A DNA stretch of 52,972 nt from a virus. The notes under the pieces were generated by a model that made no database searches, was not told the origin of the DNA, and was given only the letters and a program-made list of their open reading frames with translations. Position 1 is the first letter of the stretch; each line of letters begins with the position of its first letter. Below are positions 1-52,972 of this stretch, piece by piece. The DNA is taken from IMG/VR virus record IMGVR_UViG_3300042379_000073, positions 1 through 52,972 of that record; one strand, 5' to 3'. The translations under genes and the position numbers were made by a program.

Positions 1-729
1 AACACTAAGCCAACCAAGATTGATGACACGATGCGTATCATTGGGTTTGAGAACGCTGGAATGACGGATGTATTCGTTAACCCAGCTAACTTCCCAGTAC
101 TACCAACTGATCCACACATCGAACACGTCAGCGGTCACTTGCAGGATATGATGATGCAGATTCAAACGAGTATGCAGATGATCCAAGGTGGTCAGCCAGA
201 CGTTAACGAACTTGCTAAGACTGTACGTTCCGTCCAATTCAAGGGTGGTCACATCATGGCGCACGTTGGATTCATTCAGAAAGACCCATCCAAACAAGAC
301 TTCCTCAAGCAATTCATGCAAGGGATGCAACAGGCTCAAGGTGCAGCAGACGAAATCGCTGGTGTGTACCAAGAGATGGCACAAGCCCAGCAAGGCAAAC
401 AATCTTCGGAAGAAGAACTCAAGCTCCAGTACCTCGCTGCCAAATCGGGCATCGAGATCGACACCAAGAAGAAGCTCGCAGACATCTCCGTTGGCAAGGC
501 TGCTATCAGTCACGCTCAACGCACAGAACAACGCAAGGAACAAGGTATCACTCAGCTTGCTCTACAGAAAGCCAAAGCTCGCCAAGAAATCCAGAAGGAA
601 AAGGCAAAGATGGCAACTATGCAGGGCGAAGAAACCAAAGAAACCGAAGAAACCGAAGTAGAAGAAGTAGAAGAAGTTGAGATTGAAACTCCAGAACAAA
701 CGAATATTACGCCAATGCCTCTACAATGA
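1..729 (+). CDS. Portal protein, C-terminal part (continues from 51284-52972)
   Basis: The frame is open from base 1 with no start at the window edge; the first in-frame ATG is at 31. It joins in frame to the open frame that runs off the right end (563 codons), so a circular molecule gives one 805-residue protein. This part holds the last 242 residues: a Met/Gln-rich helical stretch, a charged coiled-coil region (about residues 130-200 of this part) and a Glu/Val/Thr-rich acidic tail. Long helical C-terminal extensions are known in podovirus portals. The stop overlaps the next start (ATGA). The portal call is inferred from size, position next to terminase and scaffold, and general sequence character. 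Confidence 0.72.
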   Translation, partial: NTKPTKIDDTMRIIGFENAGMTDVFVNPANFPVLPTDPHIEHVSGHLQDMMMQIQTSMQMIQGGQPDVNELAKTVRSVQFKGGHIMAHVGFIQKDPSKQDFLKQFMQGMQQAQGAADEIAGVYQEMAQAQQGKQSSEEELKLQYLAAKSGIEIDTKKKLADISVGKAAISHAQRTEQRKEQGITQLALQKAKARQEIQKEKAKMATMQGEETKETEETEVEEVEEVEIETPEQTNITPMPLQ

Positions 730-977
730 GTACAACAGACAAAATCAAAAGCATCTGCGCTGCTATAGCTTCTCACGAAGACTGGTATGCTTTGCAAACT
801 TACCTACTAATGACGGCAACGCCATCAGAAGGAATCACAACTCTACGAGATGTAATCAACCGAATCAATTCAATCGGAGAAGATACAGCAGTAGAGTTTA
901 AGAAAAACAAACCAAGCAACAAGAAGGAAGCACCTAAAATGTTTCATTCTGACCCAGACCTAGACGAAGAAAACTAA
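726..977 (+). CDS. Small hypothetical protein between portal and scaffold
   Basis: 83 residues, starting inside the portal stop codon (ATGA overlap) and ending 3 bp before the scaffold gene, so it is translationally coupled to both. The N-terminal half looks helical and the C-terminal third is charged and ends in an acidic tail. I do not recognise the family. Position suggests a head-assembly accessory. Confidence 0.7.
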   Translation: MSTTDKIKSICAAIASHEDWYALQTYLLMTATPSEGITTLRDVINRINSIGEDTAVEFKKNKPSNKKEAPKMFHSDPDLDEEN

Positions 978-980
978 TAT

Positions 981-2264
981 ATGAGCGAAAGCGATACAGA
1001 CAACATCATCCAAGACCTTAAAAGCAAACCACAAATTGCTATCAAAGGAAATACATCTGACTTCCTAAAGAAGTTCAGCAAACAACAAGCCGACGAAGGC
1101 AAGCCAAGTTCAACGAACGTAGGTGATCCTATGCTCGGAATGAAACAAGAAGAATCAGAACCATCTGATTACGAAGCTGAACAAGAGTCATATAGCGTCA
1201 ATAAGGAAGACATTACATCTGACCGCAAAGGTAAAAAGAAAGGATTTGTTGAACGACAAATCGAAGAGAATCGTAAACTAAAAGAAGAACTAGAGAAATA
1301 CCGTAAAGAGGAAATCCCCAAATTTGAAACCAAAATCCAAGAACTTGAAAGACTTGCATCTGAAAGTAAAACAACAACAGAAACGAATCATTACCAACAA
1401 CAACTCAAGAAAGCCAGTGAAGAGAAAGAAGAACTCGAAAGGCAGTTGTCAGAACAAGTCAACGACTTGCGTGGAAAACTGGACTTTCACGACATCACCA
1501 GTAATCCAGAGTTCAAAAAGAACTACGTTGAACCCATCAAGCAAACTTATGACTCTGCTAAAAAGTTGCTTAACAATGATCCAACGCTTCTTTCTGTGTA
1601 CGCCAGAGCTACAGCAGCAAATGCCGCTATGTACAATGCGACATCCGAAGAAGACCTCAGGGCAGCAGAAGCCACAAGGGACGAAGCGTTCGACGAAATC
1701 ACGAACTCGCTATCGCAATTCAAGCAGTACCAATTCGCGGAGCAAGTCAACAGCTTCATTAAAGCAACCCAAACCCACCACAACGCCTTGCTCAACTTTG
1801 AACAAACAAAGCAAAACATCATTCAAACAACAAAGCAACGTGAACAAGATGGACGCAACAAGTTCCTTAATGAGTGGAAAAACAGTTACAAAACAACTCA
1901 AGAAGAAATAGACAGTCAAACATCTATTCCAGATCACATCTCGGAATACATGAAGGAGAAGGGAATCAAATACGACATTAGCCGGGACGAAGCCATTGCG
2001 CTTTCTGCTACACAGCAGTCTACCGAAGAAGCCTCCGTTGAGGAGATGAATCGTTTGATTCACCAAGGACGATCATACAAGAAGCTACAAGCACAACTTA
2101 AAGCCTATCAAAGTATGGTTAAAGAGAAAGATGATTACATTGAAAAACTAAAAGGTTCTTCACGAATCACCGCATCACCCAAGTCAAATTCTCCATCACA
2201 ACTGATGAGTCTATCCGAGGGACTGGCAGCGAAACTCGCACGTTTCGGCCCACGAACTGCATAA
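981..2264 (+). CDS. Probable scaffolding protein
   Basis: 427 residues, strongly charged and rich in Glu, Lys and Gln. There is a long predicted coiled coil at about residues 85-160 and further helical segments to about 395, then a Ser/Pro-rich stretch and a basic C-terminus. Length, composition and location between portal and major capsid protein fit podovirus scaffolds; the basic end could be the capsid-binding tail. No catalytic motif is visible. It is followed by a strong terminator. Confidence 0.65.
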   Translation: MSESDTDNIIQDLKSKPQIAIKGNTSDFLKKFSKQQADEGKPSSTNVGDPMLGMKQEESEPSDYEAEQESYSVNKEDITSDRKGKKKGFVERQIEENRKLKEELEKYRKEEIPKFETKIQELERLASESKTTTETNHYQQQLKKASEEKEELERQLSEQVNDLRGKLDFHDITSNPEFKKNYVEPIKQTYDSAKKLLNNDPTLLSVYARATAANAAMYNATSEEDLRAAEATRDEAFDEITNSLSQFKQYQFAEQVNSFIKATQTHHNALLNFEQTKQNIIQTTKQREQDGRNKFLNEWKNSYKTTQEEIDSQTSIPDHISEYMKEKGIKYDISRDEAIALSATQQSTEEASVEEMNRLIHQGRSYKKLQAQLKAYQSMVKEKDDYIEKLKGSSRITASPKSNSPSQLMSLSEGLAAKLARFGPRTA

Positions 2265-2287
2265 GCCCAAAACCAGTTGAAACATGG

Positions 2288-2329
2288 AAAGGTGAAAGAC
2301 GTAAAAAATCTTTCACCTTTTTTGTTTTA
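2288..2329 (+). terminator. Intrinsic terminator after scaffold gene
   Basis: A perfect 12-bp stem (AAAGGTGAAAGA pairing with TCTTTCACCTTT) with a 9-nt loop is followed by TTTGTTTTA. It separates the portal-scaffold unit from the HNH gene and the capsid promoter. Confidence 0.9.
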
Positions 2330-2371
2330 TCGCTTGATTATAAATTGTCGCTCATTGTATGTTATTAGTGT

Positions 2372-2992
2372 ATGAAAGAAATAAAATTGAAAAGAGGATC
2401 AATTAATTCCAATGGATTAATGTTTTGGGCTTATGGAAACAGTTATCCAAACAATGAGTATTGGGTTACATTAGAAAAATATAACGATCTTTATAAAAAA
2501 AGACAAAATGCTACAAAGAATAATTATGAAGCAAATAGAGAGAAAAGAAGCACTCAAAGAAAAGAACGAAGAGAAAATAATAGGGAACAATATTTGTTAG
2601 TTGCAAAAGCTGGAAGAGAAAGAAATAAGGAAAAAATAAAAGAATACTTCAGAAATTACTACAAGAACAATAAGCATAAGGCTGCATTAGCAAATAAAAA
2701 ATGGAGAGAAAAAAACTGGGCCAGAATGAGTTCTTTGCTCGCAAGGTATAGAACTAAAAAAGCAACACAAACACCAGACTTATCAAATGAATCAAAGTTG
2801 ATAATAACTTCACTTTTTGAACAATCGAAAAGGCTATCTAAAATAATTGGAGTTCCATTTGAAGTTGATCATATCATTCCAATATCACTTGGAGGAATTC
2901 ACACTCCAAATAATCTGCAAGTAATACCAAGAACAATTAATCGAAAAAAGTCTAACAAAAAAATATTTGTTTGGGCAGAAAAAAACCCTTGA
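2372..2992 (+). CDS. HNH homing endonuclease (free-standing)
   Basis: 206 residues. The HNH signature lies near the C-terminus: an EVDHIIP core, then SLGG, a His, and an NLQ...N..K pattern typical of HNH beta-beta-alpha metal sites. The middle is a highly basic helical region. The N-terminal ~45 residues (KLKRG...FW...) resemble those of the other endonuclease at 19972. The gene is visibly more AT-rich than its neighbours and sits alone between a terminator and the capsid promoter, as expected for a mobile gene. It probably nicks or cuts DNA of related phages; the target is unknown. Confidence 0.88.
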   Translation: MKEIKLKRGSINSNGLMFWAYGNSYPNNEYWVTLEKYNDLYKKRQNATKNNYEANREKRSTQRKERRENNREQYLLVAKAGRERNKEKIKEYFRNYYKNNKHKAALANKKWREKNWARMSSLLARYRTKKATQTPDLSNESKLIITSLFEQSKRLSKIIGVPFEVDHIIPISLGGIHTPNNLQVIPRTINRKKSNKKIFVWAEKNP

Positions 2993-3016
2993 CATATATT
3001 TCACATGGCATATTAA
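2989..3016 (+). promoter_or_regulatory. Promoter for capsid operon
   Basis: TTGACA at 2989-2994, 16-bp spacer, TATTAA at 3011-3016. The -35 overlaps the end of the HNH gene. It would produce a ~225-nt leader ahead of the capsid gene. Confidence 0.6.
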
Positions 3017-3249
3017 TTGCATCAACGGGATATACGAAATTATCGTTTACGATAAAATTAGTGCGTAGGCGAACCCGGCCTTGGAGTTATAGTTCTTTAA
3101 TTAAAAACTATTCCGGACTGGTCTTGAAAGAGACAACGAGGGTTGAATTCCGGCTCGAAACCAACAAGCATTCGCTTGGGGCTTTCAAGCCTTTTGCGTT
3201 TGTTAACTAAAACTAAAACCAAAAATCAAAATCAAACAAACTAATTATT
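3017..3249 (+). promoter_or_regulatory. Structured 5' leader of capsid mRNA
   Basis: No gene fits here. The leader contains the 16-bp palindrome at 3040-3055. It also has a hairpin at 3083-3114 (ATAGTT/AACTAT inner stem, GGA/TCC outer stem separated by a 3-nt bulge) and small GC hairpins near 3170-3195. The start codon follows an A-rich, SD-less stretch. Confidence 0.45.
3040..3055. promoter_or_regulatory. 16-bp palindrome, copy 1 (TTATCG-TTTA-CGATAA)
   Basis: Perfect arms. First of 18 dispersed copies of TTATCGKWWMCGATAA. It lies about 30 bp downstream of the predicted capsid-operon transcription start, so a protein bound here could block or slow transcription. Confidence 0.8.
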
Positions 3250-4662
3250 ATGGCATCAGATCAGCTATATTTCAATTCCTGTGCTGAAATTGACTCTTTC
3301 TTTCGTGAGGGCCGCGAATATTTCAACGACCTCTATGTAAAGAAACTTGTCACTAACAGTGCATATTTCACACGTTTCGAGGAGCAAGCATGGCCTCTTA
3401 ACCACACAACTGAACAGAAAGCGTTTCGCTTCGGACGTGGATTCCACGATCCTTGTACGCCTTTCCGTCAGATCACCGACACCTACTGCGAGACTGATTC
3501 TTGCGATAGCAAACCCGAAGTGATTCAACGCCCCGGCACTGAGTCCTATACTTTCGAGTTGCTCCGTAAGGAAATGACTACTGATTGGATTTGCGTTGAG
3601 AGCTTGCTCTATCGCTTGTTCCCAGCAGAAGAAATCCTCCAGTTTGAAGAGTCGAATGCCCGTATCACTAAGAACGTGCATGAAGAGTTTCTTCGCTCCA
3701 ACTACATTGGCCAATCTGGTCACAAGTGGATGGGTATCACTACGGATGACGGAACCTATTGCGGCCTCGTCGATGACGGCGCATGGTTCGTTCCAGAGCA
3801 TACGCTCAACAACGAAGCTGGTTATGACCTCTGCGCTATCCGCGTTAAGATCGCTCCTGCTGACCTTGGCAAAATTGCTTATCTCTCGCTTGATATGCTC
3901 GACGATGCACTCGTTGATCTCCAAGACGAAGATGACGCTTTCCGCCTTGATCTCCAAGACGCAACTGGTCAACCTTTGCTCGACATCGTTATCCCTGACC
4001 CACAAGTTGGACGTGCGCTTTATTTCCAAGCGAAACGCAACAACGGTTACTGGGATGCAAACACTGATTTCGACGAGCGTCTTACCCGCTTGAAACTCGG
4101 AATCAATCGTATCATCGGCGATTACGCCTTCGGTTACGACATCAACTCCGCTCGTTTCAACGCTGACACGGCATTCAACAATACGCTTCCAGCGTATAAC
4201 GAAGCTGATCCTGCAACATGGGCGCGTCTCGTTCGTGTACCTCGTTACATCAAGACTGTGCTTGAACAAGGATGTGCTTACATCCCTAACCGCGCTTACC
4301 GCACTGCCGATTTCGGCATCTCGGTTGCTATGGTTAACAAAGCAATGTGCAAGTGGACAATGCCTTCCTCGACTGGATACGGCCAAGCCCAACAAATGAC
4401 CCAGAACTACGCTGGCGATTGGGAATGGAAGAACCCAGATTGGGAGTGCAACCGCTGGCGTAAATCGGGCTTCTATCAAGCCCAGTTCCGTCTTGCCGCA
4501 CAGGTTAAAGACCCAACCATCATGCACACCTTCTTGCATCGTATGCCACAGAGCAAAAACCTCTATGGTTCCTGCTGCGAAGTGCAGACCTATATCGTAC
4601 CTGAGAACAATCAGGATTGCTATAGCTGCGCTGGTGTAGGTGACATCGTTGTGCCTTCCTAA
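3250..4662 (+). CDS. Probable major capsid protein
   Basis: 470 residues. The call rests on position after portal and scaffold, its own promoter and long leader, a strongly biased codon choice typical of an abundant protein, and a length usual for capsid proteins. It is unusually rich in cysteine, including pairs near residues 75-85 and near the C-terminus, and in aromatic residues. I see no clear HK97 motif by eye and do not place it in a known fold. The long antisense frame opposite it is treated as a shadow. Confidence 0.68.
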   Translation: MASDQLYFNSCAEIDSFFREGREYFNDLYVKKLVTNSAYFTRFEEQAWPLNHTTEQKAFRFGRGFHDPCTPFRQITDTYCETDSCDSKPEVIQRPGTESYTFELLRKEMTTDWICVESLLYRLFPAEEILQFEESNARITKNVHEEFLRSNYIGQSGHKWMGITTDDGTYCGLVDDGAWFVPEHTLNNEAGYDLCAIRVKIAPADLGKIAYLSLDMLDDALVDLQDEDDAFRLDLQDATGQPLLDIVIPDPQVGRALYFQAKRNNGYWDANTDFDERLTRLKLGINRIIGDYAFGYDINSARFNADTAFNNTLPAYNEADPATWARLVRVPRYIKTVLEQGCAYIPNRAYRTADFGISVAMVNKAMCKWTMPSSTGYGQAQQMTQNYAGDWEWKNPDWECNRWRKSGFYQAQFRLAAQVKDPTIMHTFLHRMPQSKNLYGSCCEVQTYIVPENNQDCYSCAGVGDIVVPS

Positions 4663-4670
4663 GTTAAACA

Positions 4671-4694
4671 GGGGAGGGGCGAAAGCCTCTCCCC
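4671..4694 (+). other. Intercistronic hairpin after capsid gene
   Basis: A 10-bp GC-rich stem, GGGGAGGGGC pairing with GCCTCTCCCC (one G-U pair), closes a GAAA tetraloop. There is no U-tract, so it looks more like an mRNA stabiliser or processing element than a terminator. Confidence 0.7.
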
Positions 4695-4714
4695 ACAACC
4701 TTAAATAAAATAAT

Positions 4715-5329
4715 ATGTCTAATTCACGACCACTCGCTTATGATCGGGTTAACCTTTTTGGCCCGATTGCCGTTAACCTTCTCGCTGCTGGAGACGCTGA
4801 TCTTCTTGTTCTTAATGACCAAGATACTAAGTTCTTTCCAACAAGCATCGTATTGGAGACTGCCTATGCTCGCGGAACCACTGCCACCGATCCAATTGTG
4901 ATCGTTGACAACGGAACCACTGGCGAAAACATCACCTCCTCACTCACCATCACTGATGCTCTTGATAACCAAGGCCGCTACAATCCCCTTACGATTGCCG
5001 CTAACCCTTACATCATCACTGGCACTAGCAAACTCCGTTTGTTGAAATCCACTGTTGGTGCTGGTCAAGCTACTGCAACTCGTTCCCGTACTTCGGGCGT
5101 TGCTACAATCGTAACTGGTGCTGCTCATGGTTTCTCCACGGGCGATGTCATCACGATTGCCAGCATGACCGATTCTACGTTCGATGACGTGCAAGCTGAA
5201 ATCATCGTTACTAGCACAACTGCATTCACCTACGCAAACGCTGGTGTTGACGTTGTTTCTGGTGCAGATACTGCCGGACGTGTTGGCGCACTTTATGTGA
5301 ATGCCTACGTTGTTGGTATCTACTACTAA
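4715..5329 (+). CDS. Putative head decoration or minor structural protein
   Basis: 204 residues, beta-rich with many Thr, Ala and Gly. Residues about 115-185 resemble a small beta module that recurs in phage structural proteins, with a HGFSTGDVITI-type strand and a later FTYANAG-type strand. No start SD; an AT-rich leader precedes it. It lies between two strong hairpins in the capsid transcription unit, which suggests high expression. Decoration protein is an inference from position. Confidence 0.5.
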   Translation: MSNSRPLAYDRVNLFGPIAVNLLAAGDADLLVLNDQDTKFFPTSIVLETAYARGTTATDPIVIVDNGTTGENITSSLTITDALDNQGRYNPLTIAANPYIITGTSKLRLLKSTVGAGQATATRSRTSGVATIVTGAAHGFSTGDVITIASMTDSTFDDVQAEIIVTSTTAFTYANAGVDVVSGADTAGRVGALYVNAYVVGIYY

Positions 5330-5345
5330 CCAATTCCCCATTATT

Positions 5346-5375
5346 GGGTAGGGAGGTCTTTAACCCTCCCTGCCC
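5346..5375 (+). other. Intercistronic hairpin
   Basis: An 11-bp stem (GGGTAGGGAGG with CCTCCCTGCCC, one T-G pair) and a ~8-nt loop. No U-tract follows. It is the second of three such hairpins between structural genes. Confidence 0.65.
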
Positions 5376-5393
5376 ATAACCCTTTTTAAAATT

Positions 5394-5657
5394 ATGGCTT
5401 GCTTTACATCCTTACCTTACCGCAATAAATTCTACCCACTCCTGATTACGGTGTCTGCTGCTGCTGGTATTACTCCAATTTCTTTCGGTTGCTTTGATGC
5501 AGCCAGTGATGCCTCTAGGCTCTATCAATTCTATCTAGCTTTTGCTACAATCGGTGGACTTACCCCAGTAACTGAAAACTGCTTTGTGCAAACAACGGAA
5601 GATCAACAACTGTTTGTTCTTAACGAAGCTGTTGCTGCTGCGCTTCCTGTTACCTAA
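5394..5657 (+). CDS. Small structural protein, unknown
   Basis: 87 residues with alternating hydrophobic and small residues and four cysteines. Not recognised. It belongs to the capsid transcription unit and is followed directly by palindrome copy 2. Confidence 0.6.
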   Translation: MACFTSLPYRNKFYPLLITVSAAAGITPISFGCFDAASDASRLYQFYLAFATIGGLTPVTENCFVQTTEDQQLFVLNEAVAAALPVT

Positions 5658-5673
5658 TTATCGTTAACGATAA
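5658..5673. promoter_or_regulatory. 16-bp palindrome, copy 2 (TTATCG-TTAA-CGATAA)
   Basis: Perfect arms. It begins at the last base of the upstream stop region and ends 7 bp before the start codon at 5681. Confidence 0.85.
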
Positions 5674-5680
5674 CAATCTT

Positions 5681-5956
5681 ATGGCTACTCCAGCACTATC
5701 ACAACCCTGCTTTGTTGATCTAACACCAGATCAGCAGAACTTTAATATCTACGATTCCCTAAAACAGATCGCGGGATTTGATATTCCTGCCTACGATCAG
5801 ATTGATATTGCGTACTATGGTACTACAAACAACATTGCAACAGTGCAGTATTTAGCTGATGGAGTTCCAGTAGCTACATTAAACTTATTCTACTCAGTTA
5901 ATCCTCCGACAACTAATGATGCAAATCTAACGACTATAACTGTAACATACCCTTAA
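5681..5956 (+). CDS. Small structural protein, unknown
   Basis: 91 residues, beta-rich. A stretch DIAYYGTTNNIATVQY lies mid-protein. The start lies just after the palindrome. Not recognised; its position suggests a head, neck or fibre accessory. Confidence 0.6.
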   Translation: MATPALSQPCFVDLTPDQQNFNIYDSLKQIAGFDIPAYDQIDIAYYGTTNNIATVQYLADGVPVATLNLFYSVNPPTTNDANLTTITVTYP

Positions 5957-5959
5957 TTT

Positions 5960-6136
5960 ATGGCAGTTAGATTCAACCCATTTACAGGCAAGTTAGATTT
6001 TAGTCCTAGCTCCTCGCTTACAATTAGCGAAGATGGGACATTGCCTAATGGGAATTCTGTTGCTCAAATAGACAATGGCGAGCTTACAAATGTAGCTGAA
6101 ATTGATGCTGGAGAATATAGCTCATCCCCAGAGTAA
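5960..6136 (+). CDS. Short fibre-associated protein with FNPFTG motif
   Basis: 58 residues starting 3 bp after the previous stop. The N-terminus MAVRFNPFTGKLDF matches the start of the collagen-like fibre at 10212 ([14 protein letters not shown]). That points to a common attachment peptide on the virion. The remainder is short and acidic, so the protein is either a truncated fibre or a plug. The reading frame is clean and its spacing fits the operon. Confidence 0.6.
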   Translation: MAVRFNPFTGKLDFSPSSSLTISEDGTLPNGNSVAQIDNGELTNVAEIDAGEYSSSPE

Positions 6137-6185
6137 AACTTTCTGAATAACCAGAAAAACCAAAAAACAAAATAAAAAAATATAT

Positions 6186-7019
6186 ATGGCAAACCCAATC
6201 ATTCGTATCAAACGCGGTTCTTCCGCTCCAGCAAGTCTTTCTTCTGGAGAGTTGGCAATCGACCTAACCAATAAAAACCTCTTCGTCGGTAAAGCTGACG
6301 GATCAGTACTCATCGTCGGCGGCGAAGGCACATTCGCTACCAAATCGTATGCTGATGCCGCTGTTTCTGCTGCAAATACTACGCTTACTGCTGCTATCGC
6401 CGCAGAAGAAGCCGCTCGTATTGCTGCTGACAGCACCCTTACCAGCGATCTCGCTACCGAAGTTTCTCGCGCTACCGCCGCTGAAGGCGTAATCGCTTCC
6501 GATCTCGCTACCGAAACCTCCGCTCGCACCAGTGCTGATTCGGCCCTCGACGGAAAAATCACAACTGAGAAAAACCGCATCGACGCAATTCTTTCTGCCG
6601 CTGACGCAGACAGTGATTCGTTTGCTGAAATCGTAAGCCTCATCAACAGCGTTGATACTGCTAACGACTCTGCATTCGCTGGTTATGTAACGAGCAACAA
6701 CGCTGCTTTGGCTTCCGAAGTATCGGCTCGTCAATCGGCTGATTCGGCTCTCGATTCGCGTGTCTCGACTACGGAAAGCAAGACGCAGAACATAGATAAT
6801 GGCACGACTGCTGGCCTTACCTCTTTTACTGGTGACATTTATGCTACAGGTGGCATTGGATGCGACGGAGACTTGAATTCACTAGGAAATGGCAACTTTA
6901 ATGGGACAGTAACTGCATCTTCCATTGATATTTCTGGTAATGCGATCTTCAATGGCAACATCGTGGGTGACGGATCGACAGAAATCCAAAACTGCATCAT
7001 TGATGGTGGAGTTTACTAA
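6186..7019 (+). CDS. Tail/head fibre protein with coiled-coil shaft
   Basis: 277 residues. The N-terminus (MANPIIRIKRG, then SGELAIDLTNKNLFVGKADG) is a widespread phage fibre opening. Residues about 55-210 form an Ala/Ser/Asp heptad-like trimeric coiled coil. The C-terminal ~60 residues look beta-helical, with repeated GN/GD turns. An AT-rich SD-less leader (AAAAAATATAT) precedes the start. Receptor-binding or adaptor fibre is inferred. Confidence 0.7.
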   Translation: MANPIIRIKRGSSAPASLSSGELAIDLTNKNLFVGKADGSVLIVGGEGTFATKSYADAAVSAANTTLTAAIAAEEAARIAADSTLTSDLATEVSRATAAEGVIASDLATETSARTSADSALDGKITTEKNRIDAILSAADADSDSFAEIVSLINSVDTANDSAFAGYVTSNNAALASEVSARQSADSALDSRVSTTESKTQNIDNGTTAGLTSFTGDIYATGGIGCDGDLNSLGNGNFNGTVTASSIDISGNAIFNGNIVGDGSTEIQNCIIDGGVY

Positions 7020-7035
7020 AATAAAACAATAAAGT

Positions 7036-7061
7036 CCTCCGTGGGGTAAAACCCACGGTGG
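7036..7061 (+). other. Intercistronic hairpin
   Basis: Stem CCTCCGTGGG with CCCACGGTGG (one T-T mismatch), loop GTAAAA, no U-tract. It is the third hairpin of this kind between structural genes. Confidence 0.6.
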
Positions 7062-7079
7062 CAACCCCTCTTCTATAAG

Positions 7080-7586
7080 ATGGCTAATCCAATCATAGTT
7101 CCTAAAAAATCGGTTATCTCGAAAATTCCGCAGAGTTCCGATCTCGCATCTGGTGAGATTTGCATAAATCACGCAGATAAAAAACTTTACGCCAAGCATC
7201 CATCCACGGGTGCAATCCAAGAAATTGGTGGCATGTCTGTGCATTCGCACGACGAAATTTACTCTCCTGATAGCAGTCAATTATTAGAACTGCAAAACAA
7301 CGGAAACCTCACAATAACAGCAGGAGGTTCTACAAAAACTTTCACTTTTCCTAGTGCATCTGGCACACTAGCGACTCTATCAAATGTAAATGGTGGTTCG
7401 CAAAGCTATGAAGTGCGACACGTTTACGCCAATCCATATTCCTACACTGGAACTGCTGTCGATGGAACGAGCGAATCTGCATCCAGTTGGACAATCACTC
7501 GACTAGAAATTTCAAACGCAGGAACAACAACCAAAACCAACGCTACAGGAGCTTGGAACAACAAAACTAACTTAACCTACGCTTAA
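7080..7586 (+). CDS. Tail fibre protein
   Basis: 168 residues. The N-terminus (MANPIIVPKKS, later SGEICINHADKKLYAK) is a divergent version of the fibre opening seen at 6186, so the two share an anchoring module. A GTLATLS strand follows a Ser/Thr-rich beta region. The C-terminal part is unique and could be the variable tip. Confidence 0.65.
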   Translation: MANPIIVPKKSVISKIPQSSDLASGEICINHADKKLYAKHPSTGAIQEIGGMSVHSHDEIYSPDSSQLLELQNNGNLTITAGGSTKTFTFPSASGTLATLSNVNGGSQSYEVRHVYANPYSYTGTAVDGTSESASSWTITRLEISNAGTTTKTNATGAWNNKTNLTYA

Positions 7587-7591
7587 TCCAT

Positions 7592-7873
7592 ATGAACGCA
7601 TCCGCACCCATCACCATCGACGGCAAAACCTACGACCGCTACTCGCTCAACCTCGCCATCACAGGTCGATATCTGCCAGACGGCTCAAGTGACGCAAATG
7701 TCGCCATGCGCCTCGTCCCGACTCGCATTGAAACCGGCGAGGTCATCACCGCCGAGGAAGCTGCCCTCGGAATTGCGCTCGGTTCACTCACTGGTTCAGA
7801 CGCCGCGACCCAGCAAGCCGTGGGCGCGATCCAAGCCGCGCTCCAAACATACCTCGCTGCGAAAGGATTGTAA
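7592..7873 (+). CDS. Small fibre-associated protein
   Basis: 93 residues. An N-terminal beta segment with DGKTYDRYSLNLAITGRY is followed by an Ala-rich helical C-terminus. GC is visibly higher than in the flanking genes. Family not recognised; likely a fibre accessory. Confidence 0.55.
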   Translation: MNASAPITIDGKTYDRYSLNLAITGRYLPDGSSDANVAMRLVPTRIETGEVITAEEAALGIALGSLTGSDAATQQAVGAIQAALQTYLAAKGL

Positions 7874-7875
7874 TC

Positions 7876-9093
7876 ATGCCAACTTACTTTGCTCGTAAAG
7901 CAGGCAACATCAACGCCTCCGATGTCTGGGCGACCGCGCCCGCAGGCACAGCCGCCGCTGTCACTTTTGCTTCTGGCGATGTGCTTGTCGCAAACAGCTT
8001 CGCCGTCACGGTCAATGTCTCTACCGACCTTGGTAGCACCGGACAAGTCCGCAACGATACTTTTGGAGGAGCAACCAACGGTGGAGGGTTCGTTTTAAAA
8101 CCGGACAAAACCCTGACGGCAACCGTTATTACTGGAACAAGCGCTTCATGCTTAAATTTTGCTGACGCCGGATCAACCTATGTAGTCGGGACAATAAACG
8201 CCAATGCGACAAATGCAGGCACAAGCGGTCTTGTAAATTCCTCATCGACAGGAACTGTTTTTGTGACGGGTAATGTTGTTGGCTCATCTGGTGGCGCAAA
8301 TGCCATTGGAATAACTAACTCAGCAGGAGGCGTGATAAATGTAACAGGCAGTGTTTTGGGCGCCTTAGGAACGGCTATGCGAAATTCCGCAGGAGGCACA
8401 ATCATCGTGACCGGACCAGTAGAAGCAGGGCTGGGATTATCTGGGTTTGGTCATGGAATCATCAATGCTGGGGCAGGAACTATTCAAGTGGTAGGAAATG
8501 TCACGGCCTCGTCAAACCTGCCTGCCATTTCATCGACAAACGCCAGCTCGGTCGTGAGGGTTAGCGGTTCATTCATTTACGCTGTAAACGGGCAAGTTCC
8601 TATTGCGTCAAATCGCGTCTTGCTGAATACGACACCAACTTTAGCTTTCACACGCTATGCCGTGAATGGCACGGGAACATATTTCGATATGTTTACCGCC
8701 GACAACACTGGCTTGGGACCAGCGACTGGAAATGTTCGCGCTGGTGTGAGCTACGGCGGTATGACAGGCTCACTCGCAGTGCCATTGCCGAGTCAAGTGG
8801 CGGTCGGTGTCGCCACAGACGACACGGTTGGAACAGCAGCGCTCACCGCCGACAACCTCCGCGCCGCGCTCGGTCTCGGATCGGCTAACCTCGATTCTCA
8901 ACTCGCTGTATTGTCGAACCTCGACGCCACGGTATCCAGCAGGCTTGCAAGCAGCGCATACACCGCCCCAAGCAACTCGGATGTGGCGGCGATCAAAGCC
9001 AAAACGGATCTACTAGAAACCACTCGCCTCGCGCAGTGTTCCACGGTTGCAACCACGGGAGATCAAATCGCAGCGGCATTTAATTCTCCATAA
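7876..9093 (+). CDS. Beta-helical fibre / adhesin-like protein
   Basis: 405 residues. After a ~70-residue N-terminus there are repeated beta coils with Val-Thr-Gly patterns (such as NVTGSVLG and IIVTGPVEAG), typical of right-handed beta-solenoids. Residues about 300-400 are more helical. No catalytic motif of a pectate-lyase or sialidase type is obvious. A glycan-contacting fibre is inferred. Confidence 0.6.
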   Translation: MPTYFARKAGNINASDVWATAPAGTAAAVTFASGDVLVANSFAVTVNVSTDLGSTGQVRNDTFGGATNGGGFVLKPDKTLTATVITGTSASCLNFADAGSTYVVGTINANATNAGTSGLVNSSSTGTVFVTGNVVGSSGGANAIGITNSAGGVINVTGSVLGALGTAMRNSAGGTIIVTGPVEAGLGLSGFGHGIINAGAGTIQVVGNVTASSNLPAISSTNASSVVRVSGSFIYAVNGQVPIASNRVLLNTTPTLAFTRYAVNGTGTYFDMFTADNTGLGPATGNVRAGVSYGGMTGSLAVPLPSQVAVGVATDDTVGTAALTADNLRAALGLGSANLDSQLAVLSNLDATVSSRLASSAYTAPSNSDVAAIKAKTDLLETTRLAQCSTVATTGDQIAAAFNSP

Positions 9094-9100
9094 TCGTTGT

Positions 9101-9967
9101 ATGATTTTAACAGATTCAACCGCAGCCGAAGTTGGGACAAGCGATGTAAAAGCAATCTTATCGTCAACATCATTGTTTCGTCAGTTTATGTGCTATATGG
9201 CAATAACCTTGTCCCAAGCGATTTCTGGCACAACTGGTTTAATCAAAAACGGGATCGGTGGACTTACGCTTTCTGGTGTATGTAATTATACTGGGCCAAC
9301 GCAAATCAATGCTGGTCAAATTGCAATTTCAAGCGCATCAACTCTCAACGGAGTAATTAGCGGAGCGGGACAACTAACAAAGACTGGAACAACCGCTTTA
9401 ATCATTGGTGGAAGTAATACCTATTCGGGAGGAACATTATCTGCTCCATCGGCGGCAACAGGCACAATTACATTTTCGCAAAATAATGCTTTTGGAACAG
9501 GGTTGTTTACATCTGCTGGGCCATCTCAAATTATTACTGCAAGCAGCGCAACACTAACAAATAATTTCCAAATAAATGCTGTGCAATCCTTGCAATTTCG
9601 CGTTAACATCGGAACAACAATATTGACTCTTTCTGGTAATATCACTGGGAGCGGGAGTTTAAACAAAGCATCAACAGGGCAGCTTCGATTAAACGGAACG
9701 CTGACCTACACGGGTTCAACAATGATTAGTGCTGGAACTTTGCGAGCGATAAAAACAACTGGAGCCTCCACCGCAACGGCATCATTTACTAGCGGTGGCC
9801 TTTCAGTTTCGTTCAATGTTGCACCTCCAACGGGAATTACAACATTTCGTTTTTTCCAAGGATCAACAACAAATTCATACCCATCAGTAACCTTGGTTGG
9901 TGTTCCAGTTGGAACTACAGCAACCTATACTTCTGCAACATCAACACTTACTGTAATAGTACCATGA
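9101..9967 (+). CDS. Fibre with autotransporter-type beta-strand repeats
   Basis: 288 residues from the ATG at 9101, chosen because it follows the previous stop by 7 bp; an upstream in-frame start would overlap that gene. Residues about 50-110 carry units such as GLIKNGIGGLTLSG, AGQLTKTGTTALIIGG and SNTYSGGT. This matches the autotransporter-associated beta-strand repeat common in large bacterial adhesins, abundant in Verrucomicrobiota and relatives. Its use in a phage fibre suggests domain capture from a host surface protein. Confidence 0.65.
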   Translation: MILTDSTAAEVGTSDVKAILSSTSLFRQFMCYMAITLSQAISGTTGLIKNGIGGLTLSGVCNYTGPTQINAGQIAISSASTLNGVISGAGQLTKTGTTALIIGGSNTYSGGTLSAPSAATGTITFSQNNAFGTGLFTSAGPSQIITASSATLTNNFQINAVQSLQFRVNIGTTILTLSGNITGSGSLNKASTGQLRLNGTLTYTGSTMISAGTLRAIKTTGASTATASFTSGGLSVSFNVAPPTGITTFRFFQGSTTNSYPSVTLVGVPVGTTATYTSATSTLTVIVP

Positions 9968-10179
9968 TAATTTCTCCAAACGAAAATGGTTGGTCGTATG
10001 ATGACTCTACAGGCAACTGGAAATTGGTCTATGCTGACAAAATAATTATCTTTTACGAAGAAACCAACGTGTCAATCGCAACTCAAAGCATATTATTTGT
10101 GGGAACGCACGAAGAGTGCGAAGAACAGATTGTAAAAGAAGGATTGTCTTGGCCTGTTGAGTCTGAGATAACCACTTGA
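9964..10179 (+). CDS. Small hypothetical protein
   Basis: 71 residues, starting in the stop of the fibre gene (ATGA). Aromatic-rich with an acidic C-terminal half and a single cysteine. Not recognised. Its stop overlaps the -35 of the next promoter. Confidence 0.55.
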   Translation: MIISPNENGWSYDDSTGNWKLVYADKIIIFYEETNVSIATQSILFVGTHEECEEQIVKEGLSWPVESEITT

Positions 10180-10204
10180 CAAAAACGCAATTCAACGATT
10201 AATA
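10176..10204 (+). promoter_or_regulatory. Promoter for collagen-like fibre gene
   Basis: TTGACA at 10176-10181, 17-bp spacer, TTAATA at 10199-10204. The expected transcription start (~10211) coincides with the ATG at 10212, so the mRNA may be leaderless. Confidence 0.6.
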
Positions 10205-10211
10205 ATAAACT

Positions 10212-11768
10212 ATGGCACTCACATTTAACCCATTTACTGGTACGCTTGATTTCACTGGGAGTCAAGCAGCCGCAGCAATTGGGGCTACAGGGGCTACTGG
10301 CCCATCTGGAGGCCCAACTGGGGCTACGGGCGCGACTGGAAGCACAGGCGCGACTGGAATAGGAACAGATGGAGCCACAGGCAGCACTGGAGCTAGCGGA
10401 ATTAATGGTAATGATGGAGCTACTGGTTCCACGGGATTACAAGGGCCAACGCCTTGGACATTGCCAGCGACAGTATACGACAACGGAGCTTCTTACAATC
10501 TTGGCGCAGCAGTCACCTATCTTGGTGGGTATTATTACAGAACTGGCAACCCACTAAACCCCGGTTATCCACCAACACCCGGATCAATTAATGCGTCATG
10601 GACACCAGTTGCTGATGGTGGTGCTACTGGCCCAGATGGTGCAACAGGAGCCACAGGAACGGCTGGACTAGATGGGGCCACTGGTTCTACTGGTGCAACT
10701 GGAATTGCTGGATTGGACGGTTCGACTGGAGCCACGGGAGCCACGGGTGTAGCTGGAACTGACGGAGCAACGGGTTCAACTGGAGCCACTGGGATTCAAG
10801 GGGATGTCGGAGCGACTGGGGCTACTGGTATCCAAGGAGACGTTGGAGCGACTGGCGCAACGGGTGATCTCGGAGCCACGGGCGCAACGGGAGCTACAGG
10901 CTTGACTGGAGTTAGAGGGGCCACTGGAAGCACTGGTTTGGATGGAAGCACTGGGGCCACAGGATTACAAGGCCCACAAGGATTTAGTTCTGGTGCAGCA
11001 TATTATTTTAATCCTTCCGATTCATCAGATATCCTTGGATATTATGAAATGAATCGTGATTTGGTAATTGGAGTCGGAACAACACTTACTGCTTCTGGTG
11101 CAGGAGCGCAATTAGTTGGATCATTTGCAACAATTTCAAGTGATCCTAATGTTACTACAATTACAGCAGGAAATTGGAATTTTGAAAATTTTGTTTCGAT
11201 GAGTTCCAATGGAGGAACACCAAAAATTTATGGTGAGATTTATTATCGAAATCTTGCTGGAACAGAAACGCTAATTGCAACAAATGTTGTTAATCCGCAT
11301 CCAATCACAGATGGAACTGTCAACGAATTGTATTTGTGGAGCATTCCAGTTCCTGCAACAAATGTTTTATCCACGGATAGAATTGTTGTTAAGTTTTATG
11401 CCATTGATCTTGGCGGAAGAACAATGACAATGCATTTTGAGGATAGTCATGTTGCTCAAGTTGTTAGTTCTCTATCGCCAGCAACTCAAGGGGCTACTGG
11501 AGCGACCGGGGCAACAGGAATTGGAGCGACAGGTGCAACTGGTATCCAAGGCGATATCGGTTCGACAGGGGCCACAGGCGCAACAGGAATTGGAATTCAA
11601 GGAAGCACAGGAGCCACGGGAGTTACGCCAGCAAATATTGTTCTCTCGGATATAACTGGTTTATCAGGTGCAACCCAATTAACCAATCTTGTTGAAATCA
11701 CTCAAACTGGATACAATTTAATCGTTACCCCAGACCCGAACACGTTGTATGTAATTGTTGGGCCATAA
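10212..11768 (+). CDS. Collagen-like tail fibre protein 1
   Basis: 518 residues. An N-terminal anchor ([14 protein letters not shown]) precedes Gly-X-Thr triplets (GATGATG pattern) at about residues 20-75. Then comes a ~60-residue carbohydrate-module-like insert with [12 protein letters not shown] second triplet block spans about 138-257, followed by a beta-rich globular domain (~258-425), a third triplet block (~428-475) and a short C-terminal cap. Such triplets form collagen-like triple helices in phage fibres. The mid-chain globular domain interrupting the shaft is notable. Confidence 0.85.
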
Positions 11769-11772
11769 TAAA

Positions 11773-11949
11773 ATGAACGATAACGCCACCAGTCACGGAT
11801 TAATGGGTACAGTCATCTCGACCACGGGATTTATAATTTCAATGTTACCAGAAATAGAAGCGTCAATTAGAGTCGGGGGCGGAATCATCAGTATTATTGC
11901 TGGTATCCTAACGTGCATCTACATGACAAAACAAATAATCAAAAAATGA
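11773..11949 (+). CDS. Small membrane protein, holin candidate
   Basis: 58 residues from the ATG at 11773. There are two hydrophobic segments (about residues 11-28 and 36-53) separated by a short polar loop, ending in a Lys-rich tail. Size, topology and placement just upstream of a lipoprotein and an endolysin-like gene suggest a holin or pinholin. Confidence 0.5.
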   Translation: MNDNATSHGLMGTVISTTGFIISMLPEIEASIRVGGGIISIIAGILTCIYMTKQIIKK

Positions 11950-12113
11950 ACGCAAAAAAAATAGCATTAGCAATGATAGTAATATCATTTATGTTTTTGG
12001 GCATGGCATTCTTAACGGGATGTGCTGGGTTTAAAGCGCCTAGCGTATGCTTCAAAACAGACTATGGTACACTATGTTACGAACTGCCAGAAATTAAAGG
12101 ACTTAAAAAATGA
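11946..12113 (+). CDS. Small lipoprotein, outer-spanin-like
   Basis: 55 residues starting in the previous stop (ATGA). A basic N-terminus, a hydrophobic segment and the lipobox LTGC predict a lipoprotein whose mature part is only ~30 residues with two further cysteines. In a lysis cassette such short lipoproteins can act as o-spanins. No matching i-spanin is obvious, so the role is tentative. Confidence 0.55.
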   Translation: MNAKKIALAMIVISFMFLGMAFLTGCAGFKAPSVCFKTDYGTLCYELPEIKGLKK

Positions 12114-12283
12114 AAAACCTACTAACTACACTACTCGAAAAACTGAGCGAAAACTCCACATGGCGCGGAGTGATTCTAATTGCTATTGCAGTTGGGGTTA
12201 AAATTGAGCCAGAACTCCAAGAGTCTATCATCGTCGCAGGACTAGGACTTGTTGGATTAATCAACGTAGTCCGTAAAGGCTAA
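12110..12283 (+). CDS. Small membrane protein, second holin candidate
   Basis: 57 residues, overlapping the lipoprotein stop (ATGA). It has an amphipathic N-terminus, two hydrophobic stretches (about 20-31 and 39-52) and a basic tail RKG. The next gene starts on the last base of its stop codon. With 11773 it may form a holin/antiholin pair; which is which cannot be told from sequence. Confidence 0.5.
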   Translation: MKNLLTTLLEKLSENSTWRGVILIAIAVGVKIEPELQESIIVAGLGLVGLINVVRKG

Positions 12284-12825
12284 TGGTTCCAAACTCCAGA
12301 CCGCAGCAAGCAAAAGAGAAGACGCTCTCGATGGTAATCAAATCGGGAATCGTTGATCGTGTTGCTTTGGTCGGCATTAGGGGGTATTACTCTGAAACAT
12401 TTCAACCTTCTGGCAATCAAAGAGGTATCTACGACGATGCGATCATACTTTTATCTCCAAGCGTCCATGCTACGTTTAACGCTAATACTGATCCGTCGAT
12501 ATTTAAGAAAGGTATCGCGGTACTCAAGACTGGTATTCATCGGTATCGTAAGGGGAATCATGGTATCTCTAAACCCGGAGGTGGCTACCCTGCGTTGCGA
12601 CCTTCTAACCCAAAAGAAGAAGTGCCTGTTACAAGAGATGGTGAAGGCGATTCTATGGGGGTAGCAATCAATATCCATAAGGGTTCAAGAAATTCTACTA
12701 GCTCGCTAGGATGCCAAACGATCTACCCTCCACAATGGGATGGATTTATAAATCTCGTTTACTCAGAAATGAGTAGATACAACCAAAAGACAATTCCATA
12801 CTTGCTTGTGGAACAAACTTCTTGA
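12283..12825 (+). CDS. Endolysin-like cell-wall enzyme with S-x-GCQT motif
   Basis: 180 residues. The C-terminal half has a conserved His (INIHKG, ~residue 133) followed by SSLGCQTI (~143-150). This spacing recalls the His...S-x-G-C active-site pattern of L,D-transpeptidase (YkuD) folds. Earlier a GYY and a DDAIILLSP strand fit the same beta-sandwich. Coupling to two holin-like genes and a lipoprotein supports a peptidoglycan-degrading role. If it is a YkuD-type enzyme, the catalytic Cys would be that in GCQT. Confidence 0.55.
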   Translation: MVPNSRPQQAKEKTLSMVIKSGIVDRVALVGIRGYYSETFQPSGNQRGIYDDAIILLSPSVHATFNANTDPSIFKKGIAVLKTGIHRYRKGNHGISKPGGGYPALRPSNPKEEVPVTRDGEGDSMGVAINIHKGSRNSTSSLGCQTIYPPQWDGFINLVYSEMSRYNQKTIPYLLVEQTS

Positions 12826-12842
12826 CTAATACAAAATTAAAA

Positions 12843-12858
12843 TTATCGTAAACGATAA
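12843..12858. promoter_or_regulatory. 16-bp palindrome, copy 3 (TTATCG-TAAA-CGATAA)
   Basis: Perfect arms, ending 5 bp before the start codon at 12864. A TTGACT at 12823-12828 lies upstream, so the site would cover the -10 and start region of any promoter there. Confidence 0.85.
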
Positions 12859-12863
12859 CTCCT

Positions 12864-14222
12864 ATGGGAAACTGTGATTCAAACTGTGGTGGGCCAAGCC
12901 TAAATGCAATGCGCGAGTTGGCTAATAGATCAGCTTACTGGGCGCGTATAGCTCAACAAGCCGCGATTGACGCTGGCGCAACGGGTGCTACTGGGCCAGA
13001 AGGCGCGACTGGGGCAACAGGCATTCAAGGTCTTACTGGTGCGACTGGTGACTTGGGTTCTACAGGATTAACTGGATCAACTGGCTTAGAAGGTGCTACG
13101 GGTTCGACTGGAGTAGGAACAACAGGAGCTACAGGCGTTGATGGCCCCACTGGTGCTACTGGGCCAAGCGGTGGGCCAACTGGCGCAACGGGGCCAGATG
13201 GAGCTACGGGAAGCACAGGCCCAGACGGGGCATCTGGAGCTACAGGCCCAGACGGTTCTACGGGCGCAACGGGTGCTACGGGTGGAATTGGGCCAGATGG
13301 TGCTACTGGAGCTACGGGAGACCTCGGAGCAACAGGGGCCACTGGATTTGGTATCCACGGCTCGACTGGTGCTACTGGCATGGTCGGCCCTCGCGGAGCT
13401 ACTGGACTCACTGGTGGACTTGGAGCCACTGGATCAGGTTCTACTGGAGCAACGGGAGACACAGGAGCTACTGGCCCAAGCGGTGGCCCTACTGGAGCTA
13501 CCGGCATTGACGGGGCGACTGGTTCTACGGGCGCGACAGGCGCGACTGGCTTAACTGGTGTGGTTGGCCCAACTGGTGCTACGGGATTAGATGGTGATAG
13601 ATACCATACCACAAGCACAACTGTACTTACGATTGTATCAAGTGGACTTATTACTTTAACAACCGCTGACCTTAACCTTGATTATAGCATTCAGCAAAGC
13701 GTCATTGTTGCATTCTCAATCGGTCAGTATATGAATGGCAGGGTTGTCTCGTACAGTCCATCAACTGGTGTATTAGTTGTAGATGTTGAAAGCTCACTTG
13801 GTTCTGGAATAAATTTAACTCCTTGGGAAGTTAACCTTGATGGTGCTGTTGGAACTATCGGCTCAACGGGTGCTACAGGCGCGACTGGGGCTGGCGCAAC
13901 GGGAGCCACGGGTCTAGTAGGATTGGATGGAGCCACGGGTTCTACTGGGGCCACAGGGGCCACTGGCGAAGGAGCTACGGGTGCTACTGGTGTATTAGGT
14001 TTAGACGGAGCTACAGGAACAACTGGAGCTACTGGCCCACAAGGATTAGCTGGTGGAGCCACTGGTGCTGGAACTGACGCTATCTTCTGGGAGAATGGGC
14101 AATCAGTAAATACATCCTACTCAATTCCAATTGGAATTAACGCAGGAAGTTTTGGCCCAATCACAGTTCAAGCTGGCGTGACCGTAACGGTTCCCGCTGG
14201 TGGAGTATGGACTGTGGTGTAA
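12864..14222 (+). CDS. Collagen-like tail fibre protein 2
   Basis: 452 residues. A ~35-residue N-terminus with two Cys and a helical segment is followed by long Gly-X-Thr/Ala triplet blocks (~38-245), a ~75-residue beta domain, a second triplet block (~330-398) and a C-terminal knob. The knob ends in [15 protein letters not shown], nearly identical to the end of the protein at 14266, so both probably display the same tip. The anchor differs from that of 10212. Confidence 0.85.
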
Positions 14223-14229
14223 AAAAACC

Positions 14230-14257
14230 TTGACACTTTAATAACGTAAACTATTTT
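14230..14257 (+). promoter_or_regulatory. Promoter for 14266 fibre operon
   Basis: TTGACA at 14230-14235, 16-bp spacer, TATTTT at 14252-14257. The expected start (~14264) is about 2 nt from the ATG at 14266, another probable leaderless transcript. Confidence 0.6.
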
Positions 14258-14265
14258 ATAAAACT

Positions 14266-14835
14266 ATGGGATGCTGCAATTCATATCCTCCATGCCAAGC
14301 GAATGACGCTAATGTATGTGATCCATTGAGTACAACGGAAGAAGCATACAAAATCGTAGTGGAAGATATTGCCTTTTGCAAAAAGACAGTAGCTGCACCA
14401 GATAATGTTTCTGCACTTCAATACGATTCTAGCGCACTTGTAAACTGGAAAGATGGAAGTTCGACAAAACCATTTAGCCTACCACAATTGCAAGGTGCAA
14501 CTGGGGCGGTAGGACTCGTAGCAAGGAAATCGAACGGAGACTTTGTATACATCAACGGAGCAACAGCAGCCACTGGTGCTACTGGAGTTCTGAACGTAAT
14601 GGCTAACATTGGTTCCCAGTGGATAACTACTACGATCAACCTTGCAACTGGAGGTGGAGGAAGTGGACAACCAACTGGAGCAGTAGGTAACCCAGTGTTC
14701 TACGAGAACGACCAAATCGTAACAGGAAACTACACAATTACAACAAACAAAAACGCATTAACCGCTGGGCCAATCACAGTAGCAGCAGGAGTGACTGTAA
14801 CAGTACCCGCAGGATCAGTATGGACAGTAGTATAA
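14266..14835 (+). CDS. Fibre protein with shared C-terminal knob
   Basis: 189 residues. The N-terminus begins MGCCNSYPPC with several cysteines, then a helical segment and a central beta region (QGATGAVGLVARKSNGDFVY). The C-terminal ~40 residues match those of collagen-like protein 2, including GPITV and [15 protein letters not shown]. It looks like a shaft-less version of the same fibre. Confidence 0.7.
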   Translation: MGCCNSYPPCQANDANVCDPLSTTEEAYKIVVEDIAFCKKTVAAPDNVSALQYDSSALVNWKDGSSTKPFSLPQLQGATGAVGLVARKSNGDFVYINGATAATGATGVLNVMANIGSQWITTTINLATGGGGSGQPTGAVGNPVFYENDQIVTGNYTITTNKNALTAGPITVAAGVTVTVPAGSVWTVV

Positions 14836-14847
14836 AGGAATAAAATT

Positions 14848-15630
14848 ATGCCAGTAACAATTAACGGAACAACAGGAATTACGACACCAGCATTGGTCAA
14901 CGGAACTGCTTTGTCATTCCGAAACAAGATCATTAATGGTAATTTTAGCATCAACCAACGCGTATATGTTTCTGGAACTGCGACGATTGCAGCAGACCAA
15001 TATACTCTTGACCGCTGGAGAGTAGCTACATCTGGTCAGAATCTGACATTCTCTGGAAGCGGAACTGGAAATATCGTTACTGCTCCTGCTGGTGGCATTG
15101 AACAAGTTATTGAAAGTCTAAACATCGAAGGTGGAACATACACGCTTTCATGGACTGGAACTGCAACTGGTGCAGTAAATGGAACGGCGGTATCAAATGG
15201 CGGTCAAGTCACACTTACTGCCAATACCAATGCGACTATCAAATTTTCAAGTGGAACAGTATCACAAGTCCAACTTGAATCAGGATCAGTAGCAACTCCA
15301 TTTGAGAATCGTCCTATTGGAACTGAACTTGCTTTGTGTCAGAGGTATTATGAATCATGGACAAACACTAGTGGGGTTGGGCAGAACGTGGTTACTGCTT
15401 ATGGCATTGGTGGCAATAACGCCGTCGCGCACACTTATTCATTCCAAACCGCAAAACGCGCTACGCCAACAGTTTCAATTTCAAATGTTTCGTATGCCAA
15501 CGCCACTTTTCAGCTAGTCGCTCCAACAACAACAAACTTCACACTTCAATTGGCTTCCACATCAGCTTCAATGGCTCAATGTAGTGCGTTAGTTGGGGGC
15601 ACTTGGATGACAGCATCAGTAGAACTTTAA
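14848..15630 (+). CDS. Tail fibre / receptor-binding protein
   Basis: 260 residues. The segment FRNKIINGNFSINQR followed by DRWRV is a well-known opening of phage and bacterial carbohydrate-binding beta-sandwich domains. A beta-rich body, then ENRPIGTELALCQRYYE, marks the hinge to a C-terminal domain. A receptor-recognition role is inferred. Confidence 0.72.
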   Translation: MPVTINGTTGITTPALVNGTALSFRNKIINGNFSINQRVYVSGTATIAADQYTLDRWRVATSGQNLTFSGSGTGNIVTAPAGGIEQVIESLNIEGGTYTLSWTGTATGAVNGTAVSNGGQVTLTANTNATIKFSSGTVSQVQLESGSVATPFENRPIGTELALCQRYYESWTNTSGVGQNVVTAYGIGGNNAVAHTYSFQTAKRATPTVSISNVSYANATFQLVAPTTTNFTLQLASTSASMAQCSALVGGTWMTASVEL

Positions 15631-15633
15631 TAT

Positions 15634-15930
15634 ATGAACTACAAACTCATCTACGATTCAACAAGTATTCTGCGACTCACGGATAACGCATTTATCCCTG
15701 CTGATCCTGCAAATACGGATTACCAAGCATATCTAACTTGGCTTGGAGAAGGCAATACTCCAGAACCTGCTGATCTTCCACCAGCACCAGATAACAAAGC
15801 ATTGCGTCAAGCTGCTTATGTTGCTGAATCTGATCCAATCTTTTTCAAATACCAACGTGAAGAAGCAACCAAAGAAGAATGGTTGGCAAAAATCGAAGAG
15901 ATCAAGGCACGTTATCCAGAGAACAATTAA
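15634..15930 (+). CDS. Fibre-associated small protein
   Basis: 98 residues. The C-terminal part (ESDPIFFKYQREEATKEEW, then KIEEIKARYP) is a common motif of small phage proteins placed between fibre genes, sometimes annotated as fibre assembly proteins. The spacing of 3 bp on each side shows tight coupling. Chaperone or structural role cannot be decided. Confidence 0.6.
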   Translation: MNYKLIYDSTSILRLTDNAFIPADPANTDYQAYLTWLGEGNTPEPADLPPAPDNKALRQAAYVAESDPIFFKYQREEATKEEWLAKIEEIKARYPENN

Positions 15931-15933
15931 CCT

Positions 15934-16554
15934 ATGGCAACCTCATTAACACTACAAAACGATGCGTCATTAGCGCAGGGCTACATCCAAGTCAACGGAA
16001 CGACCTCTGCGACATTTACGACGAGTGGCATCACAGGCAATTTGACTGGGAACGTGACTGGTTCACTTACCTCAGGAGGCTCGCTGACTCTTGCAACAGC
16101 ACAGACTGCATCTGGAACTGCTGTTGATTTTACTGGTATCCCAAGTTGGGCAAAGCGCATTACTGTGATGTTTAATGCAGTTAGCACGAATGGTGGGAGT
16201 GGAATATTAATTCAAATTGGGTCTGGTTCTATAACAAACTCTGGCTATTCATCATCTGCAACTTATGCTACTACAGTCGTTGGATCGTCAACATCTACGG
16301 CAGGATTTTTAATTAATGCTTCTGGGAGCGTCAATTCAGGTTCTGTTAATAATGGTAATGTAATACTTTGTTTACAAAATAACAATGCATGGACTTCTTT
16401 TGGAGTCTTATCTTTGGTTACTGCTACTGCCACGCAATTCAATAGTGGCGTATCTCCTGCTCTTGGAAGCGCATTGGATAGAGTTCGCATCACCACAGTG
16501 AACGGCACAGACGCTTTTGACGCTGGAACAATTAACATCTCTTTTGAAGGATAA
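15934..16554 (+). CDS. Tail fibre protein
   Basis: 206 residues. A Ser/Thr/Gly-rich N-terminal beta region (NLTGNVTGSLTSGG) leads to a C-terminal beta-sandwich starting at AVDFTGIPSWAKRITVMF, a pattern I recall as frequent in phage tail-fibre tips. Probably a receptor-binding tip variant. Confidence 0.65.
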   Translation: MATSLTLQNDASLAQGYIQVNGTTSATFTTSGITGNLTGNVTGSLTSGGSLTLATAQTASGTAVDFTGIPSWAKRITVMFNAVSTNGGSGILIQIGSGSITNSGYSSSATYATTVVGSSTSTAGFLINASGSVNSGSVNNGNVILCLQNNNAWTSFGVLSLVTATATQFNSGVSPALGSALDRVRITTVNGTDAFDAGTINISFEG

Positions 16555-16557
16555 CCT

Positions 16558-17001
16558 ATGCCAACAACAATTACATCCGCAGGAGTAACTTTTACTGACA
16601 CGACTACGCTGACGAGTGCGAATATCGGCACAGCACAGCTTGTCAATGGTTCCGTCACCGCAGCAAAACTTGGCACTACAGAGCAGAAGCAGATTGCCAA
16701 AGCATGGGTGAATTTTAATGGAACTACATCACCCGGAACAATCCGCTCCAGCTACAATGTCTCCAGTGTTACTAAAAATTCAACTGGTAATTATACTGTA
16801 AATTTTGCTACTGCAATGGCGGATGCGAATTATAGTGTATCTGGATTGGGATATGTTGGCTCGAATACAGTAAATGTAACATATTTAACCCTTGACGGAA
16901 CAAATCAAAATTTTTGTAATATAAGAAACGCTCCTTCTGGAGGCGGAAGTGGAGGGGGAGCAGATACATCCCTTATGTGTGTTCAAATCTTCGGAAACTA
17001 A
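16558..17001 (+). CDS. Tail fibre tip protein
   Basis: 147 residues. Short N-terminal repeats (FTDTTTLTSANIGTAQLVNG) precede the motif KAWVNFNGT, then SSYNVSSVT and YTVNFATAMADANY. This is a widespread phage fibre domain. A Gly-rich linker precedes a final Cys-containing strand. Confidence 0.7.
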   Translation: MPTTITSAGVTFTDTTTLTSANIGTAQLVNGSVTAAKLGTTEQKQIAKAWVNFNGTTSPGTIRSSYNVSSVTKNSTGNYTVNFATAMADANYSVSGLGYVGSNTVNVTYLTLDGTNQNFCNIRNAPSGGGSGGGADTSLMCVQIFGN

Positions 17002-17005
17002 TCTT

Positions 17006-17410
17006 ATGCTTATCACCTATCCACAGCCAAACGGACAAGTAGCAGTAGTCATCCCATGCGGTGACGTTAATGACGCAATCAAAGATGTTCCAGCAGGAAT
17101 TGAATATAAAATCGTCGATTCAGTTGATATTGATAACGACTACTTCAACGCATACGAATTTGACTCTGAAACTGGAGCAAAGGTAAACATCGAAAAAGCT
17201 AAGGCTATTCATCTCGATAAGTTCCGTTCTGCTCGTTCACCGAAGCTCGCTAATCTCGACATCGAGTTTATGAAAGCAGTTGAGTCTAGCGATACTGCCG
17301 CACAGCAAGCTATCGGCGGGGTAAAGCAAGCATTGCGTGACGTTACGCTGATTGTGCTTCCAGACGATCTTGCTGGCATCAAAGCAACTTGGCCTGACAT
17401 TCTGAAGTAA
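17006..17410 (+). CDS. Fibre assembly-type small protein
   Basis: 134 residues from the ATG at 17006, chosen because the longer frame would overlap the previous gene. The C-terminal half (FRSARSPKLANLDIEFMKA, then KQALRDVT) is a recurring motif next to fibre genes. Its stop overlaps the next start by 1 bp. Confidence 0.6.
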   Translation: MLITYPQPNGQVAVVIPCGDVNDAIKDVPAGIEYKIVDSVDIDNDYFNAYEFDSETGAKVNIEKAKAIHLDKFRSARSPKLANLDIEFMKAVESSDTAAQQAIGGVKQALRDVTLIVLPDDLAGIKATWPDILK

Positions 17411-19260
17411 TGCCAGCAGATGGATCAGTATTCGATGGATTCACAAGTATCATAGCGCAAGACGCAGATACTCACCCATCATACTTACCTCCATCAATGG
17501 TAGCGGAGTCCGTTAATCGGACATTCCGAGGTGGGATAAACAGGACAAGACCAAGCATCCGCAACATCAATATCGTAGCAGGAACTGACCAACCATCGAC
17601 TATCGTTAACGATATTCAGAATGGTAACTTCCAAGGTTCATTTGCATATAGGGCGGTAAACTACCAAAGCACAGATGGTCTACTTCTATCAGTAAGCGGA
17701 AAGATTTACTTCCTAAAGATCATAGGCAACACGGCGTATGCCTATAAGCTAATCGAAGGCAACGACCCCGGCATGATGCACACATGGTTCGTGCAAGCCG
17801 AAGATCGGGTGTACATCCAGAACGGATACCAAAATGCCATAGCATGGGGCGGGGACTTAAACGTAGCAGCGTATAGACTGAACCCATACCTCAATAAGAT
17901 GCCGATTGGGACTATCATGGAATACGCTTTCGGGCGAGTATTCGTAGCTGATAAGTTCAACCAAATCTACGCATCTGACATCATTTTCGGAGCAGGATTC
18001 ACTGATACAACCAACACCGAGAACTTCACAGAGATTGGATACTGGGCAGAAGGTGGAGCGTTTGCTACCCCAGCGATGATGGGGAATATCACTGGCATGA
18101 AAGTAATGCCACAAATTGGAAGTAACCTCCGCGCACAAGGGATGCTAGTTGTGCTAACATCAAATGGTGCATTCGCTATGGATGTGAGCCTACCAAGGGC
18201 GCAGTGGGCAACATCTCAAATGCAGACGATTAGTTTGCTTGGGCGTGGATGCACGTCTCCATACTTGGCACTAGCCAACTCTGAACTCTGGTTTAGATCA
18301 CATGATGGCTGGGCATTCTATTCCAATAGCCAATCAGAATTTGCCAGATACTTTTCGCTTCGTAAACTTTCGAGGGAAGTAAATAAATGGGTATCAAATG
18401 ATACTCCTTGGCTGAAGCAATTCGCTTCAACTATGTTCTTCAATAACTATCTGATCAGCACAGTATCCCCACAAACCTTCCGCGCAACGGGAGTAGAGGG
18501 ATTGAACCGCTACCACAGAGGAATGGTTGTACTAGACCTAGATCAATCATCTTCACCATCACCAGACGCACAGCTTACATTTCGCTGGAATGGCCTCTGG
18601 ACGGGCTTTAGACCAACTCAGCTACTCTCTGCCTATATTTTGAATGAGAAGCGTGGATTCGGGTTCTCGTTCGATACAGACAATAAGAATCGACTCTACG
18701 AAATCACAACAAGTCACACTGATGACTACGGAGTAAATGGGACTGTAGCAATAGAATCGTTTTTCACATCAGGAAGGTATGACTTCGCGCAAAGCGGGGC
18801 ATCGAATAAGTTCTTGAGGAAAAGAATCACTGGTGGTGAGATGTGGTTATCTGAGATCAAAGGAGAAGTCACAAGCCGAGCGGAGTTCAGACCAGACTCT
18901 TATCCATGTTGGAGTGAATTAAAAGTACCAACGACCTATGGATGTAACCCATGTTCTCCAGTAGTAACGAACGAATGTTACCCAAGACGTGGTGGTGATA
19001 CCTACAAACGCTACAAGTTTAACTCACCAGACCCATCTGAATGTAATTCTATTTCGGATATTCCAACAATAGAAGGAAGTGAGTTCCAACTAAAGATTTC
19101 CTTGACAGGAGCGGCAACAGTAGACAGAGTAAGGATAATGGCAAACATTAAGAATTTGGAAGACTCTCCGATTGGTGACTGCCCAGAAAACGATCAAGAG
19201 TGTCCAGACATTAACTGCTGCCCAGAACGGTATTACGACTACTCAATAAACGAAGGATAA
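17410..19260 (+). CDS. Tail-tube nozzle-like protein
   Basis: 616 residues, mixed beta with repeated aromatic strands suggesting a beta-propeller (about residues 60-420). A Cys-rich C-terminus includes ECYPRRGG and CPDINCCPERYYDY. Length and position between fibres and a second tube-like protein fit the tail tubular protein B / nozzle role of podoviruses. The call is positional. It contains palindrome copy 4 near residue 64. Confidence 0.5.
   Translation: MPADGSVFDGFTSIIAQDADTHPSYLPPSMVAESVNRTFRGGINRTRPSIRNINIVAGTDQPSTIVNDIQNGNFQGSFAYRAVNYQSTDGLLLSVSGKIYFLKIIGNTAYAYKLIEGNDPGMMHTWFVQAEDRVYIQNGYQNAIAWGGDLNVAAYRLNPYLNKMPIGTIMEYAFGRVFVADKFNQIYASDIIFGAGFTDTTNTENFTEIGYWAEGGAFATPAMMGNITGMKVMPQIGSNLRAQGMLVVLTSNGAFAMDVSLPRAQWATSQMQTISLLGRGCTSPYLALANSELWFRSHDGWAFYSNSQSEFARYFSLRKLSREVNKWVSNDTPWLKQFASTMFFNNYLISTVSPQTFRATGVEGLNRYHRGMVVLDLDQSSSPSPDAQLTFRWNGLWTGFRPTQLLSAYILNEKRGFGFSFDTDNKNRLYEITTSHTDDYGVNGTVAIESFFTSGRYDFAQSGASNKFLRKRITGGEMWLSEIKGEVTSRAEFRPDSYPCWSELKVPTTYGCNPCSPVVTNECYPRRGGDTYKRYKFNSPDPSECNSISDIPTIEGSEFQLKISLTGAATVDRVRIMANIKNLEDSPIGDCPENDQECPDINCCPERYYDYSINEG
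17600..17615. promoter_or_regulatory. 16-bp palindrome, copy 4 (CTATCG-TTAA-CGATAT)
   Basis: Core TATCG-N4-CGATA intact with changed outer bases. It lies inside the coding region (read as TIVNDI), 190 bp after the start codon. Confidence 0.65.
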
Positions 19261-19264
19261 TATA

Positions 19265-19762
19265 GTGGACAATCAAGATTCATCTCCAGCAATTATTTTC
19301 CCAAATGTCCCAATCGACTTTTGTCCATCTGGGAATTGGTCAGAAATCCTTCAGCAGTTTATTGATACTGTTCTTTCTAATGGAACAATCAATATTCCCG
19401 GCCTTGGTGACGTAACGCCAGAAGAGATCGCTGCTATCAATTTAGAGCTTGCAAACCAACAGAACGAGATTGATGCGTTAGATACTCGCGTTACTGAGCT
19501 AGAAGATAACTCAATTAGGTTTGGAACTATAACTGGAGTAGCTACTGGTGACTCAGTAAGGACTGTAACATTTACTGCACTTCCATCTGTAAATTATGGA
19601 ATATCAATTACTCCAATAGCATCTGCTACAATTGGAGTTCAAGCTACACCACTATTCTCATTGAATGGTGGTAGCAAAACAACAACAGGATTTTCAATCC
19701 GCATTGAGAATAACATTGCGGAAATAACAAGTGTAGACTGGATGGCGGTTCACACTTCGTAA
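19265..19762 (+). CDS. Structural protein, short fibre or neck component
   Basis: 165 residues with a GTG start 4 bp after the previous stop. The N-terminal half is helical with a heptad-like stretch (INLELANQQNEIDALDTRV). The C-terminal half is a beta domain ending VDWMAVHTS. This shape fits a trimeric short fibre. Not otherwise recognised. Confidence 0.6.
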   Translation: MDNQDSSPAIIFPNVPIDFCPSGNWSEILQQFIDTVLSNGTINIPGLGDVTPEEIAAINLELANQQNEIDALDTRVTELEDNSIRFGTITGVATGDSVRTVTFTALPSVNYGISITPIASATIGVQATPLFSLNGGSKTTTGFSIRIENNIAEITSVDWMAVHTS

Positions 19763-19789
19763 GTAATAGCCATAAAGAAAACCAATACT

Positions 19790-19951
19790 ATGACACCACT
19801 AAAAGGAACTGATCCAAAGCTGACGAGCGGAGGCTCACCAACTCGCGGTATGATTCGCGAGACGATGGGTAACAAACCGAATCTTGGTTCTAAGACACCA
19901 AGCCCATATAGCTCTAAGCCTCTTCCAACATCTGGGAAACCAGTAAAGTAA
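19790..19951 (+). CDS. Small basic Pro/Gly/Ser-rich protein
   Basis: 53 residues, mostly disordered in composition (Lys, Pro, Ser, Gly, Thr). Tail or virion accessory proteins of this type occur near tail-tube genes. The start is supported by the operon gap and an A-rich leader; the function is unknown. Confidence 0.5.
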   Translation: MTPLKGTDPKLTSGGSPTRGMIRETMGNKPNLGSKTPSPYSSKPLPTSGKPVK

Positions 19952-19952
19952 T

Positions 19953-19968
19953 TTATCGTTACCGATAA
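19953..19968. promoter_or_regulatory. 16-bp palindrome, copy 5 (TTATCG-TTAC-CGATAA)
   Basis: Perfect arms. It lies between the stop at 19951 and the endonuclease ATG at 19972, leaving only 3 bp to the start codon. Confidence 0.85.
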
Positions 19969-19971
19969 CTT

Positions 19972-20640
19972 ATGGTATCTTTAAACGATAATAATTATTC
20001 TAATCTTGTATCTCTAAAATTAAAAAAAGGAGATACAAGAGAAGATGGTTATCGTTTTTGGAAAAATAGAAAATGGAAAAGAAAAGACGGGACAATAACA
20101 ATAACCGGACTTTGGTTTTCTCCAGAAGTATATTTAAAAGAAGAGAAAGCAAATAGAGATAGATCAAGAGAAAACTCAAGCAAACGAAGAAAGTTGCCCG
20201 GATATAAGGAAAAACATTCAGCTTATTGCCTTAATAGATATAAAAATATAGAGGTAAGAAAAAAACGACTTGAATATCTTAAAGTTTGGAGAAAAAATAA
20301 ATTTGCAACTGATCCAATTTTTGTTTTGAAAGATTCCGTAAGAAGGAGAATTAACGAAGCATTACAAAATATTGGTAAAGTAAAAAATAAAAAAACAGAA
20401 GAAATCATTGGATGTTCTTTTGGTTTTTTAAAGGCATATATTGAATCTAGATTTAATGATGGAATGTCGTGGGATAATAGAAATCTTTGGCATATAGATC
20501 ATATTGTTCCGCTATCATCGGCTAAAACCGCAACCCAAATATTAAAATTAAATCATTTTTCAAACTTGCGTCCATTGTGGGCTAAAGATAATCTATCAAA
20601 AGGATGTAATCCACTTGAAGAACAATTAAACTTAATCTAA
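19972..20640 (+). CDS. HNH homing endonuclease (free-standing)
   Basis: 222 residues. The C-terminal HNH core is WHIDHIVPLSSA, then NHFSNLRPLWAKDN. An upstream IIGCSFGFLKAYIESRF segment is typical of one HNH subgroup. The N-terminal ~50 residues (LKLKKGDTREDGYRFW) resemble those of the 2372 endonuclease. AT-rich relative to neighbours, and it splits the tail operon. Likely a mobile gene whose expression may be held by the palindrome at its start. Confidence 0.88.
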   Translation: MVSLNDNNYSNLVSLKLKKGDTREDGYRFWKNRKWKRKDGTITITGLWFSPEVYLKEEKANRDRSRENSSKRRKLPGYKEKHSAYCLNRYKNIEVRKKRLEYLKVWRKNKFATDPIFVLKDSVRRRINEALQNIGKVKNKKTEEIIGCSFGFLKAYIESRFNDGMSWDNRNLWHIDHIVPLSSAKTATQILKLNHFSNLRPLWAKDNLSKGCNPLEEQLNLI

Positions 20641-20642
20641 AT

Positions 20643-21605
20643 ATGGGCGATACATTACAAGAAATGGTTGAGTTAGTTAAGGGATTTTGCGGAGACTCTG
20701 GAGTTTGCTCGTATGATCGTGCGGTTAAATATGTAAACCAAGCACGTAGATTGTTGTGGAATAAGAGAGCATGGAGTAGCCAAGAAGAGTACGTCCAGAT
20801 TTGCTGCATAGATGGATGCTTCACGCTTCCAAATAGGTACGAGCAAATCAAACTCGCGTGGATGGGCAATGAATCAATGTCACTTGCTGACGAATGGTTC
20901 AATGCAACAAACGCATTTGCACTACAGCCAAACCAATCTTGTCACAGAGGTATCGTAGAAGCTGGCGGAACTCACGTTCTGTTTAATGACTACGAAATCA
21001 ATACCTATCAGATTGGTATCATGGTTGAATCGGACGATGATGCTGGCGTTGAGTTAGCATTTGAAGCGCAAGATGAATATGGAACTTACCATCTAGCTAA
21101 AATAACTACGTTAAATCGTGGTGAGTTAGCCAAAACATCTCAGCAATTCCGTGCTGTTAGAACAGTATCTAAGCCTGTCACTAATGGCAGGATTCGGGTA
21201 TATGCTTACGATACAATTCTAAATACCAAAACGCTAATATCTCTCTATCACCCAAGTGATATTAACCCATCGTTCCGTAGATTCAGAACTCCAAAGAGAT
21301 GCGATAATGTAACATTGTACGCATCTAAAAGATATGCCGATCTAACTGATCCTAAAGAGCTAGTTGAGTTCATCCCAGATGCGATGATCTACGCTATCCT
21401 TGCTCTGAACTCCAGAGACAACAGGAAAGCGCAAGAGTTTTTGATGAACCTAGACCTTGCTATCAAAGAACAAGAAAAAGAAATGGAGAATGCAGAGATA
21501 CCAACCGCCGCTCCGATTCGCTTTGCTAACTATAGCAGAGCAGAGAACCTAATCGGTTCTGATTTACTTTCTCCATCAGCTAACGACTACTTCTTGTATA
21601 GATGA
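20643..21605 (+). CDS. Head-tail connector / tail tubular A-like protein
   Basis: 320 residues. A helical N-terminus (ELVKGFCGDSGVCSYDRAVKYVNQARRLLW) resembles adaptor proteins that dock under the portal. It is followed by a beta-rich centre and a helical C-terminus. It starts 2 bp after the endonuclease stop. The role is inferred from order and fold-like pattern. Confidence 0.5.
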   Translation: MGDTLQEMVELVKGFCGDSGVCSYDRAVKYVNQARRLLWNKRAWSSQEEYVQICCIDGCFTLPNRYEQIKLAWMGNESMSLADEWFNATNAFALQPNQSCHRGIVEAGGTHVLFNDYEINTYQIGIMVESDDDAGVELAFEAQDEYGTYHLAKITTLNRGELAKTSQQFRAVRTVSKPVTNGRIRVYAYDTILNTKTLISLYHPSDINPSFRRFRTPKRCDNVTLYASKRYADLTDPKELVEFIPDAMIYAILALNSRDNRKAQEFLMNLDLAIKEQEKEMENAEIPTAAPIRFANYSRAENLIGSDLLSPSANDYFLYR

Positions 21606-21952
21606 CGGCATACGAACTAGCTAACAAGTGGCAATTACAATATGGAGAAGAACCTTTACAAGAAAGAATCGACTGGCACAAAGATTTCGGGCTTGTATTT
21701 ATAACAAAGAAACTATTTATTCTAGCAACAGAAGTTTATTATAATACTAAAGAAGAAGATTTGGATATGTTTACACTACACCCTAACGCATGGTTTATCG
21801 AACTTGCTGCAAGTTCAGATAAGATGACTCCAATTAGAGAGATCATGCGCGTACTTCCAACTAAACGCGAATGGGTTCTTTGGTGCAGAGATGGAGTTAA
21901 TAAATTACATTCCTATAACTGGGATAAACTAGCAAGAAAGGTAGGGTTATAA
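21602..21952 (+). CDS. Hypothetical protein in tail operon
   Basis: 116 residues, Trp/Tyr-rich, ATGA overlap with the upstream gene. Not recognised. Could be an acyltransferase-like or phage host-contact accessory, but I see no decisive motif. Confidence 0.6.
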   Translation: MTAYELANKWQLQYGEEPLQERIDWHKDFGLVFITKKLFILATEVYYNTKEEDLDMFTLHPNAWFIELAASSDKMTPIREIMRVLPTKREWVLWCRDGVNKLHSYNWDKLARKVGL

Positions 21953-21954
21953 TT

Positions 21955-22755
21955 ATGGGAGGAATGTTTAGTAAACCTAAGAAGCAAGACACAGCACAAT
22001 TTGTAGAACGTCCCGGAGCTGCGTTGCTTCAAGATATGCCTCAATATACAGAGGCAGCACAAAAAGCTACTGCCGCTAGATTGGCTGAGATTGAAAGAGT
22101 CATGCCGGGGGCTACTGCACAACGCCAGCAAGCAGGAGATATTACAGCAGCATGGATGAGAGGAGAACTACCTCAAGATGTACAAGAACAAACCATGCGA
22201 AACATTGCTGAGTTTGGTGGCGCAGGATTCAACCCAGCAACAGCGGGTAGGGCTGGTGGATTTCAGATGGCGCAAGGCATGGTTCCAAGACAATTCGGAT
22301 TACAATCTCAACAACTCCAAGAGAAAGGTATGAGTACCGCCGCAGGATGGCAGCAACTAGCTGACTCATTTGCTTACGACCCATTTGAAGCTGCTCAATT
22401 TGCTGGGCCATCACAAAGATATGGGGAATCTAAGTCAGCGGCAGCAGCTCAAGATGAAGCTACATACCAAAAGGCAGTAGCTACCCAACAGAAGAATATC
22501 ATGGGTGCTGTAACTGGAGTAGCGGCAATCGCAGCAGCACCATTTCTTGCGCCAGCATTATTTGGTGGACTAGCATCTGGCGCGGCTGCATTGGGTCTTG
22601 GAACAGCAGGAACAGCAGCTACAGCAGGAGCCGCAGGAACGATGGGAACAGGGATTGCTGGATCATTATTTAACATTGGTGCTAGTAGAGTTGGAACTGG
22701 ATTAGCTGCTGGGGCAGCAATACCAGCCATATCATCAATTTACGGAAGGCGTTAA
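21955..22755 (+). CDS. Internal virion protein, membrane-active type
   Basis: 266 residues. The N-terminal two thirds are Gln/Ala-rich and helical. Residues about 180-260 are very rich in Ala and Gly with a GAVTGVAAIAAAPFLAPALF stretch, consistent with membrane insertion. Podovirus ejection proteins have this character, and the next two genes are also internal-protein-like. Function inferred. Confidence 0.55.
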   Translation: MGGMFSKPKKQDTAQFVERPGAALLQDMPQYTEAAQKATAARLAEIERVMPGATAQRQQAGDITAAWMRGELPQDVQEQTMRNIAEFGGAGFNPATAGRAGGFQMAQGMVPRQFGLQSQQLQEKGMSTAAGWQQLADSFAYDPFEAAQFAGPSQRYGESKSAAAAQDEATYQKAVATQQKNIMGAVTGVAAIAAAPFLAPALFGGLASGAAALGLGTAGTAATAGAAGTMGTGIAGSLFNIGASRVGTGLAAGAAIPAISSIYGRR

Positions 22756-22779
22756 CATTAATTCACGGACTATAATATC

Positions 22780-24144
22780 ATGGAAGTATCAGATCAATTA
22801 GCTAATTTAGGTGCAATGATTGCTGGTGGGATTGAGAAGAATGTCCAACAAACCCAATTCAATAATGCACTACCCGGAATGCAAGAAGCCTTCAAATCTG
22901 CCATGACAGACTTCGACTCTGGTAGAAGCGGAGCAGGGTTCAGCAAAATCATGTCAGTAGCTATGCAGAATCCTAACAATCCCTACATCCAGAACATTAC
23001 CCAGATGGCATTCAAGGCTGGTCAGTTTGCTTCTGATGATTACTTTAAGGGTCAGCAGATTGGCGCAATGAAGGCTAGATATGGTGGTGGTGGTGGTTCT
23101 GAAGTCACCGCAGAGGATATTGTAACTGGACTAAATGCAGGAGATGGAATAACTCCAGATGTAACTGAAGACGAAATTGTTGACCCAGATGTAGCTGCAT
23201 CAATGTCGGCTGGAGCAAAAGGACTTCCAATTCGTCAATCAATCATGGCAAGACAGCAAAGGATGCAGCAGCCAACATTAGTTCCACAACAACAGTCAAT
23301 GCAAGCTCAAGAAGAGAACCTAGCTGTACAAGGTGATCTATCGACCCCAGTTGAAGTGCAACTGCCAGTACAAGAATCAGCACCAACATCTCTCGCATTT
23401 AAACAAGAGCAACCACAAGAGCAACCAAGCCCACTTGAGATAACTTTCCAAAAGAAATTTGATGATTGGTCATCTATGCCACTAGAGAAGCAAAAGGCAC
23501 AAGATGAAGCTACATCTATATCGTTTGGTTCTGAATCAGATTTAGCTAATAATGTTAGCAAACTTCCAAGAGGACAAAAATTTGTTGCTGCTGACCCATC
23601 TTTACAATCCGTTATCCCCGGAGTAACTGGATTTATTCTTCCAGAAAAGTTTTCTCAATGGGCTAAAAAGGGAGTGACTATAGGCAAATCAATCAGTCAA
23701 ACAATTGGTAAAGAAGACAAGTTGGCAGATGAATCTAAGAAATCGGCTGAATGGTTCGATGCCTTTAGAGATGCAGCAGTGAGTGTAGACTCTAACCCAA
23801 GGTTGCGTAATCTACTAAAAGAAGCTGGTGGTGTAGCTGATGTAGAATACCAACCAATAGATAGAGCAGCAACAGATCAAGAGATTGATGAAGGGCTAGC
23901 TGACTCAAGGGGTAGGGTTAAAGCATATCAAGCATCCATTCGTGGATCAAAAGTTCCTCCAATTGAAATCACAAAAGATGAGATTCAAGACCTTCAGACA
24001 TTAAAAACAAAAGCTGCTGCTATGCAAACGATGGGTGCGAAAGCAGTTATTGATCGGTCATCTATAAAGAAACCAGAAGCAGTTACACCAGCACCAAAAA
24101 GTGCTGGACAAAGGAAAGAACTTAAATCTATATTCCTTAAATGA
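22780..24144 (+). CDS. Internal virion protein, unknown
   Basis: 454 residues, Gln/Met-rich N-terminal half with a poly-Gly patch near residue 105, then acidic and Pro/Gln-rich low-complexity sequence and a helical C-terminal part. The stop overlaps the giant downstream gene (ATGA). Probably ejected with the DNA; no enzyme motif seen. Confidence 0.5.
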   Translation: MEVSDQLANLGAMIAGGIEKNVQQTQFNNALPGMQEAFKSAMTDFDSGRSGAGFSKIMSVAMQNPNNPYIQNITQMAFKAGQFASDDYFKGQQIGAMKARYGGGGGSEVTAEDIVTGLNAGDGITPDVTEDEIVDPDVAASMSAGAKGLPIRQSIMARQQRMQQPTLVPQQQSMQAQEENLAVQGDLSTPVEVQLPVQESAPTSLAFKQEQPQEQPSPLEITFQKKFDDWSSMPLEKQKAQDEATSISFGSESDLANNVSKLPRGQKFVAADPSLQSVIPGVTGFILPEKFSQWAKKGVTIGKSISQTIGKEDKLADESKKSAEWFDAFRDAAVSVDSNPRLRNLLKEAGGVADVEYQPIDRAATDQEIDEGLADSRGRVKAYQASIRGSKVPPIEITKDEIQDLQTLKTKAAAMQTMGAKAVIDRSSIKKPEAVTPAPKSAGQRKELKSIFLK

Positions 24145-27100
24145 TCTTCACGGCAGACAAGCTAAAAGAAGCTAGGGATGCTGGATATTCTGATGATGAA
24201 ATATTTAGTTTTGCAAGTCAATCAGACACAAAATTTAATGATGCTAAATCAGAAGGCTATTCACTTGATGAAATAGCATCTTACTTTTCCACACAAGAAC
24301 CAGAGCCATCTGGTGTAATGACCCAAGCAGCAGACATACCTATTAAATTTGCTCAGGGCGGAATCAGTTCTGCAAAAAGTTTCACTGATCTATTCGGCGC
24401 AGACAATGTGATGTCTAAAGAATTAGCTGGATACGAGAAGTGGGTTGGTAGCCTAGTATCTGCTGAGTCGAAAAAGGACGATGAAGAGATTGCTAGGATT
24501 CTCAAGGATGCACAAGATAAGGGAGTCTACGATAAAGTAATCGCTGGTCTTGAGGCATTCGCTAAAGCTCCTCTTGAAATGACAGCAATGAGTGCGGGAT
24601 ATATGGTTCCGCAACTTGCCGCTGGTGTAGTAGGAAAGGCCGCGCAGTTTACTAAAGCTGGGATTATCGGGACACAAGCTGCCCTTGGTTTTGCTCAAGG
24701 GGTAGGTCAAGCTAAAGGAGACATCTACCAATCCACGCTAGAACATCTGCGTGAGCAAGGTGTATCTGAAGATAAAGCTAACTCGATAGCAGTTGAAGCG
24801 CAATCAACATTAGGCAAGAACCTAGATCAGATTTTATTGAGCGGTGGATTGAATGCTTTGGCATCTACAACTGGTGCTGAAGCTATCGCAACTCGTATCC
24901 TTACTAAACAGGGCAAAGAAGCTACTGGTGGTGCTATCAAAGGACTTTTAAAGGGAGTTGCCGCAGAATCTCCACTTGAGGCTGTTCAAAGCGCACAACA
25001 AGAAGTTGCTAAGAATGTAGCCCTACAAAGAGAAGGAGTCGATGTGCCTACATTCAAGGGTGCTATTGAGAGTGCAACGACAGGCGCGGTAGCTGGTGCA
25101 TTTATCGGTGGCCCATTGGGTGCATTTGAGGCAATGAGTCCAGAGCAGAAGGCTGAAGTAGAGATTACCAAAGAAGCCAATCGTAAGGCGCGTGACCTAG
25201 AAGCCCCAGATATAGCATCACAAGCGATAGCAGCAGGGATTACGAACCTTGAGCGTGGGATAGACAACAAGAGAAAAGACCTAGACTTACTTGAATCTAC
25301 CTCACCAGAAGCAACGAAACTACGCTTAGACATTGCCGCTGACCAAAAACTTTTAGCTCAAGCCAAAGAACAAGCTAACAAACTAGGATTATCGGAAACG
25401 ATAACCGAAGCAGAGAAAAAAATTGTTGCACCCGAAGTTGTTCCTCCAATTACCGAAGTCCCAACAACTGAAGTTGTACCAGAAGTAGTTGCTCCAGTCA
25501 CAGCAGTAACGCCACCCACTGAGGTGGCAGCAACAGAGATTACACCAGAAGTTGTAACGCCATCAGAAGTTGTAACACCCACAGAAGTAACTGCTACAGA
25601 GATCACCACACCTATTGAGGAAACCTTACCAGTTACACCACCAGCAGAAGAAGTAACAACAGAAAACTTCACCCCTCAAAAAGAAACAATCAAAGTTCTT
25701 AATGAACTAACAACAATTGATCGCGCAGCATTATCAGGAAGGCTTTTATCAGAAGGTCTAATAACACGGGCAGAAGCACTCTATAACCTACAACAAGCAT
25801 CAAATGAAGGAATTACAAGTCAACAAATCTCAGCCTCCAGAGTGGATGCTGAACAAAAATGGGATGACAAAACAAGAGATGGAATCCTTGCTGGACGATC
25901 TACTGCTGCACCAACCGCAAGCGCAGACATTGCAATCAAAGCAGAAAACGCAAGAAAGAATAAACCAATACTTACAAAGTTAGATGTTTTAAATCCTCGA
26001 AAAGTTATAGGAATGACAGCAAGGCAAGCGTTGAAACACGCTTCAGAACTAAATGTCATCCTTAAAGAAGACATAAAAGACAATGATGCTATATGGAGAA
26101 CTGGCACAGTTGTAAAACCAAACTACGCATTGATGCAGGATGCGGCAGCTATTATTGCAGAACAAAACATTCCTATATTAGATAGAGAACAAATAGTTAG
26201 CTTATCTTCTCGCGGACGAAAGGGAAGGGCAGTCAGATTTAATCGCGGCGACATAGGACTACCATCAACATTAGGAACAAGTGTTGGCACATTAGTACAT
26301 GAAGTAGCTCATACATTAACTGTTGATAAAACCCATCAAGTTGCTCCAAGAAATACAAGTGGTGGTAAGGATTACATCAATCTATTAAAAAAACAAATTG
26401 CTGATGATAAAATTGAGGAACCAATAAGAAGATTGATGGGCTTGTACATCTCAACGCTTGAGCAGCTTGGGATAATGGATCAGTATGGAAAAGTGGGTGG
26501 ATTAGCTGGAACACCTCATGCTGACACATCAGTTACTGCCGCAATAAAACTGCGAAATGAAGGTAAACTTAGAAAAGATTTAGATTCACGTCAATTATAT
26601 GGGTTAGCAAATATAGAAGAGTTTATAGCTCAAACCTTTTCAGAACCTACATTTAGAGATTTACTTAAAACACTTAAAAATCCAAATACAAAGAAAAGTA
26701 TCTATAGAGAATTTGTTCAAGCTATCAAGGATTTATTTGGGTTTACATCTGACTCAATGGCGGCAGCAGTAATTGATGCTACCTTTGATATAGCAAAGCG
26801 AACCACATTGGAAGAAGGGTTGATTGCTAACAAGGATTCAATAATTGAAAATGTTATTGCTGCTGGAATCAAGCCAGAAGATGCTGAGTTTGTAGCAGAT
26901 GAAATAATAACTGAAACAATTGATAGAAGTGGGTCTACAATTCTTACACAAGAAGATATTGAGTTAGCAAATGGAGAAGTACTACAAACAGTTGTTTCAA
27001 GATATTTACCAAAAGAAAAAGCAGTAACTCCTGCCGCTACCCCCGCAGTATCGGAAACGATAACTGAACCCGTCGAACCAAAGATAGAGGTGACTACAGA

Positions 27101-29777
27101 AGGTGAGCAAGCCCCTATCGAACCAGAAGCAGAGACAATCACCGAAGCAATGGCTCAAGGTCTGGATATTGGCAAAGAAGATAATATGCCAATCAACAAT
27201 AAGATTGAGAGTCATATTAAGAACTTCGCTGTTGTCCGTGGGTTCTTTGAGTCTGCTAGTGATAGGTTGCGTAGAGCAGGGTTTAAAAAACTAGCTACAG
27301 CTATTGATGATTACTACGATCAAGCTCAACGCCGACTTGGATTCGCTAACAAGATTCTTCTCCCAGCTTTTGATGAGTACGCAAAACAATCTAAAGCAAA
27401 CAAGAAAAAGATTGATGAAGAAATTAAAATGTTCTATGCCGCGCAGGAAAACAAGCGTGATACGGCTGAGTTCTTTGATGAACTGAACCCAGTTACACAG
27501 AAGATTGTAACTGCTTGGCAGAAGTTTGGTGAAGAATCTGGTAAAGATAACCAAAGAATCGGCATCAAAGTTTTTGATCGTGGGCTACAAAGGTATAGAC
27601 CAATCGGGCGTATACAGAAATTCTTTCCTCGTATTCTCAAGCCAGAGTACAAACGAGCATTGATGGAGCCAGACAAGTATCAGAAGGAATACAACGAGAT
27701 TGTAGATGCTTTGATTAAGTCTGGAAGAATCGAGAAGCCAGAAGAAGCGGAGCGTTACATCTCTAACTACGAGGGAACTGGCACTCAACAAGACTACTTC
27801 TCAGGCATTGAATCCGCCCGTGGTCAAGCACTCCCAGAGGAATTGTATGACTATTCCATGCAAGTGATGACTGATTACGTTGCACGATGGTCGCAACACG
27901 CTAGTCGAATCGAACAATTTGGTCAGAAACTTGGTGAGAACTCGATGACACTTTGGGATAGATCAAGAGCATCAACTAGAGATCGCAGGACAATCGACTA
28001 TATTACCGCTGCTCAAGAGCGAGTAGAAGGATACTTTCCAAATGATCCATTCCAAAAAGGTATGGCAGCATTAAACATCTGGGCAACTGGATTGCAGTTA
28101 GGAAATCCAGCATCAGCAGCATTGAACTTTCTTGGTGGCACTACATTGAATGCCATGATCGGACAGCCGGGAGCGGCTTCTAGCTACGTTGAATCCCTTA
28201 TTGAGCTACGCAAGCTAGGCAGCAATCTTCAAGATGCTAGAGAAAAAGGAATCATCTCGCGTGATCTGATGAACATCGTCGGAGATCACCAAGAAGTTCT
28301 CGATCAAAGCGGGATCGCTAGGGTTGGCCAGAAGACCGCTGACTTCTTATTGAAGTGGTCAGGTTTCACACCAGTAGAGCAGATGATCCGAACACAGAGT
28401 TTGATTATCGGAAAATCATTCTTGAGAAAGATGCTCTCTAGCTTCGCTAAGAATCCAGATAGTTCATACTCTAGACAAGCATCGACATTTTTAAGCAGAA
28501 ACAACTTTGACATTGATAAGCTACTGGTTGAACAAGGAAGCGGCCCAGAGACAGATAGGTTGATGCGGTACTATGCTAACATTTCTCAAGGAAGTTATAC
28601 GATTACACAGAATCCTATCTTCATTGATACGCCGATTGGTAAATTCCTTTTCAAGTATCAGAAGTTCTCTACACAAGTCATGCGTCAAGCATGGAAGAAT
28701 ACATTTGAGCCAGCATGGAAAGCCGTCACGTTTAAAGGTGAGACGATGCAACTACCAGATGAAACAAGGCAGTTACTATACAGGCTCAGACTGGCAGAAG
28801 CCAAGGAGATCGGAGACAACCGAAAGATTTCATTGGATGAGATACCACAAAAGGTATCAAAAGCAGAAGCAAAGGCATTAACTCTCATCCCTGTGATGAT
28901 GTGGCTTGCCTCTGCGTATGTAGGTGGTGAAGCTATCCTACGTTTGAGGGATGTTTTGTTTGGCGTAATGATGAAGGGGCCAGACTACGAAGACATCTTA
29001 AAAGCACTTGAAGATGATGAAGACGATGATGAACTTTATCTCGGACTTCAACGCGCATGGTACAATCTCATTGGCATCGGTGCGCTAGGATTGATTGGCA
29101 ACTACGGTCAGTTCTTCATGGACTGGCAGGATCGTGAGCGTGTCAAGAACCCACTAGACCCACCAGCACTTAGTCTGTTGAAGGAGACTGGAACGCTCAT
29201 TACAAACGTAGCAGACCAAGGAACACTCACAAAAGGAGACATCAACAATTATCTTAATCGGATGTCATCTATGTATAGAGTAAGTCAGAAACTATACCAA
29301 ACATCAGCTAGTGGATTGGGCTTCTCAGACGCACCAACAGTAGCGGAAGAGATGTACAGGAGAGAGGTTGCTGACATCAATAAGTATGCTCGTCGCTGGG
29401 CTGAGTCTGCTGGACTTGAGTACAGAACTAAACGTCCAATGGACATTGCACCAAGCAAGATGAGTCCGATCAACAGAGAAATTTCGAGTTACCTACAAAG
29501 GAATGATCCAGTAACAGCGGCGGCTTATGCCAAAGAATATCTCAAGACATTACCGAAAGAAGATCGTAAGAATGCAATTCAGAGTATGGAGTCTGGAGCT
29601 AGGAACCGTCAGCCTCTGCGGTTGGGTAGTGGCCCAATGGATGAAGCGGAGAAGAGGGCATTCTTGAAGTGGGCTAAAACAAAAATGAGTCCAGAGAAGT
29701 ACGCTGGGATTGAGAAGCTCGCCAAGCAGTATGAATCCAATCGCAAAAAGTTTTTGATGCGATTGCCGAATAGATAG
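24141..29777 (+). CDS. Giant multidomain internal virion protein with HEXXH motif
   Basis: 1,878 residues. An N-terminal helical part has Ala/Gly-rich membrane-like stretches around 135-200. A Pro/Thr/Glu/Val linker follows at ~425-515. Then comes a region with HEVAH (~720-724), the zinc-binding HEXXH of metallopeptidases. A second acidic linker at ~960-1020 leads to a long helical C-terminal half with a hydrophobic segment near 1580. Size and position match the large ejected polyvalent proteins of podoviruses. The start is fixed by ATGA overlap. It contains two copies of the palindrome, each at a linker boundary. Confidence 0.65.
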   Translation: MIFTADKLKEARDAGYSDDEIFSFASQSDTKFNDAKSEGYSLDEIASYFSTQEPEPSGVMTQAADIPIKFAQGGISSAKSFTDLFGADNVMSKELAGYEKWVGSLVSAESKKDDEEIARILKDAQDKGVYDKVIAGLEAFAKAPLEMTAMSAGYMVPQLAAGVVGKAAQFTKAGIIGTQAALGFAQGVGQAKGDIYQSTLEHLREQGVSEDKANSIAVEAQSTLGKNLDQILLSGGLNALASTTGAEAIATRILTKQGKEATGGAIKGLLKGVAAESPLEAVQSAQQEVAKNVALQREGVDVPTFKGAIESATTGAVAGAFIGGPLGAFEAMSPEQKAEVEITKEANRKARDLEAPDIASQAIAAGITNLERGIDNKRKDLDLLESTSPEATKLRLDIAADQKLLAQAKEQANKLGLSETITEAEKKIVAPEVVPPITEVPTTEVVPEVVAPVTAVTPPTEVAATEITPEVVTPSEVVTPTEVTATEITTPIEETLPVTPPAEEVTTENFTPQKETIKVLNELTTIDRAALSGRLLSEGLITRAEALYNLQQASNEGITSQQISASRVDAEQKWDDKTRDGILAGRSTAAPTASADIAIKAENARKNKPILTKLDVLNPRKVIGMTARQALKHASELNVILKEDIKDNDAIWRTGTVVKPNYALMQDAAAIIAEQNIPILDREQIVSLSSRGRKGRAVRFNRGDIGLPSTLGTSVGTLVHEVAHTLTVDKTHQVAPRNTSGGKDYINLLKKQIADDKIEEPIRRLMGLYISTLEQLGIMDQYGKVGGLAGTPHADTSVTAAIKLRNEGKLRKDLDSRQLYGLANIEEFIAQTFSEPTFRDLLKTLKNPNTKKSIYREFVQAIKDLFGFTSDSMAAAVIDATFDIAKRTTLEEGLIANKDSIIENVIAAGIKPEDAEFVADEIITETIDRSGSTILTQEDIELANGEVLQTVVSRYLPKEKAVTPAATPAVSETITEPVEPKIEVTTEGEQAPIEPEAETITEAMAQGLDIGKEDNMPINNKIESHIKNFAVVRGFFESASDRLRRAGFKKLATAIDDYYDQAQRRLGFANKILLPAFDEYAKQSKANKKKIDEEIKMFYAAQENKRDTAEFFDELNPVTQKIVTAWQKFGEESGKDNQRIGIKVFDRGLQRYRPIGRIQKFFPRILKPEYKRALMEPDKYQKEYNEIVDALIKSGRIEKPEEAERYISNYEGTGTQQDYFSGIESARGQALPEELYDYSMQVMTDYVARWSQHASRIEQFGQKLGENSMTLWDRSRASTRDRRTIDYITAAQERVEGYFPNDPFQKGMAALNIWATGLQLGNPASAALNFLGGTTLNAMIGQPGAASSYVESLIELRKLGSNLQDAREKGIISRDLMNIVGDHQEVLDQSGIARVGQKTADFLLKWSGFTPVEQMIRTQSLIIGKSFLRKMLSSFAKNPDSSYSRQASTFLSRNNFDIDKLLVEQGSGPETDRLMRYYANISQGSYTITQNPIFIDTPIGKFLFKYQKFSTQVMRQAWKNTFEPAWKAVTFKGETMQLPDETRQLLYRLRLAEAKEIGDNRKISLDEIPQKVSKAEAKALTLIPVMMWLASAYVGGEAILRLRDVLFGVMMKGPDYEDILKALEDDEDDDELYLGLQRAWYNLIGIGALGLIGNYGQFFMDWQDRERVKNPLDPPALSLLKETGTLITNVADQGTLTKGDINNYLNRMSSMYRVSQKLYQTSASGLGFSDAPTVAEEMYRREVADINKYARRWAESAGLEYRTKRPMDIAPSKMSPINREISSYLQRNDPVTAAAYAKEYLKTLPKEDRKNAIQSMESGARNRQPLRLGSGPMDEAEKRAFLKWAKTKMSPEKYAGIEKLAKQYESNRKKFLMRLPNR
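25389..25404. promoter_or_regulatory. 16-bp palindrome, copy 6 (TTATCG-GAAA-CGATAA)
   Basis: Perfect arms, within the giant gene, read as LSETIT immediately before the first Pro/Thr/Glu linker. Confidence 0.75.
27048..27063. promoter_or_regulatory. 16-bp palindrome, copy 7 (GTATCG-GAAA-CGATAA)
   Basis: One outer mismatch. Again read as VSETIT, now at the second acidic linker of the same gene. Confidence 0.7.
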
Positions 29778-29778
29778 C

Positions 29779-29806
29779 TTGACATCTCTACATCGTGTAG
29801 TAGTGT
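29779..29806 (+). promoter_or_regulatory. Promoter ahead of a short terminated transcript
   Basis: TTGACA at 29779-29784, 16-bp spacer, TAGTGT at 29801-29806, starting 2 bp after the giant gene's stop. The string TGTAGTAGTGT around the -10 is also found in the replication promoter on the minus strand (47565-47592). Confidence 0.55.
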
Positions 29807-29812
29807 GCTTGT

Positions 29813-29890
29813 GCAGCTTGTTGCTGTTTTCATTCGTGTTCATTCATTAGGTGGCGCACCTTAGAGAAATCTGGGGTGCGCTTCTTTTTT
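29813..29890 (+). ncRNA. Candidate small RNA (~75 nt)
   Basis: Defined by the promoter at 29779 and the strong terminator at 29854-29890. No ATG-started frame fits within it. It could be a regulatory RNA or just a terminated decoy transcript; only the two boundaries are seen. Confidence 0.4.
29854..29890 (+). terminator. Intrinsic terminator of the structural operon
   Basis: A 12-bp stem (GCGCACCTTAGA with TCTGGGGTGCGC, two G-U pairs) with a GAAA tetraloop, then TTCTTTTTT. It abuts palindrome copy 8. Confidence 0.9.
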
Positions 29891-29904
29891 ATCGTTACCG
29901 ATAA
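29889..29904. promoter_or_regulatory. 16-bp palindrome, copy 8 (TTATCG-TTAC-CGATAA)
   Basis: Perfect arms. It lies between the terminator U-tract and the -35 of the next promoter (17 bp upstream of it). Confidence 0.85.
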
Positions 29905-29921
29905 TTTCTGAAAATAATCTA

Positions 29922-29949
29922 TTGACACTAGAATTATCCTATGTAGATT
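29922..29949 (+). promoter_or_regulatory. Promoter of the recombination-type module
   Basis: TTGACA at 29922-29927, 16-bp spacer, TAGATT at 29944-29949. Identical -35/-10 hexamers and spacing occur at 33554. The start would be ~29956. Confidence 0.7.
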
Positions 29950-29989
29950 TGCCCTTGTGCGCGGCACAACACCCGTCCACAAAAAACTA

Positions 29990-30232
29990 ATGAAAGACAA
30001 ACCAACAACAACAGAAGTAGAAGTGAAAACAGAAGTCAAAACAGAAGTGAAAACAGAATCAACTCCAGTAGTAGATTTCGCACTCAAGCGTGAGATTTAT
30101 CTCCGTTTGATTTCAGCATCAGCGGCGGACGGCAAGTTCGACCTCGGCAAGCTCCCGAATGCAAAGGCAGTAGTTAATCAGGGAGATCACCTTCGCGGCG
30201 TAGCCGAACTGCTGACCCAGTGCCTCAAATGA
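29990..30232 (+). CDS. Small protein with Lys/Glu/Thr repeat N-terminus
   Basis: 80 residues from the ATG at 29990. A GTG at 29957, right at the predicted transcription start, would add 11 residues. The N-terminal third repeats EVKTEVKTEVKTE and is disordered-looking; the C-terminal part is a short helical domain. Unknown role; first gene of the module. Confidence 0.55.
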   Translation: MKDKPTTTEVEVKTEVKTEVKTESTPVVDFALKREIYLRLISASAADGKFDLGKLPNAKAVVNQGDHLRGVAELLTQCLK

Positions 30233-30372
30233 GCGAACGAGACTGGGACGAAACGGACGTATCAGGAGAAGTAGAAGAAGCAAGGCACGAAGCCTTCATT
30301 CACGCTTGCGCTATGCGTGACATGGATCAAGGCATCGACCCCAACTTATTTTCTGATGACGATAACGAATAA
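30229..30372 (+). CDS. Short acidic protein
   Basis: 47 residues, ATGA overlap with the preceding gene and a 17-bp overlap with the following nuclease start. Acidic (many Asp/Glu) with an acidic C-terminus FSDDDNE. Not recognised; accepted because of tight coupling. Confidence 0.5.
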   Translation: MSERDWDETDVSGEVEEARHEAFIHACAMRDMDQGIDPNLFSDDDNE

Positions 30373-31225
30373 TCACGGGCTTCCCGCCCCAATGTATAGA
30401 GCATTGTCGCACGATGGGTATATGGCTGGCACAAGACAGGCCAATATCTCGGTGACAAGTTTAATCGGGCCACCGAAAATCAACCAACTCAAGAAGCGTT
30501 ACTCTGAGCAGATCGTAGAAGACGCAGCAGACAGAGTGTGGGCGTTACTCGGTCAGTCCGTACATAAAGTAGTCGAACTGGCTGGCGGTGAGACTGAGAT
30601 GACAGAGAAGCGTCTCTACATGGAGATCAATGACTGGACAATAACTGGTCAGACTGATCTCTACGAGACAGAGAACCATACTATCTCAGACTTCAAGGTG
30701 ACATCGGTCTTCTCGTTCTTACTTGGAACCAAGCAAGAGTGGGAAGCGCAGATCAATCTGAACGCCATGCTCTGGAGAGAATATGGATACGAAGTCAAGA
30801 AAGGTCAGATCGTAGCTATCCTTCGGGACTGGCAAGCGAGCAAGGCTGAGTTTGACAAAGAGTATCCTCAATGTGCAGTCCACATCGTTGATATTCCACT
30901 CTGGGATAATGAAGAAGTTATCCGCTACGCTACGGAGCGTGTTAAAATGCACCAAGCAGCAGCGGCAATGGCAGATGACCACATCCCGGCTTGTGATCCA
31001 AGTGAACGTTGGGCTAAACCAGACACCTACGCCATCAAGAAAGATGGTAATAAACGCGCAGCCAAAGTATGCGACACCAAGGAAGAGGCAGAGAACCTGC
31101 TATCTACCTATGGGCCGAAGCATTCGATAGAGAAACGAAACGGTGGAGATATGCGGTGTGAGCGTTACTGCTCAGTCGCTCCTTTCTGCCACTACTACCA
31201 AGCAAACTATAAAACTAATGAGTAA
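30356..31225 (+). CDS. PD-(D/E)XK (RecB/Cas4-like) nuclease
   Basis: 289 residues from the ATG at 30356. The N-terminus (TITNNHGLPAPMYRALSHDG, then ANISVTSLIGPP) matches the usual start of this phage nuclease family. A DxK-type strand is seen in TISDFKV, preceded by Asp in TGQTDLYE, and a QINLNAMLW helix follows, as in PD-(D/E)XK folds. The C-terminus has Cys residues (MRCERYCSVAPFCHYY) that could bind an Fe-S cluster or zinc as in Cas4. It probably processes DNA ends in phage recombination or replication with the SSB-like protein downstream. Confidence 0.75.
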   Translation: MTITNNHGLPAPMYRALSHDGYMAGTRQANISVTSLIGPPKINQLKKRYSEQIVEDAADRVWALLGQSVHKVVELAGGETEMTEKRLYMEINDWTITGQTDLYETENHTISDFKVTSVFSFLLGTKQEWEAQINLNAMLWREYGYEVKKGQIVAILRDWQASKAEFDKEYPQCAVHIVDIPLWDNEEVIRYATERVKMHQAAAAMADDHIPACDPSERWAKPDTYAIKKDGNKRAAKVCDTKEEAENLLSTYGPKHSIEKRNGGDMRCERYCSVAPFCHYYQANYKTNE

Positions 31226-31451
31226 AAACCTTCCACCTATTCAAAGGTTATCAATGCTTCCAGAACAGAATAGACAAGAAGCATTAGACTGGATGTCAAG
31301 CCAACCGCCAGCAAGCATAGATGAAACTGTTGATCCCATGAGTCGCTGGCAAATTCAAATTAACTTATGTGGGTTCGCAGACTTCTACTATATCTACGAC
31401 AAAGCAACCAAAGAAATAAAATCCTTAGAATCAAACGAAGAAAACTGGTAA
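31218..31451 (+). CDS. Small hypothetical protein
   Basis: 77 residues from the ATG at 31218, overlapping the nuclease stop by 8 bp. Trp- and Tyr-containing, mixed alpha/beta in appearance. Not recognised. Lies between nuclease and SSB-like genes. Confidence 0.55.
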   Translation: MSKNLPPIQRLSMLPEQNRQEALDWMSSQPPASIDETVDPMSRWQIQINLCGFADFYYIYDKATKEIKSLESNEENW

Positions 31452-31458
31452 ATAAATT

Positions 31459-32256
31459 ATGAGTAATCAACTAGACGGAATCGAACAGAAAGACATCATC
31501 AAACGAGTGACTGGTAAGGTCACTAAATTGTGGGAACCAAAGACATTCAACGGCCCCAAGGGTGAGTTTGTCATCCAAGGTGGAGAGATTGAGATTGATG
31601 GACAGACCTATGGGTTGAAGTTCTTCAATAACAACCAAGAACAAAGCATCAAGAACAACGTAGTCACGTTATCCTCCGTTCGCGGTAAGCATGGCTTGAC
31701 TGGCGTTACCTTAGAGCATGAGTCATACGAAGGTAAGAATGGCAAGGTAGATCGTGACATCATCAAGGTTACGGCTACTGGTAAGATTGAGTTTGAGAGT
31801 GAAGAACCAGCCAGAGTCACTTCAACACCCAAAGTTATCGTTACCGATAATCCTGTGGAGGCATTGGATAAGATCGTTGAGCTACATAAGTATGTAGATT
31901 CACTCGTCCGCCATGCTTACAAGGGAGTTGAAGATGAAGAAACCCTGCGAGCTTACGTTTCCTCGGTCTTCATCGAAGCCAACCGCAAGGGAATCGCATT
32001 CAAGTCTGAGAAGCCTGAGCCAGCTAAGGTAGAGGAACCTAAAGAGGTAGCTCCTGCTGACTGGGCATCTGCCATCGTTCCTAGTGGAACACAGAAGGGC
32101 AAGAAGCTCGCGGAGATCGGCAAGCCAGCACTCACCAAACTCTATGAGTTCTACTTGGAGAAGGGGTTCAGTACTCCATTCGCTAAGTGTGTTGAGCAAG
32201 CCGCCGCTGACCTCGACCTAGACGCTCCATTCCCAGCAGACGACATCCCCTACTAA
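31459..32256 (+). CDS. SSB-like DNA-binding protein
   Basis: 265 residues. The N-terminal ~120 residues are beta-rich and could be an OB fold. The C-terminus ends in an acidic tip, FPADDIPY, like the DDDIPF tail by which SSB proteins recruit partners. A helical domain (~200-250) sits between them. The neighbour is a RecB-like nuclease, supporting a role in recombination. The body is not a clear match to known SSB, so the call rests on the tip and context. Confidence 0.55.
   Translation: MSNQLDGIEQKDIIKRVTGKVTKLWEPKTFNGPKGEFVIQGGEIEIDGQTYGLKFFNNNQEQSIKNNVVTLSSVRGKHGLTGVTLEHESYEGKNGKVDRDIIKVTATGKIEFESEEPARVTSTPKVIVTDNPVEALDKIVELHKYVDSLVRHAYKGVEDEETLRAYVSSVFIEANRKGIAFKSEKPEPAKVEEPKEVAPADWASAIVPSGTQKGKKLAEIGKPALTKLYEFYLEKGFSTPFAKCVEQAAADLDLDAPFPADDIPY
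31835..31850. promoter_or_regulatory. 16-bp palindrome, copy 9 (TTATCG-TTAC-CGATAA)
   Basis: Perfect arms, inside the SSB-like gene, read as VIVTDN in the linker between its two domains. Confidence 0.75.
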
Positions 32257-32297
32257 TCCCCCTCGGTTCCTCCCAGAACTAACCTTAACTAACACTA

Positions 32298-33260
32298 ATG
32301 AAAAAAGAACTAGAACTATTCAGTCCAACACAAGAAGGAATCCTTGTATCAGTAACAACCTACCTTCGTCAGATGGTGGAGTTCGCCAAAACAGAATGGC
32401 GCGGGATTACTATTAACGAAACCCATATCAAGAAGGCATGGGCCAAGCTCCAGAAGAACGAGTACCTTGAAGATGACGCTCCAGATGAGATGCTGGAGAT
32501 GTACGAAAAGATGTCCGCTGATTGGGACATGGCAATCGAAATGGAAGAAGAGAGGATTAACCTAGCTAACCTTCCAGTAGTAGAAGAAGAACCAGAGAAC
32601 GAATCCTTGGCCCTAGTGGAGAGTGTCAAACAAGGATTAGAGTTATCTTCCTTCACTAAGAAGTTCGACATCGGCGTGGGGATGACCCAATGCGTTCCCC
32701 GTGGTAAGGTAGAGATGAAAGACTGGGTGGCAGCGTTTGCCTTCGGTCTTACTTTAGAATCAGGCGCACAATGGATCATCGGTGATGCGGTGGTGGCATT
32801 GGATAACGCCGGACATGATGATGTAGTGAACCAACTTTGCGCTAACTTTAAGAAGAGTTACAGCACAGTTTCGGGATACGCGAGGGCTTGTAGGGCTTTC
32901 CCTGCTGCTAAACGTGACGCTGCATTGCCATTTACGGTCTATCGTGAGATCGGAAACGCCAACTTCGGTGATGAAAAGACCAATGCCAAGAAGCAACAAG
33001 CCATGCTAGAGGTAGCTAAAGCTGAAGGTTTGTCCTCTACTGAGGTCAGGAACAGGGTCAGGAACGAGCAAGGCAAGGATGATAAGTCTGTCCTACCCCA
33101 TCGTTATCTTGTCTTAAACGTAGGCAACTACGGAAACTCTGAAGTCAAACGCTCAGTCCCAGATAAACTAGAAGCCCATCACTTCCTCATCGACCGACAA
33201 GATATGTCATGGTTCGACGCAGCACAAGGTCAATGGGTCAAATTCTCAAAGGAACAATAA
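32298..33260 (+). CDS. Putative DNA-binding protein
   Basis: 320 residues. A charged N-terminal part (~1-110) is followed by AQWIIGDAVVALDNAG (~155-170), SYSTVSGYARACRAFPAAKRD (~185-205) and a helical LSSTEVRNRVR segment (~255). This order resembles a phage/plasmid domain with ParB-like HTH helices. Probably DNA binding; the target is unknown. Confidence 0.5.
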   Translation: MKKELELFSPTQEGILVSVTTYLRQMVEFAKTEWRGITINETHIKKAWAKLQKNEYLEDDAPDEMLEMYEKMSADWDMAIEMEEERINLANLPVVEEEPENESLALVESVKQGLELSSFTKKFDIGVGMTQCVPRGKVEMKDWVAAFAFGLTLESGAQWIIGDAVVALDNAGHDDVVNQLCANFKKSYSTVSGYARACRAFPAAKRDAALPFTVYREIGNANFGDEKTNAKKQQAMLEVAKAEGLSSTEVRNRVRNEQGKDDKSVLPHRYLVLNVGNYGNSEVKRSVPDKLEAHHFLIDRQDMSWFDAAQGQWVKFSKEQ

Positions 33261-33263
33261 TTT

Positions 33264-33545
33264 ATGTCAGAAAAAAACCAACAAAACGAAACATCCAAAA
33301 CAATTCTTGAGGCTTTTAGCTTCATTAAATGTGACGATGAGAAACTAAACGAACGAGTACACGCCTTTGCCAGCCTCTTGCATACCGCAAGCATGATGGT
33401 GATCAAGTCTGAATCCCGCAAGGGTGAAGGGTTTGAGTGTATCAAATACTTGGAGCTTGCTTTTCTTTACTATAAAGAGAGCCAGTTCCGTAAGCGTTTC
33501 GATACTGAAGAGAAAGAAGAAGAAACTCCTCGTATCATAACGTAA
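33264..33545 (+). CDS. Small helical hypothetical protein
   Basis: 93 residues, helical, ending in a charged EEKEEETPRIIT tail. It follows 32298 after 3 bp and closes the module before the ncRNA promoter. Not recognised. Confidence 0.6.
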   Translation: MSEKNQQNETSKTILEAFSFIKCDDEKLNERVHAFASLLHTASMMVIKSESRKGEGFECIKYLELAFLYYKESQFRKRFDTEEKEEETPRIIT

Positions 33546-33553
33546 AAAAAGAT

Positions 33554-33581
33554 TTGACATTGTTCTCTGCTCAGTTAGATT
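33554..33581 (+). promoter_or_regulatory. Promoter of the structured RNA candidate
   Basis: TTGACA at 33554-33559, 16-bp spacer, TAGATT at 33576-33581, the same hexamers and spacer as the promoter at 29922. No coding frame starts downstream on this strand. Confidence 0.7.
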
Positions 33582-33582
33582 G

Positions 33583-33599
33583 CTTGTATCCAATACAAG
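33583..33599. promoter_or_regulatory. Perfect inverted repeat over the transcription start
   Basis: CTTGTAT-CCA-ATACAAG: 7-bp arms with a 3-bp centre spanning the expected +1 (~33588). It could be an operator or the first hairpin of the RNA. Confidence 0.6.
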
Positions 33600-34010
33600 T
33601 TCTAGCGGGCTTTGGAGATCAATTTTGAGTCAAAAAAATGGGTCTGTTGTAGTCCGCTAGCTACATCAGGCCCTATTTTTTGCCATCATTGGATCGTGTA
33701 GCCAGCGGGAATGCGTGAAGGACGCACCGGGACATAGGTCTGGGAAGTACTGGTGAAGGAGTGGAGTTGGAATGGCTGTTAGACGTGTTATCCTGCCAAC
33801 TTAATGTGCCAGCAATGGCGACTTGCAATTAGTCAACGATATTAGACTAGTCTAGGTAAAGGAAAACCGCTGGACGTGGATTGCTAAGCGAAGGTGACAA
33901 TACCTATACGGAAAACGTCTTGATTCGTGGCAAAGTTTTCCCAAACTTTTGGGAGACTTTGTCGCTCGGTTCAGCCCTGCCAAAAAACGAGGTTGATTCA
34001 ATCAGCGTTG
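33588..34010 (+). ncRNA. Structured noncoding RNA candidate (~420 nt), unknown class
   Basis: No convincing frame lies on either strand here, yet base pairing is dense. 33640-33652 pairs with 33661-33673 (12 of 13). The loop bases 33654-33660 (CCGCTAG) are complementary to 33602-33608 (CTAGCGG). Distant segments 33702-33708 and 33867-33873 match over 7 bp (CCAGCGG/CCGCTGG). Hairpins occur at 33712-33726 and 33931-33961. The 3' end is set at the A-rich run before the 34021-34050 hairpin. Not recognised as tmRNA, RNase P, 6S or group I intron; it has its own promoter. Confidence 0.6.
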
Positions 34011-34050
34011 AAAACAAAAAAACCAGAAAGGAATTTCTTCCAATCTGGTT
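34011..34050 (-). terminator. Terminator of the minus-strand helicase operon
   Basis: Hairpin at 34021-34050 (7-bp outer stem AACCAGA/TCTGGTT, AA/AA internal loop, 4-bp inner stem, TTTC loop). On the minus strand it is followed by a T-run with one G (TTTTTTTGTTTT). It may also end the + strand RNA. Confidence 0.8.
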
Positions 34051-34081
34051 CTAAGTTTTGTGAAACTAGTTTTAAATTAGT

Positions 34082-35692
34082 TCATTTTTCAACTGACAAA
34101 GAAATTGTTGGATCAATGCACCCATCCGCTAATAAATCCATGCGTTTCAATTTTTCATCTAATGAATTACAAGTTTTCTCTTCAATGTGGATTCCTGCCG
34201 CATAAACAATATATTGAATACTTTTGGTCTTTCCTCCAGCCCTATGAACGCGGCCTAACACTTGCTTCAAATCGTATGCTGAAGGTTGTGGAAATATCAA
34301 CGCAACTCTTGGGTAATTCCCATTTATATCATGTAAATTTAACCCTTCGCGGCTTGCAGAAGTAATTCCAATAATCACACGAGATTGATCGCGCTGAAAG
34401 CTATCTATATTCCCACGTCTTTCAAGTTCCGATTGACCACCACAAATAACACACTTAGTATTTAGTTCTTTTATAAGAAATTCCATTGTTTCTCTAAAAG
34501 ACACAGCAATAAAAATACTATGTCCCTCTTCAAGATAATCTTTTGTAAGTGAAACAACGCTTCCACATTTCAGTAACTCAATTTTTTGTCTAGCCCTTGT
34601 CTGTTCCGCCAAAGCGTTAATTGCGAAGTTTTCCTGCATACGAAGTTCTTCTATGCGGTTGCAGAGGTCTTCGTATTCATTAGCAATCTTCTTTGCGTTG
34701 TCCATATCGAACGCTTTGGCTTTGATCAACGTCTCTGGAAACGCATCACCCAAGTCAGAGTGTCTTAACCGATTACCTTTTTCGGGGTAGATTCGGCTAT
34801 GTAGGCGTTTTAGGATACCATTACCACCTTGGAACTGCATACCGAAGCGGGTCTTCTTGCATCCGTTCTGGTTTAAGAAGCGGTAGTAGTCTTTACCGCC
34901 TTGGTGTAAGCCTAAGAACTGACCGATTGCCCACAATTTCATGGGATCATCAGCGATGGTAGCAGAGAGGGCGATAGCTTGGACATTCTGGTTGACTGAA
35001 TCCCGAACGAGGTAAGCGTTTTGGGTAGCTTCACCTTTGCCGCGATGAACCTCGTCAAAGATCAGAATAACATCAGCAGGAAGCATAAACCGAAACTCAT
35101 GCTTCTTATCATCTGTCCACCTACCTAGCTGAGACTTACCAGTTTTCGCCCACTCCCACCCACAAACCTCAAAGATTTCTACACCCATGAGCTTTGCGGC
35201 CCTGTGCCAGTCGGTAGTAATTGGTTTAGGACAGATCACCGCGACCCGTTTACCTAACTCCCTAGCAATACCAAGGGCGCAGAAGGTCTTCCCTACACCC
35301 GTAGAGTGACCTAGCAGGACTCGGTTATATTTAGCCATTGAAGCAACGCCCATCTGAACGGAAGTCTGCTGGTATTCAAAGAGATTTTCGGGATGCAGCA
35401 GAGGGATTAGATTAATTTCCTCTACTTTCTCCTCAACATTATCGTTACCGATAACGGATTTGAACTTGAGCTGATCATCTGACCACCAAGACAACGCCCA
35501 TTCCTCTCTGAACTTACCCATTGAGATGCCAGCCGCAGCCAACTGCTCTTTGAATAGCTCTCTGTCTTCTTTGTAGACCTTCCAGAAAGCATCCTCAATG
35601 GGAGCTTTGCGGAGGAGTCTGACCCCTCTCTTCGTATTTAGCTGAATGGGATGAGACCATTCAACCGTTGCCAGTAGATCGTGGATGTTCAT
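34082..35692 (-). CDS. Superfamily 2 (SNF2/DEAD-type) DNA helicase
   Basis: 536 residues. Motifs in order: FEYQ (~105), Walker A GHSTGVGKT (~128-136), DEVH (~213-216), SAT (~243-245), and motif VI QVLGRVHRAGG (~477-487). This is an ATP-dependent helicase/translocase of the phage SNF2-like type, likely in replication, recombination or DNA remodelling. It is the last gene of the 39094-34082 operon; its start overlaps the upstream stop. Palindrome copy 10 lies near its 5' end. Confidence 0.88.
   Translation of the reverse strand: MNIHDLLATVEWSHPIQLNTKRGVRLLRKAPIEDAFWKVYKEDRELFKEQLAAAGISMGKFREEWALSWWSDDQLKFKSVIGNDNVEEKVEEINLIPLLHPENLFEYQQTSVQMGVASMAKYNRVLLGHSTGVGKTFCALGIARELGKRVAVICPKPITTDWHRAAKLMGVEIFEVCGWEWAKTGKSQLGRWTDDKKHEFRFMLPADVILIFDEVHRGKGEATQNAYLVRDSVNQNVQAIALSATIADDPMKLWAIGQFLGLHQGGKDYYRFLNQNGCKKTRFGMQFQGGNGILKRLHSRIYPEKGNRLRHSDLGDAFPETLIKAKAFDMDNAKKIANEYEDLCNRIEELRMQENFAINALAEQTRARQKIELLKCGSVVSLTKDYLEEGHSIFIAVSFRETMEFLIKELNTKCVICGGQSELERRGNIDSFQRDQSRVIIGITSASREGLNLHDINGNYPRVALIFPQPSAYDLKQVLGRVHRAGGKTKSIQYIVYAAGIHIEEKTCNSLDEKLKRMDLLADGCIDPTISLSVEK
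35439..35454. promoter_or_regulatory. 16-bp palindrome, copy 10 (TTATCG-TTAC-CGATAA)
   Basis: Perfect arms within the helicase gene, read on the minus strand as VIGNDN. Confidence 0.75.
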
Positions 35693-35865
35693 TGTTTCGC
35701 TTTAAGCAAAGCTGACCTGCATTGGAGGGCTAGGAGAGAATCGGAATCTCCGAATGTATCGACTACTGCTTGCAGGGCATCGACGATTTCTCTCCGAACT
35801 GGATCAGCGAGATAAGTATTCTTAACTCTGAACGGCTTTTGTTTGTGGAGTGTGTGTGTTCTCAT
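35689..35865 (-). CDS. Small hypothetical protein
   Basis: 58 residues. Start at 35865, ATGA overlap with the gene upstream; its TGA overlaps the helicase ATG. Basic N-terminus, helical rest. Coupling on both sides is the main support. Confidence 0.5.
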   Translation of the reverse strand: MRTHTLHKQKPFRVKNTYLADPVRREIVDALQAVVDTFGDSDSLLALQCRSALLKAKQ

Positions 35866-36014
35866 TTCTCGAATTTAATAGAGGTGATTTTCTTATCAGG
35901 GTAGACGGTTGACCGAAACTTTGGCATCTCGGTTGTCTTTTCTGCTTTCTGCCAGAGGCGGATATAGGCTTCTGGCGGTAGGCAAGTGGCTTGGTTTTTT
36001 TCGGTGTAGCTCAT
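35862..36014 (-). CDS. Small hypothetical protein
   Basis: 50 residues, charged, with a KFEK C-terminus. Starts in the stop of the gene at 36011 and ends over the next start. Unknown function. Confidence 0.5.
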   Translation of the reverse strand: MSYTEKNQATCLPPEAYIRLWQKAEKTTEMPKFRSTVYPDKKITSIKFEK

Positions 36015-36238
36015 AGTAGGACAGATTTAAGGGCTGCAACTTCGTTTTCATCAATGTGCGTAGTCGTTATCTTATTATCATAGGATTGGATAATGCACAT
36101 ATCTCCGCATTCCTGATCTAACAGGATGCAAGTCTCATAACCATCTAGGCAATTTGTAATCCTGATGGTGTGGCGTGTTTCGGTTCCGCGTATTTGGTCG
36201 ATTATTGCTTTGTCTATTGTTCTCATTGTATTTTTCAT
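36011..36238 (-). CDS. Small hypothetical protein
   Basis: 75 residues from the ATG at 36238 (an internal Met at 36226 is also possible). Beta-rich middle (HTIRITNCLDGYETCILL) with four cysteines. The start lies directly next to the GTTGT repeat. Not recognised. Confidence 0.5.
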   Translation of the reverse strand: MKNTMRTIDKAIIDQIRGTETRHTIRITNCLDGYETCILLDQECGDMCIIQSYDNKITTTHIDENEVAALKSVLL

Positions 36239-36239
36239 T

Positions 36240-36259
36240 GTTGTGTTGTGTTGTGTTGT
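36240..36259. repeat. Short tandem repeat (GTTGT)x4
   Basis: Four perfect pentamer units in the 69-bp gap between divergent genes 36238 (-) and 36308 (+), forming a CA-rich leader for the minus gene. Confidence 0.85.
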
Positions 36260-36272
36260 GGAGGGAAATCTG

Positions 36273-36301
36273 TTGACAATCTGGCAGAATTTTGGCAATA
36301 G
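36273..36301 (+). promoter_or_regulatory. Promoter for 36308
   Basis: TTGACA at 36273-36278, 17-bp spacer, CAATAG at 36296-36301 (weak -10). Expected +1 is at the ATG 36308. Confidence 0.45.
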
Positions 36302-36307
36302 TAAAGT

Positions 36308-36883
36308 ATGAACAAAACGCCAGAGTTGGATGCAAAAACGCTAGGCCGTGGACAGCGTAAAAAGTGGGACATGGATAAGATAGAGAGCCTATTCATGGGA
36401 GGAGCGGAGATGAGTGACATTTTGAAACTGCCTGAGTTTAGCCTCATGTCCAAGTTCTACCTCAAAAACTGCATGGTCAAAGGAAAGTGGATAGACAAGC
36501 GGAAACGGTTGAGAGAAGAAGTGGCAAATGTAGTGGCTCCGAAGTTGGAGGACGCAATGGCAAGCGAAACTATTGCCCATTATGCGTTTATGCTGAGAGA
36601 GATTGCGGCGGAGAGGGTGCAGATTGAGACAAGACACAAGAGCGGAAACATTAAAGATCAGGCGCAACGGTTGGACGTGCTTGCGGAATATGAGAAAATT
36701 GCAACCCGTGCGCTGGGATTGGATGAAAATAATATGCACGATAAGAAAGGGTTATCTGTAAACGCGATGATTTCGCTGCACGTTAGCGGCCCGACGAAAG
36801 CGGATAAAGTCGAAATAGTATCCACGCAATATGTCGACGCGGCGGAGGGCTTGGAAAATAACGAGAAATCGGATACAGAGTGA
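36308..36883 (+). CDS. Possible small terminase subunit
   Basis: 191 residues. The N-terminal region (KWDMDKIESLFMGGAEMSDI, later VKGKWIDKRKRLREE) looks like the HTH and wing found in small terminase or phage DNA-binding proteins. It is followed by a helical oligomerisation-like region and an acidic C-terminus. It is the only + gene inside a long minus block, with its own promoter and probably a leaderless mRNA. TerS is a guess; a different DNA-binding regulator is possible. Confidence 0.4.
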   Translation: MNKTPELDAKTLGRGQRKKWDMDKIESLFMGGAEMSDILKLPEFSLMSKFYLKNCMVKGKWIDKRKRLREEVANVVAPKLEDAMASETIAHYAFMLREIAAERVQIETRHKSGNIKDQAQRLDVLAEYEKIATRALGLDENNMHDKKGLSVNAMISLHVSGPTKADKVEIVSTQYVDAAEGLENNEKSDTE

Positions 36884-36930
36884 CATGAGTGGAGAGGAGC
36901 GGGAAAGGATCGGACTTCACCCGTTTTGGA

Positions 36931-37152
36931 TTAGAGTTTGCGTTTATACTCACCAACCCGATATTCGATGCGGTCAGCATCAGAAATCAAACCGATTTCG
37001 CGTAGGTGATTGGTCATCTGTTCGGGCGTGTTGCCATATTGCGGAGGGAAGTTTGCAGTCAATCCCATATCGAAAATCAGTTTCCCATCATCATTTTCAA
37101 TCCATGAATTGACTGATCCGTTTTGGAATATTGAAACTTGATAAAGTGTCAC
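36931..37152 (-). CDS. Hypothetical protein
   Basis: 73 residues with a Pro/Tyr/Gln motif (FPPQYGNTPEQM). ATGA overlap with the gene at 37149. Convergent with 36308, 47 bp apart. Not recognised. Confidence 0.55.
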   Translation of the reverse strand: MTLYQVSIFQNGSVNSWIENDDGKLIFDMGLTANFPPQYGNTPEQMTNHLREIGLISDADRIEYRVGEYKRKL

Positions 37153-37499
37153 GCTTCCCCCTTTGCTTTGCGGAGTGTGGAGTGTGCCGCATCAAAAGCC
37201 GCTTGATGATCTGGATCAAGATCATCCTCAATTTGACGCAAGGCCCAATCTAACGCATCCAGCAAATCAGGCGCGGCGGCAATCAGGCGAGCGTTTGCGA
37301 CACGTTCGCTTTCATTATTGCTAGGCATTTGTTCAATGCTGGCAATCTTTAAGCTGTTTTTCATTACATTACCAAGCGGTGAAACTTGCCAAGGGCTGGG
37401 CGTGTGGAGTGTGGTTTTTTCAACAATAGCTTGCGCTTCGCCTCGTTCGATTGCTCCAGTAACGTGATATTGCAGGCGGTTTTTTAGTGTATTATTCAT
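37149..37499 (-). CDS. Phage hypothetical protein with NARLIAAAPDLLDAL motif
   Basis: 116 residues from the ATG at 37499; an upstream in-frame Met would extend through the palindrome and is less likely. The motif ANARLIAAAPDLLDAL is common in phage proteins of unknown function. Palindrome copy 11 lies 36 bp before the start. Confidence 0.65.
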   Translation of the reverse strand: MNNTLKNRLQYHVTGAIERGEAQAIVEKTTLHTPSPWQVSPLGNVMKNSLKIASIEQMPSNNESERVANARLIAAAPDLLDALDWALRQIEDDLDPDHQAAFDAAHSTLRKAKGEA

Positions 37500-37534
37500 T
37501 TTATTTTTGGTTTGGTTTGCTGAGGAGGGAAAGA

Positions 37535-37550
37535 TTATCGGAACCGATAA
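37535..37550. promoter_or_regulatory. 16-bp palindrome, copy 11 (TTATCG-GAAC-CGATAA)
   Basis: Perfect arms in the 176-bp gap upstream of 37499. A GC-rich hairpin (GCGGGG/CCCCGC, 37639-37663) lies further upstream in the same gap. Confidence 0.85.
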
Positions 37551-37675
37551 AACCGCCACAAAGCGCGGCCGAGGAATCGGAAGGTGAATGATAAGGTGAA
37601 GGGCTGAAATGGGCTAGATTCGCCAATTAAGAGTAAAAGCGGGGAGGGATAGAACCGCCCCGCAATGTGGAGGGA

Positions 37676-37870
37676 TTAGATTTTGCTCGCGTAATTATCC
37701 ACAAGCCACAAATAAGCCTCCGATTCTCTCAACTCCTCAGAAAGTGAGGAGGAGAAATTAGCGGGACGCAATCGGCACATGAGCCGATAACCCCGCGACC
37801 ATTGTCCGCCGTGGTAATCCATGCAAAATTGCGCGAGTTCCCAGTAATATTCTTTAGATAGTTTTCTCAT
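37676..37870 (-). CDS. Small hypothetical protein
   Basis: 64 residues, Trp/Tyr/Arg-rich. ATGA overlap with the tiny membrane gene upstream. Not recognised. Confidence 0.5.
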   Translation of the reverse strand: MRKLSKEYYWELAQFCMDYHGGQWSRGYRLMCRLRPANFSSSLSEELRESEAYLWLVDNYASKI

Positions 37871-37977
37871 AGTCCGTGCCTTTCTACATAGGAAGCAAAG
37901 GCCAAGAATAGGGAGAAAACCCCATAAGCGAACACAAGACAGATTGAGAGCACAGCTATTTTATCGAAGGTATTCAT
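37867..37977 (-). CDS. Tiny membrane protein
   Basis: 36 residues with one hydrophobic helix (AVLSICLVFAYGVFSLFLAF) between a polar start and a basic end. Coupled to the next gene by ATGA. Unknown role. Confidence 0.45.
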   Translation of the reverse strand: MNTFDKIAVLSICLVFAYGVFSLFLAFASYVERHGL

Positions 37978-37981
37978 AGGA

Positions 37982-38329
37982 TTAAAACAAGGAAACGATT
38001 ACGCCACCTTCGAACTCAATGAGTGTCCCGTGATCTTGTATATAACAACGGATCGCGTCTTCCTCTTCCTCTTCACCAGCCATACCCTCTGGTAGCGATA
38101 AGTCGCCGCGCCAATCTATAAAGAAATCCCGCGCCCAATCATGCAAGGAGTCATATTCTGAGAAGTCGCAACGAATAGAGCAAGTGTCCAATTCCATTTC
38201 TTCGCCATTATCGGCCTCATATTGCTCTAGGTATTCCGCAAGGGCAAGGGAGCCGTTATAAGACCAGTTGGCGCAAGTGTCCCGATTTAATTCGTCTGCA
38301 ATCTGGTATGTATTAAGTGTGATTTTCAT
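37982..38329 (-). CDS. Acidic hypothetical protein
   Basis: 115 residues, acidic with a five-Glu run near residue 85 and a DSLHDWARDFF helix. Its acidity could suit a DNA mimic or an antirestriction protein, but I see no family motif. Confidence 0.6.
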   Translation of the reverse strand: MKITLNTYQIADELNRDTCANWSYNGSLALAEYLEQYEADNGEEMELDTCSIRCDFSEYDSLHDWARDFFIDWRGDLSLPEGMAGEEEEEDAIRCYIQDHGTLIEFEGGVIVSLF

Positions 38330-38414
38330 TTTCGTGTTATTCTATTGGTTTTTGGCTTTCTCATCAGTCTGCACTTGCCAAGGTGCAAAGACGGGCGAAC
38401 CCGTTTCGATTTTC

Positions 38415-38678
38415 TCAGGCCTCAGCGTAAGCGGATTCAATACGTTCGCCGCTGTGGTCACAATAGAGGGAAGAATCCTCCCAATTAGCTTCGCAAGCAA
38501 CAACCCACCAGCCATCGTTGACCTTATTCCTCATAGACCAGATCACAGCGCGGAAATTAGCGCGGACACTATCAAAGGATAGCGCGGCCCCGTCTGACGT
38601 GATAAAAAACAAAGGATAGCAACCGGGCCAAGAATAAGCCCCGGAACGAAGAATAGTTTTAAGTTGGATTGTGGTCAT
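38415..38678 (-). CDS. Conserved phage/plasmid protein with Trp-rich motif
   Basis: 87 residues from MTTIQ (38678). Segments YPLFFITSDGAALSFDSVRA, GWWVVACEANWED and LYCDHSGERIESAYAE match a small family I recall from phages and plasmids. Its usual paired cysteines are partly replaced by Ser here. Function unknown. Confidence 0.6.
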   Translation of the reverse strand: MTTIQLKTILRSGAYSWPGCYPLFFITSDGAALSFDSVRANFRAVIWSMRNKVNDGWWVVACEANWEDSSLYCDHSGERIESAYAEA

Positions 38679-38679
38679 A

Positions 38680-38778
38680 TTATTTGAGAGAGATTGCATA
38701 ATTGAAATAGATTAATGCGCCACCCATCAAAAGAGCAGCAACGATTGAAACGATTTTATCTAGTGTCTGTTCGTTCAT
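38680..38778 (-). CDS. Tiny membrane protein
   Basis: 32 residues from MNEQT, with a hydrophobic helix IVSIVAALLMGGALIYFNYA. It starts 2 bp after the next gene's stop. Unknown. Confidence 0.45.
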   Translation of the reverse strand: MNEQTLDKIVSIVAALLMGGALIYFNYAISLK

Positions 38779-38779
38779 A

Positions 38780-38896
38780 TTAGCGCGATACCTCCACAAT
38801 ATAAGAGCAGATGATAAGAGCAGGAACCGATGCACCCAAAGCGATGCAACCGACCAAGTGAAGGATTGTGTCAACGATTGAGAATAGTTTTTCCAT
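38780..38896 (-). CDS. Tiny membrane protein, first gene of the helicase operon
   Basis: 38 residues with one hydrophobic stretch (LHLVGCIALGASVPALIICS). First gene after the consensus promoter at 39067-39094 and its ~165-nt leader. Confidence 0.45.
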   Translation of the reverse strand: MEKLFSIVDTILHLVGCIALGASVPALIICSYIVEVSR

Positions 38897-38918
38897 GATG
38901 ATTTTCTAATGTGATCAA

Positions 38919-38938
38919 ATATCGCTATACAGCGATAT
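38919..38938. promoter_or_regulatory. Perfect 8-bp-arm palindrome in operon leader
   Basis: ATATCGCT-ATAC-AGCGATAT. It contains TATCG/CGATA arms but with a 10-bp centre, so it differs from the 16-bp family. It lies 22 bp upstream of the 38896 start codon. Confidence 0.75.
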
Positions 38939-38962
38939 AGTGTTTTAGTTATGTTTCCCTAG

Positions 38963-38980
38963 TGCTATCATCTGACAGCA
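38963..38980. promoter_or_regulatory. Second dyad in operon leader
   Basis: TGCTATCA-TC-TGACAGCA: 8-bp arms with one mismatch. Confidence 0.55.
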
Positions 38981-39066
38981 TTAGATTTTATTTTAATCAA
39001 AGATCAATTTGCGGATTCACTCGCCAACCCTGCATTTAAAAGGTTCTGACGACTGCCACGCCTCTA

Positions 39067-39094
39067 ATTATAGACGGCCTCGCCACTATGTCAA
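39067..39094 (-). promoter_or_regulatory. Consensus promoter of the helicase operon
   Basis: On the minus strand: TTGACA (39094-39089), 16-bp spacer, TATAAT (39072-39067). Both hexamers are exact consensus, the best promoter in the window; expected +1 near 39060. Confidence 0.85.
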
Positions 39095-39403
39095 TAGATT
39101 ATTTTCATCTATTTTCATTGTGTCGCCTAGTGTCACAAGCAAGAATCATGCCAAGCTGTCAATAGCTTTTTATTAGCAAGAGCCATGCCAAGATGAAACG
39201 TGATAAAGCGCAAAAATCCCCCATGCCAATACACAGCCCAACTCAAACAAAGCCCACCAGCGCCATCCTCGCGCAATGATTTTCGGCGTTGTCTCGCCAT
39301 ATACAGCGAAGTAGCCTTTTTCCCATCATGCTGTAAAATCACGCCAATCCCTCACAATATAGCAAATGCCATTTTCGCCAATATCGCGCCCTATTCAATC
39401 ATG

Positions 39404-39442
39404 CCATTCGATGCGACAGCTCCTGCCCCATTCGATGCGACA
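39404..39442. repeat. 15-bp direct repeat pair
   Basis: CCATTCGATGCGACA at 39404-39418 and 39428-39442, starts 24 bp apart, immediately before palindrome copy 12. Confidence 0.8.
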
Positions 39443-39458
39443 TTATCGGTAACGATAC
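39443..39458. promoter_or_regulatory. 16-bp palindrome, copy 12 (TTATCG-GTAA-CGATAC)
   Basis: One outer mismatch. It lies in the noncoding region. Confidence 0.75.
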
Positions 39459-39788
39459 TTAACACGATCCGACACGATAAGCCAGCCAGCCAGCCACTAT
39501 CGGCAAAGATTATTCCACGCCACAGATTCCGGCGGGACATAATCAAACTAAGCAGGCGGGACGCTAGCAAGGGGGCAGATCAAACTACACAGCCACAGCC
39601 TAGGGAGGTAAGGAATCTCTTTGTGGCTGGAGCGCGACCCCCTGCCCCCTCTCCCCACACAGCCCAAACTCGCGAGACTCCCAAATCCAGAAACTCCTCT
39701 TTATCTACACAAACCTTTAAAATACCCTGTCAATACTGGGATGTAACCATCCCTTTATTTGCTAGTAACCATCTAGGTCATGAATGTA

Positions 39789-40250
39789 TTATTGCACCAC
39801 CATTTTGACTTTTAGATTACCTCCACGGTTATTCCACGACTGAATTTGTCCATTGCGATCAAATTTGATACTGCTATAGCCAAAGTACCAATAATCACAT
39901 GAACTGTAATTGCTAATTGATATTGGTGTTCCTTGGATTCTTGCGACATCGTTTTTGGTTGATCCTATCGTAAGAAAGTTTGCTGCTCTTGAAATGGCAC
40001 GACTTGGTTGATTTGCTAGTTCAGCGACTCGGACTTCAGGGTAAGCGGCAAGGTGTTGCTGTGATGATGGTATAGTATCCCCAGAAGCAGGGGCTTCCTC
40101 CACGGTGGTTGTAGATGTGATCCCCTCATTTGGTTGGCTTGTAACCCCTACAGCCATTTGACGAGCCGTATAGGTTTGATTTGTGCTGCGTGGTGCGTAA
40201 GTACAGGAGACTAGGAATAAGGTGGCAATTGCGGTAGCAGTGCGAATCAT
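39789..40250 (-). CDS. BamE/SmpA-like lipoprotein
   Basis: 153 residues from the ATG at 40250, giving a signal peptide MIRTATAIATLFLVSC with lipobox. A low-complexity Thr/Ser linker follows, then residues ~90-150 (FLTIGSTKNDVARIQGTP, WYFGYSSIKFDRNGQIQSW). This matches the fold pattern of BamE/OmlA-type domains. Such a lipoprotein in a phage may alter the host envelope, for example in superinfection exclusion. Palindrome copy 13 sits 11 bp before the start. Confidence 0.7.
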   Translation of the reverse strand: MIRTATAIATLFLVSCTYAPRSTNQTYTARQMAVGVTSQPNEGITSTTTVEEAPASGDTIPSSQQHLAAYPEVRVAELANQPSRAISRAANFLTIGSTKNDVARIQGTPISISNYSSCDYWYFGYSSIKFDRNGQIQSWNNRGGNLKVKMVVQ

Positions 40251-40261
40251 AAGCAGTTTAT

Positions 40262-40277
40262 TTATCGTTAACGATAG
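40262..40277. promoter_or_regulatory. 16-bp palindrome, copy 13 (TTATCG-TTAA-CGATAG)
   Basis: One outer mismatch. It overlaps the stop codon of the tiny gene at 40268 and precedes the lipoprotein start. Confidence 0.8.
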
Positions 40278-40348
40278 CGGTTCTCTAGGAGGAGGCAGAC
40301 TACTAGGGTTAGCCAAGCTAGGAGTAGGGCTAGGGTTTGGTAGGACAT
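40268..40348 (-). CDS. Tiny membrane peptide
   Basis: 26 residues (MSYQTLALLLAWLTLVVCLL core), one hydrophobic helix with a basic end. Overlaps the end of the upstream gene. Low support. Confidence 0.35.
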   Translation of the reverse strand: MSYQTLALLLAWLTLVVCLLLENRYR

Positions 40349-40509
40349 TTCTTCTTATTCTTTTGGAAGAAGGAGGTGTTTACTCCACGGGATTCTAGGA
40401 ACTTGTTACAGGCTTTGTTTATCTCGTCTGTCCTTCTTGGGGTTTTGTATCCTACTCTAGCGTCATCTGAGGATACGTTAGATTCTAGGTTGAGGTTATT
40501 GTGTTTCAT
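40330..40509 (-). CDS. Small basic protein
   Basis: 59 residues, Lys/Asn-rich, with FFQKNKKKCP near its end. Overlaps its neighbours at both ends. Not recognised. Confidence 0.45.
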   Translation of the reverse strand: MKHNNLNLESNVSSDDARVGYKTPRRTDEINKACNKFLESRGVNTSFFQKNKKKCPTKP

Positions 40510-40565
40510 TTTTTGAATGCTTTGTATATGAGGATGGAGTCTAGTAGTAGGAGTAGGTAGATCAT
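40506..40565 (-). CDS. Very short membrane peptide candidate
   Basis: 19 residues, hydrophobic (MIYLLLLLDSILIYKAFKK), bridging the dCMP deaminase stop and the next start through ATGA overlaps. Listed only because both junctions couple. Confidence 0.25.
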   Translation of the reverse strand: MIYLLLLLDSILIYKAFKK

Positions 40566-40951
40566 AGTTTGATTAGGGTGACTCCCATTTTTTCTGCTGT
40601 GACTAGGGCGGTGGGGTCTGTTTGGTAGATGTCTTTGTAGATAACTCTTTTTATCTTATAGGCTACTAGGGTCTTTAAGCAGTCTGAGCATGGGAGTAAT
40701 GTTGAGCAGAGTGTCTTTCCTTCGCCGGGTTGGGTGTATCTGAGGGCGTTCTGTTCTGCGTGGATGACGTACTTCCTTCTCTCATCTCTGTCTGACCAGT
40801 CTTCTTCTATACCTTGGGGGAATCCGTTGTACCCTACTGAGGCTATGGAATTGTCTTCTCTGAGTATGACCGCCCCGACTTGTCTCCACGGGTCTTTGCT
40901 TTTCTTAGCTACTACCTCAGCTATGGACATAGCGTATTCGTCCCAGTTCAT
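40562..40951 (-). CDS. Deoxycytidylate (dCMP) deaminase
   Basis: 129 residues. Zinc site HAEQNA (~64-69) with catalytic Glu, and PCSDC (~87-91), the full cytidine/deoxycytidylate deaminase signature. Makes dUMP from dCMP for dTTP synthesis. No thymidylate synthase is nearby, so it may simply shift the host pool. Overlaps the methyltransferase gene by 4 bp. Confidence 0.88.
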   Translation of the reverse strand: MNWDEYAMSIAEVVAKKSKDPWRQVGAVILREDNSIASVGYNGFPQGIEEDWSDRDERRKYVIHAEQNALRYTQPGEGKTLCSTLLPCSDCLKTLVAYKIKRVIYKDIYQTDPTALVTAEKMGVTLIKL

Positions 40952-41490
40952 ACTATATTGTAGTAGGCTTTTCCGTAGCAGCCTGCTCTTGCTAGTTGGG
41001 TTGTACTACCTTCCTTGCCTAACCATTGGTCTAGGTTTTCTTTTGTGAGTTCTATGGGGTGACCTTCGTGGGGTGGGATGTCTACCCATTCAAAGATTCT
41101 GACTATCTTAGCTGCGCGTTTTGCGTTTTGGATTATTAGTTCTGGGTCATCGGTGTGCTGGAGGCAATTGTATATCCACGCTTCGTCGAATTTATCGTTA
41201 CCGATAAAATCTTCCCCTCTGATGACTAAGCAATCTATTTTCTTAGCATCGTACCTAGCGTAAGTCCATTGTGGATATAATAGCGGATCGACAACCAACC
41301 CTTTTCCTAGGTTAGTTGTTTTCAGTAACATAGAGGTTGGCCCTCCCCCTATGTCTACTACCGACTTCCCTGACATAGAGAACGAATACCCTACTGTCAT
41401 TAGTCCCATGTATTGGGCATAGACGTAGTGTTTCTGATCCTCGTCGTAGGTATTACAGCAATCTCCCCAGTATTCAGATTCAAAGCTCAT
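40948..41490 (-). CDS. SAM-dependent methyltransferase (class I)
   Basis: 180 residues. VVDIGGGPTSM (~31-41) is the glycine-rich SAM motif, followed by LVVDPL. The phrase YNCLQHTDDP is typical of Methyltransf_11-type enzymes. The substrate may be a glycan or lipid given the coupled glycosyltransferase. It contains palindrome copy 14. Confidence 0.75.
   Translation of the reverse strand: MSFESEYWGDCCNTYDEDQKHYVYAQYMGLMTVGYSFSMSGKSVVDIGGGPTSMLLKTTNLGKGLVVDPLLYPQWTYARYDAKKIDCLVIRGEDFIGNDKFDEAWIYNCLQHTDDPELIIQNAKRAAKIVRIFEWVDIPPHEGHPIELTKENLDQWLGKEGSTTQLARAGCYGKAYYNIV
41192..41207. promoter_or_regulatory. 16-bp palindrome, copy 14 (TTATCG-TTAC-CGATAA)
   Basis: Perfect arms inside the methyltransferase gene, read on the minus strand as FIGNDK. 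Confidence 0.75.
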
Positions 41491-42593
41491 GGATAGTATT
41501 TGTAGAGTGAGTTAAGTCCGTTTCCGTCTGCGTACCATCCCCGACCCGTGTAGATATCAAGGATGTCATTGAAGTACTTCTCGTACATTGGTGCTACCTT
41601 ATCTAAGGTGAAGTTCTTACCGAAGGCTAGGCAGTCCGCTGGTCTGATCTTCTTGATGTTGTGCATGGCATCTATAAAGTCTCCCATAGTCCTGCATCGG
41701 TATCCTGTGATACCATGCGGGTTGTTTTCTGCGAAGCATCCCCAGTCTGTAGTTAGGGTGGGAGTACCAGAGAGTAAGTTCTCTACTTGTACACCACCGA
41801 AGGGTTCTACATACATCGAAGGGATGAAAGAAGCTGTGGCGTTGGACATTAACTTCTTCCTCATATTAACGTCTGCGTACCCTACATACTCAACGTGATC
41901 TGGGAGTTTATAACCTTCCTCTTTTTGCCCAGCTATCACTAGCTTTTTACCGAGGATTTCAGTCGCTTGAATAGCAACTTCCACTCCCTTACCAGAATAT
42001 ACCCGACCAAGGTAAAGATAGTAATCCTCTTTTTTCTCGTTATAATCGAAATCATCAATATCAAAATAGTTGGGTATGACTACTTCATACCAGTCTTGTC
42101 TACAGGAACCTACACCTTGCATACCAGCATAAGCATGGTAGATGGCATAGGATTCAAACACTTTAAATCGCGCCCAGTGACCTCCAGCATATCCAATGCC
42201 CGGCTCAACTACAATCATATCTTGGTGGGCATCGCAGATCGGTCTGACTCCACTTCCCCAGAATGGGAGGATAAAGTCATGTTTTTGTTTGCGCTTACCT
42301 ACTTCTTTAATAGCGTTTTTGTAGAAGGTTTGATAAGCATGATCGTTAGTATCAAACTTAAAAAATGTCTTACGCCAGTCATGGCTACCATAGGATTTTT
42401 TAAAGTCATCATTGGTTAATACAGTAACGTGTTCAGTGCATGGTAAGTCAGAGTCCTCATGCCCATAGTGGATTACTTCATGCCCACGTTCGGTCATCAT
42501 CTTTCCGAATTTAACTACTTTCTGTGTATAAGCACAGGCGTTAAATTGTTTAGATGAAACGGTATGTGGAAGCGCCAGTGCGTGGAATCTCAT
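41487..42593 (-). CDS. Glycosyltransferase (GT4-like, GT-B fold)
   Basis: 368 residues. The C-terminal half has YLGRVYSGKGVEVAIQA (~193-210) and SMYVEPFGGVQVENLLSG (~255-275) with the E...E nucleotide-sugar pattern of GT4 enzymes. The acceptor could be modified phage DNA, a virion protein or a surface glycan. ATGA-coupled to the methyltransferase, which suggests one pathway. Confidence 0.78.
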   Translation of the reverse strand: MRFHALALPHTVSSKQFNACAYTQKVVKFGKMMTERGHEVIHYGHEDSDLPCTEHVTVLTNDDFKKSYGSHDWRKTFFKFDTNDHAYQTFYKNAIKEVGKRKQKHDFILPFWGSGVRPICDAHQDMIVVEPGIGYAGGHWARFKVFESYAIYHAYAGMQGVGSCRQDWYEVVIPNYFDIDDFDYNEKKEDYYLYLGRVYSGKGVEVAIQATEILGKKLVIAGQKEEGYKLPDHVEYVGYADVNMRKKLMSNATASFIPSMYVEPFGGVQVENLLSGTPTLTTDWGCFAENNPHGITGYRCRTMGDFIDAMHNIKKIRPADCLAFGKNFTLDKVAPMYEKYFNDILDIYTGRGWYADGNGLNSLYKYYP

Positions 42594-42796
42594 ATGCTTG
42601 TCATTAATTCTTTAAGTTGTTTAATCTTCTCTTCTAACATTTGAATATGTTTAATGTAAGAAGAGTCTACTTCGTAGGTTGTCCAGCCCGTCCTACACCC
42701 TAACTTGGTGCAGTCGCGCCTTCTCATTATTCTATCTCCTTGTTCCCTAGAATCACAGACACTAGAGTTTGATCCACACTTAGGGCATCGCTTCAT
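42590..42796 (-). CDS. NrdR-like zinc-ribbon protein
   Basis: 68 residues. CPKCGS (4-9), SVCDSREQGDRIMRRRDCTKLGC and a following TTYE correspond to the N-terminal zinc ribbon of NrdR (C-x2-C, RRR, C..C, TYE). The ATP-cone of NrdR is missing; instead there is a short coiled coil. Probably a small DNA-binding regulator. Confidence 0.65.
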   Translation of the reverse strand: MKRCPKCGSNSSVCDSREQGDRIMRRRDCTKLGCRTGWTTYEVDSSYIKHIQMLEEKIKQLKELMTSI

Positions 42797-42835
42797 TATT
42801 ATAAGTTTTGTGTAAACTCACTAAACTTGTTATAA

Positions 42836-42958
42836 CTAGGATTTGTATCCACGCTTAGTTTCTTTTTTTTTCATGGCTTTAGATTCCATCTTTTCGTGCA
42901 TCTTCTTGCTGCATCCTTTTTTCATGCCACAACATTTCTTTCCGTTTTCTTTTTTCAT
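42836..42958 (-). CDS. Lys/Cys/Met-rich small protein
   Basis: 40 residues from MKKENG, very basic, with KKCCGMKKGCSKKMHEKM. Could bind metal or nucleic acid. Not recognised. Confidence 0.4.
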   Translation of the reverse strand: MKKENGKKCCGMKKGCSKKMHEKMESKAMKKKETKRGYKS

Positions 42959-42959
42959 A

Positions 42960-43106
42960 TTATTTTTTCTTTGCTGTTTTTGCTGATTGTTTGAATGCTT
43001 TAGCAGTTGGTGCGCCTTTGGCTCCAACCTTCCTCATCTTCTCGCCACTACCAGCGGCGATCCGTTTTTTCTTTGCTGCAATGTTTGAGTATAGTCCAGT
43101 TTTCAT
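42960..43106 (-). CDS. Small basic phage protein (KTGLYSNI family)
   Basis: 48 residues. GLYSNIAAKKKRIAAGSGEK and KGAPTAKAFKQSAKT match a small basic protein I recall from many phage genomes, often next to DUF6496-type proteins. Function unknown, perhaps DNA or virion associated. Confidence 0.6.
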   Translation of the reverse strand: MKTGLYSNIAAKKKRIAAGSGEKMRKVGAKGAPTAKAFKQSAKTAKKK

Positions 43107-43267
43107 TTTTTCTTTGATTTTCCAGCTACATTTAATGCAATTGCCACGGCTTGTTTACGGCTCTTGGCAAGTGGTGCTTTCTTCGGGCCTTTAGGGTTGA
43201 TACCAGCGTGGAGTGTCCCACGTTTGTACTCACCCATAACTTTAGCTACTTTAGTTTTTGGTTTCAT
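43103..43267 (-). CDS. DUF6496-like small basic protein
   Basis: 54 residues. VMGEYKRGTLHAG and SRKQAVAIALNVAG match the DUF6496 pattern. ATGA overlap with the following gene. Function unknown. Confidence 0.65.
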   Translation of the reverse strand: MKPKTKVAKVMGEYKRGTLHAGINPKGPKKAPLAKSRKQAVAIALNVAGKSKKK

Positions 43268-43593
43268 AGTCCGTCTATTCCTTCTCTTAATAGTTTAAAG
43301 AACGTGGAGGCAGAGATGGTAACCTTCCAGTCTTTGTTGTTTTTTTTGGACGCAACCGCCCACGCAATGCCATTAGCATCACGCTCTGCTTGTTCGCAAG
43401 CCTTATCTAAATTTAAATTCTGAACACACTTAACTTCAAAGTGGAGTACACCTTTCATTTCTTCGCATACTACATCGGGGGAGTCTTGTCCTCCTGCGTG
43501 TTGTTGGCCACGTTTAGCAGTGTAACCTTCGGCGCGGAGTTGATCTCTCCACATTCTTTCTCCTCTGGCTCCTTTAGCTCTTGAGTTGATCAT
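43264..43593 (-). CDS. PD-(D/E)XK endonuclease (Holliday-junction-resolvase-like)
   Basis: 109 residues. SRAKGARGERMWRDQLRAEG (N-terminal helix with Glu), SPDVVC (catalytic Asp) and LHFEVKC (E-x-K) form the PD-(D/E)XK core. RGQQHAGGQDSPDV is a frequent phage version. Likely resolves or nicks branched DNA during replication or before packaging. Confidence 0.8.
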   Translation of the reverse strand: MINSRAKGARGERMWRDQLRAEGYTAKRGQQHAGGQDSPDVVCEEMKGVLHFEVKCVQNLNLDKACEQAERDANGIAWAVASKKNNKDWKVTISASTFFKLLREGIDGL

Positions 43594-43883
43594 ATTGTAT
43601 CCTTTTTGATTAAGTCTAAAATTACTTTCAATCGTTTCACTTCCTCCCGCGCCTCGTCGCGCTCTTTCCTCAATACGGGAATGATTTCATTTTCCGTAAT
43701 TATTCCGTTGTCGCGTTCATGTTTTATTCCGCATAACCGCGATACCACTATTTCATATTCAATCTTCCAGTGCTTTAAATCCTCCCGCGCCTCGTCTCGC
43801 TCGCGTTCTAGTTGCTGCGCCCACTCGGTCGGAACAACATGATTGCCTCTGGCGAGATCATCTGTCTCTGGTGTGTCATTCAT
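43590..43883 (-). CDS. Coiled-coil phage protein
   Basis: 97 residues with ERERDEAREDLK and KERDEAREEVKRLK repeats. Proteins of this type (Leu-Glu-Arg-Glu repeats) are common in phages, function unknown. A promoter (43890-43918) would start transcription at its ATG. Confidence 0.6.
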   Translation of the reverse strand: MNDTPETDDLARGNHVVPTEWAQQLERERDEAREDLKHWKIEYEIVVSRLCGIKHERDNGIITENEIIPVLRKERDEAREEVKRLKVILDLIKKDTI

Positions 43884-44074
43884 GGAAGCAAACTATCTAT
43901 ATCTTGTAACTCTGTCAATACATTTATCTGAATAAAGTATTCGTTGTAGATTTTCATTCCTTCGTTCCAGTAATTCTCCGCTATGCAATATCTCTCTTTA
44001 TCTTGTGACTCCCATATATGGAGGGCAGCATCCATGAATCTGGATGCCTTCTCGTATGCTTTATCTGTTGACAT
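43880..44074 (-). CDS. Small helical protein
   Basis: 64 residues with an ASRFMDAALHIWESQDKERY segment. Coupled to the DnaB-type helicase upstream (its ATG shares a base with the stop). Not recognised. Confidence 0.5.
   Translation of the reverse strand: MSTDKAYEKASRFMDAALHIWESQDKERYCIAENYWNEGMKIYNEYFIQINVLTELQDIDSLLP
43890..43918 (-). promoter_or_regulatory. Internal promoter giving a leaderless start
   Basis: Minus strand TTGACA (43918-43913), 17-bp spacer, TAGTTT (43895-43890). +1 expected at ~43883, exactly the start codon of the coiled-coil protein. Confidence 0.5.
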
Positions 44075-45324
44075 TAGAATACCTCCTCGATGCGTGAAGT
44101 CTCCCCGTGCATGATAATATCTATTCTGTAATCTTTCGGGCCGCGCCTATTCTTCTTCACGGTCACTTGGCTTTTTGTTTTCAAATGCTCAACGTAAATA
44201 ATCTGATTACTATGCATCCCAATCGCCCGGCTCTCTCGTAACCTTCCTTCATCATTTAACTGGGAGGCTGTTAGCAGTACGAGTTTGTTAACGGACGCTG
44301 ATACTTTTAACCTTCTTGTAATCTCAGAGATAGCATTCTCTCTGTTATCTACACCCTCAATGGATACGATCTGGAGGTAGTCTACGATAACCACATCTGC
44401 GCGGTTTTCACCCACATATCGGTTAATATTGGCCTCAATATCGTTAATATCACTGATAGCATCTATGATTTGGAGTGGCATACCATGCAATTTGGTCAGT
44501 GCATTGGTGATTGCGTCCAGTTCTACCTTGTTTGCGTTGAGATATTCTGCTCTTTCGCGGATCGGATAGCCAGCCATGTTGCAAGCCATACGAGTCAGGA
44601 TGTCTTTGGCGTTCATTTCTAGTGAAAAGAAGATAACCGACTTGTTGTTGAGTAGATTTGCTACTGCTGCTTGGACTAGAAAGATGGATTTACCTCCACC
44701 AGTCTCTGAAGCTACCGTCAAAAGCTCTCCATGATGCAGTCCGCCCCTCAATGTTCTGTCTAATCGGATCATTCCTGTGGTAAAACACTCTTCTTTGGAC
44801 TTACCTTCCATCTCGTCGATGATTTCCAAGATAATATCTTTGACTGGCTTGATTTTTACACCTCGATCCTCCGAACATCTCATTATCGTTTCCGATAATT
44901 TCTTCAAATCGGACTTTCCTACTCTGATATTCGGTTCTTCTTCCTCGATAACCTTGATGACATCGCGGTATCCTTTGTTTCTGACTAGCTGCTTGCGGTA
45001 ATCGTCCGCCATATCCTGACAAACCTTCCCAGAAGCAATCTTCATGGTAGAAAGAATCTCATGGACTTCATTCTCTCCTCCCGCCGCTTCGATTTCGCCT
45101 GTTGCTTCTAACTCAGCAATGGCAGAAAACGGGCAGCAAGCCCCTGTTCGCTGGTGAACCCCTTGGAGTGCAGTAAAAACCTTCCTGTGGGGCGGCAGAG
45201 CGAAATAATCCACATCCCACGTTTGTTGCGAGAGGATGTTTCTGTCTATTGCGATTAAAGCTAACGCTGCTGCCTCGCTTTTGGTTGCCATTGGGACTAC
45301 TTTCATTAGTGGTATTTTTTTCAT
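44074..45324 (-). CDS. dnaB: DnaB-type replicative helicase
   Basis: 416 residues. An N-terminal domain (~15-110) with AALALIAIDRN and YFALPPHRKVF recalls the DnaB N-domain. RecA-like motor: Walker A ASETGGGKS (~205-213), FSLEM (~233-237), Walker B VIVDYLQI (~312-319), then LTASQLN. It unwinds DNA at the fork. Located downstream of the initiator, as in many phage replication modules. It contains palindrome copy 15. Confidence 0.9.
   Translation of the reverse strand: MKKIPLMKVVPMATKSEAAALALIAIDRNILSQQTWDVDYFALPPHRKVFTALQGVHQRTGACCPFSAIAELEATGEIEAAGGENEVHEILSTMKIASGKVCQDMADDYRKQLVRNKGYRDVIKVIEEEEPNIRVGKSDLKKLSETIMRCSEDRGVKIKPVKDIILEIIDEMEGKSKEECFTTGMIRLDRTLRGGLHHGELLTVASETGGGKSIFLVQAAVANLLNNKSVIFFSLEMNAKDILTRMACNMAGYPIRERAEYLNANKVELDAITNALTKLHGMPLQIIDAISDINDIEANINRYVGENRADVVIVDYLQIVSIEGVDNRENAISEITRRLKVSASVNKLVLLTASQLNDEGRLRESRAIGMHSNQIIYVEHLKTKSQVTVKKNRRGPKDYRIDIIMHGETSRIEEVF
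44883..44898. promoter_or_regulatory. 16-bp palindrome, copy 15 (TTATCG-TTTC-CGATAA)
   Basis: Perfect arms inside the helicase gene, read on the minus strand as LSETIM. Confidence 0.75.
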
Positions 45325-45325
45325 T

Positions 45326-46315
45326 TTATTTATTTTCCTTTAAGAATTCTGAATGCTCGTTCTGCTGTTGCTGGCACAACTCCGTTTCCAAGGAGTCGCA
45401 GTTCGTCAGTTCGATTGTCATAGGTCGTATACAACTCGGCATAGTCCATCCTATCGGAAGACCCATCAGAGTCTCGACCCAGCGGGGATTGAGTTTGCCA
45501 GTTGTTTTCCCGCAATGCCCCGCAATCTCCTCCTCCAGATTTGACTTGTTGCGTGTCGCTAGTTGCTGCCGATTCTCCTCGGTGATCTCTGGGTGTACCT
45601 TGTTTGCTCTCGGCGTTGCCCACGACTCTTGGCGGTTCCCATGCGTATTGCTGTTGACCGGGTCTACTGGGCCATACTTGACCGCATCCGCTAGCTTCGC
45701 TCCATACGCCACAGGGTTCTCCTGCGTGTGGTTGTGGTAGCTCACCGCTCGACCATCTTTCCACTCGGTCTTGTAACTCCCGCCAGTCGTATCCATCACA
45801 GATGCGGTCGGCCAAGATGAAGACGCGCTTGCGCTGGTGAGGTGCGCCGACTTCACGCGCAGAGAATATTCCCCACGACACTTTATAACCCATTGATTCC
45901 AACTCTCCAACGACCTCTCGGAGTCCAAGGCTGATATGTCCTTCGACGTTTTCAAAGAAGCACATTCGGGGTCGAAGAAGTCGAATTCCGTCTGCGATCC
46001 AAGGCCAGAGGTGGCGGGGGTCTTCTTTTCCTGCTCTTTTTCCTGCGGCAGAGAACGGCTGGCAAGGGTATCCTGCAATAAGGATGTCCACCAGTCCGTG
46101 AAACGATTCGTATGGGAAGGTTTTAAGATCGTTCCATAGAGGTGCGACATCCATGAGTCCTTTTTCCATTTTACTGATGAGATTGGCTTGAGCGAACCCC
46201 TCAAGTTCACAATATGCGAGGGTTCGCATTCGTTCTCCAAAGATGTTTTTGAGTCCAAGTCCAATGCCGCCATATCCGGCGCACATTTCAATAGTTGTGA
46301 TGGTAGTATCCACAT
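45326..46315 (-). CDS. Second open frame over the cytosine methyltransferase (possible overprinted gene)
   Basis: 329 codons with no stop, starting 2 bp upstream of the methyltransferase ATG and ending 4 bp beyond its stop. It contains SSWPTASVMD (~167-176), SWATPRANK (~229) and LNPRWVETLMGLPIGWTMP (~280-298). I recall such W-P-T-P and L-N-P-x-W-V-E motifs as a recurrent hypothetical protein near phage cytosine methyltransferases. Either a true overprinted gene or a frame kept open by constraint on the methyltransferase; this cannot be settled by eye. Confidence 0.4.
   Translation of the reverse strand: MWILPSQLLKCAPDMAALDLDSKTSLENECEPSHIVNLRGSLKPISSVKWKKDSWMSHLYGTILKPSHTNRFTDWWTSLLQDTLASRSLPQEKEQEKKTPATSGLGSQTEFDFFDPECASLKTSKDISALDSERSLESWNQWVIKCRGEYSLRVKSAHLTSASASSSWPTASVMDTTGGSYKTEWKDGRAVSYHNHTQENPVAYGAKLADAVKYGPVDPVNSNTHGNRQESWATPRANKVHPEITEENRQQLATRNKSNLEEEIAGHCGKTTGKLNPRWVETLMGLPIGWTMPSCIRPMTIELTNCDSLETELCQQQQNEHSEFLKENK
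45330..46313 (-). CDS. DNA C5-cytosine methyltransferase
   Basis: 327 residues. Motif I EMCAGYGGIGLGL (~9-21), motif IV GYPCQPFSAAGKR (catalytic Cys ~84), motif VI ENVEGH (~121-126), motif VIII QRKRVF (~160-165), and near the C-terminus RLLGNGVVPATAERAF (motifs IX-X). Between them lies a variable target-recognition region. It methylates cytosine at C5, probably as protection from host restriction. Located between helicase and initiator. Confidence 0.93.
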   Translation of the reverse strand: MDTTITTIEMCAGYGGIGLGLKNIFGERMRTLAYCELEGFAQANLISKMEKGLMDVAPLWNDLKTFPYESFHGLVDILIAGYPCQPFSAAGKRAGKEDPRHLWPWIADGIRLLRPRMCFFENVEGHISLGLREVVGELESMGYKVSWGIFSAREVGAPHQRKRVFILADRICDGYDWRELQDRVERWSSGELPQPHAGEPCGVWSEASGCGQVWPSRPGQQQYAWEPPRVVGNAESKQGTPRDHRGESAATSDTQQVKSGGGDCGALRENNWQTQSPLGRDSDGSSDRMDYAELYTTYDNRTDELRLLGNGVVPATAERAFRILKGK

Positions 46316-46343
46316 TTTTGTTTCTTTCTGTTTTGTTGTTGGG

Positions 46344-47120
46344 TTAAAAGTTAGCGAAGCGTTCTGGTTGTACTACATTCTTGGAGCGGATAACCCAAGC
46401 ACTCAGGAACGCACGGGAGTACTTACGTTCTGGGTGACTGAGTAGCCAACTCTGTGCGTGTTTCGCTTCACGCTCCACGTCTTTGTCTGGGTTTAGTTTT
46501 TGAAGTTCTGCTAGGAACTCAGCGTCTACTGGTTTTGGTACTTTAGTCTTCCTGCCCTTGGGTGGGTTAGCGGCGGGAGGTTGCTGGTTAAATAATTCAG
46601 AGGTCTGGAATCCATTTGAAGTTTTATCATCACTGCTATTCGATGAAGCGGTAGCTGAATCGGATGATGGTTCTATTGATGGTTCATTATGATGGTTCAT
46701 TATAGAGAGACTAACCGGGGTTACCCCCTCCACCCAGTAACCGGGGTTATCCCCTCCCCCACTAACCCGTGTTACCCCCTCAACTGACTTATTTCTGCTT
46801 GGAGCCATAGCTTGTTGAATGACATCTCGACTGATTTCATCATCTCCAATTCTATCAACAATGATTGTGTAAAGATTCGATGTCTGCCTTCCAAAATGAT
46901 CTTCACGCTCATCTCGCGTGACAACTCCAATCTGAATAAAAGCATTCAAATACTTCTTTAAAATAGGTTCAGAAACATTCGCTTTATCTGCCAATTTTCT
47001 TATAGATGGCCAGCAACTAGCATCGTCATTACAAGAATCAGCTAGAGCAAGTAGAACCAATCTCGCGTTACCTTGGGTCTTGCTACGCTCAAAGACCTCT
47101 GACATTATTTTAACACTCAT
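46344..47120 (-). CDS. Replication initiator-type HTH protein
   Basis: 258 residues from MSVKIM (47120). Winged HTH at ~5-75 (NARLVLLALADSCNDDASCW, PSIRKLADKANVSEPILKKYL) as in phage replication O/DnaD-type initiators. A low-complexity Ser/Asp-rich middle (~110-190) carries DNA iterons. A C-terminal domain follows (DVEREAKHAQSWLLSHPERK). Next to a DnaB helicase, it fits an origin-binding protein that loads it. Confidence 0.7.
   Translation of the reverse strand: MSVKIMSEVFERSKTQGNARLVLLALADSCNDDASCWPSIRKLADKANVSEPILKKYLNAFIQIGVVTRDEREDHFGRQTSNLYTIIVDRIGDDEISRDVIQQAMAPSRNKSVEGVTRVSGGGDNPGYWVEGVTPVSLSIMNHHNEPSIEPSSDSATASSNSSDDKTSNGFQTSELFNQQPPAANPPKGRKTKVPKPVDAEFLAELQKLNPDKDVEREAKHAQSWLLSHPERKYSRAFLSAWVIRSKNVVQPERFANF
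46666..46698. repeat. Three GATGGTTC direct repeats beside the iterons
   Basis: GATGGTTC at 46666, 46678 and 46691 (spacing 12 and 13), with AT-rich bases between. They lie 14 bp from the iteron cluster, as unwinding elements often do. Confidence 0.65.
46712..46788. repeat. Three 25-26 bp iterons inside the initiator gene (candidate origin)
   Basis: Units start at 46712, 46738 and 46763, each opening with TAACCGGGGTTA or a close variant and continuing CCCCTC. The first two contain the perfect palindrome TAACC-GG-GGTTA. Spacings of 26 and 25 bp break the reading frame, so the repetition is kept at DNA level. Initiator-gene iterons are known in lambda-type origins. Confidence 0.65.
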
Positions 47121-47398
47121 TTGGAAGCCTCCAACCAAGATGCTTGTTCGTTTAAAAACCATTTACCTTCAGTATTGGCCTTTAAAAAACCAAGACCAGC
47201 TAATGCCATGAATGCGTTGTTAGCTTGAATATCTGAAATTCTAGCTATCTCAGCTAAATCATTCATGTTTTCTTTATCGAACCCTCCCTCAAAGTTGTCG
47301 ATTATTGCCAGCACTTGTTTTTTCCTGTCATCAAATAACGACAGGTTCATTATTTCTCTGCGAACGAAAATTCCTCCGTTCATCTTTAATGGATTCAT
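47117..47398 (-). CDS. Small winged-helix-like protein upstream of initiator
   Basis: 93 residues (an internal Met would shorten it by 5). The middle (MNDLAEIARISDIQANNAFMALAGLGFLK) looks like a winged-helix half. Overlaps the initiator by 4 bp. Possibly a regulator of replication. The start lies right after a leader hairpin and T-run. Confidence 0.55.
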   Translation of the reverse strand: MNPLKMNGGIFVRREIMNLSLFDDRKKQVLAIIDNFEGGFDKENMNDLAEIARISDIQANNAFMALAGLGFLKANTEGKWFLNEQASWLEASK

Positions 47399-47400
47399 AT

Positions 47401-47478
47401 TAAAAAGGCGGTCACTTGTAGCGGCAGAATAAACTGGCGAACTGACAGATGAGAGTGGTTAGACCACTACAAGCGACC
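47401..47478 (-). promoter_or_regulatory. Attenuator-like leader of the replication operon
   Basis: Arms 47410-47424 and 47464-47478 pair over 15 bp with two G-T pairs. On the minus strand the stem is followed by GCC and TTTTT, immediately before the ATG at 47398. An alternative small hairpin (GTGGT-TAG-ACCAC, 47455-47467) uses part of one arm. This fits a terminator/antiterminator switch. Confidence 0.5.
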
Positions 47479-47564
47479 ATATATATTTGTTATTCAATTT
47501 AATTTTATTCTTTACTATTCTCTTCGGCTCTCACCCCGAAGGCACGATTGCTCGTACAAGACAG

Positions 47565-47592
47565 ACACTACTACATCTAGTGATAGTGTCAA
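47565..47592 (-). promoter_or_regulatory. Promoter of the replication operon
   Basis: Minus strand TTGACA (47592-47587), 16-bp spacer, TAGTGT (47570-47565). The transcript starts ~160 nt before the first gene, with a hairpin CTTCGG/CCGAAG at 47522-47540 and the attenuator after it. Palindrome copy 16 lies 18 bp upstream of the -35. Confidence 0.65.
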
Positions 47593-47610
47593 ATGTTTTT
47601 TACAATATTT

Positions 47611-47626
47611 TTATCGGTAACGATAG
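47611..47626. promoter_or_regulatory. 16-bp palindrome, copy 16 (TTATCG-GTAA-CGATAG)
   Basis: One outer mismatch. It lies between the stop of the 48004 gene (47627) and the -35 of the replication promoter. Confidence 0.8.
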
Positions 47627-48004
47627 TCACTCTAGACTAACAGACTTAATTTCATTCCGCGACCATTGATACATCTTGTCATTGATCTTGTCCCAGATTT
47701 CATCAGCGTCATCTTCATTCTCGCATTTGTAGATGTAGCGTTGTTCTCCGATAGCCTCATCCTTGATGAAGAAGTTAGACTGGTAGATTGTTAGACCAGT
47801 CGCGGCGGTGGTTGCAACAACAGCAGTATTGTTAGGTTTGAGTGCCATGTTACAGATGCCTTGGTCAGATTCATATTGTGCAAGGAATCCAGTATTTAGT
47901 GCAGTAGCTAGAGACATATTTGTAATCAGAACTGTTTGCCTAACTGCGGCAAGCATACGTTCTGCGTCTTTATCTACTGCGTTGTTTTCGTTAGTGTTAT
48001 CCAT
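47627..48004 (-). CDS. Hypothetical protein opposite the Xre regulator
   Basis: 125 residues from the ATG at 48004. It has an N-terminal acidic helix (NNAVDKDAERMLAAVRQTV), a Thr/Ala-rich centre and a C-terminal DDADEIWDKINDKMYQWSR helix. Not recognised. Its promoter overlaps the divergent Xre promoter, which suggests a regulatory pair; the start codon lies at the predicted +1. Confidence 0.6.
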   Translation of the reverse strand: MDNTNENNAVDKDAERMLAAVRQTVLITNMSLATALNTGFLAQYESDQGICNMALKPNNTAVVATTAATGLTIYQSNFFIKDEAIGEQRYIYKCENEDDADEIWDKINDKMYQWSRNEIKSVSLE

Positions 48005-48012
48005 AAGCAAAT

Positions 48013-48042
48013 AGACTATCAAAAAAGTGTTGACTTGTCAAT
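48013..48042 (-). promoter_or_regulatory. Divergent promoter, minus side
   Basis: Minus strand TTGACA (48042-48037), ~18-bp spacer, TAGTCT (48018-48013). +1 ~48006 and ATG at 48004: probably leaderless. Confidence 0.5.
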
Positions 48043-48058
48043 AGGATTGGTTTACTTT
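48030..48058 (+). promoter_or_regulatory. Divergent promoter, plus side
   Basis: TTGACT at 48030-48035, 17-bp spacer, TACTTT at 48053-48058. +1 ~48065 and ATG 48067: probably leaderless. Together the two -35 boxes form TTGACTTGTCAA, back to back. Confidence 0.5.
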
Positions 48059-48066
48059 TAATTGAA

Positions 48067-48474
48067 ATGAAGCATCCACTATACGAAGCCTATGAATCTT
48101 GCATGACTGCATACGAGCAGTCTCGCTACATTCGTTCTATTGGACGCAAGACCTTTGCTAATCAGCTTCGGGAAACCCGCAAGAAGCTAGGCATGACAGT
48201 CAGGGAACTAGGTGACAAGATCGGCGTAACTGGATCGTTAATCAACCAGATTGAAGTGAACTCCAAGAGCATTCTGAAGAAAGAACAAGTAGATAAAGTG
48301 ATCGAACTATGCACACCTTCCTCGAAATCGAAAACGGCAAGTACTACGTCCGAGTCAGTCCCTACTCAGCCAGCAACCCCAGCCCCATGCACGAACGAGG
48401 AAAACCTTTCCCAGACAGCCTCAGACCAGAGTACGACTCATTGGAGTTGGCCGCCATCGGACTTCAAGAGCTAA
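48067..48474 (+). CDS. Xre-family HTH transcriptional regulator
   Basis: 135 residues. HTH at ~31-82: FANQLRETRKKLGMTVRELG and DKIGVTGSLINQIEVNSKSI, the classic cI/Cro/Xre pattern. The last ~50 residues are Ser/Thr/Pro-rich and overlap another gene in a different frame. Best candidate in the window to bind the dispersed palindrome, by analogy with phage repressors, but that link is only inference. Confidence 0.75.
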   Translation: MKHPLYEAYESCMTAYEQSRYIRSIGRKTFANQLRETRKKLGMTVRELGDKIGVTGSLINQIEVNSKSILKKEQVDKVIELCTPSSKSKTASTTSESVPTQPATPAPCTNEENLSQTASDQSTTHWSWPPSDFKS

Positions 48475-48533
48475 CAAACTACTATCAATGCTCAGTAGAA
48501 AAAAAGGTTTCAAAAAAACGGGGGCAAGATTAA
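48309..48533 (+). CDS. Small protein overlapping the Xre gene
   Basis: 74 residues. HTFLEIENGKYYVRVSPYSA and SLELAAIGLQELTNYY look like a genuine small folded protein. It starts exactly where the HTH of the upstream gene ends and overlaps it by 166 bp in another frame. Either both are real or the Xre tail is only read-through sequence. Confidence 0.5.
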   Translation: MHTFLEIENGKYYVRVSPYSASNPSPMHERGKPFPDSLRPEYDSLELAAIGLQELTNYYQCSVEKKVSKKRGQD

Positions 48534-48784
48534 AGCCTGTTTCAGATAAGCGTAAGGTTCTTAACAAAGAATACTCTGAAGCGAGAAAGGAATACTTTAC
48601 TACTCACCCAAACTGTGAGGTATGCGGGGCTGGAGCTACAGATATTCACCACAAAGCTAAGAGAGGAAAGAACCTTTCCAACCTAGAAATGTTTATGGCA
48701 ACCTGTAGAATTTGTCATAACAGAATCCACGACAATCCTGCGTGGGCTAGAGAATTAGGATATTTAATATATGAGTTCAAATAA
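48488..48784 (+). CDS. HNH endonuclease
   Basis: 98 residues. CEVCGAGATDIHHKAKRG and FMATCRICHNRIHDNP form a zinc-bound HNH (C-x2-C, HH, C-x2-C, H). Small HNH proteins near terminase often assist DNA packaging. Here it is convergent to the terminase, one gene away. Confidence 0.85.
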   Translation: MLSRKKGFKKTGARLKPVSDKRKVLNKEYSEARKEYFTTHPNCEVCGAGATDIHHKAKRGKNLSNLEMFMATCRICHNRIHDNPAWARELGYLIYEFK

Positions 48785-48998
48785 TACATTCGTTTCAATG
48801 ATCATCTGCGAGGGATACCATGAAGATGAGAACCAAACTAAGATTCTTTTCCAACAGCAATTCAATCAATGCTGGGTAAAGAAAGCTGACATCAAGACAA
48901 TGGAAACACTCGGCTTCCACGAAGGACGTAAGTTCATTCGTATTGTTATACCAGAGGAAGTAGCGAACACGCTAGAGCTTCAAGGTATTCTGGATTAA
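48771..48998 (+). CDS. Small hypothetical protein
   Basis: 75 residues, mixed alpha/beta with FQQQFNQCWVKKADIKTM. Overlaps the HNH gene by 14 bp and the convergent terminase end by 4 bp. Not recognised. Confidence 0.55.
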   Translation: MSSNNTFVSMIICEGYHEDENQTKILFQQQFNQCWVKKADIKTMETLGFHEGRKFIRIVIPEEVANTLELQGILD

Positions 48999-50845
48999 TC
49001 CTCTCCCCAGTCATCGGTAGAGTAGTCATCATCCATAATGGATTCAGTTGGCTTTTCGTCTCTGGCCCAGAATCTATTTGTCGGAACAGCTTTATCGGTT
49101 CCGATAAACACTAATCCACTTCTTCTAGCCATTTCTAATGCATATATTAGACTATCACTTAAATCAGGAGAATAACCAGTTCTTCCCTTAAGATCATCTT
49201 TTGTTTCAATTGAAATCTTTTTATTTTTAATTGTGTATCTACGAAGACAAAGTTCTCTTGCTAATTCAGAAGATGGATCAACACCAAAAAGAGTACGGCT
49301 CTTGAATGCATGATAACAAGAGTAATAATACTCTGATACCAATCTATCATAAACATCTTTACACGGGCGTTTATCAACCTCTGCTGCCATACGTTCAGTA
49401 GGTTTACCCATAGAAGAAATGAGGGCAATAGAATGACCACTAGAATCATGCTTCAACCATTCGCGGATGATAGCTTGTGCAACTCGACCGCCATCACCAG
49501 ACACGTCCATACCAAATTTAGTAGGCTGAACTCCAGAAGCCCGGCAAAGCTCGACTACTTCCTTAGCTAGACCGACCTCAAACTCAGCAGCTTCACGGGC
49601 AGATAGCTGAATAACCTTCTGTTTCTCCAACCACATGACACGATTGCGAGTCCCGCGAATGTAACCCAGTTTAGCTATAGTAAGCACACACCTATCTCCA
49701 CCAACTGTAAAAGCAGTATCGAAGCCAGCAATCTTATGAAATCCTTCTGAATCCCAGAGCGGTTCTTCGTTAGTGTCAGCGTTACGAATCAGATCAGCGG
49801 TTAGAATAGTTTGCGCGAACCCAGATTTAGGCCACCAGCCGATAGCGTTACGAACATAGTCAATTGCATTCTCATCTCCGTAGCACTGCTTGAGCATGAC
49901 TTGTTGTTTCTTTCGATCCATCAAGAACGGAAACGGGGAGGGTTCATGCTCTGGAGCGGCGAAGTTAGGCGACCTCATGCCATTGTAGAACAGGCAAACT
50001 CCAGTCTCCGTATCCCACTTATCCATCTCTGGACTGACAGTATCAAAGTTACTTTGGCCTTTAGGCATAGCCCAGCGGGTGTGAGGATTGTCACCAGCGG
50101 AGGGGTTTCCAATACCGATAAAGACTACATCATTATTAGCTGACAAGTTAACACGGGCAGTAATCGCGCCCAGTTCCATTTCTGGCAACTCATCAAGGGC
50201 TAGTCTAATCCGATCATTCTTACGTCCACGGGTAGTATCAATAGCCTTCTGACCTTCATTGCCTGACTGGAAAGCGAGAGCTTTGATGGCATTGCGATAG
50301 TCCTTATCCTCATCATTCGATCCACCACCCCAAACGATCATGTGGCGATAGTCGATTAACTTCCCGAACTGGACAGCAGCAGACTTCCACAACTTAGAAA
50401 TGATACCCCAGATACGATCTTCGGACGCACCAAGAGTAGTTGTAGCAACCCAAGATGAAGTACAATGCGGTGCAGAACACCAGTCAAGGTAGACCCAAAG
50501 CCCAACTGGAAACGACTTTCCCATCGAGGCCGCGCCAGCCAAACAGATGTCATCATTGTTGCAGAGTTCTTCCAGAGTTCTCAACAATTGATTATTGGTA
50601 TAACCTCGATTGACAATAGAAACTTCAGTGGGCCATTGGAGTTTTACTGCCTTCAAGAAGTGTTCATACGGAGTAAGCAATTTAAAATCTGAAAGATTTA
50701 TATTGTGCTTATTGCAGTAATCTCTTCCGTATTCACCCTTACTAATAGCGTAGCAGTATAGCTCTACACCAAGCTCGTCCATGTTCTCAGGGAATTTGAT
50801 ACCGTACTTTTGGATGCCTGTGTTTCCAGAAAAAATTCTTGACAT
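48995..50845 (-). CDS. terL: Large terminase subunit (packaging ATPase-nuclease)
   Basis: 616 residues. ATPase: GAASMGKS (~104-111) as a deviant Walker A, IRLALDELPEM (~213-223) as Walker B with catalytic DE. RNase H-like nuclease: FDTAFTVGGDR (Asp ~376), KFGMDVSGDGG (Asp ~446) and DLSDSLIYAL (~570-580). Cuts and pumps phage DNA into the portal. It is on the opposite strand from the portal, which is unusual. It contains palindrome copy 17. Confidence 0.9.
   Translation of the reverse strand: MSRIFSGNTGIQKYGIKFPENMDELGVELYCYAISKGEYGRDYCNKHNINLSDFKLLTPYEHFLKAVKLQWPTEVSIVNRGYTNNQLLRTLEELCNNDDICLAGAASMGKSFPVGLWVYLDWCSAPHCTSSWVATTTLGASEDRIWGIISKLWKSAAVQFGKLIDYRHMIVWGGGSNDEDKDYRNAIKALAFQSGNEGQKAIDTTRGRKNDRIRLALDELPEMELGAITARVNLSANNDVVFIGIGNPSAGDNPHTRWAMPKGQSNFDTVSPEMDKWDTETGVCLFYNGMRSPNFAAPEHEPSPFPFLMDRKKQQVMLKQCYGDENAIDYVRNAIGWWPKSGFAQTILTADLIRNADTNEEPLWDSEGFHKIAGFDTAFTVGGDRCVLTIAKLGYIRGTRNRVMWLEKQKVIQLSAREAAEFEVGLAKEVVELCRASGVQPTKFGMDVSGDGGRVAQAIIREWLKHDSSGHSIALISSMGKPTERMAAEVDKRPCKDVYDRLVSEYYYSCYHAFKSRTLFGVDPSSELARELCLRRYTIKNKKISIETKDDLKGRTGYSPDLSDSLIYALEMARRSGLVFIGTDKAVPTNRFWARDEKPTESIMDDDYSTDDWGED
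49092..49107. promoter_or_regulatory. 16-bp palindrome, copy 17 (TTATCG-GTTC-CGATAA)
   Basis: Perfect arms inside the terminase gene, read on the minus strand as FIGTDK. Confidence 0.75.
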
Positions 50846-50866
50846 ATCAACAATAAAATATATTTT
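50839..50866 (+). promoter_or_regulatory. Promoter of the portal operon
   Basis: TTGACA at 50839-50844, 16-bp spacer, TATTTT at 50861-50866. The -35 overlaps the first codons of the divergent terminase gene. Confidence 0.65.
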
Positions 50867-50869
50867 CAG

Positions 50870-51259
50870 ATGAAAGGCAAGATGAAACTCAAAAATAGAA
50901 ACCTAGCTCCAGTTGGTTCATGGTACTACAAATACGAGATCAAGCGTGATAAACTCACCTTCCCAGCGGTTGTATACGGAAGCACATGGAGCAACTTGAT
51001 TTCAAACATCCAAAAAGATTGCCGATCAAATGGGATTGATGTTCCCAGTAACCTTGAGCAACTTGTCGAAGATCAAATCTGCCAACGCCAACCAAGTGAT
51101 CGTTGCTGGTACGCTGATGGGATTGGAGACAGAATCGCGCAAGCAATTCACACTGTAGCGGCGGTTACAGACAAGGTTCTTGGAACTAAACTAGAACACA
51201 AAGCAAGGGGATGCAGTTCATGTAATAGAAGAAGAAATGCCTTGAATTCATTAGCGTAA
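50870..51259 (+). CDS. Small protein before portal
   Basis: 129 residues from 50870; with +1 near 50873, the in-frame ATG at 50882 could be the true start. Segments QICQRQPSDRCW and a C-terminal GCSSCNRRRNALNSL (C-x2-C-x-RR) match a small family often seen near portal genes. Function unknown. Confidence 0.6.
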   Translation: MKGKMKLKNRNLAPVGSWYYKYEIKRDKLTFPAVVYGSTWSNLISNIQKDCRSNGIDVPSNLEQLVEDQICQRQPSDRCWYADGIGDRIAQAIHTVAAVTDKVLGTKLEHKARGCSSCNRRRNALNSLA

Positions 51260-51266
51260 CCGATAA
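51251..51266. promoter_or_regulatory. 16-bp palindrome, copy 18 (TTAGCG-TAAC-CGATAA)
   Basis: One mismatch in the left arm. It overlaps the stop at 51257-51259 and ends 17 bp before the portal ATG. Confidence 0.6.
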
Positions 51267-51283
51267 ATTGAAATCTTAATATT

Positions 51284-52972
51284 ATGCTCTCAATAGGAAA
51301 CGACTCATTCTCTTTAGCAACACTAGACGAAAACGGCAATCCTCCAAATACGAGGATTAGCAATGCAAGTCATTGCTGGAACATAGCAAATAATCTAAGG
51401 CTGGCTAATGTAGGCAGGGAAAACAAACGCATTCGTATCTACAAAGCGTATAAAATGTTCCCCCCGACAGGGTACAGCAAGATTGCTGAAAAGAAACTGC
51501 CTTGGCAATCGGACGTGAACTACGGACAACTTGGATTTATCGTAGATAACCAGAAGTCCAGTTACTATGATGTCATTACTGAACGTCAGGCTTGTTGCAC
51601 GATCAAAAGCAAATTCGGCAACGAAAAAGAACGCTTAGTAAACTCTGAAAACATCTCAACGGCATTTGACCAAGCCATCCGCGAATGGCCCGGCTACCTT
51701 TACAACACAGAACAAGACTTAGAAGAAATGCTCTTGTACGGAAAAGGTATCGGAATGTGGGATAGCCCTATGGGATGGATGCCAGAACACGTTTTCCTAT
51801 CTGATCTTCTTTTCCCAGATGATATTCGTATCGACTTCTGCAACCTTGAAGAGTTTGTGCGCCGTGTCCGCCTGACTCCTTACGAGTTGTACAAGAAGAT
51901 TGAGAACCGCGCTGCTGCTGAAGCAATGGGTTGGAATGTAGATGCGGCTATTGACGCTATCCGATTCCACCGCGCCTTCACTAACCACCGCAAGACCCGC
52001 GAAGACTTCTTCCGCACGATCAGTGAGGCTGGATTCAACTGGAGTCTTTCTGTAAACCAAAAGATTGATCTGTATGAAGTCTACTGGAGAGAGTTCGATG
52101 GAACCATTTCTAAAGCAATCATCCTACAGGATTACCAACCTATCGCTCAATACATCAACTCCAATGTAAAGGGGTCTGGTAAACTGAGCGAAGACGATGT
52201 TCGTAGTGAGCATGGATTTATGATGCTTAAAGTAGGTGCATATAACTCATGGGATGAGATTCTTTATATGCTCACTGACTCTGTTGGTTCTGGTCTATTC
52301 CAAGACATTAAGAGCCAAGCAGAATCGGCGTTCGTTGCTTGCCGTCAGTATGACTTCACGATGAACGGACTGGTTGATGCCGTTCGACTCAACTCCATGC
52401 TGATGATCGAGGGACAAGGGCCAGACTCTACCAAGATGCTGAAACAAATGGAGTGGCTACCAATCTCTGTTATGCCAGATGGAGCTAAGTTCATCCAGAA
52501 CCGCTTCCAACTCCCAGTAGCAGAGAGCATGGGATTCATGCAGTTCTTCATGGGAGATATGTACAGGGGCATGGGTCAGTATCGTATTAATTCCCCTACT
52601 TCTGGTGGAAAACAACGCACCAAAGGAGAAGCAGAACTGGATGCCGCTGAGTCAGCAAAACTATCTGGAACCCAGATTCGTCGATTCAACGAGTGCCAAA
52701 CATTGTACTTCAAACAACTCTACAAGAGGTTTGTAAGCTCTAAGTCCAGCGACGATGGGTATGAATACGTTAAGAAGTTCTACGAAATCCTAGAGGAACT
52801 CGGAACACCTAAAGAAGCCGCCCAATGGAAGAACATCACTAGCATTCGTTCTAACCTTATCAACGGAGCGGGTAGTCCTAGCTTTAAGCTGATTACGGCT
52901 GAGAAGCTATTGCAGATCACTGCTATTACTCCAGCCAACGAAGGTCAAGAAAATGCTGTTAAGGACGCTATT
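51284..52972 (+). CDS. Portal protein, N-terminal part (runs off the window; continues at 1-729)
   Basis: 563 codons from the ATG at 51284 to the last base, without a stop. Features include a NYGQLGFIVDNQKSSYYDVI helix region, EMLLYGKGIGMWDSP, LLFPDDIRIDFC and NGLVDAVRLNSMLMIEGQGP, consistent with a P22/podovirus-type portal. Forms the dodecameric DNA gate. Continuing at base 1 in the same frame gives 805 residues. Confidence 0.75.
   Translation, partial: MLSIGNDSFSLATLDENGNPPNTRISNASHCWNIANNLRLANVGRENKRIRIYKAYKMFPPTGYSKIAEKKLPWQSDVNYGQLGFIVDNQKSSYYDVITERQACCTIKSKFGNEKERLVNSENISTAFDQAIREWPGYLYNTEQDLEEMLLYGKGIGMWDSPMGWMPEHVFLSDLLFPDDIRIDFCNLEEFVRRVRLTPYELYKKIENRAAAEAMGWNVDAAIDAIRFHRAFTNHRKTREDFFRTISEAGFNWSLSVNQKIDLYEVYWREFDGTISKAIILQDYQPIAQYINSNVKGSGKLSEDDVRSEHGFMMLKVGAYNSWDEILYMLTDSVGSGLFQDIKSQAESAFVACRQYDFTMNGLVDAVRLNSMLMIEGQGPDSTKMLKQMEWLPISVMPDGAKFIQNRFQLPVAESMGFMQFFMGDMYRGMGQYRINSPTSGGKQRTKGEAELDAAESAKLSGTQIRRFNECQTLYFKQLYKRFVSSKSSDDGYEYVKKFYEILEELGTPKEAAQWKNITSIRSNLINGAGSPSFKLITAEKLLQITAITPANEGQENAVKDAI

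Follow-up and report, generated by a model that had tools for sequence, protein, structure and literature searches.

A conserved GAACC triplet, shared by phages of distant hosts, beside the in-gene iterons of a candidate lambda-type origin in an O-like initiator gene

Results

The replication locus and its initiator protein

The window, by which we mean the whole stretch of DNA analysed here, is a complete viral record of 52,972 bp from an uncultured phage. A gene for an O-like replication initiator lies on its minus strand, with the gene for the phage's DnaB helicase downstream. The features of the locus, in gene order, are the following.

46347..47120, minus strand: O-like replication initiator gene (PHROG 8540, E 2.1e-24, and PHROG 391, E 1.6e-18, both 'replication initiation O-like'; HTH_36, PF13730, above cut-off)
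46785..47120, minus strand: predicted N-terminal winged-helix DNA-binding domain (AlphaFold2 pLDDT about 80-94 up to residue 100)
46763..46774, plus strand: iteron 1 in gene order, TAACCCGTGTTA (coding strand TAACACGGGTTA), from repeat search and relatives
46738..46749, plus strand: iteron 2, TAACCGGGGTTA, from repeat search and relatives
46712..46723, plus strand: iteron 3, TAACCGGGGTTA, from repeat search and relatives
46669..46698, minus strand: GAACC triplet, candidate unwinding element (coding strand GAACCATCATAATGAACCATCAATAGAACC), conserved in relatives and other phages, with an unstable duplex
46347..46550, minus strand: C-terminal helical module, swapped separately from the N-module (module comparison among relatives, AlphaFold2 model)
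45330..46313, minus strand: gene for a C5 cytosine DNA methyltransferase, flanked by those of the initiator and the DnaB helicase (PF00145, E 2.1e-31)
44074..45324, minus strand: DnaB-like replicative helicase (DnaB_C, E 9.5e-31; PHROG 19, E 1.7e-53)

The initiator is 258 amino acids long when counted from a conserved MSVKIM start, within an ORF that opens at 47162. In profile searches it was matched by several PHROG families of O-like replication initiators and by the N-domain profile HTH_36 (PF13730; 26.6 bits against a cut-off of 25). By these profiles it is a member of the HTH_36 O-like initiators, a class taken here as PF13730 with PHROG 8540, 391 and 1032. Membership of the lambda O family was rejected, since Phage_rep_O (PF04492), which finds lambda O itself at E 5.7e-36, did not match the window initiator up to E 0.5; BLASTP of the window initiator against lambda O likewise showed no similarity. 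In the AlphaFold2 model residues 1-100 form a confident winged helix and residues 108-191 a disordered linker, followed by a three-helix C-domain that presumably contacts the helicase. The linker lies right over the repeats described below, which are where an initial annotation placed them, in the middle of an initiator gene. Among solved structures the best sequence match was DnaD (2vn2, E 0.013). Fold matches in the PDB were generic winged helices only, including DnaD-N and plasmid Rep entries (Rep Z about 8), and were not discriminating.

Several side features of the window were also recorded. The iterons are GC-rich, and a C5 cytosine methyltransferase gene separates the initiator gene from that of DnaB. 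An inverted repeat, GGTCACTTGTAGCGG / CCACTACAAGCGACC (47410-47478, arms 39 bp apart), which may be an operator or a terminator, occupies non-coding DNA upstream of the replication genes. On the plus strand, 10212-11768 and 12864-14222 encode two collagen-like proteins, densely repetitive in G-A-T, that are probably tail fibre or adhesin proteins.

Three iterons and a GAACC triplet within the initiator gene

The iterons are imperfect palindromes with the core TAACN4GTTA, carried on 24-bp units that start at 46710, 46736 and 46761, in steps of 26 and 25 bp. The initial annotation had all three units beginning with TAACCGGGGTTA; three units are indeed present, of which two start exactly so and the other starts with TAACCCGTGTTA. 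Iteron 2 is read in a different frame from iterons 1 and 3. The array has a triple-repeat score of 60 out of 72, a value reached by none of 300 synonymous shuffles (maximum 49) and by none of 300 base shuffles (maximum 44). With at most one mismatch, TAACCSSKGTTA occurs 10 times in the window against 0.94 expected, and 6 of the 10 matches fall inside the array. Tandem Repeats Finder reported 13 arrays in the 53 kb window; all have periods divisible by three except 46710-46781 (period 25) and 46664-46703 (period 13). Together, these results confirm the repeats, which far exceed what chance would produce.

The second of these arrays contains the triplet. Copies of GAACC lie at 46694-46698, 46681-46685 and 46669-46673, in gene-order steps of 13 and 12 bp, with the first copy out of frame. 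On the plus strand they appear as GATGGTTC at 46666-46673, 46678-46685 and 46691-46698 (spacing 12 and 13), which are the three neighbouring repeats at 12-13 bp that had been noticed from the outset. Nowhere else in the window, on either strand, do three GAACC copies occur within 45 bp. Synonymous shuffles of a single gene nevertheless often yield three copies (P = 0.14 for the window). Counting GAACC against such shuffles is a weak test of any one gene; over all 25 genes the count was 15, with 2.8 expected. We therefore used a codon-identity test, and the case for the triplet rests on comparison across phages.

The triplet is only mildly AT-rich. Its site in the window ranks at the 5th percentile of the least stable 40-bp stretches, but at the 100-bp scale it is of ordinary stability (41st percentile), which counts against the origin reading. 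In 13 phages duplex stability reaches a local minimum over the triplet, next to stable iterons. This short-range instability, together with the position of the triplet, would fit an unwinding element.

Iteron dialects change with the recognition helix

Scans of IMG/VR yielded 37 distinct sequences of this initiator type, including the window, all covering the linker. Loss of the repeats from relatives that keep the initiator had been raised as a possible counter-observation; we looked for it and found the array kept in all 36 others (37/37 with the window). Scans of genome contigs returned no host or prophage relatives. An unconditioned viral scan with a gamma N-domain gave near-identical E. 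coli prophages, which were left out of the counts.

The iterons of these relatives fall into three dialects: A, TAACN4GTTA, in 26 sequences; B, TGAACCAGTTCA, in 8; and C, GTAAN6TTAC in four copies, in 3. Dialects A and B share three copies and the 25/26-bp geometry at corresponding places in a gapless alignment, and in most relatives one half-site alone of iteron 2 is well kept. The GAACC triplet is conserved in all 37 sequences, staying while the iterons switch from A to B to C.

We found that the synonymous bases needed by the iteron core are kept. Across the 26 dialect-A sequences, Val is encoded by GTA where the core needs A (23/26 in iteron 1, 25/26 in iteron 3) and by GTT where it needs T (26/26 in both). 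Both Val codons belong to one peptide, and the Thr wobble base, which lies outside the core, varies. Given an identical residue, codon identity was 0.95 in the iterons and 0.83 in the triplet, against 0.53 in the N-domain. Because the middle iteron is read in another frame, no protein repeat explains its conservation. These results show that the iterons are under DNA-level constraint. Linkers of this kind are repetitive at the protein level, but functionless codon repeats arising by chance or low complexity are already contradicted by the synonymous shuffles, the out-of-frame middle iteron and the retention of the array in every relative, and their probability is negligible.

A and B proteins are told apart mainly by positions clustered in the HTH, at residues 41-63; in the alignment used, one row was shifted by two residues, a source of noise that does not itself create the separations. 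The iteron sequence thus changes in concert with the HTH recognition helix. This bears on a further explanation, in which the iterons are an operator through which the initiator or another HTH protein represses transcription within the gene, replication starting elsewhere. DNA-level sites for a winged-helix protein would look alike in both cases, and a promoter scan was non-informative. However, the array lies mid-gene in the linker and not at a promoter, adjoins a locally unstable repeat, agrees in layout with the annotated lambda iterons in O, and has a dialect that tracks the initiator's own HTH. We consider an operator very improbable.

The triplet recurs in phages of other hosts

We compared named phages picked by initiator similarity alone, and so not conditioned on the DNA element. 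The triplet adjoins unrelated iterons in the HTH_36 initiators of phages from Salmonella, Vibrio, Klebsiella, Pseudomonas and others. It reads AGAACCAGTCACTCTTTTGAACCAGTCAnnGAACC, or a close variant, in ST64B, BZS1, ZF40, cdtI, S137, RAH1, BUCT709, Vibrio D290 and D59, and PseuP222, with steps of 17 and 12 bp (the third copy in ZF40 is GATCC), and GAACCGTAATAGAACCATCAnnTGAACC, with steps of 11 and 12 bp, in the Pseudomonas phages PseuP224 and PP9W2. The lambdoid prophages of the SfV, ST64B, cdtI and mEp460 type resemble the window in having in-gene iterons followed by three GAACC copies, and the ST64B initiator has an N-domain of the same family (PF13730; PHROG 8540, 270 and 391). They differ in their unrelated iteron sequences, their C-domain, their GAACC spacing (17 and 12 against 13 and 12) and their unit (GAACCAGTCA against GAACCATCA). 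The GGTTC repeats, which the initial annotation placed next to the iterons, are thus themselves a widely conserved element, a point it had missed.

A pattern scan for GAACCAGTCA pairs, whose counts are conditioned on that pattern, found at least 120 contigs. All 80 contigs that were read carry it in long ORFs of the O-like-initiator type where the N-terminus is covered. The 17-bp step is present in 79 of the 80, and L239, also among them, has the 13 and 12 steps of the window. Among 5426 complete E. coli genomes, 1012 contain the element, with a helix-turn-helix protein gene for every match listed, and in at least 108 phage records, where the annotated full-length matches listed are genes for replication, primosomal, helix-turn-helix or hypothetical proteins. 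It is also found in 15 plasmid records, some of them chromosome-sized. Some HTH_36 phages have a missing or degraded triplet (Klebsiella LV-2017, RcHotPocket, mEp013, Decurro). Degenerate triplets in the divergent relatives L165, L108 and L166 (AAACCATCATTAATAGATCC; AAACCATCACTAAACCATCC; TAACCAGTCATATATAACCAGT) hint that the element may extend to phages of Actinobacteria.

In 11 named gammaproteobacterial phages, identical residues used the same codon in 414 of 416 pairs (99.5%) in the triplet, compared with 1175 of 3058 (38%) in the N-domain. The conserved element is bounded to about 36 bp: on its 3' side ten bases suffice for nucleotide identity to fall from 0.76-1.0 to less than 0.4, and over the iterons it is about 0.4-0.6. 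The triplet encodes E146, P147, E150 and P151. Since these residues hardly vary, if at all, among 31 diverse initiators, the protein may account for part of its conservation. On this ground the downstream repeats could reflect selection for a linear peptide motif, EPxxEP, which might contact the helicase. Against this, the codons are frozen, with AGA for Arg in the first copy in 10/10 cases compared with 13% elsewhere and GTC for Val in 11/11, and the reading frame of the first copy differs. We find it improbable that the peptide motif explains the repeats.

That phages of many bacteria keep the triplet almost letter for letter suggests a common element for opening the DNA, and the constancy of the triplet suggests that its sequence may also be read, beyond being unstable. 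A search of the open-licence literature found no description of the triplet or of these origins, and the string GAACC is absent from the main text of the paper on the BstA/aba element. Relative to that literature the GAACC triplet is new as a conserved DNA element, which is not proof of novelty, as a prior description is possible.

N-domain, iterons and triplet move as one module

Relatives L034 (dialect A) and L035 (dialect B) have C-modules that are 100% identical and N-modules that are 60% identical, and the iteron dialect follows the N-module. Conversely, L034 and L042 share N-modules that are 99% identical and the same dialect, with C-modules just 55% identical. These comparisons show that the N-domain, iterons and GAACC triplet are transferred together as one module and that the C-module is exchanged independently. 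Module exchange of this sort parallels that of lambdoid O proteins. At least five other N-domains occur in front of one and the same C-module, and most of them bring in-gene repeats of their own (L007, L008, L014, L019, L021, L036, L053), and these fusions amount to a set of natural origin chimeras. Behind these other N-modules the GAACC triplet is absent, and several loci carry an A- or purine-rich stretch in its place, like lambda (PMC5043065). Three alternative N-modules (L023, L036, L053) have in common a hairpin-like stretch, CCCCTAACCCCTTnnCAnGGGG, after their repeats at the join between linker and C-module.

The triplet lies exactly between the exchanged N-module with its iterons and the C-module, and both its flanks diverge sharply. 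It might therefore be kept mainly as a recombination junction, a short shared homology for swapping the two modules, with no role in unwinding. However, since other N-modules are joined to the same C-modules without it, the triplet is not needed for exchange. Moreover, homology does not need an internal repeat with a fixed 12-bp spacing, and the triplet sits at a stability minimum. We consider a junction role alone unlikely, even if less so than the peptide motif. Both remain serious rivals that may act in addition, and recombination-junction and unwinding roles may both hold.

Discussion

The retention of the array, the concerted change of the HTH, the linkage to the N-module and the frozen synonymous bases together make the reading as a lambda-type origin well supported. 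We consider it likely that such an origin lies within the coding sequence of this HTH_36 initiator, the N-domain binding the iterons, the triplet opening and DnaB being loaded via the C-domain. The lambda-type layout first proposed is supported by the winged-helix, linker and C-domain organisation of an O-like initiator, the in-gene array and the downstream DnaB gene. Cumulative GC skew, suggested as a check, lends no support, with no extremum or turning point at 46.7 kb, and is confounded here by gene direction. That replication starts at this candidate origin is what we infer from the comparisons above.

As in lambda, whose iterons are annotated at 39034-39118 with a spacing of 20-24 bp, the iterons are imperfect palindromes in the middle of the initiator gene, and the unwinding region, a candidate in the window, follows immediately 3' in gene direction. 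Lambda O binds its iterons as dimers and an AT-rich tract opens (PMC5043065, PMC7466680). The window differs in having an HTH_36 initiator, outside Phage_rep_O and with no BLASTP similarity to O; three iterons where lambda has four; a GAACC triplet in place of the purine-asymmetric A-rich tract (PMC5043065); and a DnaB of the phage's own. The route from iteron binding by an initiator to opening of the strands is an open question, as the title of one study puts it (PMC5043065). In the proposed mechanism, the N-terminal winged helix would bind the three palindromic iterons, presumably as dimers; the resulting complex would destabilise the adjoining triplet, which would open; and the phage DnaB helicase would be loaded through the C-terminal domain.

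RK2 oriV, the origin read by TrfA, likewise combines iterons with short direct repeats of about 13 bp in its unwinding region (a candidate region here). There, Rep binds one strand of the 13-mers, all of which are needed (PMC4081077). In those plasmids the arrangement is not known to lie inside the initiator gene, and the Rep family differs; capture of one triplet strand in the window, as by TrfA and DnaA, is no more than an analogy. Tentatively, and with rather less confidence than in the origin itself, we suggest that phages of distant hosts share the triplet as an unwinding element of specific sequence. The melted GAACC strand would be captured by some invariant portion of the initiator, or by a partner common to these phages, and helicase loading would be set in this way, as TrfA or DnaA read 13-mers, while the iterons and the HTH diversify for replicon specificity.

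If a short element stays constant while iterons, DNA-binding helix and C-domain all change, then recognition and opening would be separate functions in a common class of phage origins. Its presence in E. coli genomes makes this directly testable in laboratory strains, and the GAACC triplet offers a simple mark by which origins of uncultured phages can be located.
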